Shown piece after piece: positions 1 to 60,453 of a stretch of DNA of 60,453 nucleotides. The position numbers and the translations under genes are program-made. The DNA lies in assembly GCA_020832405.1 (NCBI GenBank), contig JAFIET010000016.1:1-60453 (forward strand). Direction: 5' to 3'. Under the pieces are notes generated by a model, which saw only the letters and a program-made list of their open reading frames with translations, was not told the DNA's origin and searched no databases. Source of the DNA: Balneolales bacterium (GTDB lineage Bacteria; Bacteroidota; Rhodothermia; Balneolales; Cyclonatronaceae). Positions within the stretch are counted from its first letter, which is position 1. Each line of letters opens with the position of its first letter.

Positions 1-2651
1 TCCGGGTTGAGGCCCCATGCGCCGAAATTTCCGCGCACAAAAACCTGATCGCCGGCATCGGGCTGAAAAGTACCTTCGGCCTTCATCACTGACATATCAA
101 TACGGAAGGTCACCATGCTGAACGGCCCGTCGGCTTCGAGGCCGGTGCCGTTCAGGCTCACAACGGCAGGGCTGTTTTCTGAGGTGCTTTCGATACTCAG
201 GGTGCCGGAAATTTCACCGAGCTCCATCGGGCTGAAGCTTACCACAAATTCGGTGCTTTCACCGGGGCCGAGGGTAACAAGGGCACCTTCAGCAGAGAAG
301 GAAGCTGAACTCAGGCTAAAGCCGGTAATTTCAATCGTTTCATCACCGCTGTTGGAAACCGTAACGGGCAGCTGAGCGCTTTGGCCCTGCTCCACTTCAC
401 CGAAGCTGAGGCTGCGGGGGTTGGCAATCAGGCCGTCTTCCGGACCTACAAGCAGCGAAAATTCCAGCATGGTGCTCAGGTTGGTGAGGTCGTTGCTGCG
501 AACCAGCGTTGTAGCCGTGTACTCGCCTTCTTCAATTTCGGTAGTATCGAAGGTGAGGGTGAGTTCAAGGCTTTCCCCGACGGGGATGCTGCCTGAGGCA
601 GGTGTAATCGAAGTGAGGAACAGGGAGCGCTCAACGGCGCCGATCAGCTCGATTTCACCGGTCCAGACGGAGCTGCTGCCGGTGCTCCATCCATGGCCGA
701 TCCAGATGTTCAGATCGTCGAGAAGCAGGGGCGCAGGGATGGTGATGGTGGTGTTTACGGGCGTTCCCGGTGCGCTCTGGTTTCCGGTACCCCAGGGGAT
801 GCGGGTGCCTGAAGGCCCAAAATCACTGAAACCGCCAACCTGCAGTACAACAGTTTGTGTGTTCACTTCCTCACCATTCGTGAAAATAATGGCAAGGTCG
901 CTGGCCCAGGTTTGCCCGCCGGCCTGATTAATCATAAAGTTTCCGCGCACGGCGCTGAGCTCATTTGTGAGGCCATCACCCGTTACATCAAAAAACTGTC
1001 CGCCGCTGGCAGTCAGGTTTTCAAATTCGAAGGTCACGGAAGGCAGTTCATCATTCAGAATGAACGCGTAGGTGTCGTTTGCGGTGCGGTCTTCGATCAG
1101 GGCGAGGTCGGCAGGGGTTAGCGGACCCCGGGCGCCTGTTTCCCAAAGGTGATAGCGCTGGCGGGCACGCTCGGCGGCGCGGGCCTCTTCACTCGTTGCA
1201 GGCGCTGCCATTGCGCTCAGGCCTCGGGTATTTTCAGGTGTAAAGCGCCTTTCGTTCAGGAAGGAAGGCAGCACAAAAGTGAGCAGGCCCTCGCCGGTAT
1301 TGGTGAGCGTGAGGGTTCTCTGGGTTACGCTGTTTTGCGGCATAACCAGGTCGAAGCTGGTTTCGCTGAACGTAATTCGTGGCGAGCCGTCGGTTGAGGC
1401 GTTTACCACATTGGAAACGCCCGATTCATTCCCGAAGAAGTCGCTCGCCACAATAGCGAAATAATATTCGGTTAAGGGGTCAAGGGCTTCCACCGTAAAA
1501 ACTTCAGCGGCGCCGGCCTGCAGCGGGCGGCGAACGCCTTCTACCGGAGTTGCCTCCTCAAAGTTGGAGGCGTTAATCGGGCTCTCAGAAACGCGGAGGT
1601 CGTAATTGCCGGCGCGGCCTTCATCCCCGCTGCCGCCCGGCGCGGTCCAGCTGAGGGTGATGCTGTTTTCGGTTGGGAGGCCAACAACGGCAAGATCGGT
1701 GATGGTTGCCGGCGGGATGCCGTCGTCTTCACCCGGCCCGGGAAAGCTGAGGCCGGAGTTCTCAAAAATCCAGTCCTCAAAATAGGAAACCCGCGCGTAC
1801 ATACCCATGTGGGTAGGCCCAGCACAGCCGGTACCCCAGCTGGTGATACCGGCAACCACATAGCCAACAGGGCTGCTGTCGTCGGGTACCACAAGCGGCC
1901 CGCCGCTGTCGCCCTGGCAGGCATCTACCCCGCCCACGCCCCAAAGTCCGGCGGCGAGCATATCATCGGTGATTGTAACATTGGGGTAACCCACCTGCGC
2001 CTGCTCGTTCGATACAATCGGCACTTCGGCCCATTGCAAAATAGAGGGAGCGGGCCCGCCGGAGAACAGACGTCCCCAGCCGGTAATAATGGAAGGCACG
2101 TCTTCATCTTCAAAACCAAGCAGGTTGTGCATTTCGGTAGAAATGGGGGCGATGGCAACATTGGGATCGCTGAGATCGAGCGGTTCGCCCAGGCGCAGCA
2201 GGGAGATGTCACGGCCCTGGGTTACGCTTACATATTCGGGATGATTGATAATCTGCACGGCCTGGCGATCCTGCCCGGAGGTATCGTTTTTGTTGGTAAC
2301 GCCGGCACGGATAAAGGCAGAGCCGCCGATACAGTGGGCTGCGGTGAGAATCCACTCGGCATCAATTACAGTGCCCCCGCAGTACTGAGAGCCCGCAGCG
2401 GTTACAAGGGCTACGGTCCAGGGGTAGTCGGCGATATCGGCATCTTCGCCGCCTACGATCTTACCGATGCGTAAACCAACCATCTCATACATCTGCTGAA
2501 GATGGCGGCGCTCTTCAGGGGTAAGAACGAGGGTATCAAGGTACTGGGAAATTATTTCGGGATCTTTGATAAACTGCGCTTCAGCATTTTGTGCCGGCAA
2601 AACCGTAAGCAGAAGCAAGCTAAAGAGTATTACAGTAAAAGAGTGTTTCAT
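1..2651 (-). CDS. Secreted trypsin-like serine protease with FN3 and ASH-type modules (3' end outside window)
   Basis: The reading frame starts with ATG at 2651 and stays open to the window edge (883 codons seen). A signal peptide covers about residues 1-26 (AEAQ end). A propeptide of about 38 residues ends at K64, followed by I65-V-G-G, the classic trypsinogen activation site. The S1 peptidase domain (65-290) has the catalytic triad His106 (LTAAHC), Asp148 (GRDISLLRL) and Ser249 (GDSGGP). Asp243, six residues before the serine, matches Asp189 of trypsin, and SWG and GMY glycines line the pocket, so cleavage after Lys/Arg is expected. An FN3 domain follows (about 310-400), then an ASH-like region (about 420-460), a clear choice-of-anchor-D/ASH domain (about 735-835) and the start of a module with RIDMS and VRGNFGAWG, resembling carbohydrate-binding modules of Bacteroidota secreted proteins. 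A T9SS sorting domain may follow outside the window; that is inference. Confidence 0.9.
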   Translation of the reverse strand, partial: MKHSFTVILFSLLLLTVLPAQNAEAQFIKDPEIISQYLDTLVLTPEERRHLQQMYEMVGLRIGKIVGGEDADIADYPWTVALVTAAGSQYCGGTVIDAEWILTAAHCIGGSAFIRAGVTNKNDTSGQDRQAVQIINHPEYVSVTQGRDISLLRLGEPLDLSDPNVAIAPISTEMHNLLGFEDEDVPSIITGWGRLFSGGPAPSILQWAEVPIVSNEQAQVGYPNVTITDDMLAAGLWGVGGVDACQGDSGGPLVVPDDSSPVGYVVAGITSWGTGCAGPTHMGMYARVSYFEDWIFENSGLSFPGPGEDDGIPPATITDLAVVGLPTENSITLSWTAPGGSGDEGRAGNYDLRVSESPINASNFEEATPVEGVRRPLQAGAAEVFTVEALDPLTEYYFAIVASDFFGNESGVSNVVNASTDGSPRITFSETSFDLVMPQNSVTQRTLTLTNTGEGLLTFVLPSFLNERRFTPENTRGLSAMAAPATSEEARAAERARQRYHLWETGARGPLTPADLALIEDRTANDTYAFILNDELPSVTFEFENLTASGGQFFDVTGDGLTNELSAVRGNFMINQAGGQTWASDLAIIFTNGEEVNTQTVVLQVGGFSDFGPSGTRIPWGTGNQSAPGTPVNTTITIPAPLLLDDLNIWIGHGWSTGSSSVWTGEIELIGAVERSLFLTSITPASGSIPVGESLELTLTFDTTEIEEGEYTATTLVRSNDLTNLSTMLEFSLLVGPEDGLIANPRSLSFGEVEQGQSAQLPVTVSNSGDETIEITGFSLSSASFSAEGALVTLGPGESTEFVVSFSPMELGEISGTLSIESTSENSPAVVSLNGTGLEADGPFSMVTFRIDMSVMKAEGTFQPDAGDQVFVRGNFGAWGLNP

Positions 2652-3264
2652 CAGATTGAGTTGTGGTTAATGATAGCGATGAACTGTACCCTACAGCAAT
2701 AAAATCATGCTGTCTGTAGCTATACAGGGAGCTATAATGTTGGCTTTTCTTATGGCTTTTGCTCTGTCGCAGCCTGAGTATTCGGGGCAGGTAAAGTCAG
2801 TTTACGCAGAAATGGGTACAGCTTTAAATGTTAGTTAAACACCATATGTTTTACAAGTAAAAAAAGCAAGCTTAATGGATAAGCCGCTTTATCGCGAACG
2901 GTAGCAGTTCACGGGTAATTGGTTAATTATGGTAGGCCAAAAACTGAAAAGCGCTTTTCTGTTAAGGGTTGAAATGCGCAGAAAAAAAGAATTTCGGGAG
3001 CTTTCTTTGGAAGCGGTTTTGTGTTTACTGAGTGTGCTTCAGGGCAGCATGAGCATAGTTTTGGCGAAATAGTACCTGAAATTGCCCTCATAAAAGCTTA
3101 AATTCACATACTGTTATTAGATTATGGCCTATGCAATTACAGCTCCCTGATGTAATGCAGCTTAACCTCTTTCACCCCCCATTTTACACGACACTTGCCG
3201 GGCCGTATGCCGGCATAAACCAATACGCAAAACTACTTTTGGATTTGAAGGACGCACTGATGAT
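2652..3264. other. Intergenic region between divergent protease and transporter
   Basis: About 610 bases with no convincing gene. It must hold the promoters for the leftward protease and the rightward transporter. The only structured element I see is a perfect 12-base palindrome at 3206-3217. TACTTTTG at 3234-3241 fits the Bacteroidota -7 consensus TAnnTTTG, but no matching upstream -33 element is obvious, so this is weak. Confidence 0.5.
3206..3217. promoter_or_regulatory. Perfect palindrome upstream of the SLC13 transporter
   Basis: TATGCCGGCATA is a perfect 12-base palindrome that starts 59 bases before the transporter ATG. It lies just upstream of a possible -7 element (TACTTTTG, 3234-3241). 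It could be an operator for a dimeric regulator; no regulator is encoded nearby except the receiver protein downstream, which has no DNA-binding domain. Confidence 0.3.
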
Positions 3265-4902
3265 ATGAGAAAAAAAGAGAAACGTTTCCCCGACTGGACG
3301 AAAACAGTTGTGGGCCTGTGCCTGGGCTTGATTGGCTTTATGATTCCCCTTTTTGTTCACTTCGACGGGCTTTCGTTTGCCGGCCATCTCACTTTGGGGA
3401 TATTCCTGGTTGCGGCGTCGTTCTGGATGCTGGAGCCCATCCCCATTTATGCAACTTCCATGCTGGTTATTTTCCTGCAAATTGTGCTGCTGAGCACGCA
3501 GGGGCCGCTTTTTCAGGATTCATCCCTGCCGGAGTTTCAGCTTGAAGCGGCCGCACAGGAGCAGGTCTGGCAGGTGCCCGATTCGGCCGTTGACGGCAAT
3601 CAGCTCTGGCTTCGAAAGGGGGCAAGGAGTTCCGAGGCGATTCAGATAGAAGTGGTTGAAAGCGAAGCCGGTTTCACCTTTGTGCGCAGCGGAGAGCTGA
3701 GCGAAGGCACTGCCATTGTTTCGGATGTGAACCACAAACTGGTAGGCTACACCCCGGCATCATACACCCTATTTTTGGGTACGCTCGCGAGCCCCATCAT
3801 CATTCTGTTCCTCGGCGGTTTCATGCTTGCGGCAGCCGCAGTGAAATACAACCTTGATAAGAACCTTACCAACGTGCTGCTCAAACCCTTCGGTCAGAAA
3901 CCGATGTTCATTATTCTCGGTTTGATGCTGGTAACGGCCGTACTATCAGCTTTTATGAGCAACACGGCTACTACTGCGATGATGATGACGGTCGCCATCC
4001 CCATCGCCCTGCAGATTGACACGAAAGATAAATTCCGGATTATTCTTGCCCTCAGTATCCCGATTGCGGCCAACCTTGGCGGTATGGCTACGCCGATCGG
4101 AACCCCGCCCAACGCCATCGTGATTTCGGCGCTCAATCAGCAGGGCATACAGCTGGCTTTCGGTACCTGGATGCTGATCGCAACGCCGCTGGTAATTGTA
4201 ATGCTGCTGGCCGCATGGGGGCTGATGCGCTTTTTCTACCCGCCAACGGTAACAAGTTTTAAGCTACAGCTCGACAGCGCCTTTGAGAAATCGCCCAAAG
4301 CGATCATCATGTACGCTGTTTTTGCACTTACGGTGCTGTTGTGGGTTACCGAGGCGCAGCACGGCATACCGAGCGGCATGGTCGCTTTCCTGCCGATTAT
4401 GGCCCTCACCGTGAGCAGCGTACTCGAGAAAGAAGACATCCGGAAGCTTCCCTGGGAAGTGCTCTGGCTGGTAGCCGGCGGTATTTCGCTCGGCCTTTCG
4501 ATGGAAAACACAGGCCTGGCCGTATGGCTGGTTTCCAGCATCAGCTGGGATGTGCTGCCGCAGATTATGCTGCTGCTGGTGTTCGGCTTTGTAGCCCTGA
4601 TGCTTTCCAACTTCCTGAGCAATACTGTAACCGCAACGCTGCTCATTCCGCTGGCCGTGAGCATGGGTACCTCGGGTATAGCCGGTGAAGGCTTCAGCCT
4701 GGTTATTTCAGCCGTGCTTATCGGTATGGCCTGTAACATGGCGATGCTGCTGCCTATTTCTACCCCGCCTAATGCTATTGCCATGAGTACCGGTTATATT
4801 AAAACAGCCGATATGGTTAAAATCGGCGGCATAATCGGGATTATTGGCCTGTTTGTGGCGCTTGCCTACGCGGTGCTGTTCTGGCCTGCCGTTCTTTTAT
4901 AA
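3265..4902 (+). CDS. SLC13/DASS-family anion symporter with a soluble insert
   Basis: A 545-residue integral membrane protein of the divalent anion:sodium symporter family (dicarboxylates, sulfate or phosphate; the substrate cannot be read from sequence). The two inverted repeats each carry the SNT signature (SNTAT at 232-236, SNTVTATL at 452-459) and the paired Pro-Asn loops (GTPPN 279-283, STPPN 499-503) that bind sodium and carboxylate in VcINDY-type carriers. After the second membrane helix there is an extra soluble segment of about 85 residues (about 82-165). Its pattern at 101-160 (VPDSAV, then QLWLRKG, IEVVESEAGFTFVRSG, LSEGTAIV) resembles the membrane-proximal domain of RND/HlyD membrane fusion proteins. 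AAGGA at 3248-3252 may serve as ribosome binding site. The stop is 20 bases before the receiver gene, suggesting co-transcription and a functional link. Confidence 0.88.
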   Translation: MRKKEKRFPDWTKTVVGLCLGLIGFMIPLFVHFDGLSFAGHLTLGIFLVAASFWMLEPIPIYATSMLVIFLQIVLLSTQGPLFQDSSLPEFQLEAAAQEQVWQVPDSAVDGNQLWLRKGARSSEAIQIEVVESEAGFTFVRSGELSEGTAIVSDVNHKLVGYTPASYTLFLGTLASPIIILFLGGFMLAAAAVKYNLDKNLTNVLLKPFGQKPMFIILGLMLVTAVLSAFMSNTATTAMMMTVAIPIALQIDTKDKFRIILALSIPIAANLGGMATPIGTPPNAIVISALNQQGIQLAFGTWMLIATPLVIVMLLAAWGLMRFFYPPTVTSFKLQLDSAFEKSPKAIIMYAVFALTVLLWVTEAQHGIPSGMVAFLPIMALTVSSVLEKEDIRKLPWEVLWLVAGGISLGLSMENTGLAVWLVSSISWDVLPQIMLLLVFGFVALMLSNFLSNTVTATLLIPLAVSMGTSGIAGEGFSLVISAVLIGMACNMAMLLPISTPPNAIAMSTGYIKTADMVKIGGIIGIIGLFVALAYAVLFWPAVLL

Positions 4903-4922
4903 ACATTTGAGGAGACTGACCT

Positions 4923-5420
4923 ATGTCAACAATTTATATTTTATGTGTTGAAGATGAGCCCGAAGTTCTGGACGTTGTTGTTCGCGACCTCGCAGCGCTC
5001 GAAGACGTTTTCCCTATCGAAATGGCGGTTTCTGCTGAAGAAGCCCGTCAGATCATCAAAGAAATCGAGGAGAACGGTGATAAAATCGGCCTTGCCATCT
5101 GCGATCACGTAATGCCCGGAGATAAGGGCGTTGAGCTGATGATTGAGATGCAGAACGAGCCCTTCACCGAGCGCACCCGCAAGGTGCTGCTCACCGGGCA
5201 GGCCGGCCTCGATGCTACCATCGAAGCCGTTAACCATGCCCGACTCAACCGCTACATCGCAAAACCCTGGGATCCCGAAAATCTCATGAAAGTTGCCATT
5301 GATGAACTCACAACCTATGTGATTGAGGCAGAAAAAAACCTGCTTCCGTTCATGAGTTCGCTCGATGCACGGCGGCTTCAGGAGGCGATCCGTGCCAGAG
5401 GCAGCATATCTGATTATTAA
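4923..5420 (+). CDS. Stand-alone response regulator receiver protein
   Basis: A 165-residue CheY-like protein. The acidic pocket is E10-D11 (CVEDEP), the phosphoacceptor is D61 (ICDHVMPG), the switch threonine is T91 (LLTGQ) and the conserved lysine is K114 (YIAKPW). The KPW ending is typical of receivers paired with large hybrid or cNMP-type kinases. After the receiver only about 35 residues remain (helical, ending RARGSISDY), so there is no DNA-binding or enzymatic output; it probably acts by protein contact or as a phosphorelay step. A good GAGGAG Shine-Dalgarno lies just before the start. It sits between the SLC13 transporter and a histidine kinase, its likely phosphodonor. Confidence 0.9.
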   Translation: MSTIYILCVEDEPEVLDVVVRDLAALEDVFPIEMAVSAEEARQIIKEIEENGDKIGLAICDHVMPGDKGVELMIEMQNEPFTERTRKVLLTGQAGLDATIEAVNHARLNRYIAKPWDPENLMKVAIDELTTYVIEAEKNLLPFMSSLDARRLQEAIRARGSISDY

Positions 5421-5522
5421 CGCTGTGCATGTTTCCCGGTTCAATGAGGCCTGCTTTATGAGCAGGCTTCACTCCGTGATGCTCAGTCAGGATTTCTGAA
5501 GATTGTAAACCGTACTAAATTT

Positions 5523-7055
5523 ATGGCAGGTGATGAAAGCCGCATGCGGCTGCTAAAAAATTCACGGGAAAGGGTGAAAGGTCAGATTCCGCCCCTCGAG
5601 TTTGGTTCTGCAGGCCGCAGACTCGATAAAGAAGCGTTTGTAAAAGCAATTAAGGAGCTTTTGCCGGGTTCGGAACTGCTTTCGCGGCATCATCAGGTGT
5701 ATGAGGAAGGAGAGGTCATTCTTCGTGAAAATCAGGAAAACCGCCGCCTTTTTGTGATTCTGACCGGCTATGTGAAGCAGCTCAAGAAGCATGATGATTT
5801 CGAGATAGCCATAGACCTGCAGGGCCCGGGTGATTTTATGGGATTGCTATCATTCACGACCGGGCAGCCCGTTTTTACGACCGCCCGCGCAAGTGGCAGG
5901 GTGGAAGTGCTTCGGGTGGGGCAGTCATCCCTCGATAAAATTCAGGACAGCTACCCGGAAATCAGCAAGGTGATTCAGGGCCTAATCTTCTATAACCTGA
6001 GCGAGCGCTACCGGCGTGTGGTAACCCTGCACATGGAAATTGCACAGCTCTCGCGCGAGCTCGAAAAAGAGCGCAACACTCTGCGCAATACCATCACCGA
6101 GCTGGAGCAAACGCGCAACCTACTCATCAATCAGGAAAAAATGGCGACCCTGGGTGAGCTCACTGCCGGGCTTGCGCACGAAATCAACAACCCGGCATCG
6201 GCCCTGCTGCGCTCGGTTGACTACCTCACCCGCGTGCTGCCCGAAATGGCCGAGCAGGCCGGTGCCCTGCCCGATACCGGCATGGTGCGTACCTTCCTGG
6301 AAGCAGGCCTCAACCGCGAAGTGCAAAGCACAGACGATCAGCGCAATAAAATGCGGGAAATTCAGAAAAAGTACCCGCATCTAAACCGCTCAACCGTTCG
6401 GGATATGGCCGAGCTGAATACCGAAATGCTGGCCAAAATTGATTCCTTCGCCCAAAACAGCGATAAGCCGCGCTCACTGCGGCTGCTGCTCGACAGCCAT
6501 CAGGCCGGAGTATTTTTGGGCAGCATCAAACTTTCAACCGGCAGGATTGGTCATCTCGTGAAAAGCCTGAAAAGCTACAGCCGTGATTCGCGGGCGGAGC
6601 CTGAAGTGGCAGACATCCGCCTCGGCATTCAGGAAACCCTCATGATTATCGGAAACCGCCTGCGCGATATTGAGGTGAGTGTTAATCTGCCCGAAATCCC
6701 GATGGTGCGCTGCTATGTGGGCGAGCTGAACCAGGTCTGGACCAACATCGTTATTAATGCCTGCGATGCGATGGATGATACGGGCAGGCTTTACATCAAC
6801 TGCGGCACCTCGGCAAACGATATGGTCTGGGTTACCATTGCCGATTCAGGGCCGGGGGTTCCGGACAACCTGAAAGCGAAAATCTTTGATTCCAGCTTCA
6901 CAACCAAAACAGCCGGCGGCGAATTCGGCCTGGGGATTGGCCTCGCCATCACCCGTAGCATCATCCAGAAGCACAGCGGTACCATAAGCGTGCGGGATCG
7001 TATGGGCGGCGGAGCCGAGTTCATCATTCACCTTCCCGTTTACAAAAAAATATAG
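5523..7055 (+). CDS. Soluble histidine kinase with N-terminal cyclic-nucleotide-binding-like domain
   Basis: A 510-residue protein with no membrane helix. Residues about 50-165 form a cNMP-binding/Crp-type beta-roll (RLFVILTGYVKQ, GPGDFMGLLSF). A coiled coil (about 170-210, rich in Glu/Arg/Leu) leads into HisKA with phosphoacceptor H219 in GLAHEINNP. The second HisKA helix appears only at about 340-360 (RIGHLVKSLKSYSR), so roughly 100 residues are inserted in the hairpin. The ATPase domain has N412 (NACDAM), D441 (DSGPGVPD) and FGLGIGLAI. It phosphorylates, presumably, the receiver encoded 102 bases upstream. The domain order cNMP-coiled coil-HisKA-HATPase is known in Bacteroidota and cyanobacteria. 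The ligand of the beta-roll is unknown; the Arg that contacts cyclic-nucleotide phosphate is not evident, so it may be a structural or protein-binding fold. Confidence 0.9.
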   Translation: MAGDESRMRLLKNSRERVKGQIPPLEFGSAGRRLDKEAFVKAIKELLPGSELLSRHHQVYEEGEVILRENQENRRLFVILTGYVKQLKKHDDFEIAIDLQGPGDFMGLLSFTTGQPVFTTARASGRVEVLRVGQSSLDKIQDSYPEISKVIQGLIFYNLSERYRRVVTLHMEIAQLSRELEKERNTLRNTITELEQTRNLLINQEKMATLGELTAGLAHEINNPASALLRSVDYLTRVLPEMAEQAGALPDTGMVRTFLEAGLNREVQSTDDQRNKMREIQKKYPHLNRSTVRDMAELNTEMLAKIDSFAQNSDKPRSLRLLLDSHQAGVFLGSIKLSTGRIGHLVKSLKSYSRDSRAEPEVADIRLGIQETLMIIGNRLRDIEVSVNLPEIPMVRCYVGELNQVWTNIVINACDAMDDTGRLYINCGTSANDMVWVTIADSGPGVPDNLKAKIFDSSFTTKTAGGEFGLGIGLAITRSIIQKHSGTISVRDRMGGGAEFIIHLPVYKKI

Positions 7056-7133
7056 CGGTCAGTCCGTCATTTTATCGCATAAGGTCACACAACGGTCTGC
7101 GAACGGCTGATAACTTAGTTGTGGGGATGATGC

Positions 7134-7472
7134 TCAGCAGTTGCCTCTGGTGCCCATAAACCCGGGCACTTTCTGGCGTGGCACAATCCGGGCTTCCGCA
7201 GTTTTTCGGAACCAGCCTTTTTTTAGCATGAGGGAAACCTGTGCAGCAGGGGGCAGCCGCAGCTCCGCTGAAACAAATATGGTTACACCGTCCTGACTAT
7301 ATTCGGCAAAGGACGGGTCTTTTTTTGTGTTTTCCGGTATGATATCGGCCTGAGGCTTATCCTCCTGATCTCCCGGAAGCAGGCGTAATACAGCGCCGGA
7401 ATCCATTAGGTGAAACAGCAGTGCAGGTTCAAGAAAAAAAAGGGGGCGGGTAAGCGGGGTATGTGGCTCCAT
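7134..7472 (-). CDS. Small hypothetical protein
   Basis: A 112-residue frame starting at ATG 7472. I do not recognise the family. The sequence is soluble, with no signal peptide or membrane helix; it has a run of hydrophobic residues early (LFFLEPALLFHLMDSG) and a basic C-terminus. It sits alone, opposite to the kinase (convergent) and divergent from the thioredoxin gene. The amino-acid composition looks natural and no longer frame competes on the other strand, which is why I keep it; it could still be spurious. Confidence 0.5.
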   Translation of the reverse strand: MEPHTPLTRPLFFLEPALLFHLMDSGAVLRLLPGDQEDKPQADIIPENTKKDPSFAEYSQDGVTIFVSAELRLPPAAQVSLMLKKGWFRKTAEARIVPRQKVPGFMGTRGNC

Positions 7473-7831
7473 GGCAAATAGAAAAAATAAAATTTGGGAT
7501 ATGCGATTTGGGATTTGCTATGTACAGTAAAAAATGAGTTCAGGTCTGAGCGTTCAGATAAGTAAGTAAATTTTGACAGGAGCTAAAACTCCGGGCTGCT
7601 GCAAAAAGCAATCAGGAGTTTCGAATTATTTTCCGGCATCCCCAAAGGCATTCACTGCTTCTTGTATAATCAGGTAATTAATAAACTTATATTTAGCCCA
7701 TAGAAAGAGGCTGAAATTAGGGCCGTTATTTCCGGGAAGAAATATTTGGTTTTGCTTCAAACAAATTGTTATTTGTTACAATTGCGTCAAAAAACTCAAA
7801 TCTATCTATCTTAAGCACAGATTTTGCCATT
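7473..7831. other. Intergenic region upstream of the thioredoxin gene
   Basis: About 360 bases between a minus-strand orphan and the TlpA-like gene. It holds the tandem 14-base repeat at 7492-7519 and AT-rich sequence that should contain the promoter for the TlpA-DUF6029-Omp28 genes. I see no other gene or clear hairpin. Confidence 0.4.
7492..7519. repeat. Two tandem copies of a 14-base repeat
   Basis: ATTTGGGATATGCG at 7492-7505 is followed directly by ATTTGGGATTTGCT at 7506-7519 (12 of 14 positions equal). It lies just upstream of the small minus-strand gene. GGGATTTG-rich short repeats of this style occur between genes in Bacteroidota; no function is claimed. Confidence 0.55.
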
Positions 7832-8371
7832 ATGATCTGTAAGTTATATCTCCTTAACAAGTTAGGTCGTACCCTTTTTCTGTTCCTGCTGGTAACCATG
7901 TTTGCAGGCTTCATCACCAATGAAAAGGTGTTCGCACAGTCTGATACGATTGTAAACTTCACCCTCGAAGATCTTGAAGGTAACCGGCATAGTTTACAGC
8001 AGTATCTGGATAAAGGGCCTGTTTACATTAGTTTTTTTGCGATGTGGTGTCAGCCCTGTCTTCATAAACTTCGCACCTTAAAACCAGTTTGGGATGCCTA
8101 TCGTGAGGCAGGCTTCACGCTGCTGGTGATAAACACCGATACGCCGAACAGCCTGTCACGAGTGGAGTCGTACTGGCGGAGTCAGCGTTACGACATGCCT
8201 CTGTTACTCGACCCAAGCGCCCGGGTGTTTGAGCAGATGAACGGCCGGAGCCTGCCTTATGCGCTCATGGTTGCTCAGGATGGCACCATTGTTCAGGTCG
8301 ATTCCGGTTTTCTTCCCGGCGATGAGCGTAAAATTGAGACCCTCGTTCAACAGTTGCTCGCCGCTGAGTAG
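7832..8371 (+). CDS. TlpA-like thioredoxin-fold protein, exported
   Basis: A 179-residue protein when started at ATG 7832; an upstream ATG at 7766 would add 22 residues before the signal sequence and is less likely. A hydrophobic signal segment (about 13-28) ends near VFAQS. The mature part is an AhpC/TSA-Redoxin type thioredoxin fold with the redox motif W-C73-Q-P-C76 (FAMWCQPCLHKL) and a cis-proline in SLPYAL. It likely acts in the periplasm as a disulfide reductase, in the manner of TlpA/ResA. It is followed by a DUF6029 outer-membrane protein and an Omp28-like protein that has its own CPPC motif, so it may reduce or deliver electrons to that partner (inference). Confidence 0.88.
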   Translation: MICKLYLLNKLGRTLFLFLLVTMFAGFITNEKVFAQSDTIVNFTLEDLEGNRHSLQQYLDKGPVYISFFAMWCQPCLHKLRTLKPVWDAYREAGFTLLVINTDTPNSLSRVESYWRSQRYDMPLLLDPSARVFEQMNGRSLPYALMVAQDGTIVQVDSGFLPGDERKIETLVQQLLAAE

Positions 8372-8468
8372 GGTTCTGTGTTTAGTTTTGTTAACAGGCC
8401 ATTGCTAGGGTAAAACAAGCGGCTTGTTATATTGCGTTTCCTAACGTTAACAGTTTAAGTATTTGTTC

Positions 8469-10124
8469 ATGAAAAGGTTTATGGGGGCATATTCTGTATG
8501 CCTGCTCATTATTTTGTTATGCCTGCCGCAGTTTGGTAAAGCGCAGCAGGTTCAGGTATCGGTCAACAATATTGTTAATTACGGATTTGGTGAGGAAGCC
8601 CTGAATCTCGGTACTGAAACCGCAGAGAAGGAATACCTCGAAAATTTCACTGATGTACGAATTCTGGCCGATAATGTAATTATCGGTTTCCGGCTCGAAC
8701 TGAGCGATCCTGCAGAGTACGGCCCTGACTTCACCGGCATCAGGCGCCGGTTTATCGGGTATCAGCGGGACGGGCTTGATGTGCGCATCGGGAATCTCTT
8801 CGCGCTTCACAACCGGGGCATGTCGCTGAACTTGTTCGAAGACCGCGTGATCCGCTACGATACCAGCCTTGATGGTGTACGTGCGGAATATGATCATGAT
8901 TTTTTTCGGGTGAAGGCTCTGGCCGGAAGTATCAACTATCTGGAGCACCTCACCTTCGACAGCCCTTCCGGTATTAGGGAAGAAAATTACCGGCTGCGTT
9001 CGGCTGCCCTTGAGCTGAAACCCGACCGGCGCCTCCGTATCGGCGGCTCATACACGTATGCCGAAGGAGAGCTGCCGTCTTTATTCACAGAGGAACCTGA
9101 CCTTGCCGAAATTTTTATCCCCGAAGGCTTTGTGAGTTACCGCCTTCCTTTTGCAAGGGTAACAGCGGGTTACAACCACCGCACGCTCCGGCTCATCGAT
9201 TTTGCTGATACCACAAGTGTTACCGGCGGCGGATTTTATGCTTCTGTTAACCACACCGGCCCCGGTTACGGCCTTATGCTGGAATACAAAAACTACAGCT
9301 ACGATGTGGTAGATCCGTTTGCCCGACTGGGCGATCCTCTGCGCAATTCGCGTATGAGCCCCTTTCAGAGTCCGCCCATCGCCCACAAGGAGCATTCGTA
9401 CAGCCTGATGACCCGCGACCCGCACCTGGTTAATTTTGAAGATGAGGTCGGTTTTTTCCTTGAAGCATTTTATTCACCCACTTTTAACATAACCCTCAAC
9501 AGCAGCATAGCAATGGCCTCGCTGCACCACAGCTGGCTTTGGGATGATGTAAATTTTGAATTCTTCAAGAAAGAGGAGGGGGCAACCTGGCTGCCCGGCC
9601 GCGCGGATGCACGGGATCCCTACTGGGAATATTATGGCGATATCGAATATCTCTTTCCTGATTTTATGTCGTATGTAAAGCTGGCTTATAATCATCGTAA
9701 CAGATTGTTTTATCAGGCACTTGCGCCCGATTTTAGCCAGCGGGTTTATGCCAACACATTTGCCCTCGACGTGCAGTATGCTGTTTCACCCCGCTGGAGT
9801 GTGAAGGTGATTTCGGAGCATCAGTTTGCGCGCGACACCCAATACGGCGACAACAGCGATTATTACAGCCAAATGCTGTCGCTTCAGGTTTCCCGCTCCC
9901 CCGATTTTTCTTTTGGCGGCCGGATTGAATCCACAACGAGCGATTTCGACCCAAGCGGCGACAAATTCTGGTATATGGCCGAAGGCTCATGGCGAATCGG
10001 TAACACGCACACGGTAATGGCCAGCTACGGCCGCGAGCGCGGCGGCTTTGTGTGTACAAACGGAGTCTGCCGCTTTGTAAATGCCTTTTCGGGCATGAGG
10101 CTGAGTTTGATCAGTTCTTTTTAG
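8469..10124 (+). CDS. DUF6029-family outer-membrane beta-barrel protein
   Basis: A 551-residue protein from ATG 8469. The signal peptide is about residues 1-26 (ending GKAQQ). The rest is a long run of alternating, aromatic-rich strands separated by short turns (for example VRIGNLFALHNRGMSLNLFED, split over two strands), ending with an aromatic C-terminus (LSLISSF) as in outer-membrane barrels. The pattern and the neighbours match DUF6029, a Bacteroidota family of unknown function usually found beside TlpA and Omp28-like genes. It could be a porin-like channel or a surface assembly partner for the Omp28-like protein. The 98-base gap from the thioredoxin gene contains a short inverted repeat (AACAAGC-g-GCTTGTT, 8414-8428), so it may have its own promoter. 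Confidence 0.8.
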   Translation: MKRFMGAYSVCLLIILLCLPQFGKAQQVQVSVNNIVNYGFGEEALNLGTETAEKEYLENFTDVRILADNVIIGFRLELSDPAEYGPDFTGIRRRFIGYQRDGLDVRIGNLFALHNRGMSLNLFEDRVIRYDTSLDGVRAEYDHDFFRVKALAGSINYLEHLTFDSPSGIREENYRLRSAALELKPDRRLRIGGSYTYAEGELPSLFTEEPDLAEIFIPEGFVSYRLPFARVTAGYNHRTLRLIDFADTTSVTGGGFYASVNHTGPGYGLMLEYKNYSYDVVDPFARLGDPLRNSRMSPFQSPPIAHKEHSYSLMTRDPHLVNFEDEVGFFLEAFYSPTFNITLNSSIAMASLHHSWLWDDVNFEFFKKEEGATWLPGRADARDPYWEYYGDIEYLFPDFMSYVKLAYNHRNRLFYQALAPDFSQRVYANTFALDVQYAVSPRWSVKVISEHQFARDTQYGDNSDYYSQMLSLQVSRSPDFSFGGRIESTTSDFDPSGDKFWYMAEGSWRIGNTHTVMASYGRERGGFVCTNGVCRFVNAFSGMRLSLISSF

Positions 10125-10229
10125 AAGCACCTCCTTCCGAAGTACCGTCAGTAAACATTAATCCAACAACTAACGAGGTGCGGCAGCTCCTGAACGCGCC
10201 TATTCTGATAACAACAAAACAGCAATACT

Positions 10230-11882
10230 ATGAAGTACAGCTTTACAACCATCGTTGCTGCGGTAATCACGCTGCTTTTTTTTGCAGTTTTACCGCATCA
10301 GTCACAGGCTAACGACAACCGGCATGTGCTGGTTGAAATCTTTACCTCAACAACCTGTCCGCCTTGTTTTCCCGCTGCTGTTGGTTTTGGGAACTGGCTC
10401 AGCAACTATGAAAACGCCGACCGTGTGAGTGTAATCAAATATCCGGTATGGTGGCCCGGCAGTGGTTGTTTTTTCTACCATCAAAACCCTACCCCGGTTA
10501 ATCCCAGAGTCTCGTTTTATGGCGTAAATGGTGCCCCAACCGGTGTTATTGACGGCACGCCTGCAGGCTCAACCTGGACCGGTTGGCGTAACGCCATAGA
10601 AAACCGTATGAATGTTGCAGCACCCATGAACCTGGATATGGTTGCCTTACGTGAAAATGATACGATTCAGCTTACGGTGAATCTTACCAGAATTGCAGGC
10701 GCTGACTGGCCGGCTTCCGGTCTTTCCCTGAGGCTTGCCGTTGTTGAACGAAACATTCAGTTCAATGGCCCGAATGGTTCAACCAATCAGGATTTCGTGC
10801 ACCGTAACATGATTAATGGTGCAGCAGGTGTGCCTGTGAATCTTACTGCAGGCGAAACCCTTACCCTGGAGTACACGCAGGAAATCGGTTCAAGTTGGGA
10901 TCAGGAAAACCTTAAGGTTGTAGCATTTGTGCAGCCCACTACAAACAGCCCGAGCCGTGCGGTTTTGCAGTCGGCTATGGTGCCGGTACTCGAGGAACTT
11001 GTAGTTGGAGTGCCAACTCCGCAGACACCGGAAAACGGAGCCGATCTGGTGCCGTTTACTGACATTAGCTTTCAGTGGGGCGGTGCTTTGCTGGCCACAC
11101 AGTACGACGTGCAGGTTTCTGAAAGCCAGAACTTCCAGAACAACGCGGTTGAGTTTCAGGGGCACAACGGCACAAGCCTTACGGTAGCTGAACTTGATCC
11201 TGAAACGACCTACTACTGGCGCGTTAGGGGCACAAACAACAATGAGGGGCTTGTAGGAGAATGGTCTTCTGCGTCATCCTTCACCACAATTATGGCAGCA
11301 CCCTCTGCTGAACCGGTGCTGCTTCAGCCTTCCAATGGTTCAGAAGTTACTTCGCAATTCATTACCCTTCAGTGGGCCGCTGTTGAAGCAGCGGGCAGTT
11401 ACGATGTTGAAGTTTCAGATAATATTAATTTCAGCGATCCGATAATCTCCCGCAGCAACATCACGCAGCTTACCACAACCATTACTGGTATGGAACCTGC
11501 AACAACCTATTACTGGCGTGTTCGGGGTGTGAATATTGGCGGGCCGGGCAGCTGGTCTGAGGCGTTTACTTTCTCTACACCGACTCCTACCTCAACCGGG
11601 CCGGAAACAGATCTGCCACGTGTGGTGTCGCTGAATCAGAACTATCCGAACCCGTTTAACCCGGCTACCAATATTTCATTTGAGCTGCCGGAAGCAACAG
11701 AAATCAGCCTTACTGTTTACAGTCTGGAAGGCCGTCGTATAGCTGTGCTCGCCGACGGGCAGTTTAGTGCCGGAACCCACACCATAAGCTTCGATGCGGC
11801 TGCACTCTCGAGCGGTACCTATATCTACCGGCTGGATACGGCGGGGCAGACCCTCACCAGACTGATGACACTGCTGAAGTAA
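10230..11882 (+). CDS. Omp28-like thioredoxin-fold protein with two FN3 domains and T9SS sorting domain
   Basis: A 550-residue secreted protein. The signal peptide is about 1-27. Residues 30-250 match the Omp28-related fold, with a thioredoxin-like redox motif C43-P-P-C46 (TSTTCPPCFPA) and a PTGVIDG strand. Two fibronectin type III domains follow (about 258-352 and 355-450; both contain TTYYWRVRG). The C-terminal 80 residues are a type A T9SS sorting domain: NQNYPNPFNPATNISF, then SLEGRRIAVL and YIYRLDTAG. The protein is therefore expected to cross the outer membrane by T9SS and end at the cell surface or outside. It is the last gene of the TlpA-DUF6029-Omp28 group and is followed by a strong terminator. 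Confidence 0.92.
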   Translation: MKYSFTTIVAAVITLLFFAVLPHQSQANDNRHVLVEIFTSTTCPPCFPAAVGFGNWLSNYENADRVSVIKYPVWWPGSGCFFYHQNPTPVNPRVSFYGVNGAPTGVIDGTPAGSTWTGWRNAIENRMNVAAPMNLDMVALRENDTIQLTVNLTRIAGADWPASGLSLRLAVVERNIQFNGPNGSTNQDFVHRNMINGAAGVPVNLTAGETLTLEYTQEIGSSWDQENLKVVAFVQPTTNSPSRAVLQSAMVPVLEELVVGVPTPQTPENGADLVPFTDISFQWGGALLATQYDVQVSESQNFQNNAVEFQGHNGTSLTVAELDPETTYYWRVRGTNNNEGLVGEWSSASSFTTIMAAPSAEPVLLQPSNGSEVTSQFITLQWAAVEAAGSYDVEVSDNINFSDPIISRSNITQLTTTITGMEPATTYYWRVRGVNIGGPGSWSEAFTFSTPTPTSTGPETDLPRVVSLNQNYPNPFNPATNISFELPEATEISLTVYSLEGRRIAVLADGQFSAGTHTISFDAAALSSGTYIYRLDTAGQTLTRLMTLLK

Positions 11883-11950
11883 GGTCTGATTCTGATTCTG
11901 AGGCTGTTTCTCAGGCTGAAGCAGGCATCATCATAAATTGCATATCCAAA

Positions 11951-11989
11951 AAAGCCCGCCTGAAGGTAAGATTCCTTCAGGCGGGCTTT
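11951..11989. terminator. Bidirectional intrinsic terminator
   Basis: A perfect 16-base stem (11951-11966 with 11974-11989, core GCCCGCCTGAAGG) closes a 7-base loop, with a T-run on the right and an A-run on the left. It serves the Omp28-like gene from the left and the M23 peptidase gene from the right, which converge here. Confidence 0.93.
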
Positions 11990-12126
11990 CTTTTTTTGGG
12001 GCTCTTGGTAGGAGCAAAGGGCCGGCCGGGTTCAAGCGATGCCGGAACCGGTTGGCTTGATGTGAAAGGGCTGGAAAACCATCATCCTGCAAAAACTAAA
12101 TCCAATACTTTTGTTAGCGGCAAGAC

Positions 12127-13470
12127 TTACTGAATCAGAATAAGGGGCTGCCATGAGGCCGGGTGGGTGCTCATATCGGCCGCAGCAAGGTGAAGCTGAG
12201 GGCCGTGAAGATGTTTTTCGGGGAAAAGTTTAATCATAGCCAAGTTTTTAGCTACAGTAAACGGGAAACGGTATTCTTCTTCAATGGGCTCTGAGGGAGG
12301 CATCTCAACACGGTAAGGATCTACAGGCTGCCCGTTTTGCCAGAAACGGAAGCACAGATGTGGCCCTGTTGCAAGGCCGGTAGCACCAACATACCCGATC
12401 ACCTGACCCTGCCGTACGGTAGCGCCCCGGCGCATGCCGCTTGCAATGCGGCTCATATGCAGGTAGCCGGTTTCATAGACGCTGTTGTGCCTGATTCGGA
12501 TGTAGTTGCCGTTGTTGCGGTCAAAAGCGGAATGGGTGATAACGCCATCGCCTACTGCGCGTATCGGCGTGCCAACCGGCGCTGCATAATCCGTGCCGTG
12601 GTGCGGCATATTACGCTGCAGGATCGGGTGAAAACGCCGGTTCGTAAATCGTGAGCTGATCCGGCTGTAATCAAGCGGAGCCCGCAGAAATGCTTTCTGC
12701 AGTGAATTTCCTTCAAGATCGAAGTAGGTGCCGTAGCCTGTATCCCCCTGGTCGAAGTAAATGGCGTGATAGTCGGTGCCGTGGTGGTTCATGTGGGCAG
12801 CTTTGATGCGGCCAATGCCAACCGGGGTATCATCAATATAAAGCTGCTCATAAACTACTGTGTATGAGTCGCCTCGTTGTATGCGGTAGAAATCGATCTG
12901 CCAGGCATACACCTGTGCAAGTGCAGATACAAGCGCCGGACTTCCGCCCTGTTCAAGCAGTGAACCATAAAGTGATCCGTTGATTACCCCGGAAATATGC
13001 TTTGTACTTCGGGTTATTTCTCTGGTATTGGCGTGTACCGAAACGGTCTCGCTAAGATCGAAAACCACATATTCCCGATTACTGTTTTCATATACAAAGT
13101 AGGAAAGGGTCTGATCCTGCGGGTCAACATAAAAATGAACGGGCCTGCCTGAATTAATCCGCCGCACGTTGAAAACATCCTGCGAAGCCTGAACAATTTC
13201 GTGAACCTGCTGGCTTCCAAGCCCGAAAGGGGCAAGCATGGTTGAGAGTGTTTCGCCGTTGCGCACACGTCGCTCCGTAACTTCATAAAGCTCGAATGGA
13301 AGCCCGAACTGATCAAGCTCGAAGATCTCGGCAGGCATGGAAGCAAGTTCTACCAAAGGCTCAGGTTCACGGGGTATATTGTCGTGCTTGTCGGTGCTGC
13401 AGGCGAGGATTGATGCAGATGCAATTGTAAAAATCAGAATTGCAGCACGGATAGTGAGAGTTGCGTGCAT
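12127..13470 (-). CDS. M23-family metallopeptidase lipoprotein
   Basis: A 447-residue envelope protein. A signal sequence ends in a lipobox (S-I-L-A-C at residue 24), so it is probably lipid-anchored. An N-terminal OapA/LysM-like region (about 65-115, ETLSTMLAPFGL) precedes the LytM/M23 domain at about 270-400. Zinc ligands visible are H290 and D294 (PHHGTDYAAP, an HxxxD motif) and the catalytic His in GYLHM. The usual HxH motif is H371-L-C373 (GPHLCFRFW): the second histidine, normally a zinc ligand, is cysteine, a variant I associate with Bacteroidota M23 proteins. It resembles MepM-type endopeptidases that cut peptidoglycan cross-links. It is monocistronic, ending at the shared terminator at 11951. 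Confidence 0.9.
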   Translation of the reverse strand: MHATLTIRAAILIFTIASASILACSTDKHDNIPREPEPLVELASMPAEIFELDQFGLPFELYEVTERRVRNGETLSTMLAPFGLGSQQVHEIVQASQDVFNVRRINSGRPVHFYVDPQDQTLSYFVYENSNREYVVFDLSETVSVHANTREITRSTKHISGVINGSLYGSLLEQGGSPALVSALAQVYAWQIDFYRIQRGDSYTVVYEQLYIDDTPVGIGRIKAAHMNHHGTDYHAIYFDQGDTGYGTYFDLEGNSLQKAFLRAPLDYSRISSRFTNRRFHPILQRNMPHHGTDYAAPVGTPIRAVGDGVITHSAFDRNNGNYIRIRHNSVYETGYLHMSRIASGMRRGATVRQGQVIGYVGATGLATGPHLCFRFWQNGQPVDPYRVEMPPSEPIEEEYRFPFTVAKNLAMIKLFPEKHLHGPQLHLAAADMSTHPASWQPLILIQ

Positions 13471-13855
13471 GGAGGCAGTTTTTTTGTGAAATGAAAACGG
13501 TTAAGTGACAGTCCTAAAGCGGCATTACAGAACCCATATTACCCGAATAAACTAAAAGAACGGAGGTGAGGTAAATAAATGGGCATGTTCAAAAACGGCA
13601 AGGTATAGATTGAAACAAGGGCACTGATAGCTGAGGCTTGCAATAAAGCAGGCCTAATATAAGCAGAGAAAGCCCAATTGCTGAAAATATGCAAATAAAA
13701 AATGAACGGCATCGCGGAAGGATGGGCTGTTACTTTAAAGCATGGTTAATAAGCTTTTACAGCACCAGTCAAACTAAATCTACAGTTTTGGTATTGTTAA
13801 ATATGCCATTTGTTTGTTGTAACAACTATCATTTTCAAGATATCGGGATTACTTC
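13471..13855. other. Divergent intergenic region between the M23 peptidase and the RND operon
   Basis: About 385 bases carrying promoters in both directions. The sequence is AT-rich near 13780-13850, a likely promoter for the efflux genes, but I cannot assign -35/-10 or -33/-7 boxes with confidence. It also contains a strong Shine-Dalgarno-like GGAGGTGAGG followed by a nine-codon frame at 13579-13608. Confidence 0.4.
13579..13608 (+). CDS. Possible nine-residue leader peptide upstream of the RND operon
   Basis: A minimal frame, ATG at 13579 to TAG at 13606-13608, encoding MGMFKNGKV. It is preceded by GGAGGTGAGG (13562-13571), nearly a perfect complement of the 16S 3' end, stronger than that of most genes here. 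It lies 247 bases before the efflux operon start. A leader peptide controlling downstream expression is conceivable; chance occurrence is the default explanation. Confidence 0.15.
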   Translation: MGMFKNGKV

Positions 13856-15160
13856 GTGAACAGAAACAGTACAGCTATTATTATCAGCATCTTATTAGGC
13901 CTCACATTTTTGCTTCAGGCCTGTAGTGATACCGGTGAGGGGGAAATGCAGCGCAGGGGCGGCCATATACCAACAGTTGAAGTTATTCAGACGGTAATGG
14001 GTTCTCTTCCGCTCGAAGAGCGTCTTACAGGCGTTGTGAGGGCGCGGAATCAGGCAGAAGTTTTCCCAGAAATTACGGCTCCTGTTGTCGAGATTCTGGT
14101 CAACAGCGGTGATCAGGTTCGTAAGGGGCAGCCGCTGGTGCGTCTTCGCGATTCAGAAGCAAGGGAACGTGTGCGGCAGGCAGAAGCCGGCCTTCAGATT
14201 GCTGAAGCACAGGTGAGGCAGGCGCAGGCCAATGTGCAGCGCCTTGAATCCCGTTTAACGCGAGTGCAGACCCTGAGTGTGAGAAACCTCGAGAGCGAGC
14301 TCGAGCTTGAACAGCTCGAAGCCGAAGTGGAAGCTTCCCGTGCTGCTCTGCAGCTGGCACAGGCTCAGAAAACACAGGCCGGATCCGTTCTTGAGGAACG
14401 TCGTAACGACCTCAGCAACACGGTGGTAAAGGCACCAACAGACGGTTTTGTAGGCACAAGGCATATAGAAGTCGGGCAAATTGCCGGCCCTTCAACACGA
14501 TTGTTTGAAATTGGTGATACCCGTGTGATGACCATTCGGGTGTCGCTTACGGAAAGAATGCTGGGCTATATTGAAACCGGTCAAACGGTTAACATCACTT
14601 CCCCGGCATTTGGTGGCGAAGTCATTCAGACGCCGCTTAGCCGGATTTCCCCTTTCATCAATCCCGTAACCAATTCAGCAGAGGCTGAAATTGAGCTCCA
14701 GAATCCCGACGGGCTGCTGCGCGCCGGCATGTTTGTGACAGTTGATATTCTTTACGGCGAAAGCGAGCAGGCCGTTTTGGTGCCCAATAACGCGTTATTC
14801 ACCAATCCGAACGATGGCCGCCGCGGGGTTTATGTTGCTGATCGCGGTGCACTCACAGAGCTCGGGCAGATTGAAGCCGGTGAAGCTAACAGCCCCATAA
14901 TCGGACCAACAGGCATGGTTTTTATGCCCGTAACGGTGGTTGCGCAGGGGCGTCAGGTTTCGGGTGTGAGTGGCATTCAGCCGGGTGATCTCGTGGTTAC
15001 GATTGGCCAAAACCTGCTTGCTTCCGGCAGGGAAGAAGCCAGGGTTCGGGTAACAAGCTGGGATCGCATCCTGGAGCTGCAGCAACTTCAGAACCGGGAT
15101 TTGCTCGACCTCATCCGGCAAAAACTGGCTAACACCAACGGCAACCCCAACGATGCCTGA
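13856..15160 (+). CDS. RND efflux membrane fusion (periplasmic adaptor) lipoprotein
   Basis: A 434-residue protein starting at GTG 13856. The lipobox puts the acylated cysteine at C23 (FLLQAC). A lipoyl-like half domain (about 75-105, EILVNSGDQVRKGQPLVRL), a long alpha-helical hairpin rich in Ala/Gln/Glu (about 105-190), the second lipoyl half (VVKAPTDGFVG), a beta-barrel (about 220-300) and the membrane-proximal domain (about 300-385, VLVPNNALF to VVTIGQNLLASG) follow the AcrA/MexA order. It links the RND pump encoded 58 bases downstream to an outer-membrane channel. No TolC-type gene lies in this operon. Export substrate is unknown. Confidence 0.92.
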   Translation: MNRNSTAIIISILLGLTFLLQACSDTGEGEMQRRGGHIPTVEVIQTVMGSLPLEERLTGVVRARNQAEVFPEITAPVVEILVNSGDQVRKGQPLVRLRDSEARERVRQAEAGLQIAEAQVRQAQANVQRLESRLTRVQTLSVRNLESELELEQLEAEVEASRAALQLAQAQKTQAGSVLEERRNDLSNTVVKAPTDGFVGTRHIEVGQIAGPSTRLFEIGDTRVMTIRVSLTERMLGYIETGQTVNITSPAFGGEVIQTPLSRISPFINPVTNSAEAEIELQNPDGLLRAGMFVTVDILYGESEQAVLVPNNALFTNPNDGRRGVYVADRGALTELGQIEAGEANSPIIGPTGMVFMPVTVVAQGRQVSGVSGIQPGDLVVTIGQNLLASGREEARVRVTSWDRILELQQLQNRDLLDLIRQKLANTNGNPNDA

Positions 15161-15218
15161 CCCAAGAGGTTCGTCTCTTCATCCTGCAAAACCTAAACTG
15201 AACTGAAATTCCTTTCTT

Positions 15219-18200
15219 ATGTCTTTATCGGCTAAAGCTGTTTCCCGCCCGATTGCAACAGCCATGGTGTATCTCATTGTCATCACCCTTGGTATTATCG
15301 GGTTCCGGATGCTTCCGGTTGATTTGCTCCCTCCAATAGAGTATCCGCAGCTTACTGTAGCAGTTAACTACGACAATGTCGGGCCGGAGGAGATGGAGCG
15401 CATCATCACCGATCAGATTGAAAATGCCATTGCCGGCGTGCCTAATGTGGAGCGGGTAAACTCCAACTCAAGCGAAGGCAACAGCCGTGTAACCCTGCAT
15501 TTTGCGCAGGGCACCAACCTTGATGAGGCAACCAATGATGTGCGTGCGGCACTCGACCGCGTGCGCCGCAGCCTGCCCCCGGAGGTAGAGCCGCCCCGCA
15601 TCTGGAAATTCGACCCGAATGACTCCCCCATCGTAATTCTGGGCGCGCTCTCTGACCGGGAGATGTCGGAGCTTACCCGCATCCTTGAACGCGAAATCGG
15701 TAAACGGTTCGAGCAGATTCCCGGAATCGGATCCATCGATGTATGGGGAGGCGTGTACCGTGAAATCCATGTTGATTTAATTCGTGAAAGGCTCACCTCA
15801 GCCAATATTACCGCTACAGATGTGGTAAACGCCATCGGTCGTGAAAATGTGAACCTGCCCGGAGGTAACATCAAAGAAGGCCTCAATGATCTGTACGTGC
15901 GTACCCTCGGTGAATTTCGTGATGTGGATGAAGTGCAGAATACCATCATCACAACCGTTGACGGTGTGCCGATTCGGGTAGGGGATGTGGCCCTTGTAAC
16001 ATTTGGCTATCAGGATATCAACCGCTATGTGGAAATCGACGGGCGCCCAACTATCAGGATGGGGCTCAGGAAGCAAAGCGGCGCGAATACGGTAGCCGTA
16101 GCGCGTATGGTGCATGATGAGGTGAGGCGCATCAATCTCGAACGGACCGACCTGCAGCTGAGGGTGATAACCGATCAGAGCGATTACATCAATCAGTCGA
16201 TCGATAATGTGCGTAATTCGGCCATTTGGGGCGGAATTCTCGCTATTATCGTGCTTTTCTCCTTCCTCCGAAACGGCTCAGCGACCATGATTATCGGCAT
16301 TACGATACCGATATCCATTATTGCAACTTTTGGCCTGCTTTACTTTGGTGGCCTCACGCTTAATCAGATGAGTTTTGGAGGGCTTGCGCTTGGTGTAGGC
16401 CTCATTGTTGACAACGCAATCGTGGTACTTGAAAATATTGTGAGGCAACGCCAAAACGGAAAAGGAAAGAAGAAAAGCGCCCTTATTGGTACCAGGCAGG
16501 TAGCCGGTGCCATTATTGCAAGTACGCTCACAACTTCGGTCATTTTCCTGCCGGTAGTATTCATGCGCACCATTACCGGGATGATGTTTCAGGAGCTCGC
16601 ACTTGTGGTGGTGTTCTCTCTGTTGTGTTCGCTGCTTGTTGCGCTCACGCTCGTACCCATGCTATCCAGCAAATTCTTGAAAGTTGAGCAGGATCATCCG
16701 GAAATCAGCAAGCGCCCGCGCTGGCAGCGTTTCATGGCGCGCTTTGAAAACGGCTATGCCCGTGCTGTCGAAAAAGCACTACAGTATCGTATTTATGTGG
16801 TTGTAGCAACGCTGTTGCTGGTGATATTATCGTTTTACAGACTGCCTTCTATACCTTTTGAGCTTGCGCCGCAAAGTGAGGCGGATGAGATACGCATCAG
16901 CATGAATATGGACGGCGGAACCAATATCGCCGTCATTTACGAGTACATGCAGGAGCTCGATGCCATCGTTGCAGAATTGGTACCTATGAGTGATGTGCGC
17001 TACATAAGCCGTGAAGCCCGTAACGGAAACGCACGCATTGACCTTACTTTGGTTGACTTCAGTGAACGAACACGCTCAGCCAACGCCCTGGCCGACGAAA
17101 TCCGGGAAAACCTTACGGGAACTATTCCCGGTGCGGATATTCGGGTACAGGCACGGACCGGCCTGTGGATTCTCCGCCGCGTTTTCAATACAGGGGGCGG
17201 TGATGATGTCGAGTCGGTTTCGATACAGCTCAGAGGCTTCAATCTGGAAACAGCTGAAGAACTGGCACTCATGATTCGCGACCGTGTGGAAGATATCGAA
17301 GGCGTTGCTGACGTGTGGGCACGTGTACGGGAAGGCCGGCCGGAACAGAATATCCGTTTCGACCGGGAGCGAATGTCGCGGCTGGGTATTTCTGCACAGG
17401 ATTTGGGCGCGGCCATACAGTCAAACGTAGGCGGGCGCCGGGCGGGTGTATTCCGTATGGAAGGAGAAGAAGTTCCGATCACAGTGAGGCTTCGTCCGGA
17501 GGATCGGGTGAGTATTCACGATATTGATAACATCAGTGTGCGCACGGCTCAGGGTGATATCATCCCCATATCAACAGTAGCCGAGCAGGTACCGGAGCGG
17601 GGTCCTACAAACATCAACCGGGTGAACGGGCAGCGGGTAACCTTCATAACCGCCAACCTGGAAAGCGGTGTACCCCTGGGTACAGCCGTTGACCGTATCC
17701 GTTCTGATCTGAGTCAGATCCCCCTGCCGGATGGGTTTTCGATTTATTTCGGTGGTGAATATGAAGAACAGCAGCGTGCCCAACGCGACTTCACCCTGGC
17801 CATTATAATGGCGCTGCTGTTGATTTACATGGTGATGGCCGCTCAGTTTGAGCGTTTCCTTGATCCTCTTATTGTGATGTTTTCAGTGCCTGTGGCCATA
17901 GTTGGTGTAGTACCTGCGATGATGATCACCAATACAACCATGAACCTGCAGAGCCTGATGGGTATTGTGATGCTGATCGGTATTGTAGTTAACAATGCGA
18001 TTGTGCTGGTAGATTACATTAACCTCATGCGAAGGGAACAAAATATGAGTGTGCGCGAAGCTGTTGTTGAAGCAGGCCGCCTCCGGCTTCGTCCGATTCT
18101 GCTTACAACATTCACAACCATCCTGGCTTTACTGCCCCTTTCGTTTGGAATCGGAGCCGGCGGTGAGCTGCAGGCGTCACTGGCACGTGTTGTAATCGGA

Positions 18201-18350
18201 GGGCTTTCGGCTTCTACATTCATCACCCTGTTTCTTATACCAATTGTTTATGTGGCGTCTAATAATGCCCTTGAGCGCATCAAAGCCATAGCAATAAATG
18301 CAAAGACGGCAAACGAAGAAGTAACAGTGCCTCAGTCTCAAACAACCTGA
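15219..18350 (+). CDS. RND-family inner-membrane efflux pump (AcrB/HAE1-like)
   Basis: A 1043-residue protein, the usual length for the family. It has the N-terminal helix (AMVYLIVITLGIIGFRMLPV), two large periplasmic porter loops (about 30-330 and 550-850) and two six-helix bundles. The proton-relay helix 4 reads VGLIVDNAIVVLEN: the first of the AcrB Asp pair is kept, the second is Asn, as in many non-AcrB RND pumps. GIVVNNAIVLVDYIN marks the second half. The hydrophobe/amphiphile (HAE) type is more likely than heavy-metal efflux because the metal-type signatures are absent. It is co-transcribed with the adaptor and ends before a strong terminator at 18441. Confidence 0.93.
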   Translation: MSLSAKAVSRPIATAMVYLIVITLGIIGFRMLPVDLLPPIEYPQLTVAVNYDNVGPEEMERIITDQIENAIAGVPNVERVNSNSSEGNSRVTLHFAQGTNLDEATNDVRAALDRVRRSLPPEVEPPRIWKFDPNDSPIVILGALSDREMSELTRILEREIGKRFEQIPGIGSIDVWGGVYREIHVDLIRERLTSANITATDVVNAIGRENVNLPGGNIKEGLNDLYVRTLGEFRDVDEVQNTIITTVDGVPIRVGDVALVTFGYQDINRYVEIDGRPTIRMGLRKQSGANTVAVARMVHDEVRRINLERTDLQLRVITDQSDYINQSIDNVRNSAIWGGILAIIVLFSFLRNGSATMIIGITIPISIIATFGLLYFGGLTLNQMSFGGLALGVGLIVDNAIVVLENIVRQRQNGKGKKKSALIGTRQVAGAIIASTLTTSVIFLPVVFMRTITGMMFQELALVVVFSLLCSLLVALTLVPMLSSKFLKVEQDHPEISKRPRWQRFMARFENGYARAVEKALQYRIYVVVATLLLVILSFYRLPSIPFELAPQSEADEIRISMNMDGGTNIAVIYEYMQELDAIVAELVPMSDVRYISREARNGNARIDLTLVDFSERTRSANALADEIRENLTGTIPGADIRVQARTGLWILRRVFNTGGGDDVESVSIQLRGFNLETAEELALMIRDRVEDIEGVADVWARVREGRPEQNIRFDRERMSRLGISAQDLGAAIQSNVGGRRAGVFRMEGEEVPITVRLRPEDRVSIHDIDNISVRTAQGDIIPISTVAEQVPERGPTNINRVNGQRVTFITANLESGVPLGTAVDRIRSDLSQIPLPDGFSIYFGGEYEEQQRAQRDFTLAIIMALLLIYMVMAAQFERFLDPLIVMFSVPVAIVGVVPAMMITNTTMNLQSLMGIVMLIGIVVNNAIVLVDYINLMRREQNMSVREAVVEAGRLRLRPILLTTFTTILALLPLSFGIGAGGELQASLARVVIGGLSASTFITLFLIPIVYVASNNALERIKAIAINAKTANEEVTVPQSQTT

Positions 18351-18440
18351 ACAGCTATCAATCAATGAAGGCTCTACGAATGAGGTAAAAATCTGAAGCC
18401 TGACTTACACGAAGGGTTCTGTGATGCCGGTATAAAACTA

Positions 18441-18484
18441 AACAGCTGTACCTCACAACGTTAGTGGGTACAGCTGTTTTTTTG
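18441..18484 (+). terminator. Intrinsic terminator after the RND operon
   Basis: A perfect 12-base stem, AACAGCTGTACC (18441-18452) with GGTACAGCTGTT (18467-18478), a 14-base loop and a run of T to 18484. It separates the efflux genes from the respiratory operon. Confidence 0.9.
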
Positions 18485-18501
18485 TGAGGGAAATTAAATT
18501 A

Positions 18502-18531
18502 AAATAATCTAATCTACATATTAGATTATTT
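18502..18531. promoter_or_regulatory. Perfect 12-base inverted repeat upstream of the act operon
   Basis: AAATAATCTAAT (18502-18513) and ATTAGATTATTT (18520-18531) are perfect reverse complements with a 6-base spacer. It lies beyond the efflux terminator and 344 bases before actA. It is too AT-rich to be a good terminator and a terminator already precedes it, so an operator for a dimeric regulator of the respiratory operon is more likely. Confidence 0.4.
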
Positions 18532-18874
18532 TGGTGAGAATAATGTTCGGAAGGAAACAATGAAGATTTTACGTTTACTGTATCACGTTAAAACAGAACG
18601 ATTTATGAAAGGAAATGAAGGCTAAAGGGATTTTGAAAGGGCTTGTTTGCACAAATAGTATGGGTTTTTAGTTTCAAAGCTGTTATTTTTAAAATTCAGC
18701 AGTTCCCCGCCAGCTGATGTAAAAGGCCCTGGTTTATTTAGACTGAGTTCAAATACCAGCAGTTTATCTCTCGGGCGGGGTTTGAGAAAAGCTGAATCGT
18801 ATATTATGGAATTGCTATAAAGCTATTATTACATACGGTCCTTCATAATCCGTGCAAAAAAATAATTAAACCTA

Positions 18875-19522
18875 ATGGCTCAACTTTTTCCGAAGTGGTC
18901 CAACAAGGTCCCAAAACGACTCTTGTTATCGATAAATTTACTACTGCTTGCAGTTATTTTTGGATTCTGGTACTGGGGTTCACCAAAATACACGCAGGTT
19001 GGATATGCACCTACACAACCTATCGATTACAGCCACAGGCTACATGCCGGTGAGCTGGGTATTGATTGTCAGTATTGCCATACCTCAGTATGGGAATCAG
19101 CGCGTGCAAGCATCCCTTCAACCGAAACCTGTATGACGTGTCACGTTCAGATAAAGACTGACAGTGAAAAATTGCAGCCTTTGCGTGACAGCTGGGAAAC
19201 AGGTTTGCCTGTGGAATGGGTTCATATTCACAAACTCGCTGGTTTTGCATATTTCAACCACAGTGCGCACGTGAATGTAGGTGTAGGATGTGCTACCTGT
19301 CACGGAAGGGTTGACCGTATGGAAGTTGTAATGCAGGCCGAACCGCTGAGTATGGGCTGGTGTCTTGACTGCCACAATAACCCTGCACCGTATCTGAGGC
19401 CCGTAGAAGAAGTAACAAATATGGCCTGGGAGCCTGATGAAAATCATTTTGAGTTTGCACAAATGGTTATTTCAAAGAAAAATATTGCTCCCCCGATTTA
19501 CTGTAATGCCTGCCACCGCTAA
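18875..19522 (+). CDS. actA: Alternative complex III subunit ActA, pentahaem cytochrome c
   Basis: A 215-residue protein with one N-terminal membrane anchor (about 15-35) and five CxxCH haem c sites at C65, C86, C139, C163 and C210 (CQYCH, CMTCH, CATCH, CLDCH, CNACH). Five haems is the number known for ActA of Rhodothermus and Flavobacterium ACIII. ActA stands at the periplasmic side of the menaquinol:acceptor oxidoreductase and passes electrons from the iron-sulfur subunit toward ActE and the oxidase. It is the first gene of a long co-directional operon that ends with the caa3 oxidase. Confidence 0.95.
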   Translation: MAQLFPKWSNKVPKRLLLSINLLLLAVIFGFWYWGSPKYTQVGYAPTQPIDYSHRLHAGELGIDCQYCHTSVWESARASIPSTETCMTCHVQIKTDSEKLQPLRDSWETGLPVEWVHIHKLAGFAYFNHSAHVNVGVGCATCHGRVDRMEVVMQAEPLSMGWCLDCHNNPAPYLRPVEEVTNMAWEPDENHFEFAQMVISKKNIAPPIYCNACHR

Positions 19523-19556
19523 GGTACAACCTTCTCAAAAAGCTTAATTATCCGGA

Positions 19557-22500
19557 ATGTCAAATACTGAACAAAAAACGTATTGGCGCAGCCTCCAAGA
19601 TCTTTCTCAAAACGAAGCCTATAAAGAATATATGAGCCGTGAGTTCCCTGAGGGCGCCGGTGAACTTCGTGATGGTTACTCGAGAAGAAACTTCCTGCAG
19701 ATCATGGGTGCTTCGGTTGCCCTTGCGGGACTGGCTGCCTGCCGCAAGCCTGTCCAAAAACTGCTGCCTTACCATAAACAACCTGAAGAGATTGTAGCCG
19801 GTATCCCGCTTGAGTACGCTTCCTCAATTCCCTTTCAGGATCATGGAACAGGTGTTCTTGTAACTACATCTGAAGGCAGGCCTATTAAAATTGAGGGTAA
19901 TAAAGATCATGAGTCGAGCAAAGGCTCGACCAATATTTTTCAGCAGGCTTCCATTCTTGACCTTTATGACGTTGACCGCTCAAGGTTCGTGCGTCATAAC
20001 GGGGAGCGCTCGGACTGGTTGGCTTTTACTGAATTCTGTGCATCACACTTTGCTGACACGAGCCGCGGTATCGCTTTTGTGAGTGAGGCGAGCGGGTCTC
20101 CGTCTGTAAACCGGCTGAAGTCAGAAATTCAGGCGCGCTTCCCAAATGCGGTATGGGCTACCTACGAGCCCTTTGGTCCGGCTAACGTGCTTGCAGGTAC
20201 TCAGGCCGCCTTCGGCCGTAAGCTTCGCCCTGTATATCACCTTGATAAAGCCGATGTAGTAGTATCGGTTGATTTTGATTTTATGGCTATAGCGCCTGAT
20301 ATGGTTCGCTTAAACCGCGATTATGCCGACCGCCGCCGGGTGGAATCCACCGATGACGCGATGAACAGGCTTTATGTAATCGAAAATGACCTGAGCGTGA
20401 CCGGTTCAAATGCAGATCATCGCTTAAGACTTAAGGCGGGCGATATTCCGGCGTTTGTTGCTGCCCTTGGTAACAAGCTTTCTGAAACACAGAGCGGGCT
20501 CTCAGCTTTTTCAGGCGTAAGTAACTCTTTCTCTCAGCACCTTTGGGTAAGTGTTCTGGCACAAGAACTTGCTTCAAACAGAGGAAGAGCCGTGCTCGCA
20601 GCCGGAGAACATCATCCGGTAGCGGTGCATGCCATGGTTGCAGCTATAAATGCAGCTTTAGGCAACACAGGTCAAACAGTTGAATATACTCAGGTACCCT
20701 ACCATGACAACTCTTACGACCCTGACGCGCTCAGCCGTGTTGCAGATGCCATAGCAAACGGTAACGTTGATACACTTGTAATTTTGGGTGGCAATCCGGT
20801 GTTTAACTCACCGTCTGATATTGATTTTGAGGCCCTGATGGATCGCGCAGGCACGAGCATCCACCTTTCCAGCCATGTTGATGAAACCTCCGCGAAAGCT
20901 ACATGGCATATCAATCGTTCACACTATCTGGAATACTGGGGCGATATTGCTGATTACCGCGGTCAACTTTCAGTTATTCAGCCTACTATTCAGCCGCTTT
21001 TCGGAAGTAAATGTGAGACTGAGTTTCTGAGTGCTGTTCTGCACGGCGAAAGCAGAGAATGTTATGATATCGTTCGTGAAACATGGAACAGCGTTTTCCG
21101 AAGTGAATTCGAAACCAACTGGGAAAAAACAGTTCATGACGGCGTTTATACCGGAAGCCGGTTCAACGCTGCAAGTGTAAGCCTGGTGTCAGGTTTCACC
21201 GCAATGCTTCAAAACATGCTTGAGCAGCATAGTGTAAGCAATGACGGCAATATCGAACTGGTTCTGAAAGCAGACCGTAAATTGTTTGACGGTCGCTACG
21301 CCAACAATGGCTGGCTTCAGGAACTTCCGGACCCTATCACAAAAATTACGTGGGATAACGTTGCAGCAATGAGCCCTGCAACTGCTGAACAGCTCGGCGT
21401 GCGTGAGCGCAAATTCGGAGAAACCGAATACGATCTGCTCAACATTACCGCAAATGGTACCACTTTCCAGATGCCTGCATGGATTCTCCCCGGGCATGCA
21501 GATAACAGCATTACTATTTCTGTTGGATACGGGCGTAAGTCTTTAGGTAAAGTAGCTGACGATATTGGCCATAATGCCTATATCGGATTTACAACCGCCG
21601 GCCCTGTGGCAGCGACAGCTGTTTCAGTTGAAGTAGCACGGCGTAACTACCCGGTTGCCTGTACTCAAAACCACCATTCGATGGAAGGCCGGCCGCTTGC
21701 ACGTGAGGCTACGATATCCGAGTATAAAGCTGATCCGCGAATTGCCGCTGATAAGGTTTATGTGCCGGGACGCAGGGAAGACGGAATGCCGAAAAACCTG
21801 TTTAATGATCAGCTTTTCCCAAGCCATCAGCCACAGTGGGGAATGGCCATTGACCTTAACGCCTGTACCGGCTGCGGGGTGTGTACAATTGCCTGTCAGG
21901 CTGAAAACAATATTCCGGTTATCGGCAAGCGTGAAGTAGTACGTAACCGTGAGATGCACTGGATTCGGATTGACCGCTATTTCTCCGGTGATCAGGCAGA
22001 TCCTCAGGTAATCCATCAGCCTATCCCGTGTATGCACTGTGAGCAGGCCCCCTGCGAAATGGTTTGTCCGGTTGCGGCAACCACTCACAGTGATGATGGT
22101 CTCAACCAGATGACTTATAACCAGTGTATCGGAACCCGTTATTGCTCAAATAACTGTCCGTTTAAGGTTCGCCGTTTCAATTTCTTTAATTATGCCAAAA
22201 ACTGGCTGGAAATTGATGAAGATCCGGATATCATTCAGATGGCTATGAATCCGGATGTATCTGTCCGCTTCAGAGGGGTGATGGAAAAATGTACCTATTG
22301 TGTGCAGCGCATCAACCGTGCTAAGATTGCAACCAAAAATGCAACCGGCAATTCAATCAAACCGGCAGACGGTACCGTGAAAACAGCTTGTCAGCAGGCA
22401 TGTCCGACACAGGCAATCACCTTTGGCGACCTGACTGACGACAACAGCGTAATTTCACGTACCAAGCGCAACGACAGAAACTACGTGATGCTGGAAGAAA

Positions 22501-22565
22501 TCAACATCAGGCCAAGAACCTCTTACCTGGCCAAACTCAGAAATCCAAATAATGAGCTGGCGTAA
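19557..22565 (+). CDS. actB: Alternative complex III subunit ActB, iron-sulfur molybdopterin-fold protein
   Basis: A 1002-residue fusion. A Tat-type signal (S-R43? R44-NFLQIM) leads to a lipobox (G-L-A-A-C62), so the protein is probably Tat-exported and lipid-anchored, as reported for ACIII. Residues about 75-700 resemble a molybdopterin oxidoreductase (TorA/NarG type), which in ACIII carries no cofactor. The C-terminal third (from C770) is a ferredoxin-like NrfC/PsrB type domain with four cysteine groups: CTGCGVCTIAC, CMHCEQAPCEMVC, CIGTRYCSNNC and CTYCVQ with CQQACP. These carry three 4Fe-4S and one 3Fe-4S cluster in characterised ACIII. It takes electrons from quinol oxidised at ActC and hands them to ActA. 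Confidence 0.95.
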   Translation: MSNTEQKTYWRSLQDLSQNEAYKEYMSREFPEGAGELRDGYSRRNFLQIMGASVALAGLAACRKPVQKLLPYHKQPEEIVAGIPLEYASSIPFQDHGTGVLVTTSEGRPIKIEGNKDHESSKGSTNIFQQASILDLYDVDRSRFVRHNGERSDWLAFTEFCASHFADTSRGIAFVSEASGSPSVNRLKSEIQARFPNAVWATYEPFGPANVLAGTQAAFGRKLRPVYHLDKADVVVSVDFDFMAIAPDMVRLNRDYADRRRVESTDDAMNRLYVIENDLSVTGSNADHRLRLKAGDIPAFVAALGNKLSETQSGLSAFSGVSNSFSQHLWVSVLAQELASNRGRAVLAAGEHHPVAVHAMVAAINAALGNTGQTVEYTQVPYHDNSYDPDALSRVADAIANGNVDTLVILGGNPVFNSPSDIDFEALMDRAGTSIHLSSHVDETSAKATWHINRSHYLEYWGDIADYRGQLSVIQPTIQPLFGSKCETEFLSAVLHGESRECYDIVRETWNSVFRSEFETNWEKTVHDGVYTGSRFNAASVSLVSGFTAMLQNMLEQHSVSNDGNIELVLKADRKLFDGRYANNGWLQELPDPITKITWDNVAAMSPATAEQLGVRERKFGETEYDLLNITANGTTFQMPAWILPGHADNSITISVGYGRKSLGKVADDIGHNAYIGFTTAGPVAATAVSVEVARRNYPVACTQNHHSMEGRPLAREATISEYKADPRIAADKVYVPGRREDGMPKNLFNDQLFPSHQPQWGMAIDLNACTGCGVCTIACQAENNIPVIGKREVVRNREMHWIRIDRYFSGDQADPQVIHQPIPCMHCEQAPCEMVCPVAATTHSDDGLNQMTYNQCIGTRYCSNNCPFKVRRFNFFNYAKNWLEIDEDPDIIQMAMNPDVSVRFRGVMEKCTYCVQRINRAKIATKNATGNSIKPADGTVKTACQQACPTQAITFGDLTDDNSVISRTKRNDRNYVMLEEINIRPRTSYLAKLRNPNNELA

Positions 22566-22604
22566 AGCCCTGCAAATAAGAACTACAATTCAAAGCAGTC
22601 ATAC

Positions 22605-24020
22605 ATGAGCAGCAATAGTGGTTATGTAAAAGAAGCCCCGCTCGTAAAGGGGAACCATACCTTCAGCAGCATCACGGCACTGGTTGCCGATATTGTTGAA
22701 AAACCCACCCCTTTTTGGTGGTATATCGCTTTCGGAGTGTCAAACCTGCTTTTGGGCTTGTTATTCCTGATGCTTGGCTATCTCATCTGGGAGGGTACCG
22801 GTGTATGGGGTCTGAACAATACTGTAGCATGGGGTTGGGCAATTATCAACTTTGTGTGGTGGGTTGGTATCGGACACGCCGGCACGCTGATTAGCGCCGT
22901 ACTTTTCCTTTTCAGGCAGGGATGGCGTACAGCAATTAACAGATTCGCGGAAGCCATGACGATCTTCGCTGTAATGTGTGCCGGAATTTTCCCGGCCGTG
23001 CACGTTGGTCGTATCTGGGTTGTTTACTGGATTTTCCCGCTGCCCAACCAGATGCAGATGTGGCCGAACTTCAACAGCCCCCTGCTTTGGGATGTGTTTG
23101 CGGTATCGACCTATTTCACAGTATCTCTTCTTTTTTGGTATGTAGGCCTGATTCCTGACCTTGCTACCCTTCGCGACCGCGTGAAAAGCAAATTAGCAGC
23201 CAAACTATACGGCACCTTTGCCTTAGGATGGACCGGTGGTAATCGTCAGTGGCAGCACTACGAGAAAGCCTACATGCTGCTCGCAGGTTTAGCTACTCCG
23301 CTTGTACTTTCAGTACACACCATTGTATCGTTTGACTTTGCAGTGTCCATCATACCAGGCTGGCACACCACGATTTTCCCGCCTTACTTTGTAGCCGGAG
23401 CGATTTTCTCAGGTTTTGCGATGGTAATGACGCTCATGATCATTGCCCGGAAAATCTATGGGTTGCAGGATATAATGACACTCGACCACATCGAAAAGAT
23501 GAACATCATAATTCTGGTAACAGGCTGGATGGTCGGTTTTGCCTATATCATGGAGTTCTTTATCGCCTGGTATTCAGGTGTGGAATACGAGAAATTCGCT
23601 TTTGTAAACCGGGCTACAGGTCCTTATGCGTGGGCATACTGGATAATGATGTCGTGTAACGTAATTGCACCAAACTTTTTCTGGTTCCGCAAGATGCGCC
23701 GAAGCATTACAGTATCTTTTATACTGTCAATCGTGGTAAACATTGGTATGTGGTTTGAGCGCTTTGTAATTACCGTTACTTCACTGGCGCAAGACTTTCT
23801 GCCGGGGTCATGGGCATACTACTCCCCGACCTGGGTTGATGTGCTAACCTATGTTGGCACCTTTGGACTGTTCTTCAGCAATTTCCTGCTTTTCCTGCGT
23901 TTCCTGCCGATGATTGCCATCGCAGAGGTTAAAATGGTAATGCCACAGGCAGATCCGCACTATTATGATGAGGACGGCAACGAGCCGGTGAAAGAAAAAG
24001 TCAATGAATCTAACGCATAA
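22605..24020 (+). CDS. actC: Alternative complex III subunit ActC, NrfD-like quinol-oxidising membrane subunit
   Basis: A 471-residue polytopic protein with about ten membrane helices. The NrfD/PsrC family pattern is seen in [18 protein letters not shown] and [14 protein letters not shown], with conserved His and Asp residues of the quinol site. ActC is the main quinol oxidation site of ACIII and contacts ActB. The gene starts 39 bases after actB, and actD follows after 11 bases. Confidence 0.95.
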
Positions 24021-24031
24021 ATCAGCATAAG

Positions 24032-24589
24032 ATGAGCGCTATCGTATCCGAAACAACTGAGAATAAAGTTTTCGCAGTGCTTGCCGAATATGACAATCCG
24101 GCTAAGCTGATGAAGGCTGCAAAGCTGGTAAACAGAGCCGGGTATACCAGGTTCGATGCTCACAGCCCCTTTCCGATTCACGGAATGGATGATGCCATGG
24201 GCCTTAAGGAATCAAAGCTCGGCTGGATTGTGCTGAGTCACGCATTGGTTGGCTTTTCCGGAGGTATAGCCTTGCAGGTATGGGCTGCTTCTATTGCCTA
24301 TCCCATCAACATTGGTGGCCGGCCGTTTGCAAACATCCCGGCATTTGTACCGGTAACTTTTGAATTAACCATTCTGCTGTCTGCTTTTGCAGCTGTATTT
24401 GGAATGCTATTTCTGAATAACCTGCCTAAGCATCATAACAGTCTGTTTAATTCAGAGACCTTCAACCGGGTAACCGACGATAAGTTTTTTATTATCATAG
24501 AAACTGAGGACGGCATGTATTCCGAAGAGGAAACGCAAAAATTTTTGGAATCTACCGGTGCATCTCACATTGAAAAAATATACGAATAG
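24032..24589 (+). CDS. actD: Alternative complex III subunit ActD (DUF3341)
   Basis: A 185-residue protein with a cytoplasmic N-terminal domain (FAVLAEYDNPAKLMKAAKL, then GYTRFDAHSPFPIHGMDDAMG) and two membrane helices (about 70-92 and 107-128). This is the DUF3341 pattern found only in ACIII operons. It contacts ActC and ActF, and is a structural rather than redox subunit. Confidence 0.94.
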   Translation: MSAIVSETTENKVFAVLAEYDNPAKLMKAAKLVNRAGYTRFDAHSPFPIHGMDDAMGLKESKLGWIVLSHALVGFSGGIALQVWAASIAYPINIGGRPFANIPAFVPVTFELTILLSAFAAVFGMLFLNNLPKHHNSLFNSETFNRVTDDKFFIIIETEDGMYSEEETQKFLESTGASHIEKIYE

Positions 24590-24605
24590 GAGGAGCACCT
24601 AAATT

Positions 24606-25262
24606 ATGAGTATTCAAATGAACGGTAAAATACTGCTTGTAATCCTCTCAGCGGCATTTATTCTGGCGGCTTGTCAGGGAATGCCAAGTGAAAAAACGCA
24701 GATTCAGCCACAACAAAACATGTACTGGCAGCAAAAGTTTAAAGCTTTTGAACCTAATGACTTTTTTGAAGACCGCAGAGCAATGCGTATGCCGGTGGAG
24801 GGAACCATCCCAAGAGGTCACCTTCGTCAGGATCTTGCCAAATACGAAGGAATTAATCCCAACGGAAGCTATATAGATTTCATACCCGTAGCTGTTACCC
24901 GGGAACTTCTCGACCGCGGACGTGCACAGTACAACATCAGTTGTACCCCATGCCATGGTGTATCAGGCTACGGTGATGGTCTTGTTATTTCACGGGGCTA
25001 TGTGCCACCCCCATCCTTCCACGAAGAAAGAGTACTCAATATGGTGGATGGTGAGATATACAGCGCCATCTACAATGGAGCCGGCAGTATGCCATCGTAT
25101 CGCAGAATGGTAAGACTCGCTGAAGACCGTTGGGCAATTGTTGCGTATATTCGGGCCATGCAGATCAGTCAGGGGGCAACAGAAGACCAAATCAGAGCGG
25201 TTGGGCTATCCGCAGAGCATTTCGGTTTAGGTGAAGCAAGTGCAAACCTCGCAAATCAATAA
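24606..25262 (+). CDS. actE: Alternative complex III subunit ActE, monohaem cytochrome c lipoprotein
   Basis: A 218-residue lipoprotein; the lipobox is L-A-A-C23. One CxxCH site (SCTPCHGVSGYGDG, about residue 117) and a distal methionine in GAGSMPSY give a class I cytochrome c fold. ActE is the exit point of ACIII to the oxidase. An AGGAGG Shine-Dalgarno lies at the end of actD, before the start. Confidence 0.94.
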   Translation: MSIQMNGKILLVILSAAFILAACQGMPSEKTQIQPQQNMYWQQKFKAFEPNDFFEDRRAMRMPVEGTIPRGHLRQDLAKYEGINPNGSYIDFIPVAVTRELLDRGRAQYNISCTPCHGVSGYGDGLVISRGYVPPPSFHEERVLNMVDGEIYSAIYNGAGSMPSYRRMVRLAEDRWAIVAYIRAMQISQGATEDQIRAVGLSAEHFGLGEASANLANQ

Positions 25263-25288
25263 ATTATAACGATTCAGTAGAAATTCTA

Positions 25289-26473
25289 ATGGCACACACT
25301 AAGCTTACTGACAGTATCGAGTTCCCCGAAAGTGCGAATCCTTCTCGAGTAATCATCGCCATTGCTGTAGTCGGGATTATTGCAAGCCTTGTTGGGGTAG
25401 TAGTAAACTTCGAACAGTTTCTGCACTCATACCTTACAAGCTTCACTTTCTTTATAAGCATTTCGCTTGCATCTCTTTTCCTGGTGATGATTCATCATAT
25501 CACCCGTTCGAGCTGGGGTACTACCCTGCGCCGAATTCCGGAAACGTTCTCCTCTTACCTTTGGGTTTTCGCGCTTCTTTTCATTCCGATACTTATCGGA
25601 ATGACTACCCTCTTCCCCTGGACTCAAGAACAGTACAGTACTTTTTATGAAGGGCTTCGCGAGTATAAATCACCCTATCTCAACATCCCTTTCTTCATTG
25701 CACGTAATGTAATCTATTTCGCTATCTGGGCTTTCCTGGGATATAAGCTGTATCAGAATTCAGTGAAAATGGATGAGACCGGAGATTGGGGAATCGATAC
25801 TACCCTTCGTAAATTCAGCGCACCCGGCATTTTCTTTTTTGGGTTTACAGTCGCCTTTGCTTCATTCGACTGGATCATGTCCCTGCGGTTCGACTGGTTT
25901 TCAACCATGTTTGGGGTTTATTACTTTGCAATGTCGTTTCAGGCAATATTTGCAATCCTTCTGATGATGATTTTCTATCTCAGAAGCAACGGGCTTCTGC
26001 TTAACACCATCAATAAAGCACACATCAGAGATCTGGGTGCCTGGATGTTTGCTTTTACGGTTTTCTACGCCTACATAGCATTCAGTCAGTTTTTCCTTAT
26101 TTATTATGCGAATATTCCTGAAGCAACGCTGTTCTACTATTACAGGCTGGAAGGCAACTGGGAATACATTTTTTACGCTGTAATTTTCGGACGTTTTGTA
26201 ATACCATTCATAGTATTACTTTCCAAACCGGCAAAAGGTAACTTCACCGTTCTGAAAACGATTTCAGTGTTGATAATTGTAAGCCATATCGTAGAGCTGT
26301 ACTGGCTGATCATGCCATCTCTTCATGACACGTTCAGCTTTCACTGGTTAGACCTCGCAACGTTCCTTGCATTGGCAGGTATTTTCCTCGGGTTATTCTT
26401 TTTTTACTTCAAACAACAAAGCATGATCCCGAAGAACGATCCGAAGCTAATGGAATCCCTCAACAAACATTGA
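25289..26473 (+). CDS. actF: Alternative complex III subunit ActF, second NrfD-like membrane subunit
   Basis: A 394-residue polytopic protein with about ten helices (for example GIIASLVGVVVNFEQFLHSY and WVFALLFIPILIGMTTLF). It is the ActC paralogue of ACIII. It keeps the SRRNV-like region FFIARNVIYFAIW but is thought not to oxidise quinol in characterised complexes; a role in proton movement has been proposed. It is followed after 14 bases by a small membrane protein. Confidence 0.93.
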   Translation: MAHTKLTDSIEFPESANPSRVIIAIAVVGIIASLVGVVVNFEQFLHSYLTSFTFFISISLASLFLVMIHHITRSSWGTTLRRIPETFSSYLWVFALLFIPILIGMTTLFPWTQEQYSTFYEGLREYKSPYLNIPFFIARNVIYFAIWAFLGYKLYQNSVKMDETGDWGIDTTLRKFSAPGIFFFGFTVAFASFDWIMSLRFDWFSTMFGVYYFAMSFQAIFAILLMMIFYLRSNGLLLNTINKAHIRDLGAWMFAFTVFYAYIAFSQFFLIYYANIPEATLFYYYRLEGNWEYIFYAVIFGRFVIPFIVLLSKPAKGNFTVLKTISVLIIVSHIVELYWLIMPSLHDTFSFHWLDLATFLALAGIFLGLFFFYFKQQSMIPKNDPKLMESLNKH

Positions 26474-26487
26474 TGTAATCATTTGCC

Positions 26488-26853
26488 ATGCAGGTAGATA
26501 AAAATAAATCTGAGCAGGAATATTTTGAATTAAGCGATATCGACGCCCAAAATTCGATTAATGACGGCGTAATGGCTGACGAACTCAGCATGTCCAAAAT
26601 TGTGTTTTGGTCTGTTGCTACTTCAGTAGTCGTTGTTATTCTTATCGCCATCGCTTTTAATCTTTACAAGTACTGGAAGTTCGAAACACAGTTTCAGCAG
26701 GCTGTGAATACTGAATATCAGGAGCTGAATAACCACAGGTCACAGTCGCTGGAACAGCTAAATTCCTTTGAAGTTGTAGATGAACAAACCGGAATTTTTC
26801 AAATTCCGATTGACAGTGCAAAGACCATTCTCATTAACGAAAGAAAACAATAA
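26488..26853 (+). CDS. Small single-span membrane protein between actF and sco
   Basis: A 121-residue protein with a charged N-terminus, one membrane helix at about 40-62 (VFWSVATSVVVVILIAIAF) and a periplasmic C-terminal part of about 55 residues ending with FQIPIDSAKTILINERKQ. I do not know a named family. The IPIDSA segment resembles a motif in small proteins encoded between act and cox genes in related bacteria. Its tight place in the operon suggests an accessory subunit or assembly factor of ACIII or the ACIII-oxidase complex. Confidence 0.8.
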   Translation: MQVDKNKSEQEYFELSDIDAQNSINDGVMADELSMSKIVFWSVATSVVVVILIAIAFNLYKYWKFETQFQQAVNTEYQELNNHRSQSLEQLNSFEVVDEQTGIFQIPIDSAKTILINERKQ

Positions 26854-26878
26854 CCTGTCATAAGGCAGTACCATACGC

Positions 26879-27727
26879 TTGAAACTTACTGGTAAAATAC
26901 TACTAACTACAATTCTGACGGTGTTGATGCTGTATCCTGCAGATATACAGGCACAGCGAACGCAGCCCGCATCTGAAGCAAATGCCCGCTTGCTCGAGCA
27001 ATTGCAGATACAAGAACAGCTTGGGCGTCAAATACCCTCAGATTTAACCTTCACCAATGAAAAAGGGGAAGAGGTAACGCTTGGTTCATTATTCGAAACC
27101 GGTCGTCCGGTTCTTCTAAATCTGATTTATTTTAGCTGTCCGAGTATTTGCAGCCTTATTCTCAATGGTGTGGCTGATGCTGTAGAACAGGTGAGATGGA
27201 ATCCGGGCACGGAGTATGACATCATAACCATCAGTATAGATCCGAAAGAAGATTACGTACTCGCCTCAGAGGTTAAGGCAGGTTATGAATCACGAATGAA
27301 TAAGTCAGGTATCCGGGAGGGCTGGCACTTTTTAACCGGTACTCAGGAAAATATTGACAGGGTTTCCGAAGCAGTCGGCATGCCTTTTATTTGGAGTGAA
27401 GAAGCTCAGGAGTTCCTTCATGGGTCAGCAATTATGTTCATTTCGCCGGATATGACGATCACCAGATATCTTTACGGGGTGTCTTACCGTGAAATGGACG
27501 TTCGGAATGCCCTTTTTGATGCAGCAGGCGGCAGGGTTGGCTCTACCATTGAAAGGATTGCGCTATACTGCTTTACTTTTGATCCGGACTCAGGCTCATA
27601 CGTGCCCTATGCAATGAATATTATGAAAGTTGGCGGTGTTGTAATACTGCTTAGTTTAGGTATTTTTCTCGGGTTCTTCTGGCTCAGAGAGAGAAAAAAA
27701 GACGTTTCAGGCCTTAGATTTGATTAA
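26879..27727 (+). CDS. SCO1/SenC copper chaperone
   Basis: A 282-residue protein starting at TTG 26879. The signal peptide is about 1-26; the thioredoxin fold has the copper ligands C87 and C91 (FSCPSICSLI) and H181 (EFLHGSAIMF). It has an extra C-terminal membrane helix (about 250-268), so it is anchored from its C-terminus. SCO proteins deliver copper to the CuA site of cytochrome oxidase subunit II, which is the next gene (14 bases downstream). Confidence 0.94.
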   Translation: MKLTGKILLTTILTVLMLYPADIQAQRTQPASEANARLLEQLQIQEQLGRQIPSDLTFTNEKGEEVTLGSLFETGRPVLLNLIYFSCPSICSLILNGVADAVEQVRWNPGTEYDIITISIDPKEDYVLASEVKAGYESRMNKSGIREGWHFLTGTQENIDRVSEAVGMPFIWSEEAQEFLHGSAIMFISPDMTITRYLYGVSYREMDVRNALFDAAGGRVGSTIERIALYCFTFDPDSGSYVPYAMNIMKVGGVVILLSLGIFLGFFWLRERKKDVSGLRFD

Positions 27728-27741
27728 CTGCTAATATTACT

Positions 27742-28695
27742 ATGGAATACTTAACCAATTTCTTTCTACCCTCAGCGGAATCAACTTACGCAGCTAACGT
27801 TGATGCGCTGTTTCACTTTATCAATATTGTAAGCCTTATTTTGCTTGTAGGTATTACAATTGCGATAGTTTACTTCTCGATTAAATACAGAAGAAAATCT
27901 CAGGAGGATACTACTCCCCTGATTACCCATAATACAACTCTTGAAGTAACATGGACTGTAATTCCCCTTATTCTGATTCTGATTGTATTCGGATGGGGTT
28001 TTAATGACTACGTGGAAATGAGAACACCTCCTGCAAACTCATATGAAGTTTATGTAGAAAGTTTCTCTTTCGGATGGAATTTCGAACATCCTAACGGAAT
28101 TCGGGAAGCAAATCAGCTTACTGTTCCGGTGGCTCAGCCCGTGCGCCTTATCATGAGATCGCGTGACGGAGATGTGCTGCACTCATTTTTTGTGCCACAG
28201 TTTAGGCTCAAACAGGATCTGATGCCCAACAGGTACACCTATGCCTGGTTTGAAGCTATCAGACCCGGGGAGTTTGTATATTTCTGTACTGAATATTGCG
28301 GAGGCGGGCACTCCATGATGAATGGTATAGTTCGGGTAAAAACACAGGAAGATTTTGACTCATGGACCGAAGAGGAACTTGGCCGTGATCTTGATGCGCT
28401 TCCTCTTGCCGAACTTGGAAGACTTGTGTACACGAGTGCAGGATGTCAGGGCTGCCATTCGCTTGACGGTGCCTCTCGTGTAGGGCCAACTTTTGCAGGT
28501 CTGTACATGCGTGAAAGACAATTCACAGATGGAAGCACCAGAATTGCAGATGAAGCTTACCTCATCGAATCAATTGTTGAGCCCCAGGTTTTGGTAAATG
28601 TCGGTTATCCGAATAACATGCCTAACATTTATGCACAAACATTAAGCGAACGCGAAATTCTTGGTTTAGTAGAATTCATAAAGGAGTTACAATAA
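27742..28695 (+). CDS. coxB: caa3-type cytochrome c oxidase subunit II with fused cytochrome c
   Basis: A 317-residue protein. Two N-terminal membrane helices (about 25-47 and 70-88) precede the cupredoxin domain with CuA ligands H147, C182, E184, C186, H190 and M193 ([20 protein letters not shown]). A C-terminal cytochrome c domain has C235-Q-G-C238-H239, making this a caa3 enzyme. The aromatic electron-entry strand, usually WxWxFxYP, is [11 protein letters not shown] here. Its fused haem c would take electrons directly from ActE or another cytochrome. The stop is followed after one base by coxA's start. Confidence 0.95.
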
Positions 28696-28696
28696 T

Positions 28697-30427
28697 ATGT
28701 CGGCAGCTGCAACTAACGGAAATACCCTCAAGGTACGTTACTTTGATATAGACGAGAATCCGCCCAAAAACTATCTGAATGCGGAATCCGGTTTGAAATC
28801 ATGGTTGTTTACCGTAGATCACAAACGCATCGGGTTGATGTACCTGGCATCAATTGCTTTGTTCTTCTTCGTAGGCGGTGTACTCGCTCTTGTTCTGAGA
28901 ACAGAGCTTTTTACGCCTGCTGAAAACCTGATGAACGCAGAAACTTACAACCGGATTTTTACCCTCCACGGGGCGATCATGGTGTTTTTGTTTATCATCC
29001 CGTCTATTCCGGCTGCACTGGGTAACTTCCTTCTGCCTATTATGCTCGGTGCAAAAGATGTAGCCTTCCCCCGGTTAAACCTCGCTTCATTCTGGATTTA
29101 CTCAATAGGAGCTTTGTTCACGCTTGCATCGCTCGCAGTTAATCCTATCGACACGGGCTGGACCTTTTATACTCCTTACTCTGTGCAAACCGGCTCTGCG
29201 GTTATACTTATGACGTTTGGAGTGTTCATTATGGGTTTCTCTTCCATTCTGACGGGAATGAACTTTATCGTAACCGTACATAAAATGAGGGCACCCGGTA
29301 TGACATGGGGACGCTTACCTCTGTTTATCTGGGCCATGTATGCTACCTCAGTCATTCAGGTACTTGCAACTCCTGTTCTGGCAATTACGCTTGCGCTGCT
29401 TATCATGGAGCGGACATTAGGCATCGGTATTTTCGATCCTGCTCTTGGTGGCGACCCGGTATTGTATCAGCATTTTTTCTGGTTTTATTCTCACCCGGCG
29501 GTTTACATTATGATTGTGCCTGCCTTTGGAGTGATTTCAGAACTTATCGGCACTTTTTCAAGAAAAACCGTTTTTGGATACTGGGCCATCGCGATGTCAA
29601 GCCTGGCAATTGCCTTCATTGGCTCTTTGGTGTGGGGTCATCATATGTTTGTCTCCGGCCAAAGTGAGTTAAGTACGGTTGTATTTTCATTTCTGACCTT
29701 TTTTGTAGGGATACCTACGGGTATAAAGATCTTTAACTGGCTGGCGACCATGCACAAGGGATCTATCGATATGAAGACACCGATGCTTTACGCCTGTATT
29801 TTCCTCTTTCTGTTTACTATTGGTGGTGTTACGGGAATAATGCTGGGTGCTATCTCAGTGAATGTTCAGCTTCATGATACCTACTATGTAGTAGCCCACT
29901 TCCACTATGTGATGATGGGCGGTACGGTAATGGCTTTCCTTGGCGGTCTTCACTTCTGGTGGCCCAAAATGACCGGTAAGATGTACAGCGAATTTTGGGG
30001 AAGAATATCGGCGGTCATAATTTTCATTGGGTTTAATCTCACTTTCCTCCCGCAGTTCATTATGGGAAGTCAGGGAATGCCACGTCGGTATTATTCATAC
30101 ATTGAGCAATTTCAAACCATGCATCAGCTGTCAACTATCGGTTCGTATGTACTGGGAATCGGCTTCGTAATTATTGCCGTGTACCTGGCGCACTCTCTTT
30201 GGAAAGGCGAAAAGGCAACCTCCAACCCGTGGGGCGCCCGTACATTAGACTGGATGACTTCCTCTCCGCCGCTTCAGCATAATTTCAATTATCAGCCAGT
30301 TGTTACAAACGGCGCTTACGACTATCATAAGCCGATTTCTGACTTTACACTGGGAATTTCTGATGATGTTTATCATGGCAACGACCATGAAGGCGACATT
30401 AGGAAGCAATCTGCTGAAACTGTTTAA
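28697..30427 (+). CDS. coxA: caa3-type cytochrome c oxidase subunit I
   Basis: A 576-residue haem-copper oxidase core subunit with 12 helices. The low-spin haem ligand is in TLHGAIMVF; the CuB site includes H266 in the motif Y264-S-H-P-A-V-Y, and [10 protein letters not shown] and [10 protein letters not shown] follow. The YSHP motif without the helix VI glutamate of HPEV marks a type A2 oxidase, as in Rhodothermus marinus. It reduces O2 to water and pumps protons. It lies between subunits II and III in the operon. Confidence 0.96.
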
Positions 30428-30461
30428 TTAAAATTGAACCCTTAAGGTAATCCTTCAATAA

Positions 30462-31112
30462 ATGGCACAGGCTCAAAGTTTAGAAAACGCGCACGTACAG
30501 CATCATTTCAGGAGCTCAGATCAGCAGTTCAGCTCTTCGAAACTTGGCATGTGGTTGTTCCTGTTTACAGAGGTGATGTTTTTTGGAGGCCTTTTTGTGG
30601 CCTACATCATTTATCGTGCATGGAACCCTGAGTTGTTTACGATGGCTGCAACTGAATTAAGTACTGTACTTGGCGGTATTAATACAGTTGTACTGATCGG
30701 CAGCTCTCTTACTTGTGCGCTTGCAATTCGTGCAGCGCAAACAAACAATCAGAAAATGATTGTTAATTACCTGTTGGTTACTATCGTACTTGCAACAGTG
30801 TTTCTTGTAATCAAATATTTTGAATACACCGCTAAGTTTGAAGTAGGTATTCTGCCCGGCGGCATGTACACCTTTGAAGGTATTGATCATCCGAAAGCAA
30901 GTGTATTCTTCAGTATTTATTATATGATGACGGGTTTACACGGGATTCACGTTATCATTGGTATCGGGTTAATGATATGGCTTGTTGTGAAAGCAAGAGC
31001 CGGAGCTTACAGTTCGGCTTACTACACTCCTGTGGAAATAACCGGCTTATATTGGCACCTTGTGGATATTATCTGGATTTTCCTCTTTCCGCTTATGTAC
31101 CTTATTGATTAG
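30462..31112 (+). CDS. coxC: Cytochrome c oxidase subunit III
   Basis: A 216-residue protein with five membrane helices; the short bacterial form of subunit III. It shows the family motifs GMWLFLFTEVMFFGGLF and TGLHGIHVIIG, and WHLVDIIWIFLFPLMYL at the C-terminus. It stabilises subunit I and supports proton uptake. It begins 34 bases after coxA. Confidence 0.95.
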   Translation: MAQAQSLENAHVQHHFRSSDQQFSSSKLGMWLFLFTEVMFFGGLFVAYIIYRAWNPELFTMAATELSTVLGGINTVVLIGSSLTCALAIRAAQTNNQKMIVNYLLVTIVLATVFLVIKYFEYTAKFEVGILPGGMYTFEGIDHPKASVFFSIYYMMTGLHGIHVIIGIGLMIWLVVKARAGAYSSAYYTPVEITGLYWHLVDIIWIFLFPLMYLID

Positions 31113-31170
31113 CGTGAATTCGGAAACCAAATGAACTATTTTCAATAAGAACTTAATTATTCTTTTTACG

Positions 31171-31479
31171 ATGAGCGCTCACCATATCATTCCTCTCAAG
31201 ACACTGTTGTCAACTACATTTGCACTCGTGGTTCTCACAGTTGTTACAGTTGCTGTGTTTTATCTCAACATCCCGGCTCCGTTTGATGTAGTTGTAGCGT
31301 TACTGCTCGCATCATTCAAAGCTACTCTTGTAGCTATGTTCTTCATGGGGCTGTATTATGATGAAAAATTCAACACGGTAGTCCTTGTGTTTTCCCTGCT
31401 GTTCTTTTTGGTATTTGTTGGCATAACTCTGCTGGATACTAATTTCAGAGATGCAGGCATTAATGTCTGGATTCCATGA
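31171..31479 (+). CDS. coxD: Cytochrome c oxidase subunit IV (COX4_pro type)
   Basis: A 102-residue protein with three membrane helices, matching the prokaryotic subunit IV family (VALLLASFKATLVAMFFMGL is the signature stretch). It is the last gene of the respiratory operon and is followed by a strong terminator. Confidence 0.92.
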   Translation: MSAHHIIPLKTLLSTTFALVVLTVVTVAVFYLNIPAPFDVVVALLLASFKATLVAMFFMGLYYDEKFNTVVLVFSLLFFLVFVGITLLDTNFRDAGINVWIP

Positions 31480-31507
31480 CCTTATCTATTAGGGCAACAC
31501 TATAATT

Positions 31508-31545
31508 AAAAAAGCCTCCGCGAATATTTTCGCGGAGGCTTTTTT
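31508..31545. terminator. Intrinsic terminator after the ACIII-caa3 operon
   Basis: A perfect 17-base stem, 31508-31524 with 31529-31545 (core GCCTCCGCGAA), a 4-base loop (TATT), T-run on the right and A-run on the left. It ends the 12.6-kb operon and would also stop ctaA transcripts coming from the right. Confidence 0.95.
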
Positions 31546-31819
31546 GGTGTGATGCTATCAGGATCAGGCTATTTGGCAGTATCTGTTGTGCCCTTTTCTC
31601 CACATTTTTGTAAAACGCAGGCTGAGAGTTTGATTGGTTTATTGACTATGCGGTATTAACCTGCGTTCAGGAACAGGCCTGACTTTAGATGTAATGTATT
31701 TTGCGGGATTGTGACTGCGAATTTATGACCCGTTTTTAACAACAGTGAAACTGCTTAGCAAGTGGCCGCGCAGGCTGTATGTTGCGGGAAAAACTCACTT
31801 GAGTGCGTATAAAGGTTTG
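31546..31819. other. Intergenic region between convergent coxD and ctaA
   Basis: About 270 bases after the terminator at 31508-31545. I see no gene, repeat or further hairpin worth naming. Confidence 0.4.
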
Positions 31820-32734
31820 TTATCGGTTATGCCGCGAGGCGAGAATCAAAATCTGTATTGCGATAAAGAGAAATGATGAAACGCCAAGGTGCAGCACCTG
31901 AAAGGAAGCCGGTAAACCGCCGTATGCAAGCACTACACCAATAAAAATCTGTACAAGCACAAGTCCCAAAATGGTAACAGCAATTTTGGTGATGTTGGTC
32001 ACGAGGTTGTTATTCTTAACGTAATAAACGATCCAAGTGCTTGTAAGCAAAATAGTCCATGAAAAAGTGCGGTGTATCTGATCTATCAGCCCTACCTGTT
32101 CAAGCCATTCCCCTCGCGGAAAACTCGCTTTATCAACAAGATCAATGGCTTCCCGAACCTGTGTACCGAGTATAATCTGTACAAACATGAGAAACAGAAG
32201 CAGAGAGGAGGCCATGAAGAGGGCTTTCTTATGATTGTGCATCAAAGTAAAGCGGTAACGGTCTTTAATCGCTGACCATGTTGCGTAAACAAGCGTCATT
32301 AGGATAAGCATTGCGATTACCATGTGAACACTTATCATGCCCGGCTGTAATCCGCTTCGTACTACCTGCCCGCCAAGCCAGCCCTGGAAAATCACGAGAA
32401 TGAGCGCTAATAATGAGGCCACGAATACTGACTTTCGCTCCTTAAGGTAACCGAGGGAAAAAAAGGTGGTGAGTATAATCAGAAATCCAACCAGAACTCC
32501 TACAAGCCTGTTGATGTATTCTGTCCAGGTATGCACTACGTTAAACTCGTCTGCATTAAATTCCGGAGGAAGATCAGCAGCAGTGGTTGGAGGTATCCAC
32601 ATACCAAAACACTGTGGCCAGTCTGGGCAGCCAAGACCAGCCCCTGAGGCGCGAACGAGTACGCCGATGAAAATGAGCAGTACTGTTACAATAACGGTTG
32701 TTGTAGCTACAGTCGGGAAGAGTTGCTTAAGCAT
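31820..32734 (-). CDS. ctaA: Haem A synthase (COX15/CtaA)
   Basis: A 304-residue protein with eight predicted helices. The family motifs GAGLGCPDWPQCFG (N-terminal loop) and the conserved His residues in VVHTWTEYINRL, VHMVIAM and QIHRTFSW are present. It oxidises haem O to haem A. It diverges from ctaB, with about 160 bases between them for both promoters. Together they supply the haem A of the caa3 oxidase encoded just upstream. Confidence 0.94.
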   Translation of the reverse strand: MLKQLFPTVATTTVIVTVLLIFIGVLVRASGAGLGCPDWPQCFGMWIPPTTAADLPPEFNADEFNVVHTWTEYINRLVGVLVGFLIILTTFFSLGYLKERKSVFVASLLALILVIFQGWLGGQVVRSGLQPGMISVHMVIAMLILMTLVYATWSAIKDRYRFTLMHNHKKALFMASSLLLFLMFVQIILGTQVREAIDLVDKASFPRGEWLEQVGLIDQIHRTFSWTILLTSTWIVYYVKNNNLVTNITKIAVTILGLVLVQIFIGVVLAYGGLPASFQVLHLGVSSFLFIAIQILILASRHNR

Positions 32735-32895
32735 AAATAAAATATAAACAGTATGGTTTAACGAATGTCTTTGGCTGAAAACTGAACTTTTAAATTAAGA
32801 TTTATTGTCAACATATCTTCAATCTATCCGTGCTGAATTGAGGATTATTTCTTAAATTTTCCGACTATTAAAAGTCTATTATTTGTTCTGACTAA

Positions 32896-33801
32896 ATGAA
32901 GCTAACTCAGGAAAACACACTTTCCAAACCATTATTATCACAAGTCTTAGCAGACTATTTCGAGCTTACCAAGCCAGGTATCACCGTTTTGGTGCTCGCG
33001 AGCATGGCAATCGGCTTTCTGTTGGGCTCAACCGGTTCTGTTGATTTTACCCTGCTATTCCACGCTATTATCGGCACGGTACTCATCGCAGCAGGTACGG
33101 CTGCCCATAATCAGTATATTGAACGTGATCTCGATAAACTGATGCTTCGCACAAGTAAGCGTCCGCTTCCTACTCAGCGCATCGACAGTAAACACGCGCT
33201 TATTTTTTCTATGAGCCTTATTTTTGGCGGCCTTATCTACCTGATTACAACCGTGAACTGGATTGCAGGGCTGGTATCTGCACTTACAGCGTTCTCCTAT
33301 CTTGCTATGTACACCCCAATGAAGCGGGTATCATTCAGCAATGTTTGGATTGGCGCCGTTCCTGGTGCGCTGCCCCCCGTTGGTGGTTGGGCCGCAGCTA
33401 CAGGAACTATTTCAGAGCCCGGGGTGTGGGTTTTGTTTGCCATCGTGTTTTTCTGGCAGGTACCTCATGTTGTTTCGATCGCCTGGCTTTGCAACGAAGA
33501 TTATACGCGTGCAGGCTTCAGGATGCTGCCCAAAAATGACATTACCGGAAGTAAAGCAGCCTGGGTTAACCTCGTATGCCTGCTTATTCTCATCCCCATT
33601 TCGCTGAGTCTGTATTTTATGGACTATAACGGCATCATTTATCTGGTTGGAGCACTGCTTTCCGGAATTGGTTTTCTCTTTTACGGATATAAGTTTTTCG
33701 CAATAAAAGATAAGCCCTCTGCAAAAAAACTGATGTTCGCTTCCATCTTTTATTTGCCTGTAGTATGGATTGCTATCCTCCTTGACGTGATTATTTTATA
33801 G
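32896..33801 (+). CDS. ctaB: Protohaem IX farnesyltransferase (haem O synthase)
   Basis: A 301-residue UbiA-superfamily prenyltransferase with nine helices. The prenyl-diphosphate binding motif is NQYIERDLDKLMLRTSKRPL, and a second Asp-rich loop is replaced by the COX10 pattern ACNEDYTRAGFRMLP-like (WLCNEDYTRAGFRML). It attaches a farnesyl chain to haem B, giving haem O, the substrate of the divergently encoded CtaA. Confidence 0.94.
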   Translation: MKLTQENTLSKPLLSQVLADYFELTKPGITVLVLASMAIGFLLGSTGSVDFTLLFHAIIGTVLIAAGTAAHNQYIERDLDKLMLRTSKRPLPTQRIDSKHALIFSMSLIFGGLIYLITTVNWIAGLVSALTAFSYLAMYTPMKRVSFSNVWIGAVPGALPPVGGWAAATGTISEPGVWVLFAIVFFWQVPHVVSIAWLCNEDYTRAGFRMLPKNDITGSKAAWVNLVCLLILIPISLSLYFMDYNGIIYLVGALLSGIGFLFYGYKFFAIKDKPSAKKLMFASIFYLPVVWIAILLDVIIL

Positions 33802-33824
33802 TTCATAAGCAGGCCATCAAACTG

Positions 33825-33859
33825 AAAAGGTTACGCATTCCCGCAATGCGTAACCTTTT
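33825..33859. terminator. Bidirectional intrinsic terminator
   Basis: A perfect 15-base stem, 33825-33839 with 33845-33859 (AAAAGGTTACGCATT), a 5-base loop, then more T to 33861. It ends ctaB from the left and the UPF0173 gene from the right. Confidence 0.93.
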
Positions 33860-33877
33860 TTTTGAGCTGTGTTTTCG

Positions 33878-34582
33878 CTAAAGGCTTTCTCCGGGCTTGA
33901 GGATAGTGACCTGAGAGGCACCTCCGGTTCTCTTTTCGGTCTCCGTTTTAAAGACGTCCGGTGAACCGGTTAACACCGGGAAAGTGCCAAAATGTATCGG
34001 AATAAAGATTTTCGATCTCAGCATTGAGGCCGCCATAGCTGCCTCTACAGGGCCCATGGTGTAGTGGTCGCCAATTGGAAGCATGCTGATGTCAGGTGCG
34101 TACAGTTCGGCGTAGAGAGAGAAATCAGGCATAATGCTGGTATCACCGGCATGATAAATCGTAGGGCCGTCCGAAAAACGAATTACAAGCCCCCCGGCTT
34201 CACCTGCATACCGCCCGCCAAAGGACGATGAGTGATTTGCATTGGTGAGGGTTACGGAAAAGTCGTCAAATTGTAATGTGCCGCCTTTGTTGAATTCAGC
34301 TGCCTGCTGTTCAGCAAGCCCGTCTGCTTTTAGCAGGCCTGAAAGCTCAACGGTACTTACAACGGTTGCAGCGGTAGTTTTGGCTATTTCAAGCGTGTCG
34401 CCGACGTGATCTTCGTGACCGTGTGTGAGTAAAATGAAATCGGCCTTGTCAGGGGATTTGTACTCAGCCGGAGTTGACGGGTTTTGTGAAAGAAAAGGAT
34501 CAATGTAGATTATATGGCCTTTAGGTGATATTATTTTAAATGCCGAATGTCCTAAAAATGTGATGCGAACGTTTGATGACAT
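33878..34582 (-). CDS. UPF0173-family metal-dependent hydrolase (metallo-beta-lactamase fold)
   Basis: A 234-residue protein from ATG 34582, chosen because AGGAG precedes it at a good distance; the frame stays open 30 codons further upstream. The metal-binding motif is H54-G-H56-E-D58-H59 (LTHGHEDHVGD), with later ligands in NANHSSSFG, YHAGDTS and IPIHFGTF. It matches the UPF0173/UlaG-like subgroup, whose physiological substrate is unknown. It stands alone on the minus strand. Confidence 0.9.
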   Translation of the reverse strand: MSSNVRITFLGHSAFKIISPKGHIIYIDPFLSQNPSTPAEYKSPDKADFILLTHGHEDHVGDTLEIAKTTAATVVSTVELSGLLKADGLAEQQAAEFNKGGTLQFDDFSVTLTNANHSSSFGGRYAGEAGGLVIRFSDGPTIYHAGDTSIMPDFSLYAELYAPDISMLPIGDHYTMGPVEAAMAASMLRSKIFIPIHFGTFPVLTGSPDVFKTETEKRTGGASQVTILKPGESL

Positions 34583-34756
34583 AGATGACTCCTGCTTTTG
34601 GGTTTCTTTTATGGAAAGTTTTGCTACATTCAAGATACAAGAATAGGCCCAAAAATCAGTAATTCCCTGCATAAGCTTACTTTAAGAGATGTAACGATTC
34701 ATTATGCCCCGCGCAGGGAAATAAATCCAAAAACCTAAAAGACACAAAAGTCCCTT

Positions 34757-35428
34757 ATGGCAGATATAATTAAACTTCACCCGGTAAACCCCCATGTTAA
34801 GCGTGTTTTTGATATTGTTGACCGGCTTCGAGCGGGTGAAATCATGATTTTCCCTTCAGATACGCAGTTTGCCCTTGGCTGCGACTATACCAACAAAAAG
34901 GGCGTAGATCGTATCCGCAGCATCAGAAAGCTGGACAGCGATCACATGTTTACCCTCATTTGTGACTCCCTCACCGGAATCTCGAAGTTCGCAAATATCA
35001 GTACGGATAATTTCAAAATCATAAAACGACTGATTCCGGGGCCTTATACATTTATCTTACCCGGCACCAAAGAAGTGCCGCGGCTGCTGCTTCATCCTAA
35101 AAGAAAAACGGTTGGTTTCAGGGTACCTTCGCATCCGATTTGTGAGCAGATTATTGCAGAGCTGGGGCATCCGCTGCTTGCCACAAGTGCAAAAGCCCCT
35201 GATGAACTCATTGAAGATGCAGAGCCGCGTTTTACTGACGAACTCTTCCGTATTTTCGATCACCTTGTAGATATCGCAATCGATGATGAACAGCCCCTTC
35301 AAACGGTTGAATCGACCATTATCGATATGACCGGCGACACTCCTGCAATTCTCCGAATCGGGGAAGGCTTTGAGAAAGTTGAAGAAGTTTTTGCCCTTAA
35401 TAATCTCGATACGGCAGTTGTTGATTAA
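34757..35428 (+). CDS. YrdC/Sua5-fold protein, YciO-like
   Basis: A 223-residue protein with a YrdC fold: MIFPSDTQFALGCD, the nucleotide/threonine pocket DHMFTLICDSL, PGPYTFILPGT and KRKTVGFRVPSHP. Enzymes that make threonylcarbamoyl-AMP for tRNA t6A usually end the pocket in SAN; here the segment reads LATSAKAPDE. That and the KFTLIC-like pattern put it closer to YciO than to TsaC. The t6A role is therefore uncertain. It is followed by a hairpin and then an HD hydrolase. Confidence 0.85.
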   Translation: MADIIKLHPVNPHVKRVFDIVDRLRAGEIMIFPSDTQFALGCDYTNKKGVDRIRSIRKLDSDHMFTLICDSLTGISKFANISTDNFKIIKRLIPGPYTFILPGTKEVPRLLLHPKRKTVGFRVPSHPICEQIIAELGHPLLATSAKAPDELIEDAEPRFTDELFRIFDHLVDIAIDDEQPLQTVESTIIDMTGDTPAILRIGEGFEKVEEVFALNNLDTAVVD

Positions 35429-35450
35429 GGTGCAGAAGGCAAAAGTTGAG

Positions 35451-35480
35451 CTGAGGCAGCTTCTCTTGAAGCGGCCTCGG
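35451..35480 (+). terminator. Terminator-like hairpin between the YciO-like and HD genes
   Basis: GAGGCAGCTTC (35453-35463) pairs with GAAGCGGCCTC (35468-35478) with one mismatch and a TCTT loop; the stem extends to C35451-G35480 with a T-G pair. The downstream T-run is poor (TTCGTTTATG), so termination may be partial. Confidence 0.45.
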
Positions 35481-35527
35481 TTCGTTTATGAAGAGGATGT
35501 TTTCTGAATGACCTGCCTCATAGAACT

Positions 35528-36187
35528 ATGAAAATTATATCCGAAAGCGCATGCGAAGCCTTATTGCGCGAAACAGCAGTAGGGCGCGATTCCGCTCATG
35601 ATTTGCAGCACGTGAAGCGGGTTGTTGAAAACGCCCGAAAAATCGGAATCGCCGAAGGGGCCGAGCTGCGTATCCTGATTCCGGCAGCCTGGCTGCACGA
35701 TCTTGTTGTACTATCTAAGAACAGTGCTGATCGAAAACAGGCATCCCGAATTTCTGCGGAGAAATCGGGTGAGTGGCTTCGCGCCTGCGCCGTGCCAGAA
35801 AACCAAACCGAAGCTATTTCACACTGTATCGCTGCGCACAGCTTTAGTGCAGGTATCGAGCCCCGTACCATCGAAGCAAAAGTACTGCAGGATGCCGATC
35901 GCCTCGATGCGCTGGGAGCCGTTGGTATTGCCCGATGCTTTGTTACAGGCGCGGGATTTGGCTCTGAATTTTATCATCCCGAGATACCCCTTCCCGCCGC
36001 AGTTTCGCGCGAAGCAGACGATAGCCGCTATATACTCGATCACTTCTTTACCAAACTGTTCCGCCTTCCGGAACTCATGCAAACCGAAACGGCACGGCAA
36101 ATGGCCCGAAGCCGCATCGCGTTTATGGAGCGCTATATTGCACAATTTATGGATGAAATCGGTTCAGAACAGACGTTTCCAACATAA
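35528..36187 (+). CDS. HD-domain hydrolase (YedJ/YpgQ-like)
   Basis: A 219-residue soluble protein. Metal ligands are H28 (HDLQHVKRV), H57-D58 (AAWLHDLV) and a late Asp in LQDADRLDALGAVGIAR (about D124). This matches the small stand-alone HD phosphohydrolases of the YedJ/YpgQ group; some members cleave nucleotides, but the substrate here is unknown. It converges with mtnA. Confidence 0.88.
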   Translation: MKIISESACEALLRETAVGRDSAHDLQHVKRVVENARKIGIAEGAELRILIPAAWLHDLVVLSKNSADRKQASRISAEKSGEWLRACAVPENQTEAISHCIAAHSFSAGIEPRTIEAKVLQDADRLDALGAVGIARCFVTGAGFGSEFYHPEIPLPAAVSREADDSRYILDHFFTKLFRLPELMQTETARQMARSRIAFMERYIAQFMDEIGSEQTFPT

Positions 36188-36223
36188 AAAGCGGACTTAT
36201 AAATGAGGAGGATTCAAATAAAA

Positions 36224-37276
36224 CTATTCAAAAAGCTTTCTGAGATTCTCTTTGAATGGCGGTCGTATAATCCCTTTTTCGGTAATAAAAGCCGTGATGT
36301 TCTCTGCCGGAGTCACATCAAAAGCCGGGTTAAAGGTCTGTATTTTCTTCGGTGCCATTCGGGTTGAACCAAAATGCGTGATTTCATCTCCGTCGCGCTC
36401 TTCAATGGGGATGAGGTCGCCGTGTTCCAGGTTCAGGTCGATGGTTGAGAGCGGCAGGGCTACATAGAACGGAATACCGTGCGCTTTGGCGAGTACGGAA
36501 AGATTGTAGGTTCCGATTTTGTTTGCAGTATCGCCGTTGGCAGCAACGCGGTCGGTTCCGACCACAACCAAATCCACAAGGCCTGATTTCATGAGGTGCC
36601 CTGAAGCAGAGTCAATCACAAGTTTGAAGGGTACTTCAGCTTCATTCAGTTCCCAGGCAGTGAGCCGGGCACCCTGCAGCAGGGGGCGCGTTTCATCAAC
36701 CCACACATTTATTTTCTTGCCGGCAAAATGCGCGTGGAAAATCATGGATAATGCGGTTCCGTACTGCCCCGTTGCCAGACCGCCGGTGTTGCAGTGCGTG
36801 AGAATATTTGCTTTCTTGGGGACGAGTTCCTGACCGTTAAGCCCGATTTGCTTACAGGTACGAATATCTTCCTGATGGATAGTTTTGGCGACTTCCAGCA
36901 CCTTAGCCTTAATTTCCTCAATAGGTTTATCTTTCAGCGCGTGTATGGTTACCAGAATCCGGTCGAGTGCCCATTTTAAATTTACGGCAGTAGGTCGGCT
37001 TGAAGCCAGATATTCGGCAATTCGGTCGGCCTCAATCCTGAACCCGGGGTAAGAAATATCACGCACATCCCGGATGCCAAGATAAAAGGCATATGCAGCA
37101 GCTATGCCGATGGCCGGAGCGCCCCGCACTTTAAGTTTTTTGATGGCATCCCACATCTGCCCGATATCACGAATATCGCAGTACACGGTACGCGAGGGAA
37201 GAAAAGTTTGATCGATAATGCGTACATGGTCTTCGCGCCATTCTATAGATTTGACGGCTTGCCGGGTTTCAGTCAT
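36224..37276 (-). CDS. mtnA: S-methyl-5-thioribose-1-phosphate isomerase
   Basis: A 350-residue protein of the eIF2B-alpha-like MtnA family. The catalytic Cys is in LTHCNTGGLAT and the catalytic Asp in VVGTDRVAANGDTANKIGT; GAPAIGIAAAYAF is the N-terminal signature. It converts methylthioribose 1-phosphate to methylthioribulose 1-phosphate in methionine salvage. No other salvage gene is nearby, so the pathway partners are elsewhere or the enzyme acts alone. Confidence 0.94.
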   Translation of the reverse strand: MTETRQAVKSIEWREDHVRIIDQTFLPSRTVYCDIRDIGQMWDAIKKLKVRGAPAIGIAAAYAFYLGIRDVRDISYPGFRIEADRIAEYLASSRPTAVNLKWALDRILVTIHALKDKPIEEIKAKVLEVAKTIHQEDIRTCKQIGLNGQELVPKKANILTHCNTGGLATGQYGTALSMIFHAHFAGKKINVWVDETRPLLQGARLTAWELNEAEVPFKLVIDSASGHLMKSGLVDLVVVGTDRVAANGDTANKIGTYNLSVLAKAHGIPFYVALPLSTIDLNLEHGDLIPIEERDGDEITHFGSTRMAPKKIQTFNPAFDVTPAENITAFITEKGIIRPPFKENLRKLFE

Positions 37277-37345
37277 AAAAGTTCTGACAGTCTGTTAAAG
37301 TGAAATAAGGGAATCTGAACAAGTGCTGCAAAATAAGGATTTCCC

Positions 37346-37370
37346 GCTCAACCCGAAGCGGGTTTTGAGC
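37346..37370 (-). terminator. Weak hairpin after the Xer recombinase gene
   Basis: On the minus strand GCTCAAAACCCG pairs with CGGGTTGAGC around a CTT loop, with a two-base bulge, immediately after the recombinase stop. The following sequence is not a clean T-run (TTATTTTGC comes about 15 bases later), so this may be only an attenuator before mtnA. Confidence 0.35.
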
Positions 37371-37373
37371 CAA

Positions 37374-38297
37374 TCAGCCCCGCGGATGGAAATCGCGGTA
37401 CACCTGCTGCAAAAAGCTGCGGTCAACGTGCGTGTAAATCTCTGTAGTGTTGATTGAAACATGCCCCAGCATCTGCTGCACTGAGCGTAAATCGGCACCG
37501 CCTTCAAGCAGGTGCGTGGCAAATGAATGTCGGAAGGCATGCGGGTAAACCGGCGACGTTATGCCGGCAAAACGTGCTGCTTTTTTTACCAGCTGCCATA
37601 CGCTAACCCGGCTCAGACCGCTGCCACGCACGTTCAGGAAAACCGCATTATCAGTTGTTTGCCCGGGTTTCTGCAGCAACCCGCGTTCCGATTTGAGGTA
37701 GCTCTCAACAGCTTCAAAAGCCTTACGCCCTGCAGGTATCAAACGCTCTTTGCTGCCTTTGCCAAACACGCGCACAAAACCGATTTCAGGATACAGCTGC
37801 GCTAAAGTGAGTTCAGTGAGTTCGCTCACTCGCATACCGGTTGCGTACAGACACTCGAGTATAGCGCGGTCACGCAGTGGCGTGCGGCTTGCAGCTTCGC
37901 TGCTTCCGGCAGCCTCAATCATGCGGGCAATTTGTGTGGCATCCAGCACCTCTGGCAGTTTAAGGGCTTTTTTGGGCAGCTTAACGAGTTGCGCCGGATT
38001 GGCTGCTGCATGACCCTCAAGCATCAGAAAAAGATGAAAGCTGCGGATGCTTGAAATATTCCTGGCTATGGTTGTAGCCGCAAGGCCGGTTTCAGTGAGC
38101 TCAAGCAGATAGTCTTCGATATGCCGTAACGAAACCCCGCCGGGATCCCGAAGTTTAAGCACGGCAAACAGATAGTCCAGATAATTGTGGATGTCCCGCC
38201 CGTACGCATCAAGCGTATTGCCGGAAAGTCCTTTTTCCAGCTTCAGATAATGCAGAAAATCTCTCAGAAGCGGAGCGAAGCTTGTCTCTTTTGCCAT
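37374..38297 (-). CDS. Tyrosine recombinase, XerC/XerD type
   Basis: A 307-residue protein from ATG 38297; a 21-codon upstream extension is less likely because it lacks the fold. The SAM-like N-terminal core-binding domain spans about 1-90. Catalytic residues are R156 (ATGMRVSEL), K180 (GKGSKERLIP), H253 and R256 (HAFRHSFATH), H279 (LGHVSINTTEIYTHV) and Tyr288. The length and motifs fit the chromosome-dimer-resolution Xer enzymes rather than a phage integrase, and no mobile element surrounds it. Whether it is XerC or XerD cannot be settled from the window. It begins 68 bases after the 7TM-HD gene. Confidence 0.92.
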   Translation of the reverse strand: MAKETSFAPLLRDFLHYLKLEKGLSGNTLDAYGRDIHNYLDYLFAVLKLRDPGGVSLRHIEDYLLELTETGLAATTIARNISSIRSFHLFLMLEGHAAANPAQLVKLPKKALKLPEVLDATQIARMIEAAGSSEAASRTPLRDRAILECLYATGMRVSELTELTLAQLYPEIGFVRVFGKGSKERLIPAGRKAFEAVESYLKSERGLLQKPGQTTDNAVFLNVRGSGLSRVSVWQLVKKAARFAGITSPVYPHAFRHSFATHLLEGGADLRSVQQMLGHVSINTTEIYTHVDRSFLQQVYRDFHPRG

Positions 38298-38365
38298 GCC
38301 GTGCCGGGCTTGCTTGCGAAACTTCCGGCCCTGTGCTGAAGTGCATGGGGCCGGAAGCATTCAGG

Positions 38366-40888
38366 TTATTTTTCGGGGGATGTGTTTCCGTCAGCTTCAG
38401 GCTTTTGGTTTTCGGCTCCGGTTTGCCGGGCGTTACCCGGTTTCGCATCCGTTTCTGATGAAGTTCGCCCTGAACCTGAATCTTTGGTTGGCCCGCTGTT
38501 TTTTGATCCGTTGCCTTTCCCGTTTTCTTTAGGGTAATCTTTCGAAAGAGCCCCCTCAGCCGCCGTTCTCCCGTCAACAGCATTGTCTTTTTTATCCTGC
38601 CCCGGATACTTTATGCGGCTGTGATGCATGGCAGAGAGGTTTTTCAGAAACGCCTGCTTGATCAGGCTGATATCCCGGAATGTGAGCGGGCAGTCAATGA
38701 GCTGACCCTCGGCTACTTTTTCGTCAACGATGCGGTTCACAAGGTTTTCAAGCTTTTTATGGCTTGGGTCGCTCATAGCCCTCGAGGCAGCTTCTATGGC
38801 GTCAGCCATCAGCAGGATTCCCGTTTCCTTGGTTGAGGGCAGCGGGCCTTCATACCGGAAGAAGTTATCATGTACTTCGTTTTCGGAATCGGCTTCCATC
38901 AGCGCCTTATTATAAAAATACTGAATGATGCTGTTACCGTGGTGGGTCTCGATGAAGTTCACAATTACTGGAGGCAGATTATCCCGCTGTGCCCGCCGAA
39001 CGCCTGCTTTAACGTGATCCCTGATAATTTTCGCACTCATTGCCGGGGTCAGCTGATCATGCGGATTAACCCCCCCTCCCTGATTTTCAACAAAATACTG
39101 CGGCTTCTCCATCTTGCCGATATCGTGGTAAAGCGCCCCGACCCGTGCAAGAAGCGCGTTCGCGCCGATAGCCGCCGCCGCCGCTTCGGTAAGATTGGCT
39201 ACCTGAACACTGTGCTGAAAGCTGCCCGTGGCCTTAAACATCAGCTCTTTAAGTAAAGAGTTGTTGTTGTCGTTGAGTTCATAAAGGGTTACATCAGTGG
39301 TGAGCTGAAAAAGCTTCTCAAACAAAAATATGAGCGGATAGGTGAGAATCGAAATGAGCAGCACATTCACAAATACAATAAGGAGATTCATCCCTAAAAC
39401 ATCCCATGCACCAGATCTTGACAGGGTAAAACCCAGCAGTACAAAAGCGTAGGACAGGAAAATGATACCCGGCGTATTCAGGAAGTACTGACTGCGCTGC
39501 CGGATATCGCGCACGGAGTACACGCCTATGCTTGAGGCAACAAGGGTTGCAGTCAGGAATTCAAAGCTGTAGCCATTCATCAGCGCGGTCATAAGTGAAA
39601 TACTGATGGCTCCGATAATGCCCACGCGCGAGTCAAAGAAAATGGTGAGCAGCAGCGGCGCAAGCGCAAGCGGAACAAGATACTCCGATACAGGCTCAAT
39701 GCGTATCAGAAAAGCACTGCTGCCAACCACCAGAAAGAGCGCAATAAACACGAGCAAAAACTTACTGTTGCTGTCAAAAATAGGCTGACGGTACAGGTAC
39801 AGATAAAACAGAAATGTTGCAAGTATTGCAATCATCAGCAGGGTATCGCCAAGGGCACGCAGGGAAAGCTCAAGGTTGCTCGCCCGGGATGCACGCGCCG
39901 CTTCCAGGCTTTGAAGCATGTTCAGGCGCTCCTGATCTATGAGATCGCCGCGCCGTATAATTACCTGACCCGCTGCTACTGCGCCTTTGGTCGGGCTGAT
40001 GTTCCCGATGGCTTCATCGATGAGCTGCCGGGTTTGTGTTTCGTTGTAAAGCAGATTTGGCTGTATGAAAGCAGCATAAAGCTGAACGGCAATGGCCGCA
40101 GCTTCATCCCGAAACATGCGGTTCAGGCGAAAGCTCACAAACTCATTCAGCTCTTCCATATCACGCACGGTACTTATACTTGCGAATCGCTCTGTGCGGT
40201 CAGTTGTGTTTCTTACCGATATTTCGGTGCCGGGCAGGTCGCTTTTGGGGATGTCAATAACGCCATTCCGGTAAATCTCAGTGAGCAAATGCTGAAGGCG
40301 GGTTCGTACGTCATCACCCACAAAGGTCTGCCGGCTGTTTTCCTGCTGTATGCGGGCATATTGCAGCAGCATAAAGTTCAGGTTTGAATCAGTAAAAAGC
40401 AGATTGGAATTTGCTTTAATACGCTGAAAGCTGAGGCTGTCTGCAATGGCCGTGTCAGACTGCCTGTCGCTGTGAGCTTTCCAGCTCGTGTAGGCCTCAA
40501 GTACAGGGTTGAGCCGGTTCATTACCGAATCCATCTGAGCAAATACAAGCTCTGGTACGGTTGTATCGATATGGAAAACAGGAGCCGTAATCTGCCGGAT
40601 CTGCTGAATTTCGGATTCGATTTCCCGGTCTGTTTTTAAAATGCTGAAATCGAAAGGTGCTGTCAGATCATCCTGACGCCAGGGCTCATTTATCTGATAG
40701 CTCACCTCTTTAATAACATCCCGCGGGTACAGCAACAGTACCAGAATCAGAAAAGCAGCAGCAATGCCCAGTTTAATAAACAGGTTTTTCCGCTTCAGCT
40801 GCTCTTCTTCAAGACGCGCTTTGTCGTTCAGTCCTTTCGGAGGAACGTTCTTTTTTCGGTCGAGGCCTAATTTTTCTAATAAACTCAT
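38366..40888 (-). CDS. 7TM-HD phosphodiesterase (PgpH-like, probable c-di-AMP hydrolase)
   Basis: An 840-residue membrane protein. One N-terminal helix (about 34-50) is followed by a large extracytoplasmic 7TMR-HDED domain (about 65-330), seven helices (about 345-535) and a cytoplasmic HD domain with H588-D589 (ALYHDIGKMEKP); further metal ligands lie in MSAKIIRDHVKAG and IETHHGNSI. This order is that of PgpH, which hydrolyses c-di-AMP. The last 80 residues (from about 760) are a low-complexity tail rich in Lys, Gly, Ser, Asp and Glu, not part of the PgpH fold. The gene is followed closely by the Xer recombinase. Confidence 0.92.
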   Translation of the reverse strand: MSLLEKLGLDRKKNVPPKGLNDKARLEEEQLKRKNLFIKLGIAAAFLILVLLLYPRDVIKEVSYQINEPWRQDDLTAPFDFSILKTDREIESEIQQIRQITAPVFHIDTTVPELVFAQMDSVMNRLNPVLEAYTSWKAHSDRQSDTAIADSLSFQRIKANSNLLFTDSNLNFMLLQYARIQQENSRQTFVGDDVRTRLQHLLTEIYRNGVIDIPKSDLPGTEISVRNTTDRTERFASISTVRDMEELNEFVSFRLNRMFRDEAAAIAVQLYAAFIQPNLLYNETQTRQLIDEAIGNISPTKGAVAAGQVIIRRGDLIDQERLNMLQSLEAARASRASNLELSLRALGDTLLMIAILATFLFYLYLYRQPIFDSNSKFLLVFIALFLVVGSSAFLIRIEPVSEYLVPLALAPLLLTIFFDSRVGIIGAISISLMTALMNGYSFEFLTATLVASSIGVYSVRDIRQRSQYFLNTPGIIFLSYAFVLLGFTLSRSGAWDVLGMNLLIVFVNVLLISILTYPLIFLFEKLFQLTTDVTLYELNDNNNSLLKELMFKATGSFQHSVQVANLTEAAAAAIGANALLARVGALYHDIGKMEKPQYFVENQGGGVNPHDQLTPAMSAKIIRDHVKAGVRRAQRDNLPPVIVNFIETHHGNSIIQYFYNKALMEADSENEVHDNFFRYEGPLPSTKETGILLMADAIEAASRAMSDPSHKKLENLVNRIVDEKVAEGQLIDCPLTFRDISLIKQAFLKNLSAMHHSRIKYPGQDKKDNAVDGRTAAEGALSKDYPKENGKGNGSKNSGPTKDSGSGRTSSETDAKPGNARQTGAENQKPEADGNTSPEK

Positions 40889-41188
40889 GAAAAAGGTGTT
40901 GGCAGTTGGCTTTGCGTAAATAGAAGCAGAATCATGGTTTAAACGTACGGTAAAAACATTCAGTCCGTAAATTTAGAGTGCAGTATCCGGTTAATCCGGA
41001 GTCGCCCTTTAACGTCCTTAAGGCAGGGCTTTGGATATGCTCAAATGTAAGGGATTTACCCGTAACTAAAGAGACCGGTACTCATAAGTAGTTTGTATTG
41101 TACGGAAATTGAATGCATAATAATGCTCAAAACAAGCTCATAGCAAAAGCAAAGCTACGATTAATTTCAGCCTGTTCATAATTAAGGC
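40889..41188. other. Intergenic region upstream of the 7TM-HD gene
   Basis: About 300 bases between the 7TM-HD start and the end of the SSS symporter gene, both on the minus strand. It should contain the 7TM-HD promoter. I see no strong terminator for the symporter and no gene. Confidence 0.4.
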
Positions 41189-42637
41189 CTAACGGGCGAA
41201 GCGCAGCTTGTACAGGCTCAGAGAAACGCCGGAGAAAATGAGCAGGCCGCAGAAGGTGTACCACGGCCACGCCAGCGGACTCAGCAGGATGATGAGCGCC
41301 ATGCCCAGCACGCAGCTGATGAGCCCGGTTATGGCCTGATTTTGGGTGATTGGGCTGTAAATGGCCATCAGGAAGGAGCCCAGCAGTGCCCCGTAGGTGT
41401 AGCCGGCTATGCCGAGCCCAAGCTCCACAATTGGGTTTGCGGTATCGGTGAAGAGAGAAGCGAACCCGATAAAGATGAGGGTCCAAACCACCATCAGCAG
41501 CCGGGAGCTGCGCATTTGGTTGCCGCGGGAGGCGAGCTTGGGGAAAAGGTCGAAAAAGGTGGATGATGACAGCGCCGAAAGCGAGCTGCTGAGTGTGCTC
41601 ATGGCTGCGGCAAAGAGGGCAGCAACAAAAAGCCCGACCGTTCCGGCCGGAAGCTCTGCGGTTACAAAGGTGAGCATCAGCTCGTCAGGATTATTGAGCC
41701 CCAGCGCTGCGATACTTGCTCCCTCATAAAATAGCCACAGCATCAGTCCGGCAAAAAGGAAAAGGGCGAACTGACCAAAAACAAGGAATCCGCTCGCAAT
41801 CAGGGCTTTGCGGGCCGCGGAAGTTTTGCCGCAGGCCAGCAGCCGCTGTACGATGAGGTGATCTGTGCCGTGTGAAGCCATTGCCAGAAACAGGCCGCCG
41901 ATTACCGCGCCAACAAGATTGTAGGGGGTAAAGAAGATGTCGCTGAAGGAGGTTGGCAACTGTATTACGCTGAGCTTGCCGGCATCCCGAAGCAGCGCCG
42001 AGGCGTCGGGCAGGCCGGAGAGCAGCCCAAGGGTGTACCACACGATAAACACCGCACACAGGGTGTACACAGCGAGCTGAAGCACATCAATCCAGATTAC
42101 AGAGCGGAGCCCGCCGTACCAGGTGTAGGCGAGGGTGAGCAGGGCGATCAGGGCAATAGCCGTCGGGTAATCGAGCCCGGTGATGATTTTCAGGGGGATG
42201 GCTGCCGCGAACAGGCGCACGCCGTCGGCCAGCAGGCGGGTAAGCAGAAAGATGAAGGATGAAAGCCGCCGGAAGCCGTTGCCGAAGCGTTGCTCAAACA
42301 GGGCATAGGGCGTTACAAGGTCGCCCCGGAAATAGGAGGGGAGGATAAGCCAGGCAACCAGAATGCGCCCGATGATGTAGCCCGCTGCAAGCTGTAAAAA
42401 AACAAGGCTGCCGCCATAGGCAACAGCCGGTATCGAAATGACGGTAAGAAGGCTGGTTTCAGTAGCTACAATAGAAAATGAAGCCGCCCACCAGGGCACA
42501 TTTCCGGAAGTTCGGAAATAGTCTGCCGGGTTGCCGGGCTTGCCGCCGGCATACAACCCTATGCCTACACAAAGCAGCAGGTAGAAAGCAACAATCCCCC
42601 AGTCGAGGGGGCTTATGGCGCCGAATAGCTCAGCCAT
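41189..42637 (-). CDS. Sodium:solute symporter (SSS/SLC5 family)
   Basis: A 482-residue protein with about 13 helices and the LeuT-type SSS fold: GGKPGNPADYFRTSGNVPWWAA at the first repeat (split by a loop), SIVATETSLLTVISIPAVAYGG with the sodium-site Ser/Thr, and YTWYGGLRSVIWIDVLQ. The substrate is not predictable; members carry sugars, amino acids, vitamins or iodide. The STAS gene lies 123 bases upstream in the same direction. Confidence 0.9.
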   Translation of the reverse strand: MAELFGAISPLDWGIVAFYLLLCVGIGLYAGGKPGNPADYFRTSGNVPWWAASFSIVATETSLLTVISIPAVAYGGSLVFLQLAAGYIIGRILVAWLILPSYFRGDLVTPYALFEQRFGNGFRRLSSFIFLLTRLLADGVRLFAAAIPLKIITGLDYPTAIALIALLTLAYTWYGGLRSVIWIDVLQLAVYTLCAVFIVWYTLGLLSGLPDASALLRDAGKLSVIQLPTSFSDIFFTPYNLVGAVIGGLFLAMASHGTDHLIVQRLLACGKTSAARKALIASGFLVFGQFALFLFAGLMLWLFYEGASIAALGLNNPDELMLTFVTAELPAGTVGLFVAALFAAAMSTLSSSLSALSSSTFFDLFPKLASRGNQMRSSRLLMVVWTLIFIGFASLFTDTANPIVELGLGIAGYTYGALLGSFLMAIYSPITQNQAITGLISCVLGMALIILLSPLAWPWYTFCGLLIFSGVSLSLYKLRFAR

Positions 42638-42760
42638 TTGACAGATTGTTTTCCGGTTCAGGGTTTGGGGTCAGGTTCAGGCCTGCACACAGGCCGCCGG
42701 ACCTTTCAGCAGCCGGAATTTCCTGATCCGGCACCGGAAGCTTGTCAAATGTTAATGCCC

Positions 42761-43153
42761 TCAAAATCCGTCTGAGTCCTCATCATCGAAGTCATCATCC
42801 TCATCATCATAATAACTGAAGAGCTCGATGGCTTCGTCCAGCCGCTCTCTGATAATGAAGGAGCTGGTGAGCTGCGAAATATCCAGGAGTTTTTTCACAC
42901 GGTCGTGCAGGCTGCAAAGTACCAGCGTGCGGCCGCTGTCGCGGTACAGGCGAAAAGCAAGCAGCAGTGCGCTCAGACCGCTGGAATCAGCAAATTCAAC
43001 ATTTTCAAGGTTGATGATTAGCCCGCCTGTATCGAGGGTGTTGCCAAGCAAAATGATGTTGCTCTTCAGGTCGGGTGCAACGGTCGAATCAAGTTTGGAT
43101 GCGTGCGGGGTAAGCAGCGCGTAATCTTCGTTTTGCTGAAGGTCGAGTTTCAT
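42761..43153 (-). CDS. STAS-domain anti-anti-sigma-like protein with acidic tail
   Basis: A 130-residue protein. Residues 1-110 form a STAS domain; the phosphorylatable serine in the FADSSGLSALL motif is S57 (as in SpoIIAA). The tail (about 113-130) is almost all Asp/Glu (SYYDDEDDDFDDEDSDGF). Such proteins bind an anti-sigma kinase or are phosphorylated in a partner-switching pathway, but no RsbW-type kinase or PP2C phosphatase lies in the window. Confidence 0.9.
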   Translation of the reverse strand: MKLDLQQNEDYALLTPHASKLDSTVAPDLKSNIILLGNTLDTGGLIINLENVEFADSSGLSALLLAFRLYRDSGRTLVLCSLHDRVKKLLDISQLTSSFIIRERLDEAIELFSYYDDEDDDFDDEDSDGF

Positions 43154-43283
43154 GGCGATTCTTTGTCTGATTTGATGAAAGAAAACTGAAGTGTATTCCC
43201 CCCTTCGGGCAGAGGCTTTTGCTCAATGGCATAGGGTAAAAACCAAGTACGGAATATGTTTCTTTTTTGAGCCGTTTTCAAAC

Positions 43284-43316
43284 AAAAAAACCGGTGTTTA
43301 AGGCACCGGTTTTTTT
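43284..43316 (-). terminator. Intrinsic terminator after ligA
   Basis: A perfect 13-base stem, AAAAAAACCGGTG (43284-43296) with CACCGGTTTTTTT (43304-43316), and a 7-base loop; on the minus strand it follows the ligA stop at once. It separates ligA from the STAS gene. Confidence 0.92.
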
Positions 43317-43322
43317 GCAGAT

Positions 43323-45335
<2,013 letters not shown>

Positions 45336-46574
45336 TTAAAACAGCGGCCGGTCAATTATTTCACGGGGCGGTGCAACGCCATCCGGCAGCCCGGGTTCAG
45401 TGAATGACTCCAGAGTTGGGTCTTGTTCAAACTGACTGCGCCTGATGATGCGTTCACCCTGAGCGTTAGTTTCCGCAAAAGTTGTAATTACGCGGTCGTT
45501 GTAGAGTACAAGCATACGGTTCAGATTACCTGAAACGGCAATTTCATTGATAAACTGAATGCGCATGCCGCGGCCGATTTCCACCCAGTAAGGGCGGCGG
45601 TTTTCGAAGGTATCGGCCCGAACCCTGAAGGGCTCGAGATTGCCTGTAGCAGCATAAATCACCACAGAGAGGGTGTCAGGCAGGGTTTGCAGGGCCGGTA
45701 CGCTAATACCCGGATCAGGAGCTACCGGGGCATCAAGGGTATCGGATAGCAGTAAAGCCGATTCATGCTGCGCGGAAGGTGCGCTGCGCTGCGTTTCTTC
45801 AGTGCCTGACCCGAAAAGCCCGCTGAAGCCGTCTTCACTGTTGAAGTACCAGTACCCGAAGGCACCGAGCGCAATTACGACAAGTGCAACAATTAAAATG
45901 GCCGAAACCGGAACCGTATTTTTCCGGGAAGCCCCGCGGCTTACGTCGCTCCAGTTAACCTCAGATGGGCGGGGGCCTCTCAGTGTACTGGGAGCTGCAA
46001 TGCGGGTAGGCTGAGGTGTAGTTTTCTCAGCTGAAGCTTCTGTCGCTCTATCACTGCTTTGCCTGCTATCAGTTGTTCTTTCCTGCTTGGGAGGGGCGGC
46101 GGTATCGGCTTTCCGGGGGCTGCCCGAGTTGGTTGTGCCCCTGCTGCTGTTTGCCTGCGCAGGAACCGCAGAGCTTTGATCGGTCGTTTTTCTGGTTTCG
46201 GTAACGCGCTTAGGTGCAGCTTCAGGAGCAGAAGCCTGTGGCTTTTGTTCCGGCTTGCCGGTTTGTGTCCGCGATTCAGCAGAAGCGGTCTTCCCGGCGC
46301 CTAAAGCATATTTCTGAACAAGATACCCCTGGTAAGTGCCGGTTTCCATCTGATCGAGGGCCTCTATCATATCTTCATCCCGAATACCAAGCGCTCTGGC
46401 ATAGGTGCGCACGAAACTGCGGATGTAGGTCTTGTTCTGATCCGATTCAAAAATACTGCCGTCTTCGATCTGTCGGATAATCAGCGTTGAAAGACGGGTC
46501 TTGTCATGAATATCATCTGCACTTAATTTGAGCTGCTGCCGGATTAAAATTAAATCGTCCTGAAGCTGGGCCAT
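45336..46574 (-). CDS. RodZ-like protein: N-terminal HTH, one membrane helix, C-terminal DUF4115-type domain
   Basis: A 412-residue protein from ATG 46574, 22 codons inside the longest frame, preceded by AGGTAG. Residues 1-80 form a Cro/RodZ helix-turn-helix (IRQQLKLSADDIHDKTRLS, TYIRSFVRTYARALGI). A long Ser/Thr/Pro/Gln-rich linker follows, then a membrane helix at about 220-240 (VSAILIVALVVIALGAFGY) and a periplasmic beta-rich domain (about 300-390, LSVVIYAATGNLEPFRVRAD) matching DUF4115. RodZ links MreB to the cell-wall machinery; whether this protein does so is inference. Confidence 0.85.
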   Translation of the reverse strand: MAQLQDDLILIRQQLKLSADDIHDKTRLSTLIIRQIEDGSIFESDQNKTYIRSFVRTYARALGIRDEDMIEALDQMETGTYQGYLVQKYALGAGKTASAESRTQTGKPEQKPQASAPEAAPKRVTETRKTTDQSSAVPAQANSSRGTTNSGSPRKADTAAPPKQERTTDSRQSSDRATEASAEKTTPQPTRIAAPSTLRGPRPSEVNWSDVSRGASRKNTVPVSAILIVALVVIALGAFGYWYFNSEDGFSGLFGSGTEETQRSAPSAQHESALLLSDTLDAPVAPDPGISVPALQTLPDTLSVVIYAATGNLEPFRVRADTFENRRPYWVEIGRGMRIQFINEIAVSGNLNRMLVLYNDRVITTFAETNAQGERIIRRSQFEQDPTLESFTEPGLPDGVAPPREIIDRPLF

Positions 46575-46753
46575 AATGAATCTACCTGGAAATATTGGAT
46601 TTGAGAGAATTGGCTGTTTGCAAACCCGCGCAATTAGCACTGCCTGAAAAATATGCAGCTAAGACTTAAAATATACTTGACTTTATTCAAAGATAACAGC
46701 CGCGCTTAGGGTGAATTTGCAACCCGTTTGCAGCAGGGCCAACTGACTGTCGG

Positions 46754-46785
46754 TTATCAGCAGCAGCATCTTTTGCCGCTGATAA
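46754..46785. other. Hairpin in the rodZ-like/flippase divergent region
   Basis: TTATCAGCAGC (46754-46764) and GCCGCTGATAA (46775-46785) pair with one mismatch around a 10-base loop. There is no T-run on either side, so it may be an operator rather than a terminator. It lies about 120 bases upstream of the flippase frame. Confidence 0.4.
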
Positions 46786-46904
46786 AAGTTGTTTCCGCTC
46801 AAGCTTTTTCCGCTTTTGTACTTATTTGGGAAGCTGCATCCTGCTGGATAAGCGTGTTAAATATATAAGCGCATTTACGGCTTGTTTTTTTAAGTTAACG
46901 GGGG

Positions 46905-48410
46905 ATGTGTACCGGGCCTTTCTTAAATTCCAATGGGTTCGAGCCTCCGCCATTTTCTAACCTTTTTTGCGTGAAACTGCCCCCCTTTTCTTCATTTTAC
47001 GGCAAACTCGGCGCCATGACCATCGCCCGTTTTGTGACCATCGGCACAGCGCTGCTGGTTACCATGGTACTTACGCGCATCATATCGGAAGATGTGTACG
47101 GGGCATACCGCAAGCTTTGGCTGCTGTATCTGATTTTGGGCCCGGCTTTCATCAATGCGCTGGCAAGCACGCTGTATTACCGGGGCGGGGCGGGCAGGCG
47201 TGATGAAGCCATTGCCGTGAACCTGCTGCTCGGCGCTGCCGCAGGACTGCTCACCGGCGCCCTTGCCCTTGCCGGCGCCGGGTTCTGGGCCGAAGCGCTC
47301 AACCTGCCCGGCCTCGAAGCCGGCTTCAGGCTTTTTGCCCCCTACATGGCGCTGGCCGTATTTGCCGGCATTGCCGAGCCGTTGTTCATTACCCTGGGCC
47401 GCAAAAAATGGCTGGTGAGCTACAGCATCGGCTACAACCTGATTGAGGGCAGCCTCATTATCGGGGCCTTCATGTTCCGGCTCGATCTGCCCTACATCAT
47501 GCTGCTGATGGCCATCAGCCCGGCCCTGCGCTCGGCTTTTGTGATCGTCGCATCCCTGAAGAGCATGGCGCAGTGGCCCGTATGGCAGGCACTGCGCGCG
47601 GAGGCATCCGAATCTCTGCGCTACGCTTCCGGCATGTTTCTGCTGGCCGTTACCTCAACCGCGGCCCTTTATGCCGATAAATGGATAGTGGCCCTGTTTT
47701 TCGACAGCGACCGCCTGTACGCAGTCTATGAAATCGGGGCGCGGAAAATCCCTTTTGTGATTGCCCTCACCTCTGCGGTGAGCGCTGCGCTGGTTTCCGA
47801 GTACAGCAAACTGCTGAAAACCGGCACCTACGATGCGGCCCTGCGGGAGGCCCGAAACGCAAGCCGGCGCCTGAGCATGCTGCTGCTGCCGGTGCTGGCC
47901 GTCCTTTTTGTGTTTGCCGAGCAGGTGCTGTTTGTGCTGTTTGGCGGCTATGCCGACTCAGCCCCGATTTTCCGGATTTACCTGCTTACGGTGCTCACGC
48001 AGCTTGTTTTTCCGCAGAGTATGCTGCTGGCGCTGGGCCGCAGCGATGTGAACGCGCGCTTTAGCGTGGCGGAGCTGGCATTTAACGTGGCGCTGAGCCT
48101 GGCTCTTGTGATATGGATCGGCTTTGCGGGGCCGGCGCTGGCTACGCTGGCAAGCCATGTGTTTTTTACGGCCGCGATGTTCTGGTACTGCCGGGTGTAT
48201 TACGGCATACGGGTGCGGTCGCTGGTGCCGTTCCGCGGGCTGCTTCCGTTGCTGTGGGGTCTGCCGGCGGTGCTGCTGCCCGGCGCCCTGCTGAAGTATC
48301 AGACCGGGCTGCCCTGGCACGGACTCATCGTGGCTGCAACGATTGCCGCGGTATTTATCCTCATCCAACTTAACCCGAAGCAGGATGCCGGCACAACATC
48401 AGGACCCTGA
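46905..48410 (+). CDS. Polysaccharide flippase-like membrane protein (MOP superfamily)
   Basis: A 501-residue protein with about 14 helices (for example TIGTALLVTMVLTRIISEDVYGAYR and WPVWQALRAEASESLRYASGMFL). It matches the Wzx/MurJ-type polysaccharide biosynthesis flippases. The ATG at 46905 has only GGGG in front and adds 22 poorly structured residues; GTG at 46971 (protein starts KLPPFSSFYGKLGAM) would put the fold at the N-terminus, as is usual, and is the better start. The 3' end overlaps the comF start. The cargo (O-antigen, capsule or teichoic-like unit) cannot be told, as no glycosyltransferase is nearby. Confidence 0.85.
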   Translation: MCTGPFLNSNGFEPPPFSNLFCVKLPPFSSFYGKLGAMTIARFVTIGTALLVTMVLTRIISEDVYGAYRKLWLLYLILGPAFINALASTLYYRGGAGRRDEAIAVNLLLGAAAGLLTGALALAGAGFWAEALNLPGLEAGFRLFAPYMALAVFAGIAEPLFITLGRKKWLVSYSIGYNLIEGSLIIGAFMFRLDLPYIMLLMAISPALRSAFVIVASLKSMAQWPVWQALRAEASESLRYASGMFLLAVTSTAALYADKWIVALFFDSDRLYAVYEIGARKIPFVIALTSAVSAALVSEYSKLLKTGTYDAALREARNASRRLSMLLLPVLAVLFVFAEQVLFVLFGGYADSAPIFRIYLLTVLTQLVFPQSMLLALGRSDVNARFSVAELAFNVALSLALVIWIGFAGPALATLASHVFFTAAMFWYCRVYYGIRVRSLVPFRGLLPLLWGLPAVLLPGALLKYQTGLPWHGLIVAATIAAVFILIQLNPKQDAGTTSGP

Positions 48411-49194
48411 AAACGGACACGGCTCTCAGGAGCTACCCGGAAACACATCCCCCGAAACCCCAAATAACAAAACTGCGGAGCCGGCGGGCATTCGTGCGCT
48501 TTTTGAGGGCCTGCTGCAGGTTGCTTTCCCGGTGAACTGCATCGGCTGCGGCACGGCGCTGCCGGTGCGAACCCGCATTTTGTGTGAGCGCTGCCCGCAT
48601 GAGCAGTTCAGCGACCCCAACCCGGCCAACGAAGCGACCTGCGAAAACCTGATTCTGCCCGACGGAATCATGTTTCAGGATGCCCTCTGGAAATACGACA
48701 AGGGCGGCTTGCTGAACCGCATTATTCACATGCTCAAATACGAAGGGATGCAGCATGTGGGGGAGGAGCTTGGCTTTCTGGCCGGGCGGCGGCTTCTGGA
48801 GCGGCACATTGAGGGAAGCGGCCGCCTCGCCGATGGCAGGCCATTGCTGCTGCTGCCCGTGCCCCTGCACCCGAAACGGGAACAACAGCGGGGGTACAAT
48901 CAGGCTCGGCTTATTGCCGGCGGCATGCACGCGGCAAGCGGCATACCCGTTGCGGATGCGCAGCTGCTGATTCGCGAAAAGAATACCAAAACGCAGACCA
49001 AATTTAAGCTGTCGCAGCGCATGGTAAACCTGAAGGGCGCTTTTGTGCTCAATAATTACAGCGCGGTAGAGGGTCGGCATATCATTATTGTGGATGATGT
49101 GTTCACAACCGGCTCCACCACCTTTACCGTAGCACAGGAGCTGCAGAAGGCGCAGCCGGCCTCCGTTTCGGTTTTTACCATCGGGATGGCCTGA
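48385..49194 (+). CDS. ComF-family phosphoribosyltransferase-like protein
   Basis: A 269-residue protein from ATG 48385, overlapping the flippase stop by 26 bases; an upstream start at 48343 is possible. The N-terminus has a four-cysteine zinc finger (CIGCG and CERC), followed by a PRTase domain with the PRPP loop HIIIVDDVFTTGSTT and QQRGYNQARLIAGG. ComF proteins are needed for DNA uptake in naturally competent bacteria, but the biochemical role is unknown. Confidence 0.9.
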   Translation: MPAQHQDPENGHGSQELPGNTSPETPNNKTAEPAGIRALFEGLLQVAFPVNCIGCGTALPVRTRILCERCPHEQFSDPNPANEATCENLILPDGIMFQDALWKYDKGGLLNRIIHMLKYEGMQHVGEELGFLAGRRLLERHIEGSGRLADGRPLLLLPVPLHPKREQQRGYNQARLIAGGMHAASGIPVADAQLLIREKNTKTQTKFKLSQRMVNLKGAFVLNNYSAVEGRHIIIVDDVFTTGSTTFTVAQELQKAQPASVSVFTIGMA

Positions 49195-49308
49195 GGCGGG
49201 CGATGTTTCAAAAGCAGGCAATTAAGCGTATTTTAGCTGTTTACATATAAACCTGAAAACAAAGGGCGAACCGCACAGGCTGCAGGCAGGTGCGGTGATC
49301 CCGGAAAA

Positions 49309-50007
49309 ATGATGCTGAATAAATTATTCGCCGGAGAGCAGAAGTTTACTTACCTCGATTCGCCCGCGGGAATGCTCACCCCCAAAGGCTATCTGTTCGG
49401 CACGCGCGAAGCGGAGCTCAAAACCTACGCACCTGAGCTGCTTGAGCAAGCGCCCGCCGGTGAATGGCTGCGCAAGGCAAGCCGCTGGATTGAAAGTACG
49501 GATGCCATTGGTGTTTGGGTGAGCCTCATTCTGCTGGCGCTGCTGCCCCCGACCTGGGCTGTGCCGGTGGCCCTGGGGCTGATTGTACTGTGGCACCGCA
49601 GCCGAAGCGCGCTCGCAGGGCCGGCAGCTGACGCACCGCTCGGCGTGCTCTCGAATGAAATCGTGCTGTTTCTGGCAGGTGTTGCTTTCCTGTCGTGGTT
49701 TGGCATCAGCGGTGAAGCCGGAAAAGTAGCCTACGGGCTGCTGCTGTTCCTAACCTCTAAATTCGGCTGGAACCGGCTGCTGCTGAACCGGATTTTTGAA
49801 GGTGATGTCTATGGAAACGCGAATCCGGCCGCAGAATTACCCAAAGCCGGAAGCAACGACCGCATCCTTAATATGCTGCTTGTGCGCTTTGCCCTAAAGC
49901 AGGGTGTAACCCTCGCCTCGGTAGAAACCATGGAGCGCGACCTGATGCAGGCGATGGAAAAGAGCGCCGTGCAGCGCAAAAAGTGGGCTTTCCGCTCCAA
50001 AAAATAA
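49309..50007 (+). CDS. Conserved-looking membrane protein of unknown function
   Basis: A 232-residue protein with a soluble N-terminus (about 1-60), at least two hydrophobic segments (about 66-92 and 112-150) and a basic C-terminus (QRKKWAFRSKK). I do not recognise the family. The gene lies in an ordinary codon-usage context between comF and a lipoprotein gene, with a 22-base gap to the latter, so the two may be co-expressed. Confidence 0.75.
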   Translation: MMLNKLFAGEQKFTYLDSPAGMLTPKGYLFGTREAELKTYAPELLEQAPAGEWLRKASRWIESTDAIGVWVSLILLALLPPTWAVPVALGLIVLWHRSRSALAGPAADAPLGVLSNEIVLFLAGVAFLSWFGISGEAGKVAYGLLLFLTSKFGWNRLLLNRIFEGDVYGNANPAAELPKAGSNDRILNMLLVRFALKQGVTLASVETMERDLMQAMEKSAVQRKKWAFRSKK

Positions 50008-50029
50008 CTTCTTCCCGGAACAACTTTAT

Positions 50030-50653
50030 ATGATGAATAACTTTTTCCCGCCGGCCGTTAAGCCGGTTTTTTTCCTGCTGCTGGTTTGGATTGCTGCGGG
50101 CTGTGCCCGTACCGGCTGGCTGAACGATGATCCGCGTGTTACAAGCTGGTCGGTTTATCTGGAACAGGCTCCGCAGGAATCGTATGATCTGGACATGCGC
50201 CGGCTCGAAACCGGGCTTCAGGAAGCACTCAGAGCGGGTGCGGCTGATTCGCTTGCGGCCTCAGCACTGGACCGGGTACTTGCCGCTTACAGCCGCAGCG
50301 GACAGCAAACCCTGCGCATGGCCGATAACCCGATTGACGCCGACATTGTTTTCCGAATCGATGAGGTGAGCATCCGCGCGGTCCGGACCCTGAATGTGGT
50401 GCATCCCGGGCCGGTTTACAGAGTGCGTGTTGGTGTGAGCGGCTGGCAGGGACGGACAAAGGTGTTCGAAAAACGGATAGCTCAGCATGCAAACCTGGCG
50501 GTAACGGCAGCTGAAGGTGCGCGGTTTTATGTGCCTTCGGCAGAAGAGCGTGGCGATGCCGGTTTACAGCAGCTAACCATATACCCGGTGCTGCACTCAG
50601 TTTTCGGGCAGGTTTGGCAGGAAGCGGCTGACCACAACCGCACCCGCTACTAA
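50030..50653 (+). CDS. Lipoprotein of unknown function
   Basis: A 207-residue protein with a signal sequence ending in a lipobox (W-I-A-A-G-C at about residue 25). The mature part is mixed alpha/beta with no clear family; VVHPGPVYRVRVGVSGWQG may be a conserved strand pair. It sits behind an unknown membrane protein and before ubiE. It could be an envelope assembly or transport lipoprotein; I cannot say which. Confidence 0.75.
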   Translation: MMNNFFPPAVKPVFFLLLVWIAAGCARTGWLNDDPRVTSWSVYLEQAPQESYDLDMRRLETGLQEALRAGAADSLAASALDRVLAAYSRSGQQTLRMADNPIDADIVFRIDEVSIRAVRTLNVVHPGPVYRVRVGVSGWQGRTKVFEKRIAQHANLAVTAAEGARFYVPSAEERGDAGLQQLTIYPVLHSVFGQVWQEAADHNRTRY

Positions 50654-50814
50654 GCCGGCCGCTGCTAACGGAATGCAGGGCGGGCTTTTAAGGTTCAGCA
50701 TACATTAAACACAGGCCGGACAGCAGGTTCGGTGATCCCTTTTTATTTTATTATTTCAACCCAATACGACCGCTGGCTTTGAACGAAGCCCCGGCCTATT
50801 CCCAAAGGTTTTCC

Positions 50815-51507
50815 ATGAGTGAACAAGTAAGGCAAATGTTCGGCTCCATCGCCGAGAAGTATGATTTAATCAACACTGTACTGTCTTTTGGTATCCACCA
50901 CCGCTGGCGCAAAAAGGCGGTTAAGCTGAGCGGGGCAAAACCGGGGCATCATGTGCTTGACTGCGCAACCGGAACAGGCGATTTCGCCATCACCTTCAAG
51001 AAAAAAGTGGGGCCTCAGGGGCATGTAATCGGTACGGATTTTTCCGATGCCATGATTGCGCCGGCACCGGGCAAGGCCCGAAAAAAAGGGCTCGACATTC
51101 AGTTTGAAGTGGCCGATGCCATGGATCTGCCTTTTGAAGAAGACCGCTTCGATATTGCGAGCATTGCATTCGGCATCCGGAATGTGGACGATCCTGTGGT
51201 ATGCCTGCGCGAGATGGCGCGCGTGGTAAAACCCGGCGGCAAAGTGATCGTGCTCGAGTTTGGTCAGGCCTACGGAATCATGAAAGTGCCCTTCACCCTG
51301 TATTCCAAATACGTGATGCCAACTGTTGGCGGCTGGCTCAGCGGAAACAAGCATGCCTACGAGTACTTGCCTGAAACGAGCGCAAAGTTTCCTGCCGGCG
51401 AAAAATTCCTGGCGCTCATGGAGGAGTCAGGCGGGTACAGCACCCAAAGCTATCACACCCTTCAGAGTGGCGTTGCCTATATTTATGTGGGTACAGTAGC
51501 CGGATAA
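50815..51507 (+). CDS. ubiE: Demethylmenaquinone/ubiquinone methyltransferase (UbiE/MenG family)
   Basis: A 230-residue SAM-dependent methyltransferase from ATG 50815; a TTG at 50779 would extend it by 12 residues but AAGG at 50804 favours the ATG. Motif I is LDCATGTGDFA, and the family signatures YDLINTVLSFGIHHRWRKKAV (two adjacent stretches) and GIRNVDDPVVCLREMARV are present. In a bacterium with ACIII it should methylate demethylmenaquinone to menaquinone, the electron donor for ACIII. Confidence 0.94.
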   Translation: MSEQVRQMFGSIAEKYDLINTVLSFGIHHRWRKKAVKLSGAKPGHHVLDCATGTGDFAITFKKKVGPQGHVIGTDFSDAMIAPAPGKARKKGLDIQFEVADAMDLPFEEDRFDIASIAFGIRNVDDPVVCLREMARVVKPGGKVIVLEFGQAYGIMKVPFTLYSKYVMPTVGGWLSGNKHAYEYLPETSAKFPAGEKFLALMEESGGYSTQSYHTLQSGVAYIYVGTVAG

Positions 51508-51665
51508 GCCGCTCAGTTGCTTTCATTTGTAACTGAAAGGAATAAAAGATATTATTAAAAGATAGGGTTCTCCGTACCGGCTCATGATGTGTATGTTCAG
51601 AATTGACCCATTCGGAAGCAGACCCCGGGTTTACAGCTAATCAGCAAACTTTTTTTATTTGAATT

Positions 51666-52109
51666 ATGATGATGAATATTGAAGAAATTAAAGCCGTGAT
51701 ACCGCATCGCTACCCGTTTCTGCTGGTTGACCGTGTTTTGGAGATGGATGACAAAAAAATTACTGCCTTCAAAAATGTGACCGGTAACGAGGAGTTTTTT
51801 AACGGGCATTTTCCGGGTAAGCCCATTATGCCGGGCGTGCTGCAGGTTGAAGCGATGGCACAGGCAGGCTGCATTTTGTTTCTGAAAAAAATAGCGAAAG
51901 ACCCCAAAAATACGACCATTGTGTTTTCGAGTATAAATAAAGCAAAATTCAGAAAGCCTGTGGTGCCGGGCGACCGCCTGCACATGGAGGTTGAGGTTGT
52001 TTCACTGCGCAGGCAGTTCGCAACCATTAAAGGCATAGCAACCGTTGACGGTAAGATTGCCTGCGAGCTTGAAGCTACTGCTGCTTTTGTCCCTTCTGAT
52101 TCCATCTGA
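51666..52109 (+). CDS. fabZ: 3-hydroxyacyl-ACP dehydratase FabZ
   Basis: A 147-residue hot-dog fold protein; three ATG codons in a row (51666, 51669, 51672) make the exact start ambiguous by two residues. The catalytic pair is H48 (NGHFPGKPIMPGV) and E62 (QVEAMAQ). It dehydrates beta-hydroxyacyl-ACP in fatty acid elongation. panB follows after 21 bases. Confidence 0.95.
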   Translation: MMMNIEEIKAVIPHRYPFLLVDRVLEMDDKKITAFKNVTGNEEFFNGHFPGKPIMPGVLQVEAMAQAGCILFLKKIAKDPKNTTIVFSSINKAKFRKPVVPGDRLHMEVEVVSLRRQFATIKGIATVDGKIACELEATAAFVPSDSI

Positions 52110-52130
52110 TATTCCGCATCCCTTTTTATT

Positions 52131-52979
52131 ATGAGTACACAACTCGGAGATTCCGCCCACAAGCCTAACACTGTTAACCCGGTGAAAGTAACTACACAAA
52201 CGGTCGTTGATATGAAGCATCGCGGAGAAGCCATTAGCATGCTCACCGCCTATGATTTTACCATGGCCAAACTTATCGATGCCGCAGGTATCGATATTAT
52301 CCTCGTGGGGGACTCCGCAAGTAATGTGATGGCGGGTTTCGAAACAACCCTGCCGATTACCCTCGACCACATGATTTACCACACCTCCTGTGTGGTTCGA
52401 GGTACCGACCGTGCTCTCGTAGTCGCCGACCTTCCTTTTATGAGTTATCAGGTTACGACCAAAGAAGCGCTCAACAGTGCAGGCCGCATGATGAAAGAAG
52501 CCGGTGCACATGCGGTGAAGCTGGAAGGAGGCCGCCCGATTATCGATACCGTGGGCCGCATTGTGGATGCCGGCATTCCGGTGATGGGGCACCTGGGCCT
52601 CACCCCGCAAAGTATTTACAAATTCGGCACCTACAAAGTACGCGCTACCGAAGATGCCGAAGCAGAACAACTAATGGAAGACGCACGCCGCCTCGAAGAT
52701 GCCGGCTGTTTTGCGCTGGTACTGGAAAAAATTCCATCAAAGCTTTCGAAGAAAGTTACCGAGAGCATCAGCATCCCAACCATCGGTATCGGTGCGGGCC
52801 CGCACTGCGACGGGCAGGTGCTCGTGAGCCACGATATGCTCGGCCTCAATAAAGACTTTCATCCCCGCTTCCTGCGCCGCTATGCCGACCTGCACAGCAT
52901 CGTGGTTGATGCCGTTGGTAACTATGTGCACGATGTGAAATCCCGCGATTTCCCCAACGAGAAGGAACAGTACAACTAA
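52131..52979 (+). CDS. panB: 3-methyl-2-oxobutanoate hydroxymethyltransferase PanB
   Basis: A 282-residue TIM-barrel enzyme. Family motifs are [28 protein letters not shown] (metal-binding Asp), [17 protein letters not shown] and [17 protein letters not shown]. It makes ketopantoate, the first committed step of pantothenate and CoA synthesis, which links with the coaBC gene at 55145. Confidence 0.96.
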
Positions 52980-53006
52980 TTTTTTTTACCCTGTTGATTT
53001 AAACTG

Positions 53007-53771
53007 ATGACCGCAAAGAAAGACCGGCTGATTCTCGTAGCCAACGACGACGGCATTTTCTCAAAAGGTATCCGCGCGCTGGTTGAAGTGGCAGAGCGTT
53101 TCGGCCGTGTAGTTGTGGTAGCGCCTGACCGGCAGCAGAGCGCGGTCGGGCACTCCATCACGATTTCGGAGCCGCTGCGCACGCAAAAATTTGAGATGAA
53201 AGACGGTGTAACAGCCATTTCCGTGAACGGTACACCGGCCGACTGTGTGAAGCTTGCTACCGATCAGCTGCTGGATGAAAAGCCGGATCTCGTGCTCAGC
53301 GGCATCAATCACGGCTCGAATGCGGGCATTAACATCATTTATTCCGGCACGGTGAGTGCCGCTACCGAGGGCACTATTCTCGGGTATCCCTCCATCGCTG
53401 TGAGCTGCATGGACTTTGCTGAGGATGCCGACCTCAGCGGGGCTCAGGAGGCCGCTGCCCGGGCCGTTCAGTTTGTGTTTGATAACGGCCTGCCCCGGGG
53501 CATCACCCTTAACGTGAACGCGCCCGCGGGCCCTTTTAAGGGTATGAAGTGGGCCCGGCAGGGCGACAGCCGCTACACCGATGAGTATGTGGCCCGTGTG
53601 GATCCGGTAAACCGCCCCTACTACTGGATGTTCGGCCGGCTCGAAGTGCTCGATGAAGCCGAGGATGTGGACATCAACGTGCTCAAAAGCGGCTTTGCCT
53701 CCATCACTCCAATTCAGTACGACCTTACGGCCTACAAGGTATTCGAGGCCATGTCCGGCATGGAGATCTGA
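53007..53771 (+). CDS. surE: 5'-nucleotidase SurE
   Basis: A 254-residue protein. The metal site has N13-D14-D15 (LVANDDGIF) and the Asn of SGINHGSNAG; APDRQQSAVGHSIT is the phosphate loop. It removes phosphate from nucleoside 5'- and 3'-monophosphates. It is 27 bases after panB and ends against the convergent lipase gene. Confidence 0.95.
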   Translation: MTAKKDRLILVANDDGIFSKGIRALVEVAERFGRVVVVAPDRQQSAVGHSITISEPLRTQKFEMKDGVTAISVNGTPADCVKLATDQLLDEKPDLVLSGINHGSNAGINIIYSGTVSAATEGTILGYPSIAVSCMDFAEDADLSGAQEAAARAVQFVFDNGLPRGITLNVNAPAGPFKGMKWARQGDSRYTDEYVARVDPVNRPYYWMFGRLEVLDEAEDVDINVLKSGFASITPIQYDLTAYKVFEAMSGMEI

Positions 53772-53781
53772 CCCGGAAGGC

Positions 53782-53802
53782 GATGCGGCTCAGGAGCGCA
53801 TC
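53782..53802. other. Short hairpin between surE and the lipase gene
   Basis: GATGCG (53782-53787) and CGCATC (53797-53802) with CT/AG also able to pair, in the 46-base convergent gap. No T-run follows, so it is a weak terminator candidate at best. Confidence 0.3.
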
Positions 53803-53817
53803 ACCCTATAAAATAGC

Positions 53818-54660
53818 TTAGCCGGGCTCTGTTTTTCTGAGTGACTGTGCTATTTCGACCCACAAATCCCGCCATTGCGGGATTTTTTTTGAAGAAATGT
53901 TGAGCCTGATCTGCTCGGCATGGGAAAGCGTTGTTTCGGCAATTACGGTGCCCCAGCGGGCGCCTTCGGTGGGTACGTATCCGTCGTTGAGACCTTCCCG
54001 CTCGTAAATATAGTTGTTGAAGGCAATCAGCAGCTTGTTGATCGGAATATCTGTGCCTTTGCCGCAGGCTGCAGTAACGGATTGATAAACGACCTCGGGG
54101 TGGTTAGGTGTTGCGGGGTTGAATTCCTGCCGAACATATTCCGGGCTGAGCTGCCGTAGTGCGCCCAGTACATCGCTTGGGATGTTGGGATACACGTTGT
54201 TTCCGAACCAATTCATGATGCTGAGCACGTTTTCCCGGATGGGATCCGGGGTGTTGAGGGTGAGCTTCGCCAGGCTTGTGCCCTGATGCGGGGTGCTTAT
54301 GGTGGTGAGGCTGAGGATATCTGTATGCCGGGCAAGCCTGCTAATGGCGTATCGAATATCAAGCCCGCCCATCGAGTGGGCAATCACGTGCAGTTTCGAG
54401 GCACCTGTTTTGGCTTTGATTACGTCAATGATTTCACACCAGGCTTCTGCCCGCGTGTTTATGCGGCCGTAGGGCAGAATGTTGGGGGCGAAGGCCAGCA
54501 CGCCGTGAGAACGAAGCAACATACAACTGCTATGCAGCAGCCCTTTGCTCACAAAGTTGCCAAGGGCTCCAAAGCCGTGGCACAGCAGTACGGGATGTTG
54601 CAGCATGATGGGTTCGGGCTGCGGAAAAGCATCGAGTTTCAGGCGCTCAAGCGGGTTCAT
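53818..54660 (-). CDS. Alpha/beta-hydrolase, lipase/esterase-like
   Basis: A 280-residue protein. The oxyanion region is HPVLLCHGFGALG, the nucleophile is S96 in AHSMGG, and NDGYVPTEGARWG with a late His in TLSHAEQI supply the acid-base side. It resembles triacylglycerol lipases/PGAP1-type esterases. There is no signal peptide, so it is probably cytoplasmic. It is the last gene of a run from yicC to here. Confidence 0.85.
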   Translation of the reverse strand: MNPLERLKLDAFPQPEPIMLQHPVLLCHGFGALGNFVSKGLLHSSCMLLRSHGVLAFAPNILPYGRINTRAEAWCEIIDVIKAKTGASKLHVIAHSMGGLDIRYAISRLARHTDILSLTTISTPHQGTSLAKLTLNTPDPIRENVLSIMNWFGNNVYPNIPSDVLGALRQLSPEYVRQEFNPATPNHPEVVYQSVTAACGKGTDIPINKLLIAFNNYIYEREGLNDGYVPTEGARWGTVIAETTLSHAEQIRLNISSKKIPQWRDLWVEIAQSLRKTEPG

Positions 54661-54665
54661 TGCGT

Positions 54666-55106
54666 TTATGGCAGGGGCTGAGGTTCGTGGGGTTCCGAAA
54701 ACTGCATTTCGACCGTGCGCAGCAGGGTAGGGCCGTAACTGAGTGTGAGCCGGAGCGCGGTTTCATCCCGGTTATAGCTGCCAAGAACTTTAACGCCATA
54801 AGGGTGAGCTCCCTGTGCGATGGCAATGTGCACCCGCGTTGCAGGGAAACGCAGAGGCACCTGCACGGTATAATCACGGCGGGTGAGAAGGCTGTCAACC
54901 CGGCTTGTCTGTACCTGCAGCCGGCCGGCCGGGATGCCGTAAGCGGCTAAGCTTTGGGTGATTACACGGTCCAGGGAACCAAGGTCGTGGAGCAGATAAG
55001 TTTTCGGCGGCGGGATGAGCAGCAACAGCAGCAGGCCTGCAGCACAACCAGCCAGCAATAGGCTGAAAAGCGACTGTTTTTTTTTGAGCAAATCTGAATT
55101 AATCAT
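54666..55106 (-). CDS. Membrane-anchored protein of unknown function
   Basis: A 146-residue protein with an N-terminal membrane helix (about 13-32, LFSLLLAGCAAGLLLLLLIP) and a beta-rich C-terminal domain. I do not recognise it. The stop is 5 bases before the lipase start, so the pair is probably translated together. Confidence 0.75.
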   Translation of the reverse strand: MINSDLLKKKQSLFSLLLAGCAAGLLLLLLIPPPKTYLLHDLGSLDRVITQSLAAYGIPAGRLQVQTSRVDSLLTRRDYTVQVPLRFPATRVHIAIAQGAHPYGVKVLGSYNRDETALRLTLSYGPTLLRTVEMQFSEPHEPQPLP

Positions 55107-55144
55107 CCCCTAAGATAGCCTCTGTGAAAGCAGTTTTCTGTTGC

Positions 55145-56404
55145 TTATTTGCGAAACCCGTCAGATCCGAAAATGGTGCTGAGAATGGTTTCAGACAGAC
55201 TCAGCTTACTGCCGCTGAGCGGAAGGGTGAACTCCTGCCCCTGCCTTTCCCCGATGAGCAGAACGTCGTTAGTATCGGCTTCAAAGCCCGTTCCGGGTCT
55301 GCCGATGGTATTGCCAACCATGAAATCTGCTTTTTTGCGTTTTCTTTTTTCTGATGCCTGCTTTACGAGCTCTTCGGTTTCCATGGCAAAACCGATCAGG
55401 GTTTGGTGCGGCAGCTTGTTTTCTCCCAGCCATTGCAGGGTATCCGGGGTTTTCTCAAGCTTGAGCAGGAGTTCAGCGCCTTCTTTCTTGACTTTATGTG
55501 AAGCCCGGTTTGCAGGCCGGAAATCCGACACAGCGGCTGCCAGAATGAAGACATCATGCGCTTCATGCCGGCTTTTAACGGCTTCAAAAAGATCCTGCGC
55601 CGAAACGACCGGAACCGCGGCGGCTCCTTTCGGGGGGCTCAGCGCTACCCTGCCGTGAACGAGCGTAACTTCAGCACCAAGCTTCATCGCAGCTTCCGCC
55701 ATGGCGAAGCCCATCTTGCCGGTGCTTGGGTTGGAAAGAAAGCGGACGGCGTCGGCATATTCGCGGGTAGGGCCCGCCGTGATGAGTACGCGCTTGCCGG
55801 AAAGTGCACCCTGTGATGCCGCGTTCCCGTTCTGCTTTGGAAACAGCTTTTCAAGAGCATCGATGATAGCAGGAAACTCAGGCAGGCGGCCGGTATCTTC
55901 GAGCCCGCTTGCGAGGTAGCCGTGCCCGGGTTCGATAAGGTGGTAGCCGTATTCAGCGGCAAGCGCACGGTTACGGCGTGTTGATGGGGCTTCGTACATG
56001 CCGCCGTCCATGGTGGGGCAGATCATTACCGGGCAACGGGCTGCGAGCACGGTAGAGGTGAGCATGTTATCAGACAGGCCGTGCACAATTTTGGCCAGGG
56101 TGTTGGCGGTGCAGGGGGCAATCAGCATCGCATCGGCCCACTCGGCCCACTGAATGTGGCGCGACCAGCTTTCGGCCACGTCGCTGTCCTGAGGGAAAAC
56201 ATCAACCGGCACGGGCTGCCGGGAAAGCGCACTCATGGTATCCTTCCCTAAAAAACGAAGTGCGGAAGGCGTCATGATACAACGCACTTCCGCATCAAGT
56301 TTCTGAAGTTCGCGCAATAAAAAAGCCGCTTTATAGGCGGCTATACCGCCCGTGATACCCAAAATGATGCGCTTACGGGCCAGCGGACGGGTTTCGGAAA
56401 TCAT
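55145..56404 (-). CDS. coaBC: Bifunctional phosphopantothenoylcysteine decarboxylase/synthase CoaBC
   Basis: A 419-residue fusion. The N-terminal flavoprotein CoaC (about 1-190) has LGITGGIAAYKA, APCTANTLAKIVHGLSDNML and the MICPTMDGGMY loop; the C-terminal CoaB (about 200-419) has VLITAGPTREYADAVRFLSNPSTG (two stretches) and AAAVSDFRP. It carries out two steps of CoA synthesis from phosphopantothenate. The gene lies directly after the omega-like gene, as in many bacteria. Confidence 0.95.
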   Translation of the reverse strand: MISETRPLARKRIILGITGGIAAYKAAFLLRELQKLDAEVRCIMTPSALRFLGKDTMSALSRQPVPVDVFPQDSDVAESWSRHIQWAEWADAMLIAPCTANTLAKIVHGLSDNMLTSTVLAARCPVMICPTMDGGMYEAPSTRRNRALAAEYGYHLIEPGHGYLASGLEDTGRLPEFPAIIDALEKLFPKQNGNAASQGALSGKRVLITAGPTREYADAVRFLSNPSTGKMGFAMAEAAMKLGAEVTLVHGRVALSPPKGAAAVPVVSAQDLFEAVKSRHEAHDVFILAAAVSDFRPANRASHKVKKEGAELLLKLEKTPDTLQWLGENKLPHQTLIGFAMETEELVKQASEKRKRKKADFMVGNTIGRPGTGFEADTNDVLLIGERQGQEFTLPLSGSKLSLSETILSTIFGSDGFRK

Positions 56405-56413
56405 CCTGAAAAA

Positions 56414-56704
56414 CTATTGATTGTCGGGGTAGCGGTAAGCCACTTTACTGTCCAGGAATTCTTCAACAGAACGGACAACGGGATGCGGCCTGCGCTCATA
56501 CTCTTTGGAGATACGTTCCTGCTCTTCATTGAAAGAAAACTCGTCTTCTTCTTCAAAACCTTCGAAATAACGGAGTTTTTCATCCAGCTCCATTTTCTCA
56601 CGGGCCGAAATCTGACGGGAGCGTTTGCCCATAATTACGATTGACTCGTACAGGTTTCCGGTTGAGTCCTGGATTTTTTCAACATCAAGTGCACGTGCTG
56701 ACAT
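56414..56704 (-). CDS. rpoZ: RNA polymerase omega/Rpb6-like subunit
   Basis: A 96-residue protein whose first half (NLYESIVIMGKRSRQISAREK) matches the omega/Rpb6 core in its Bacteroidota form; the rest is acidic with a charged C-terminus (RSVEEFLDSKVAYRYPDNQ). It sits between gmk and coaBC, the usual position of rpoZ. Bacterial omega helps assemble RNA polymerase and binds ppGpp. Confidence 0.85.
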   Translation of the reverse strand: MSARALDVEKIQDSTGNLYESIVIMGKRSRQISAREKMELDEKLRYFEGFEEEDEFSFNEEQERISKEYERRPHPVVRSVEEFLDSKVAYRYPDNQ

Positions 56705-56753
56705 AGCGGTATTTGCGGATTGTTAAGGGAATAAAAAAAGCTGTTGCTGAAGT

Positions 56754-57353
56754 TTAGTAACTGCAGCCGGTGAAGCTGATGATCAGTTCTCTGACAGCAG
56801 TATAGGCGAGGTCAAAATCATCATTTACTACAATGGCGTCAAAAACACCGGCCTGTTGCAGTTCCATTTGGGCCCTTTCCAGACGCAGGCTTAGGGTTTC
56901 TTCTGATTCAGTGCCGCGGCTGCGAAGCCGGCTTTCAAGAACCTGCATGGAGGGAGGCTTGATGAAAACGGATAGGCAGGAACTGCCGTAAACATTTTTC
57001 AGATTGAGCGCTCCGTTTACTTCAACATCGAACAGGACAAAGTAGCCATTTTTTATGTGATTTTCAACGTCGCTTCGAAGGGTGCCGTAGAGAGAGCCGT
57101 TGTAGAATTCCTCCCACTCCAGGAAATCACCTTTTGCGATATGGGCTTCAAACTCAGCACGGTCGAAAAAGTAATAGTCCTTACCGTGAACTTCACGGGC
57201 TCGCGGTTTGCGGGTTGTGGCAGAAACTGAAAAAACGAGCTGCTCAAATTCCGCCAGCAGCTTTTTGGCCAGCGTCGTTTTTCCGGCCCCACTGGGAGCC
57301 GTTATCACCACTACGCTTCCTTTGCCCATGTTTTGCGGCTTTTTTTCGAGCAT
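56754..57353 (-). CDS. gmk: Guanylate kinase
   Basis: A 199-residue protein. The P-loop is A19-P-S-G-A-G-K25-T (VVITAPSGAGKTTL), followed by ATTRKPRAREVHGKDYYF and the GMP-site loop. It converts GMP to GDP. The start is 3 bases after the yicC stop. Confidence 0.95.
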   Translation of the reverse strand: MLEKKPQNMGKGSVVVITAPSGAGKTTLAKKLLAEFEQLVFSVSATTRKPRAREVHGKDYYFFDRAEFEAHIAKGDFLEWEEFYNGSLYGTLRSDVENHIKNGYFVLFDVEVNGALNLKNVYGSSCLSVFIKPPSMQVLESRLRSRGTESEETLSLRLERAQMELQQAGVFDAIVVNDDFDLAYTAVRELIISFTGCSY

Positions 57354-57356
57354 GGC

Positions 57357-58238
57357 TTACACCAGGTTTTGAATCTGTTCGCGGATTATTTCGATTATTT
57401 CCTTCACATCAACCACTTTATGGGCGATTTCGGCACTGTAGGATTTTGAGCCTATGGTGTTGATTTCCCGCAGCATTTCCTGCATCAGGAAGTTAAGCTT
57501 GCGCCCGGCTGACTGTTGTCCCTGAAGGGCTTCACGGAAGAAAACAAGGTGGGAGCGCAGGCGCACAATCTCTTCGGTGATATCGAGTTTGTCGGCGAGA
57601 AGTGCAATTTCAAGTTCGAGCCGTTCTTTATCATAGGAATCGTCAGAAAGCAGGGTTGTAACCCTTTCCTGAAGCTTGGTCCTTGCGTCACTTGCACGTC
57701 CCTCAGAAAGCAGAAGAATTTCACCGGTGATGCGGTCAATTTGATCGAGCCGGTCAAACAGATCCTTTGCAAGCTCGGCGCCTTCATTCCGGCGCATGCT
57801 TAAGGTCCGCACAGTAGCCTCATCCACAGATTGCTGAATAATGCCGGAAATCAGGGTCTGCTCCTCTTCGCTCATCCCTTCACGGCTGAAAATATCGTTG
57901 AAGCTGAGCAGCTCCCTATAGCCTGGTTTATCAGGAATGTTCAGCGTTTCGCCAAGTTCGGTTAAGGCTTTATAGTAAGAGGCCGCCATTTCTTTGTTAA
58001 TACTTATGCGGGGTGCCAGGGCCTGAATTTGTTCCAATTTTACGCTGACCGTAATTTTGCCTCGTCCGAACTGCTGCTGAAGGCTGCTGCGAACGGGCTG
58101 CTCAAGGTGCTGAAATTCGCCCGGCAGTTTGATGCTTACATCACAGTATCGGTTGTTTACAGACCGGATTTCCGTTTCAACGGAATATCCTTCGGCTTGT
58201 ACCTGAGCCCGGCCAAAACCGGTCATTGATTCTACCAT
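57357..58238 (-). CDS. yicC: YicC-family endoribonuclease
   Basis: A 293-residue protein from ATG 58238 (MVESMTGFGRAQ), the conserved YicC start; the frame is open 26 codons further upstream. The N-terminal YicC domain (SVETEIRSVNNRYCDVSIKLP in two stretches) and the C-terminal DUF1732 (GRKLNFLMQEMLREINTIGSK) are both seen. YicC proteins are RNases in E. coli and relatives. It heads the yicC-gmk-rpoZ-coaBC operon. Confidence 0.93.
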   Translation of the reverse strand: MVESMTGFGRAQVQAEGYSVETEIRSVNNRYCDVSIKLPGEFQHLEQPVRSSLQQQFGRGKITVSVKLEQIQALAPRISINKEMAASYYKALTELGETLNIPDKPGYRELLSFNDIFSREGMSEEEQTLISGIIQQSVDEATVRTLSMRRNEGAELAKDLFDRLDQIDRITGEILLLSEGRASDARTKLQERVTTLLSDDSYDKERLELEIALLADKLDITEEIVRLRSHLVFFREALQGQQSAGRKLNFLMQEMLREINTIGSKSYSAEIAHKVVDVKEIIEIIREQIQNLV

Positions 58239-58546
58239 AAAAAGATTCTTGTCAGGGTGGGATTTTTTTTCGTTCGTAACAGGTAACAGTAATCGTGCAT
58301 GAGTTATACTGTGCACGGGAGTGAGTGCTTTAGCATTCGTTAAACAAAATTGGAAATAGCCTGCTACGGCTTGTTAACAGGTGAAGTTAACGAACTCAGC
58401 GCTCATTCTCATGAAGAAATTAAACCGCTGATGCGGTTGTCTTTTGCACAAAAAAGCCTGCCTTTTCCTAAAAGACAGGCTTTTTTACGAATCCAAACGC
58501 AAAGGCTGCAGTTTGCCCTGTGCTTGCCGGATGGCAGCTGAAAATG
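58239..58546. other. Intergenic region upstream of yicC
   Basis: About 310 bases between yicC and fixH, both leftward. It holds the fixH terminator (58450-58486) and the yicC promoter. GTTAAC occurs at 58373-58378 and 58386-58391, 13 bases apart centre to centre, a possible operator pair; TTGTTAACAGG also occurs upstream of the DUF6029 gene (from 8388). Confidence 0.4.
58450..58486 (-). terminator. Intrinsic terminator after ccoG-fixH
   Basis: AAAAAAGCCTG...CTTTT (58450-58466) pairs with AAAAG...CAGGCTTTTTT (58470-58486), one internal mismatch, loop of three. On the minus strand it follows fixH by about 60 bases. Confidence 0.85.
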
Positions 58547-59014
58547 TTAATGGATGAACAGGTCTTTCTCAGTGTAATAGGCCAAACCGTCGAATGACCA
58601 TTCAACTTTAACGCGCCACAGGCCGGGGGTTCTGTCTTCAAAAGAAAGGTGTTGTACGCCATATTCATCGGTACTTAGGGGCAGCAGCTCATCCAAACTT
58701 GACCCTGAAGGCCGGTACAAGTGCACTTCACCGTTTAGCCCTTCGGCCTGCATAAAGGAGGGAAACGTGATAGCAACATCCCGGCCCTGCATGTTAAACT
58801 GTACCGGCTCAGCAAGGCTGTTAGCACGTTTTGCCTTGTCGATGTGATCCTGATAGGTGATGGTTGCTTCGTAGTACTGCTCAATCACCAGATCGGTTTT
58901 TTGGGTGAACGTAAAGATCACGAAACTCAGGGTTCCGATTACGAAGGTCATATAAAACAGAAAGATGCCCAGGGGCCACTTCCATTCTTTTTTTTGAGCT
59001 TGTGGTGAATCCAT
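58547..59014 (-). CDS. fixH: FixH-like protein
   Basis: A 155-residue protein with one membrane helix near the N-terminus (about 15-37, GIFLFYMTFVIGTLSFVIF) and a periplasmic beta domain. YYEATITYQDHIDKAKRA is the FixH signature. FixH acts with the P-type ATPase FixI in copper delivery and assembly of cbb3 oxidase. It follows ccoG by 47 bases. Confidence 0.9.
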   Translation of the reverse strand: MDSPQAQKKEWKWPLGIFLFYMTFVIGTLSFVIFTFTQKTDLVIEQYYEATITYQDHIDKAKRANSLAEPVQFNMQGRDVAITFPSFMQAEGLNGEVHLYRPSGSSLDELLPLSTDEYGVQHLSFEDRTPGLWRVKVEWSFDGLAYYTEKDLFIH

Positions 59015-59061
59015 AATTCAGAAGGGTTTTGTTGTGTTGAGGTTTGAACTTGAAAAGGGGG

Positions 59062-60453
59062 CTATCTGCCGGGAGGCGGCCCGATAAAATTGGTACGCAG
59101 GGTTTGTATCCGGCGGCCATCGTAATACACACCAAATTCGACCTCTGTTTGAGCGCCTGTGAGCTGACCGCGGTCAAGGAAAACCATGATGCGGTTTTCG
59201 ACCTGCTGTTGCCCAGGCACCGTACGTTGCTCACCAAGCCACTGAATTTCACCGGCAGGGCTGATCAAACGGAGTTCAACTTCGGTATCGTTAAAGGTTT
59301 TGTTGAAAAATTTGGCGTTGTAGAAGTTTGAGAAGCGGTCGCCGGGCAGCTCGTTGTAAAGCATACCGGGTTCCCGTAAAATCACGGTGTACACTTCCGG
59401 GCGCGTAACAAACAGGTACAGGAACAGGGAAAAGATGATGGTGAAAACGGCGATATACGCTTTTACCCTTGTAGTGAAGAAGTTGGGTTTGTCTCCGTTT
59501 TTGACGGCATTGTAGGAGGTGTAGGTTACCAGCTCTTCCGGCTTGCCGATTTTACGCATTACATCGTTACAGGCATCGATACAGGCCGTGCAGTTGATGC
59601 ACTCCAGCTGAATACCGTTGCGGATGTCGATACCGGTAGGGCAAACCTTCACACACTGTGCACAGTCGATACAATCGCCGTACACCTCGGTTTGGGTGTC
59701 GCCTTTTTTGGCATAGTTGGTTACAACACCGTCAATTTTTTGGCGGGCACCTACTTTGGCGCGGCCTTTGAGGCCTTCACCCCGGGCAAAATCGTAGGTT
59801 ACGGCAATGCTGTCGTTATCCACCAAAACCGACTGAAAGCGGCCGTAGGGACAGGCTACGAGACAAACCTGCTCTCTGAATCGGGAGAATACGCCGTAAA
59901 ACAGGGCGGTGAACACCATGGTTGCCAGAAAGCCGGTAAAGTTCTCGGCAGGGCCGGCCATCACAATTTCGAGTACCTGATCTTTGCCGATCACATAAGC
60001 CATAAAGGTGTGGGCAATCAGCAGGGCAATGGCCACAAAGATGGTATGCTTGGCTGCTTTTTTGAAAAACTTTTCCCGGCTCATCGGGGCTTCATTCAGG
60101 CGGCGCTGTTGTGTGGCGTCGCCTTCAATGGCATATTCGATTTTTCGGAAAAGCATCTCCATAAAAATGGTTTGCGGGCATGCCCAGCCGCAAAAAAGCC
60201 GGCCCCAAATGGCGGTAAAAAGCACTACAAAAACAATGAGGCTGATCATGGCCAGAAAGAACAGGTAGAAATCCTGCGGCCAGAATACGAGGCCAAAAAT
60301 CACAAAGGTTCGCTCAAAAATGTTGAGCAGCAGCAGCGGGTTGCCGCCGATGGTGATGAAAGGGCCCGCAAATAAAAACCCAAGAAGCAGCCAGCTCAGG
60401 TAGGTACGCAGCTTGTACAGGCGCCCGTCGGGCTTTTTGGGGTAAATCCAGTT
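59062..60453 (-). CDS. ccoG: Cytochrome oxidase accessory protein CcoG (5' end outside window)
   Basis: 463 codons are seen, open to the window edge; about 20 N-terminal residues are missing, so the reading starts at NWIYPKKPDGRLYKLRTYL. It has several membrane helices (FAGPFITIGGNPLLLLN; FYLFFLAMISLIVFVVLF), the CGWACPQTIFMEM and CPYGRFQSV motifs, two ferredoxin-type 4Fe-4S sites (CIDCAQCVKVCP; CINCTACIDACN) and a C-terminal periplasmic Ig-like domain (about 360-463). CcoG takes part in copper reduction for cbb3 oxidase maturation. With fixH it implies ccoNOP genes to the right of the window. Confidence 0.95.
   Translation of the reverse strand, partial: NWIYPKKPDGRLYKLRTYLSWLLLGFLFAGPFITIGGNPLLLLNIFERTFVIFGLVFWPQDFYLFFLAMISLIVFVVLFTAIWGRLFCGWACPQTIFMEMLFRKIEYAIEGDATQQRRLNEAPMSREKFFKKAAKHTIFVAIALLIAHTFMAYVIGKDQVLEIVMAGPAENFTGFLATMVFTALFYGVFSRFREQVCLVACPYGRFQSVLVDNDSIAVTYDFARGEGLKGRAKVGARQKIDGVVTNYAKKGDTQTEVYGDCIDCAQCVKVCPTGIDIRNGIQLECINCTACIDACNDVMRKIGKPEELVTYTSYNAVKNGDKPNFFTTRVKAYIAVFTIIFSLFLYLFVTRPEVYTVILREPGMLYNELPGDRFSNFYNAKFFNKTFNDTEVELRLISPAGEIQWLGEQRTVPGQQQVENRIMVFLDRGQLTGAQTEVEFGVYYDGRRIQTLRTNFIGPPPGR

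Follow-up and report, generated by a model that had tools for sequence, protein, structure and literature searches.

The window (the whole stretch of 60,453 nucleotides analyzed here) encodes a DASS/SLC13 carrier with a soluble domain inserted in the loop between transmembrane helices TM3 and TM4, and sequence profiles and structure models together indicate that this domain is almost certainly a homolog of the membrane-proximal domain (MPD) of RND periplasmic adaptors. The carrier with its embedded MPD is a real combination of parts, and apparently one that is so far undescribed. The MPD is a known domain, and LaINDY already provides an example of a DASS protein with an insertion between TM3 and TM4; the combination appears to be new, as an SLC13 carrier joined to a membrane fusion protein domain was not found among open-licence PMC papers. 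The carrier and its two signature motifs are located as follows.

3265 to 4902 (stop included), + strand: DASS/SLC13 anion carrier of 545 amino acids, predicted to be sodium-coupled (family models, VcINDY match)
3958 to 3966, + strand: first SNT motif, residues 232 to 234, aligned to VcINDY; S232, N233 and T234 are invariant in alignment A2
4618 to 4626, + strand: second SNT motif, residues 452 to 454, aligned to VcINDY; S452 and T454 are invariant and N453 is conserved in at least 90% of A2

The protein passes the cut-off of the curated NCBIfam model for the DASS family (TIGR00785, E value of 3.4e-78, 263.4 bits against a cut-off of 198.6) and matches the Pfam families CitMHS (7.7e-45) and Na_sulph_symp (5.5e-42). 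Its best PDB match by sequence is VcINDY (phmmer, E about 7e-46), in an alignment that begins only at residue 171, and VcINDY is likewise the top PDB fold match of a full-length AlphaFold model with pLDDT 86.4 and pTM 0.82 (Foldseek 1.7e-20; TM-score 0.84 by target). From sequence and model, the protein is a DASS elevator carrier that shares the carrier fold, both SNT motifs and the order of helices with VcINDY and the SLC13/DASS sodium-dicarboxylate carriers (TIGR00785, PF00939); Na+-coupled uptake of di/tricarboxylates or sulfate is only predicted. The open reading frame, the carrier family and the presence of an extra soluble segment are thus as described in an earlier note on this DNA, and the motifs cited there are all present in the translation.

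The limits of the extra segment were set by comparison with 20 close orthologs from a sister family of the same order (f2), which lack it and are 57 to 63% identical to the window protein over the carrier. These read '...LLSKEGFLFQSATETYTPDSYTAFMGTLANPII...' at this point, with 10 to 15 residues where the window carrier has about 85, and because the gap is clean the insert can be confined to residues 86 to 159. The span proposed earlier, 3505 to 3760, does contain the insert and slightly overshoots it at both ends. The full-length model has helices at residues 10 to 30, 38 to 56 and 61 to 76, followed by strands from residue 90 to 152 and then the helices of TM4; the segment therefore occupies the TM3-TM4 loop, following the third transmembrane helix and not the second, as had first been thought. 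Conservation was read from A1, an alignment of 34 inserts that includes near-copies and in which the same genome may be present from two collections.

3520 to 3741, + strand: inserted soluble domain of about 74 residues (86 to 159), absent from insert-less orthologs (alignments with the 20 close insert-less orthologs; A1)
3493 to 3519, + strand: N-terminal junction, residues 77 to 85, S-x-Q-G-P-L-F/Y, strongly conserved; in A1, S1 is invariant and Q3 and G4 are conserved in at least 90%
3724 to 3771, + strand: C-terminal junction, residues 154 to 169, D-V-N-H-K-L-V-G-Y-x-P; H81, Y86 and P88 are conserved in at least 90% of A1

At the C-terminal junction, the H, Y and P are almost invariant in carriers with the insert, and Y-x-P is retained in most insert-less carriers too. 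Outside both junctions, the sole invariant residues in A1 are a P and an A of the kind that maintains the fold, and consequently no dedicated binding site is visible in the insert. Judged from the alignment, the invariant P and A and the conserved junctions fit a fixed mounting with no conserved site for a small ligand.

The earlier note held that DASS/SLC13 carriers normally have a short loop here. The f2 orthologs have such a loop, and in VcINDY about ten residues stand at the site of the 74-residue domain; LaINDY (PDB ID: 6wtw) is a known exception, with a TM3-TM4 insertion that projects into the periplasm close to the dimer interface (PMC7553777). The window carrier resembles LaINDY in the placement of its insertion and differs from this exchanger in keeping the SNT motifs of Na+-coupled carriers. 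In a PDB sequence search, the LaINDY insertion did not match the insert profile at E values up to 10. In DASS proteins, TM1 to TM4 belong to the scaffold (PMC7553777). The N terminus of the window carrier holds five K/R and the loop between TM1 and TM2 holds none. Given this distribution, the location after TM3 and the LaINDY precedent, the insert is predicted to sit on the scaffold and very probably faces the periplasm.

On its own, the window insert gave no family match in Pfam or NCBIfam and no PDB sequence match, and the whole carrier protein gave no HlyD or adaptor match in either family collection; the case for homology therefore rests on the profile of the insert family. The NCBIfam model RND_mfp (TIGR01730) matches 17 of the 34 inserts, at best with an E value of 1.2e-6, and in the sister inserts inspected singly, the match covers positions of about 243 to 315 of 322, which correspond to the C-terminal MPD. 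Pfam searches over all insert members returned only scattered single-member matches, which were taken as chance. We compared A1 by hhalign with an alignment of 28 adaptors from the genomes examined and obtained a score of 36.3, against a mean of 12.5 (sd 2.2, maximum 21.6) for 200 column-permuted inserts and 14.5 for the reversed insert.

3556 to 3726, + strand: segment of the insert aligned to adaptors (hhalign, score 36.9 to adaptor columns 296 to 354; TIGR01730, about 243 to 315 of 322 in sister inserts)

The joint alignment of insert and adaptors has in common I/V-P-x-x-A-L/V, a strand of alternating V/L, a V-x-V strand and L-x-x-G/D-x-x-I/V-V/A-T/S. The relationship was also recovered in the opposite direction. 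An HMM built from A1 and run against 395 genomes from the phylum returned the carriers at E < 1e-18 and then open reading frames of 360 to 503 amino acids at 1.5e-6 to 0.01. In the adaptor-sized ORFs that we inspected, the C-terminal sequence is that of a typical adaptor MPD, and all nine of the non-carrier matches tested by family (9/9) are RND adaptors above the curated cut-off, as is L085, a weaker match from a search of 21 genomes. When the insert HMM was run against the PDB, the top matches were designed repeat TIM barrels, set aside as sums of repeats of about 10 bits each; next came chain 6vej, an adaptor from the TriABC transporter, with an E value of 0.0053.

Structure models point the same way. 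The insert modeled alone reached a pLDDT of 84.6 (67 to 85 across five models), and within the full-length model the same stretch lies mostly at 81 to 90. In a Foldseek search of the PDB, the main coherent group of matches consists of adaptor MPDs, namely, those of SilB, AcrA, TriA, CusB, MexA, TMexC and ZneB, with probabilities of 0.99 to 1.00 for SilB, AcrA, TriA, CusB, MexA and ZneB and mostly 0.9 to 1.0 across the group. SilB ranks first with the best E value, 0.033, and rmsd is as low as 1.8 Å (ZneB); weak E values are expected for a query of only 90 residues. Barrels of F-type ATP synthase and flagellar ATPases are also among the matches. Sequence and predicted fold thus agree on an MPD-type β-roll, and together we find them convincing. 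On this question the earlier note fares well: the insert model is confident and has an adaptor MPD as its best structural match, homologs carry the insert, and the likeness at family level is upheld by the RND_mfp matches, by hhalign with its permutations, by the 395-genome HMM search and by Foldseek.

What the insert shares with RND/HME adaptors (SilB, AcrA, MexA, CusB, ZneB, TriA; TIGR01730) is the sequence profile, the order of strands, the I/V-P-x-x-A-L/V pattern and the β-roll. The architecture differs, in that the adaptors assemble their MPD from the two ends of the chain around hairpin, lipoyl and barrel domains, whereas the carrier holds it as one continuous piece inside a membrane protein. 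The carrier lacks the barrel, lipoyl and α-hairpin domains, and the insert measures only about 74 residues. Because it is a single continuous segment and not a set of N- and C-terminal elements, we call it an MPD homolog and not an adaptor. The MPD of an adaptor needs a strand from the N-terminal part of the chain to be complete (PMC8277102). A strand that the models place ahead of the homologous core may be its counterpart, which would make the insert a one-piece MPD.

3532 to 3540, + strand: first β-strand of the insert, residues 90 to 92, ahead of the homologous core (DSSP, insert-only and full-length models)

The window also encodes an adaptor of its own, to which the earlier note had likened the insert directly.

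13856 to 15160, + strand: RND periplasmic adaptor (TIGR01730, 1.4e-48, matched only up to position 277 of 322)

This specific parallel is not significant, either by BLASTP (E = 0.69) or by hhalign of the insert profile against the single sequence (probability 0.4%), so that an origin of the insert as a local copy of this gene is unsupported. By its family match the protein is a true RND adaptor with an atypical MPD region: its C-terminal domain is unusual, with the familiar MPD pattern seemingly interrupted by an additional segment.

At 34 loci, spread over many genomes of which one is a single contig of 4.3 Mb, the insert is present as an open frame, and an assembly error or chimera as its source is thereby ruled out; the earlier proposal to survey homologs has been answered in favor of a genuine insert. 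The 34 loci belong to four families of the same order (f1, f3, f4 and f51) and to four Bacteroidales MAGs. The carriers of the MAGs (L005 to L008) are 69% identical to the window carrier and form one group (100/100) that is nested in f1 (enclosing forks 99/91 and above), which suggests transfer into Bacteroidales. In most of them the carrier lies beside the same receiver gene as in the window, described below, plus the kinase gene where the contig extends far enough, so that, on present sequences, the whole carrier module appears to have been transferred with the insert intact, unless the MAG contigs are mis-binned. In the tree, a single change of state on a single branch accounts for the presence and absence of the insert. 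The branch that decides between gain in one lineage and loss in f2 has support of 70/0 with a distant outgroup; a support of 98 from a quick tree was not upheld. Two loci stood out during the survey. At L066/L081 (genome G358, contig C238, around 45248 to 46493), the carrier frame is broken within the insert region, with one TAA and with query parts 1 to 132 and 198 to 541 in separate frames, through a frameshift, an assembly error or decay. At L020 (genome G187, contig C1), equal-scoring copies of the carrier at 5516 to 6664 and 3728200 to 3729348, near both contig ends, probably stem from a circular assembly whose overlap was left unresolved.

Directly 3' of the carrier lie genes for a putative two-component pair.

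4923 to 5420, + strand: response regulator consisting of a receiver domain only (Response_reg, 6.4e-14)
5523 to 7055, + strand: histidine kinase with an N-terminal cNMP-binding domain (HATPase_c, 7.4e-21; cNMP_binding, 9.4e-14; a weak HisKA match, 0.003)

No transmembrane helix is evident in the kinase sequence. The gene set at 3265 to 7055 is kept across the order and in the Bacteroidales MAGs, and the order carrier-receiver-kinase recurs at nearly every close ortholog with long enough flanks, insert-bearing or insert-less; at the more distant DASS proteins L010, L011 and L038 to L041, the receiver-kinase pair does not adjoin. Since the gene order is the same with and without the insert, the module is independent of it, and no neighboring gene that tracks the presence of the insert was seen at the ortholog loci. 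By this comparison, the carrier/receiver/kinase module is the constant part and the insert an optional extra. The set itself possibly represents a carrier-linked signaling module that is new to description, and no paper on a DASS protein with a kinase and regulator was found among open-licence PMC papers. The nearest parallel is CbrA, in which an SLC5 transporter-like part is joined to a histidine kinase (PMC7096432). Both systems tie a secondary carrier to a two-component system; in CbrA the SLC5 part is fused to the kinase, whereas at the window locus the carrier is of the SLC13 type and has a gene of its own, as do the receiver and the cNMP-domain kinase, which looks soluble. Behind the kinase, on the opposite strand (7134 to 7472, -), is an ORF of 112 amino acids without a Pfam match, which occupies the same place in L001 to L004 at 30 to 38% identity.

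In adaptors, MPDs have been linked to assembly, to the presentation of substrates and to the activation of the transporter (PMC8277102). We propose that an MPD of the RND-adaptor kind, inserted in the periplasmic TM3-TM4 loop of a DASS elevator carrier, would fold on the scaffold (TM1 to TM4), the immobile part of the carrier, and outside the membrane, held by its conserved junctions. There it could offer a surface for docking or modulation, in the way that adaptor MPDs touch and stimulate their pumps. It would in this way adjust the carrier, or signal the presence of a partner in the envelope, as part of a carrier/kinase module that can also do without the insert. The earlier note had surmised a sensor or docking domain, perhaps one that couples the carrier to another envelope protein. 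We rate a docking or modulating role on the carrier scaffold at an even chance at best, as the insert evolves much more rapidly than the carrier, shows no visible binding site and has no neighboring gene that tracks it. A more elaborate version appears improbable to us: the adaptor-type domain would serve as a built-in dock through which a secondary importer joins a partner in the periplasm or outer membrane, in a complex that spans the envelope or is regulated, and the importer would signal its state to the neighboring receiver-kinase pair.

The insert could instead be a structural clamp without a protein partner, one that steadies the dimer of the carrier or the face it turns to the periplasm and so contributes to stability or to gating in water that is salty and alkaline. 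Its site is that of the LaINDY insertion, near the dimer interface (PMC7553777), and conserved junctions combined with the lack of visible binding residues are what a brace would be expected to show; moreover, the titles of several MAGs point to sediment samples, presumably from soda lakes. Orthologs that are 57 to 63% identical nevertheless manage without the insert, and we regard a clamp as rather unlikely.

We also considered an extracytoplasmic sensor or substrate-capture domain, which would bind a small ligand such as a carboxylate or cation and either use the carrier to relay its state to the receiver-kinase pair or supply the carrier with substrate. The constant carrier-receiver-kinase order is compatible with this idea, as are CbrA, with its transporter-like part within a kinase system (PMC7096432), and the association of MPDs with substrate presentation and binding (PMC8277102). 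Yet the insert has no conserved polar residues of the kind expected to hold a ligand, the module occurs without it, and the kinase has a cNMP-type input domain of its own and shows no membrane part, so that a sensor seems distinctly unlikely.

Selection bears on a further reading, that an MPD fragment was recombined into a permissive loop, where it is tolerated with little or no function. The loop is evidently permissive in LaINDY, the presence of the insert changes on only one branch of the tree, and its protein sequence evolves several times faster than that of the carrier: in nearly all of 12 pairs compared, dN of the insert exceeds that of the carrier parts. Where computable, dN/dS is about 0.06 to 0.39 for the insert and mostly 0.02 to 0.07 for the carrier, ratios that are rough because most pairs have a dS close to saturation. 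These values are nevertheless well below 1, which indicates from the coding sequences that the insert is under purifying selection, if weaker than that on the carrier; the fold is kept, the P, the A and the junction residues are invariant over four families, and the apparent transfer to Bacteroidales left the insert intact. A tolerated, idle insertion is accordingly a reading in which we place little credence. Convergence of an unrelated β-roll on the MPD form, which the lack of any Foldseek E value below 0.01 and the matches to ATP-synthase barrels might suggest, was already disfavored and is scarcely credible in the face of sequence-profile evidence obtained in both directions and with controls.

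An MPD inside an elevator carrier would mean that this domain can leave the adaptor and be used alone. MPDs are known as the part through which efflux adaptors contact and stimulate their pumps; a carrier with the domain as an insert offers a natural case in which its role may be tested by simple deletion, and the insert-bearing and insert-less orthologs, at 57 to 63% identity, form ready-made test pairs.
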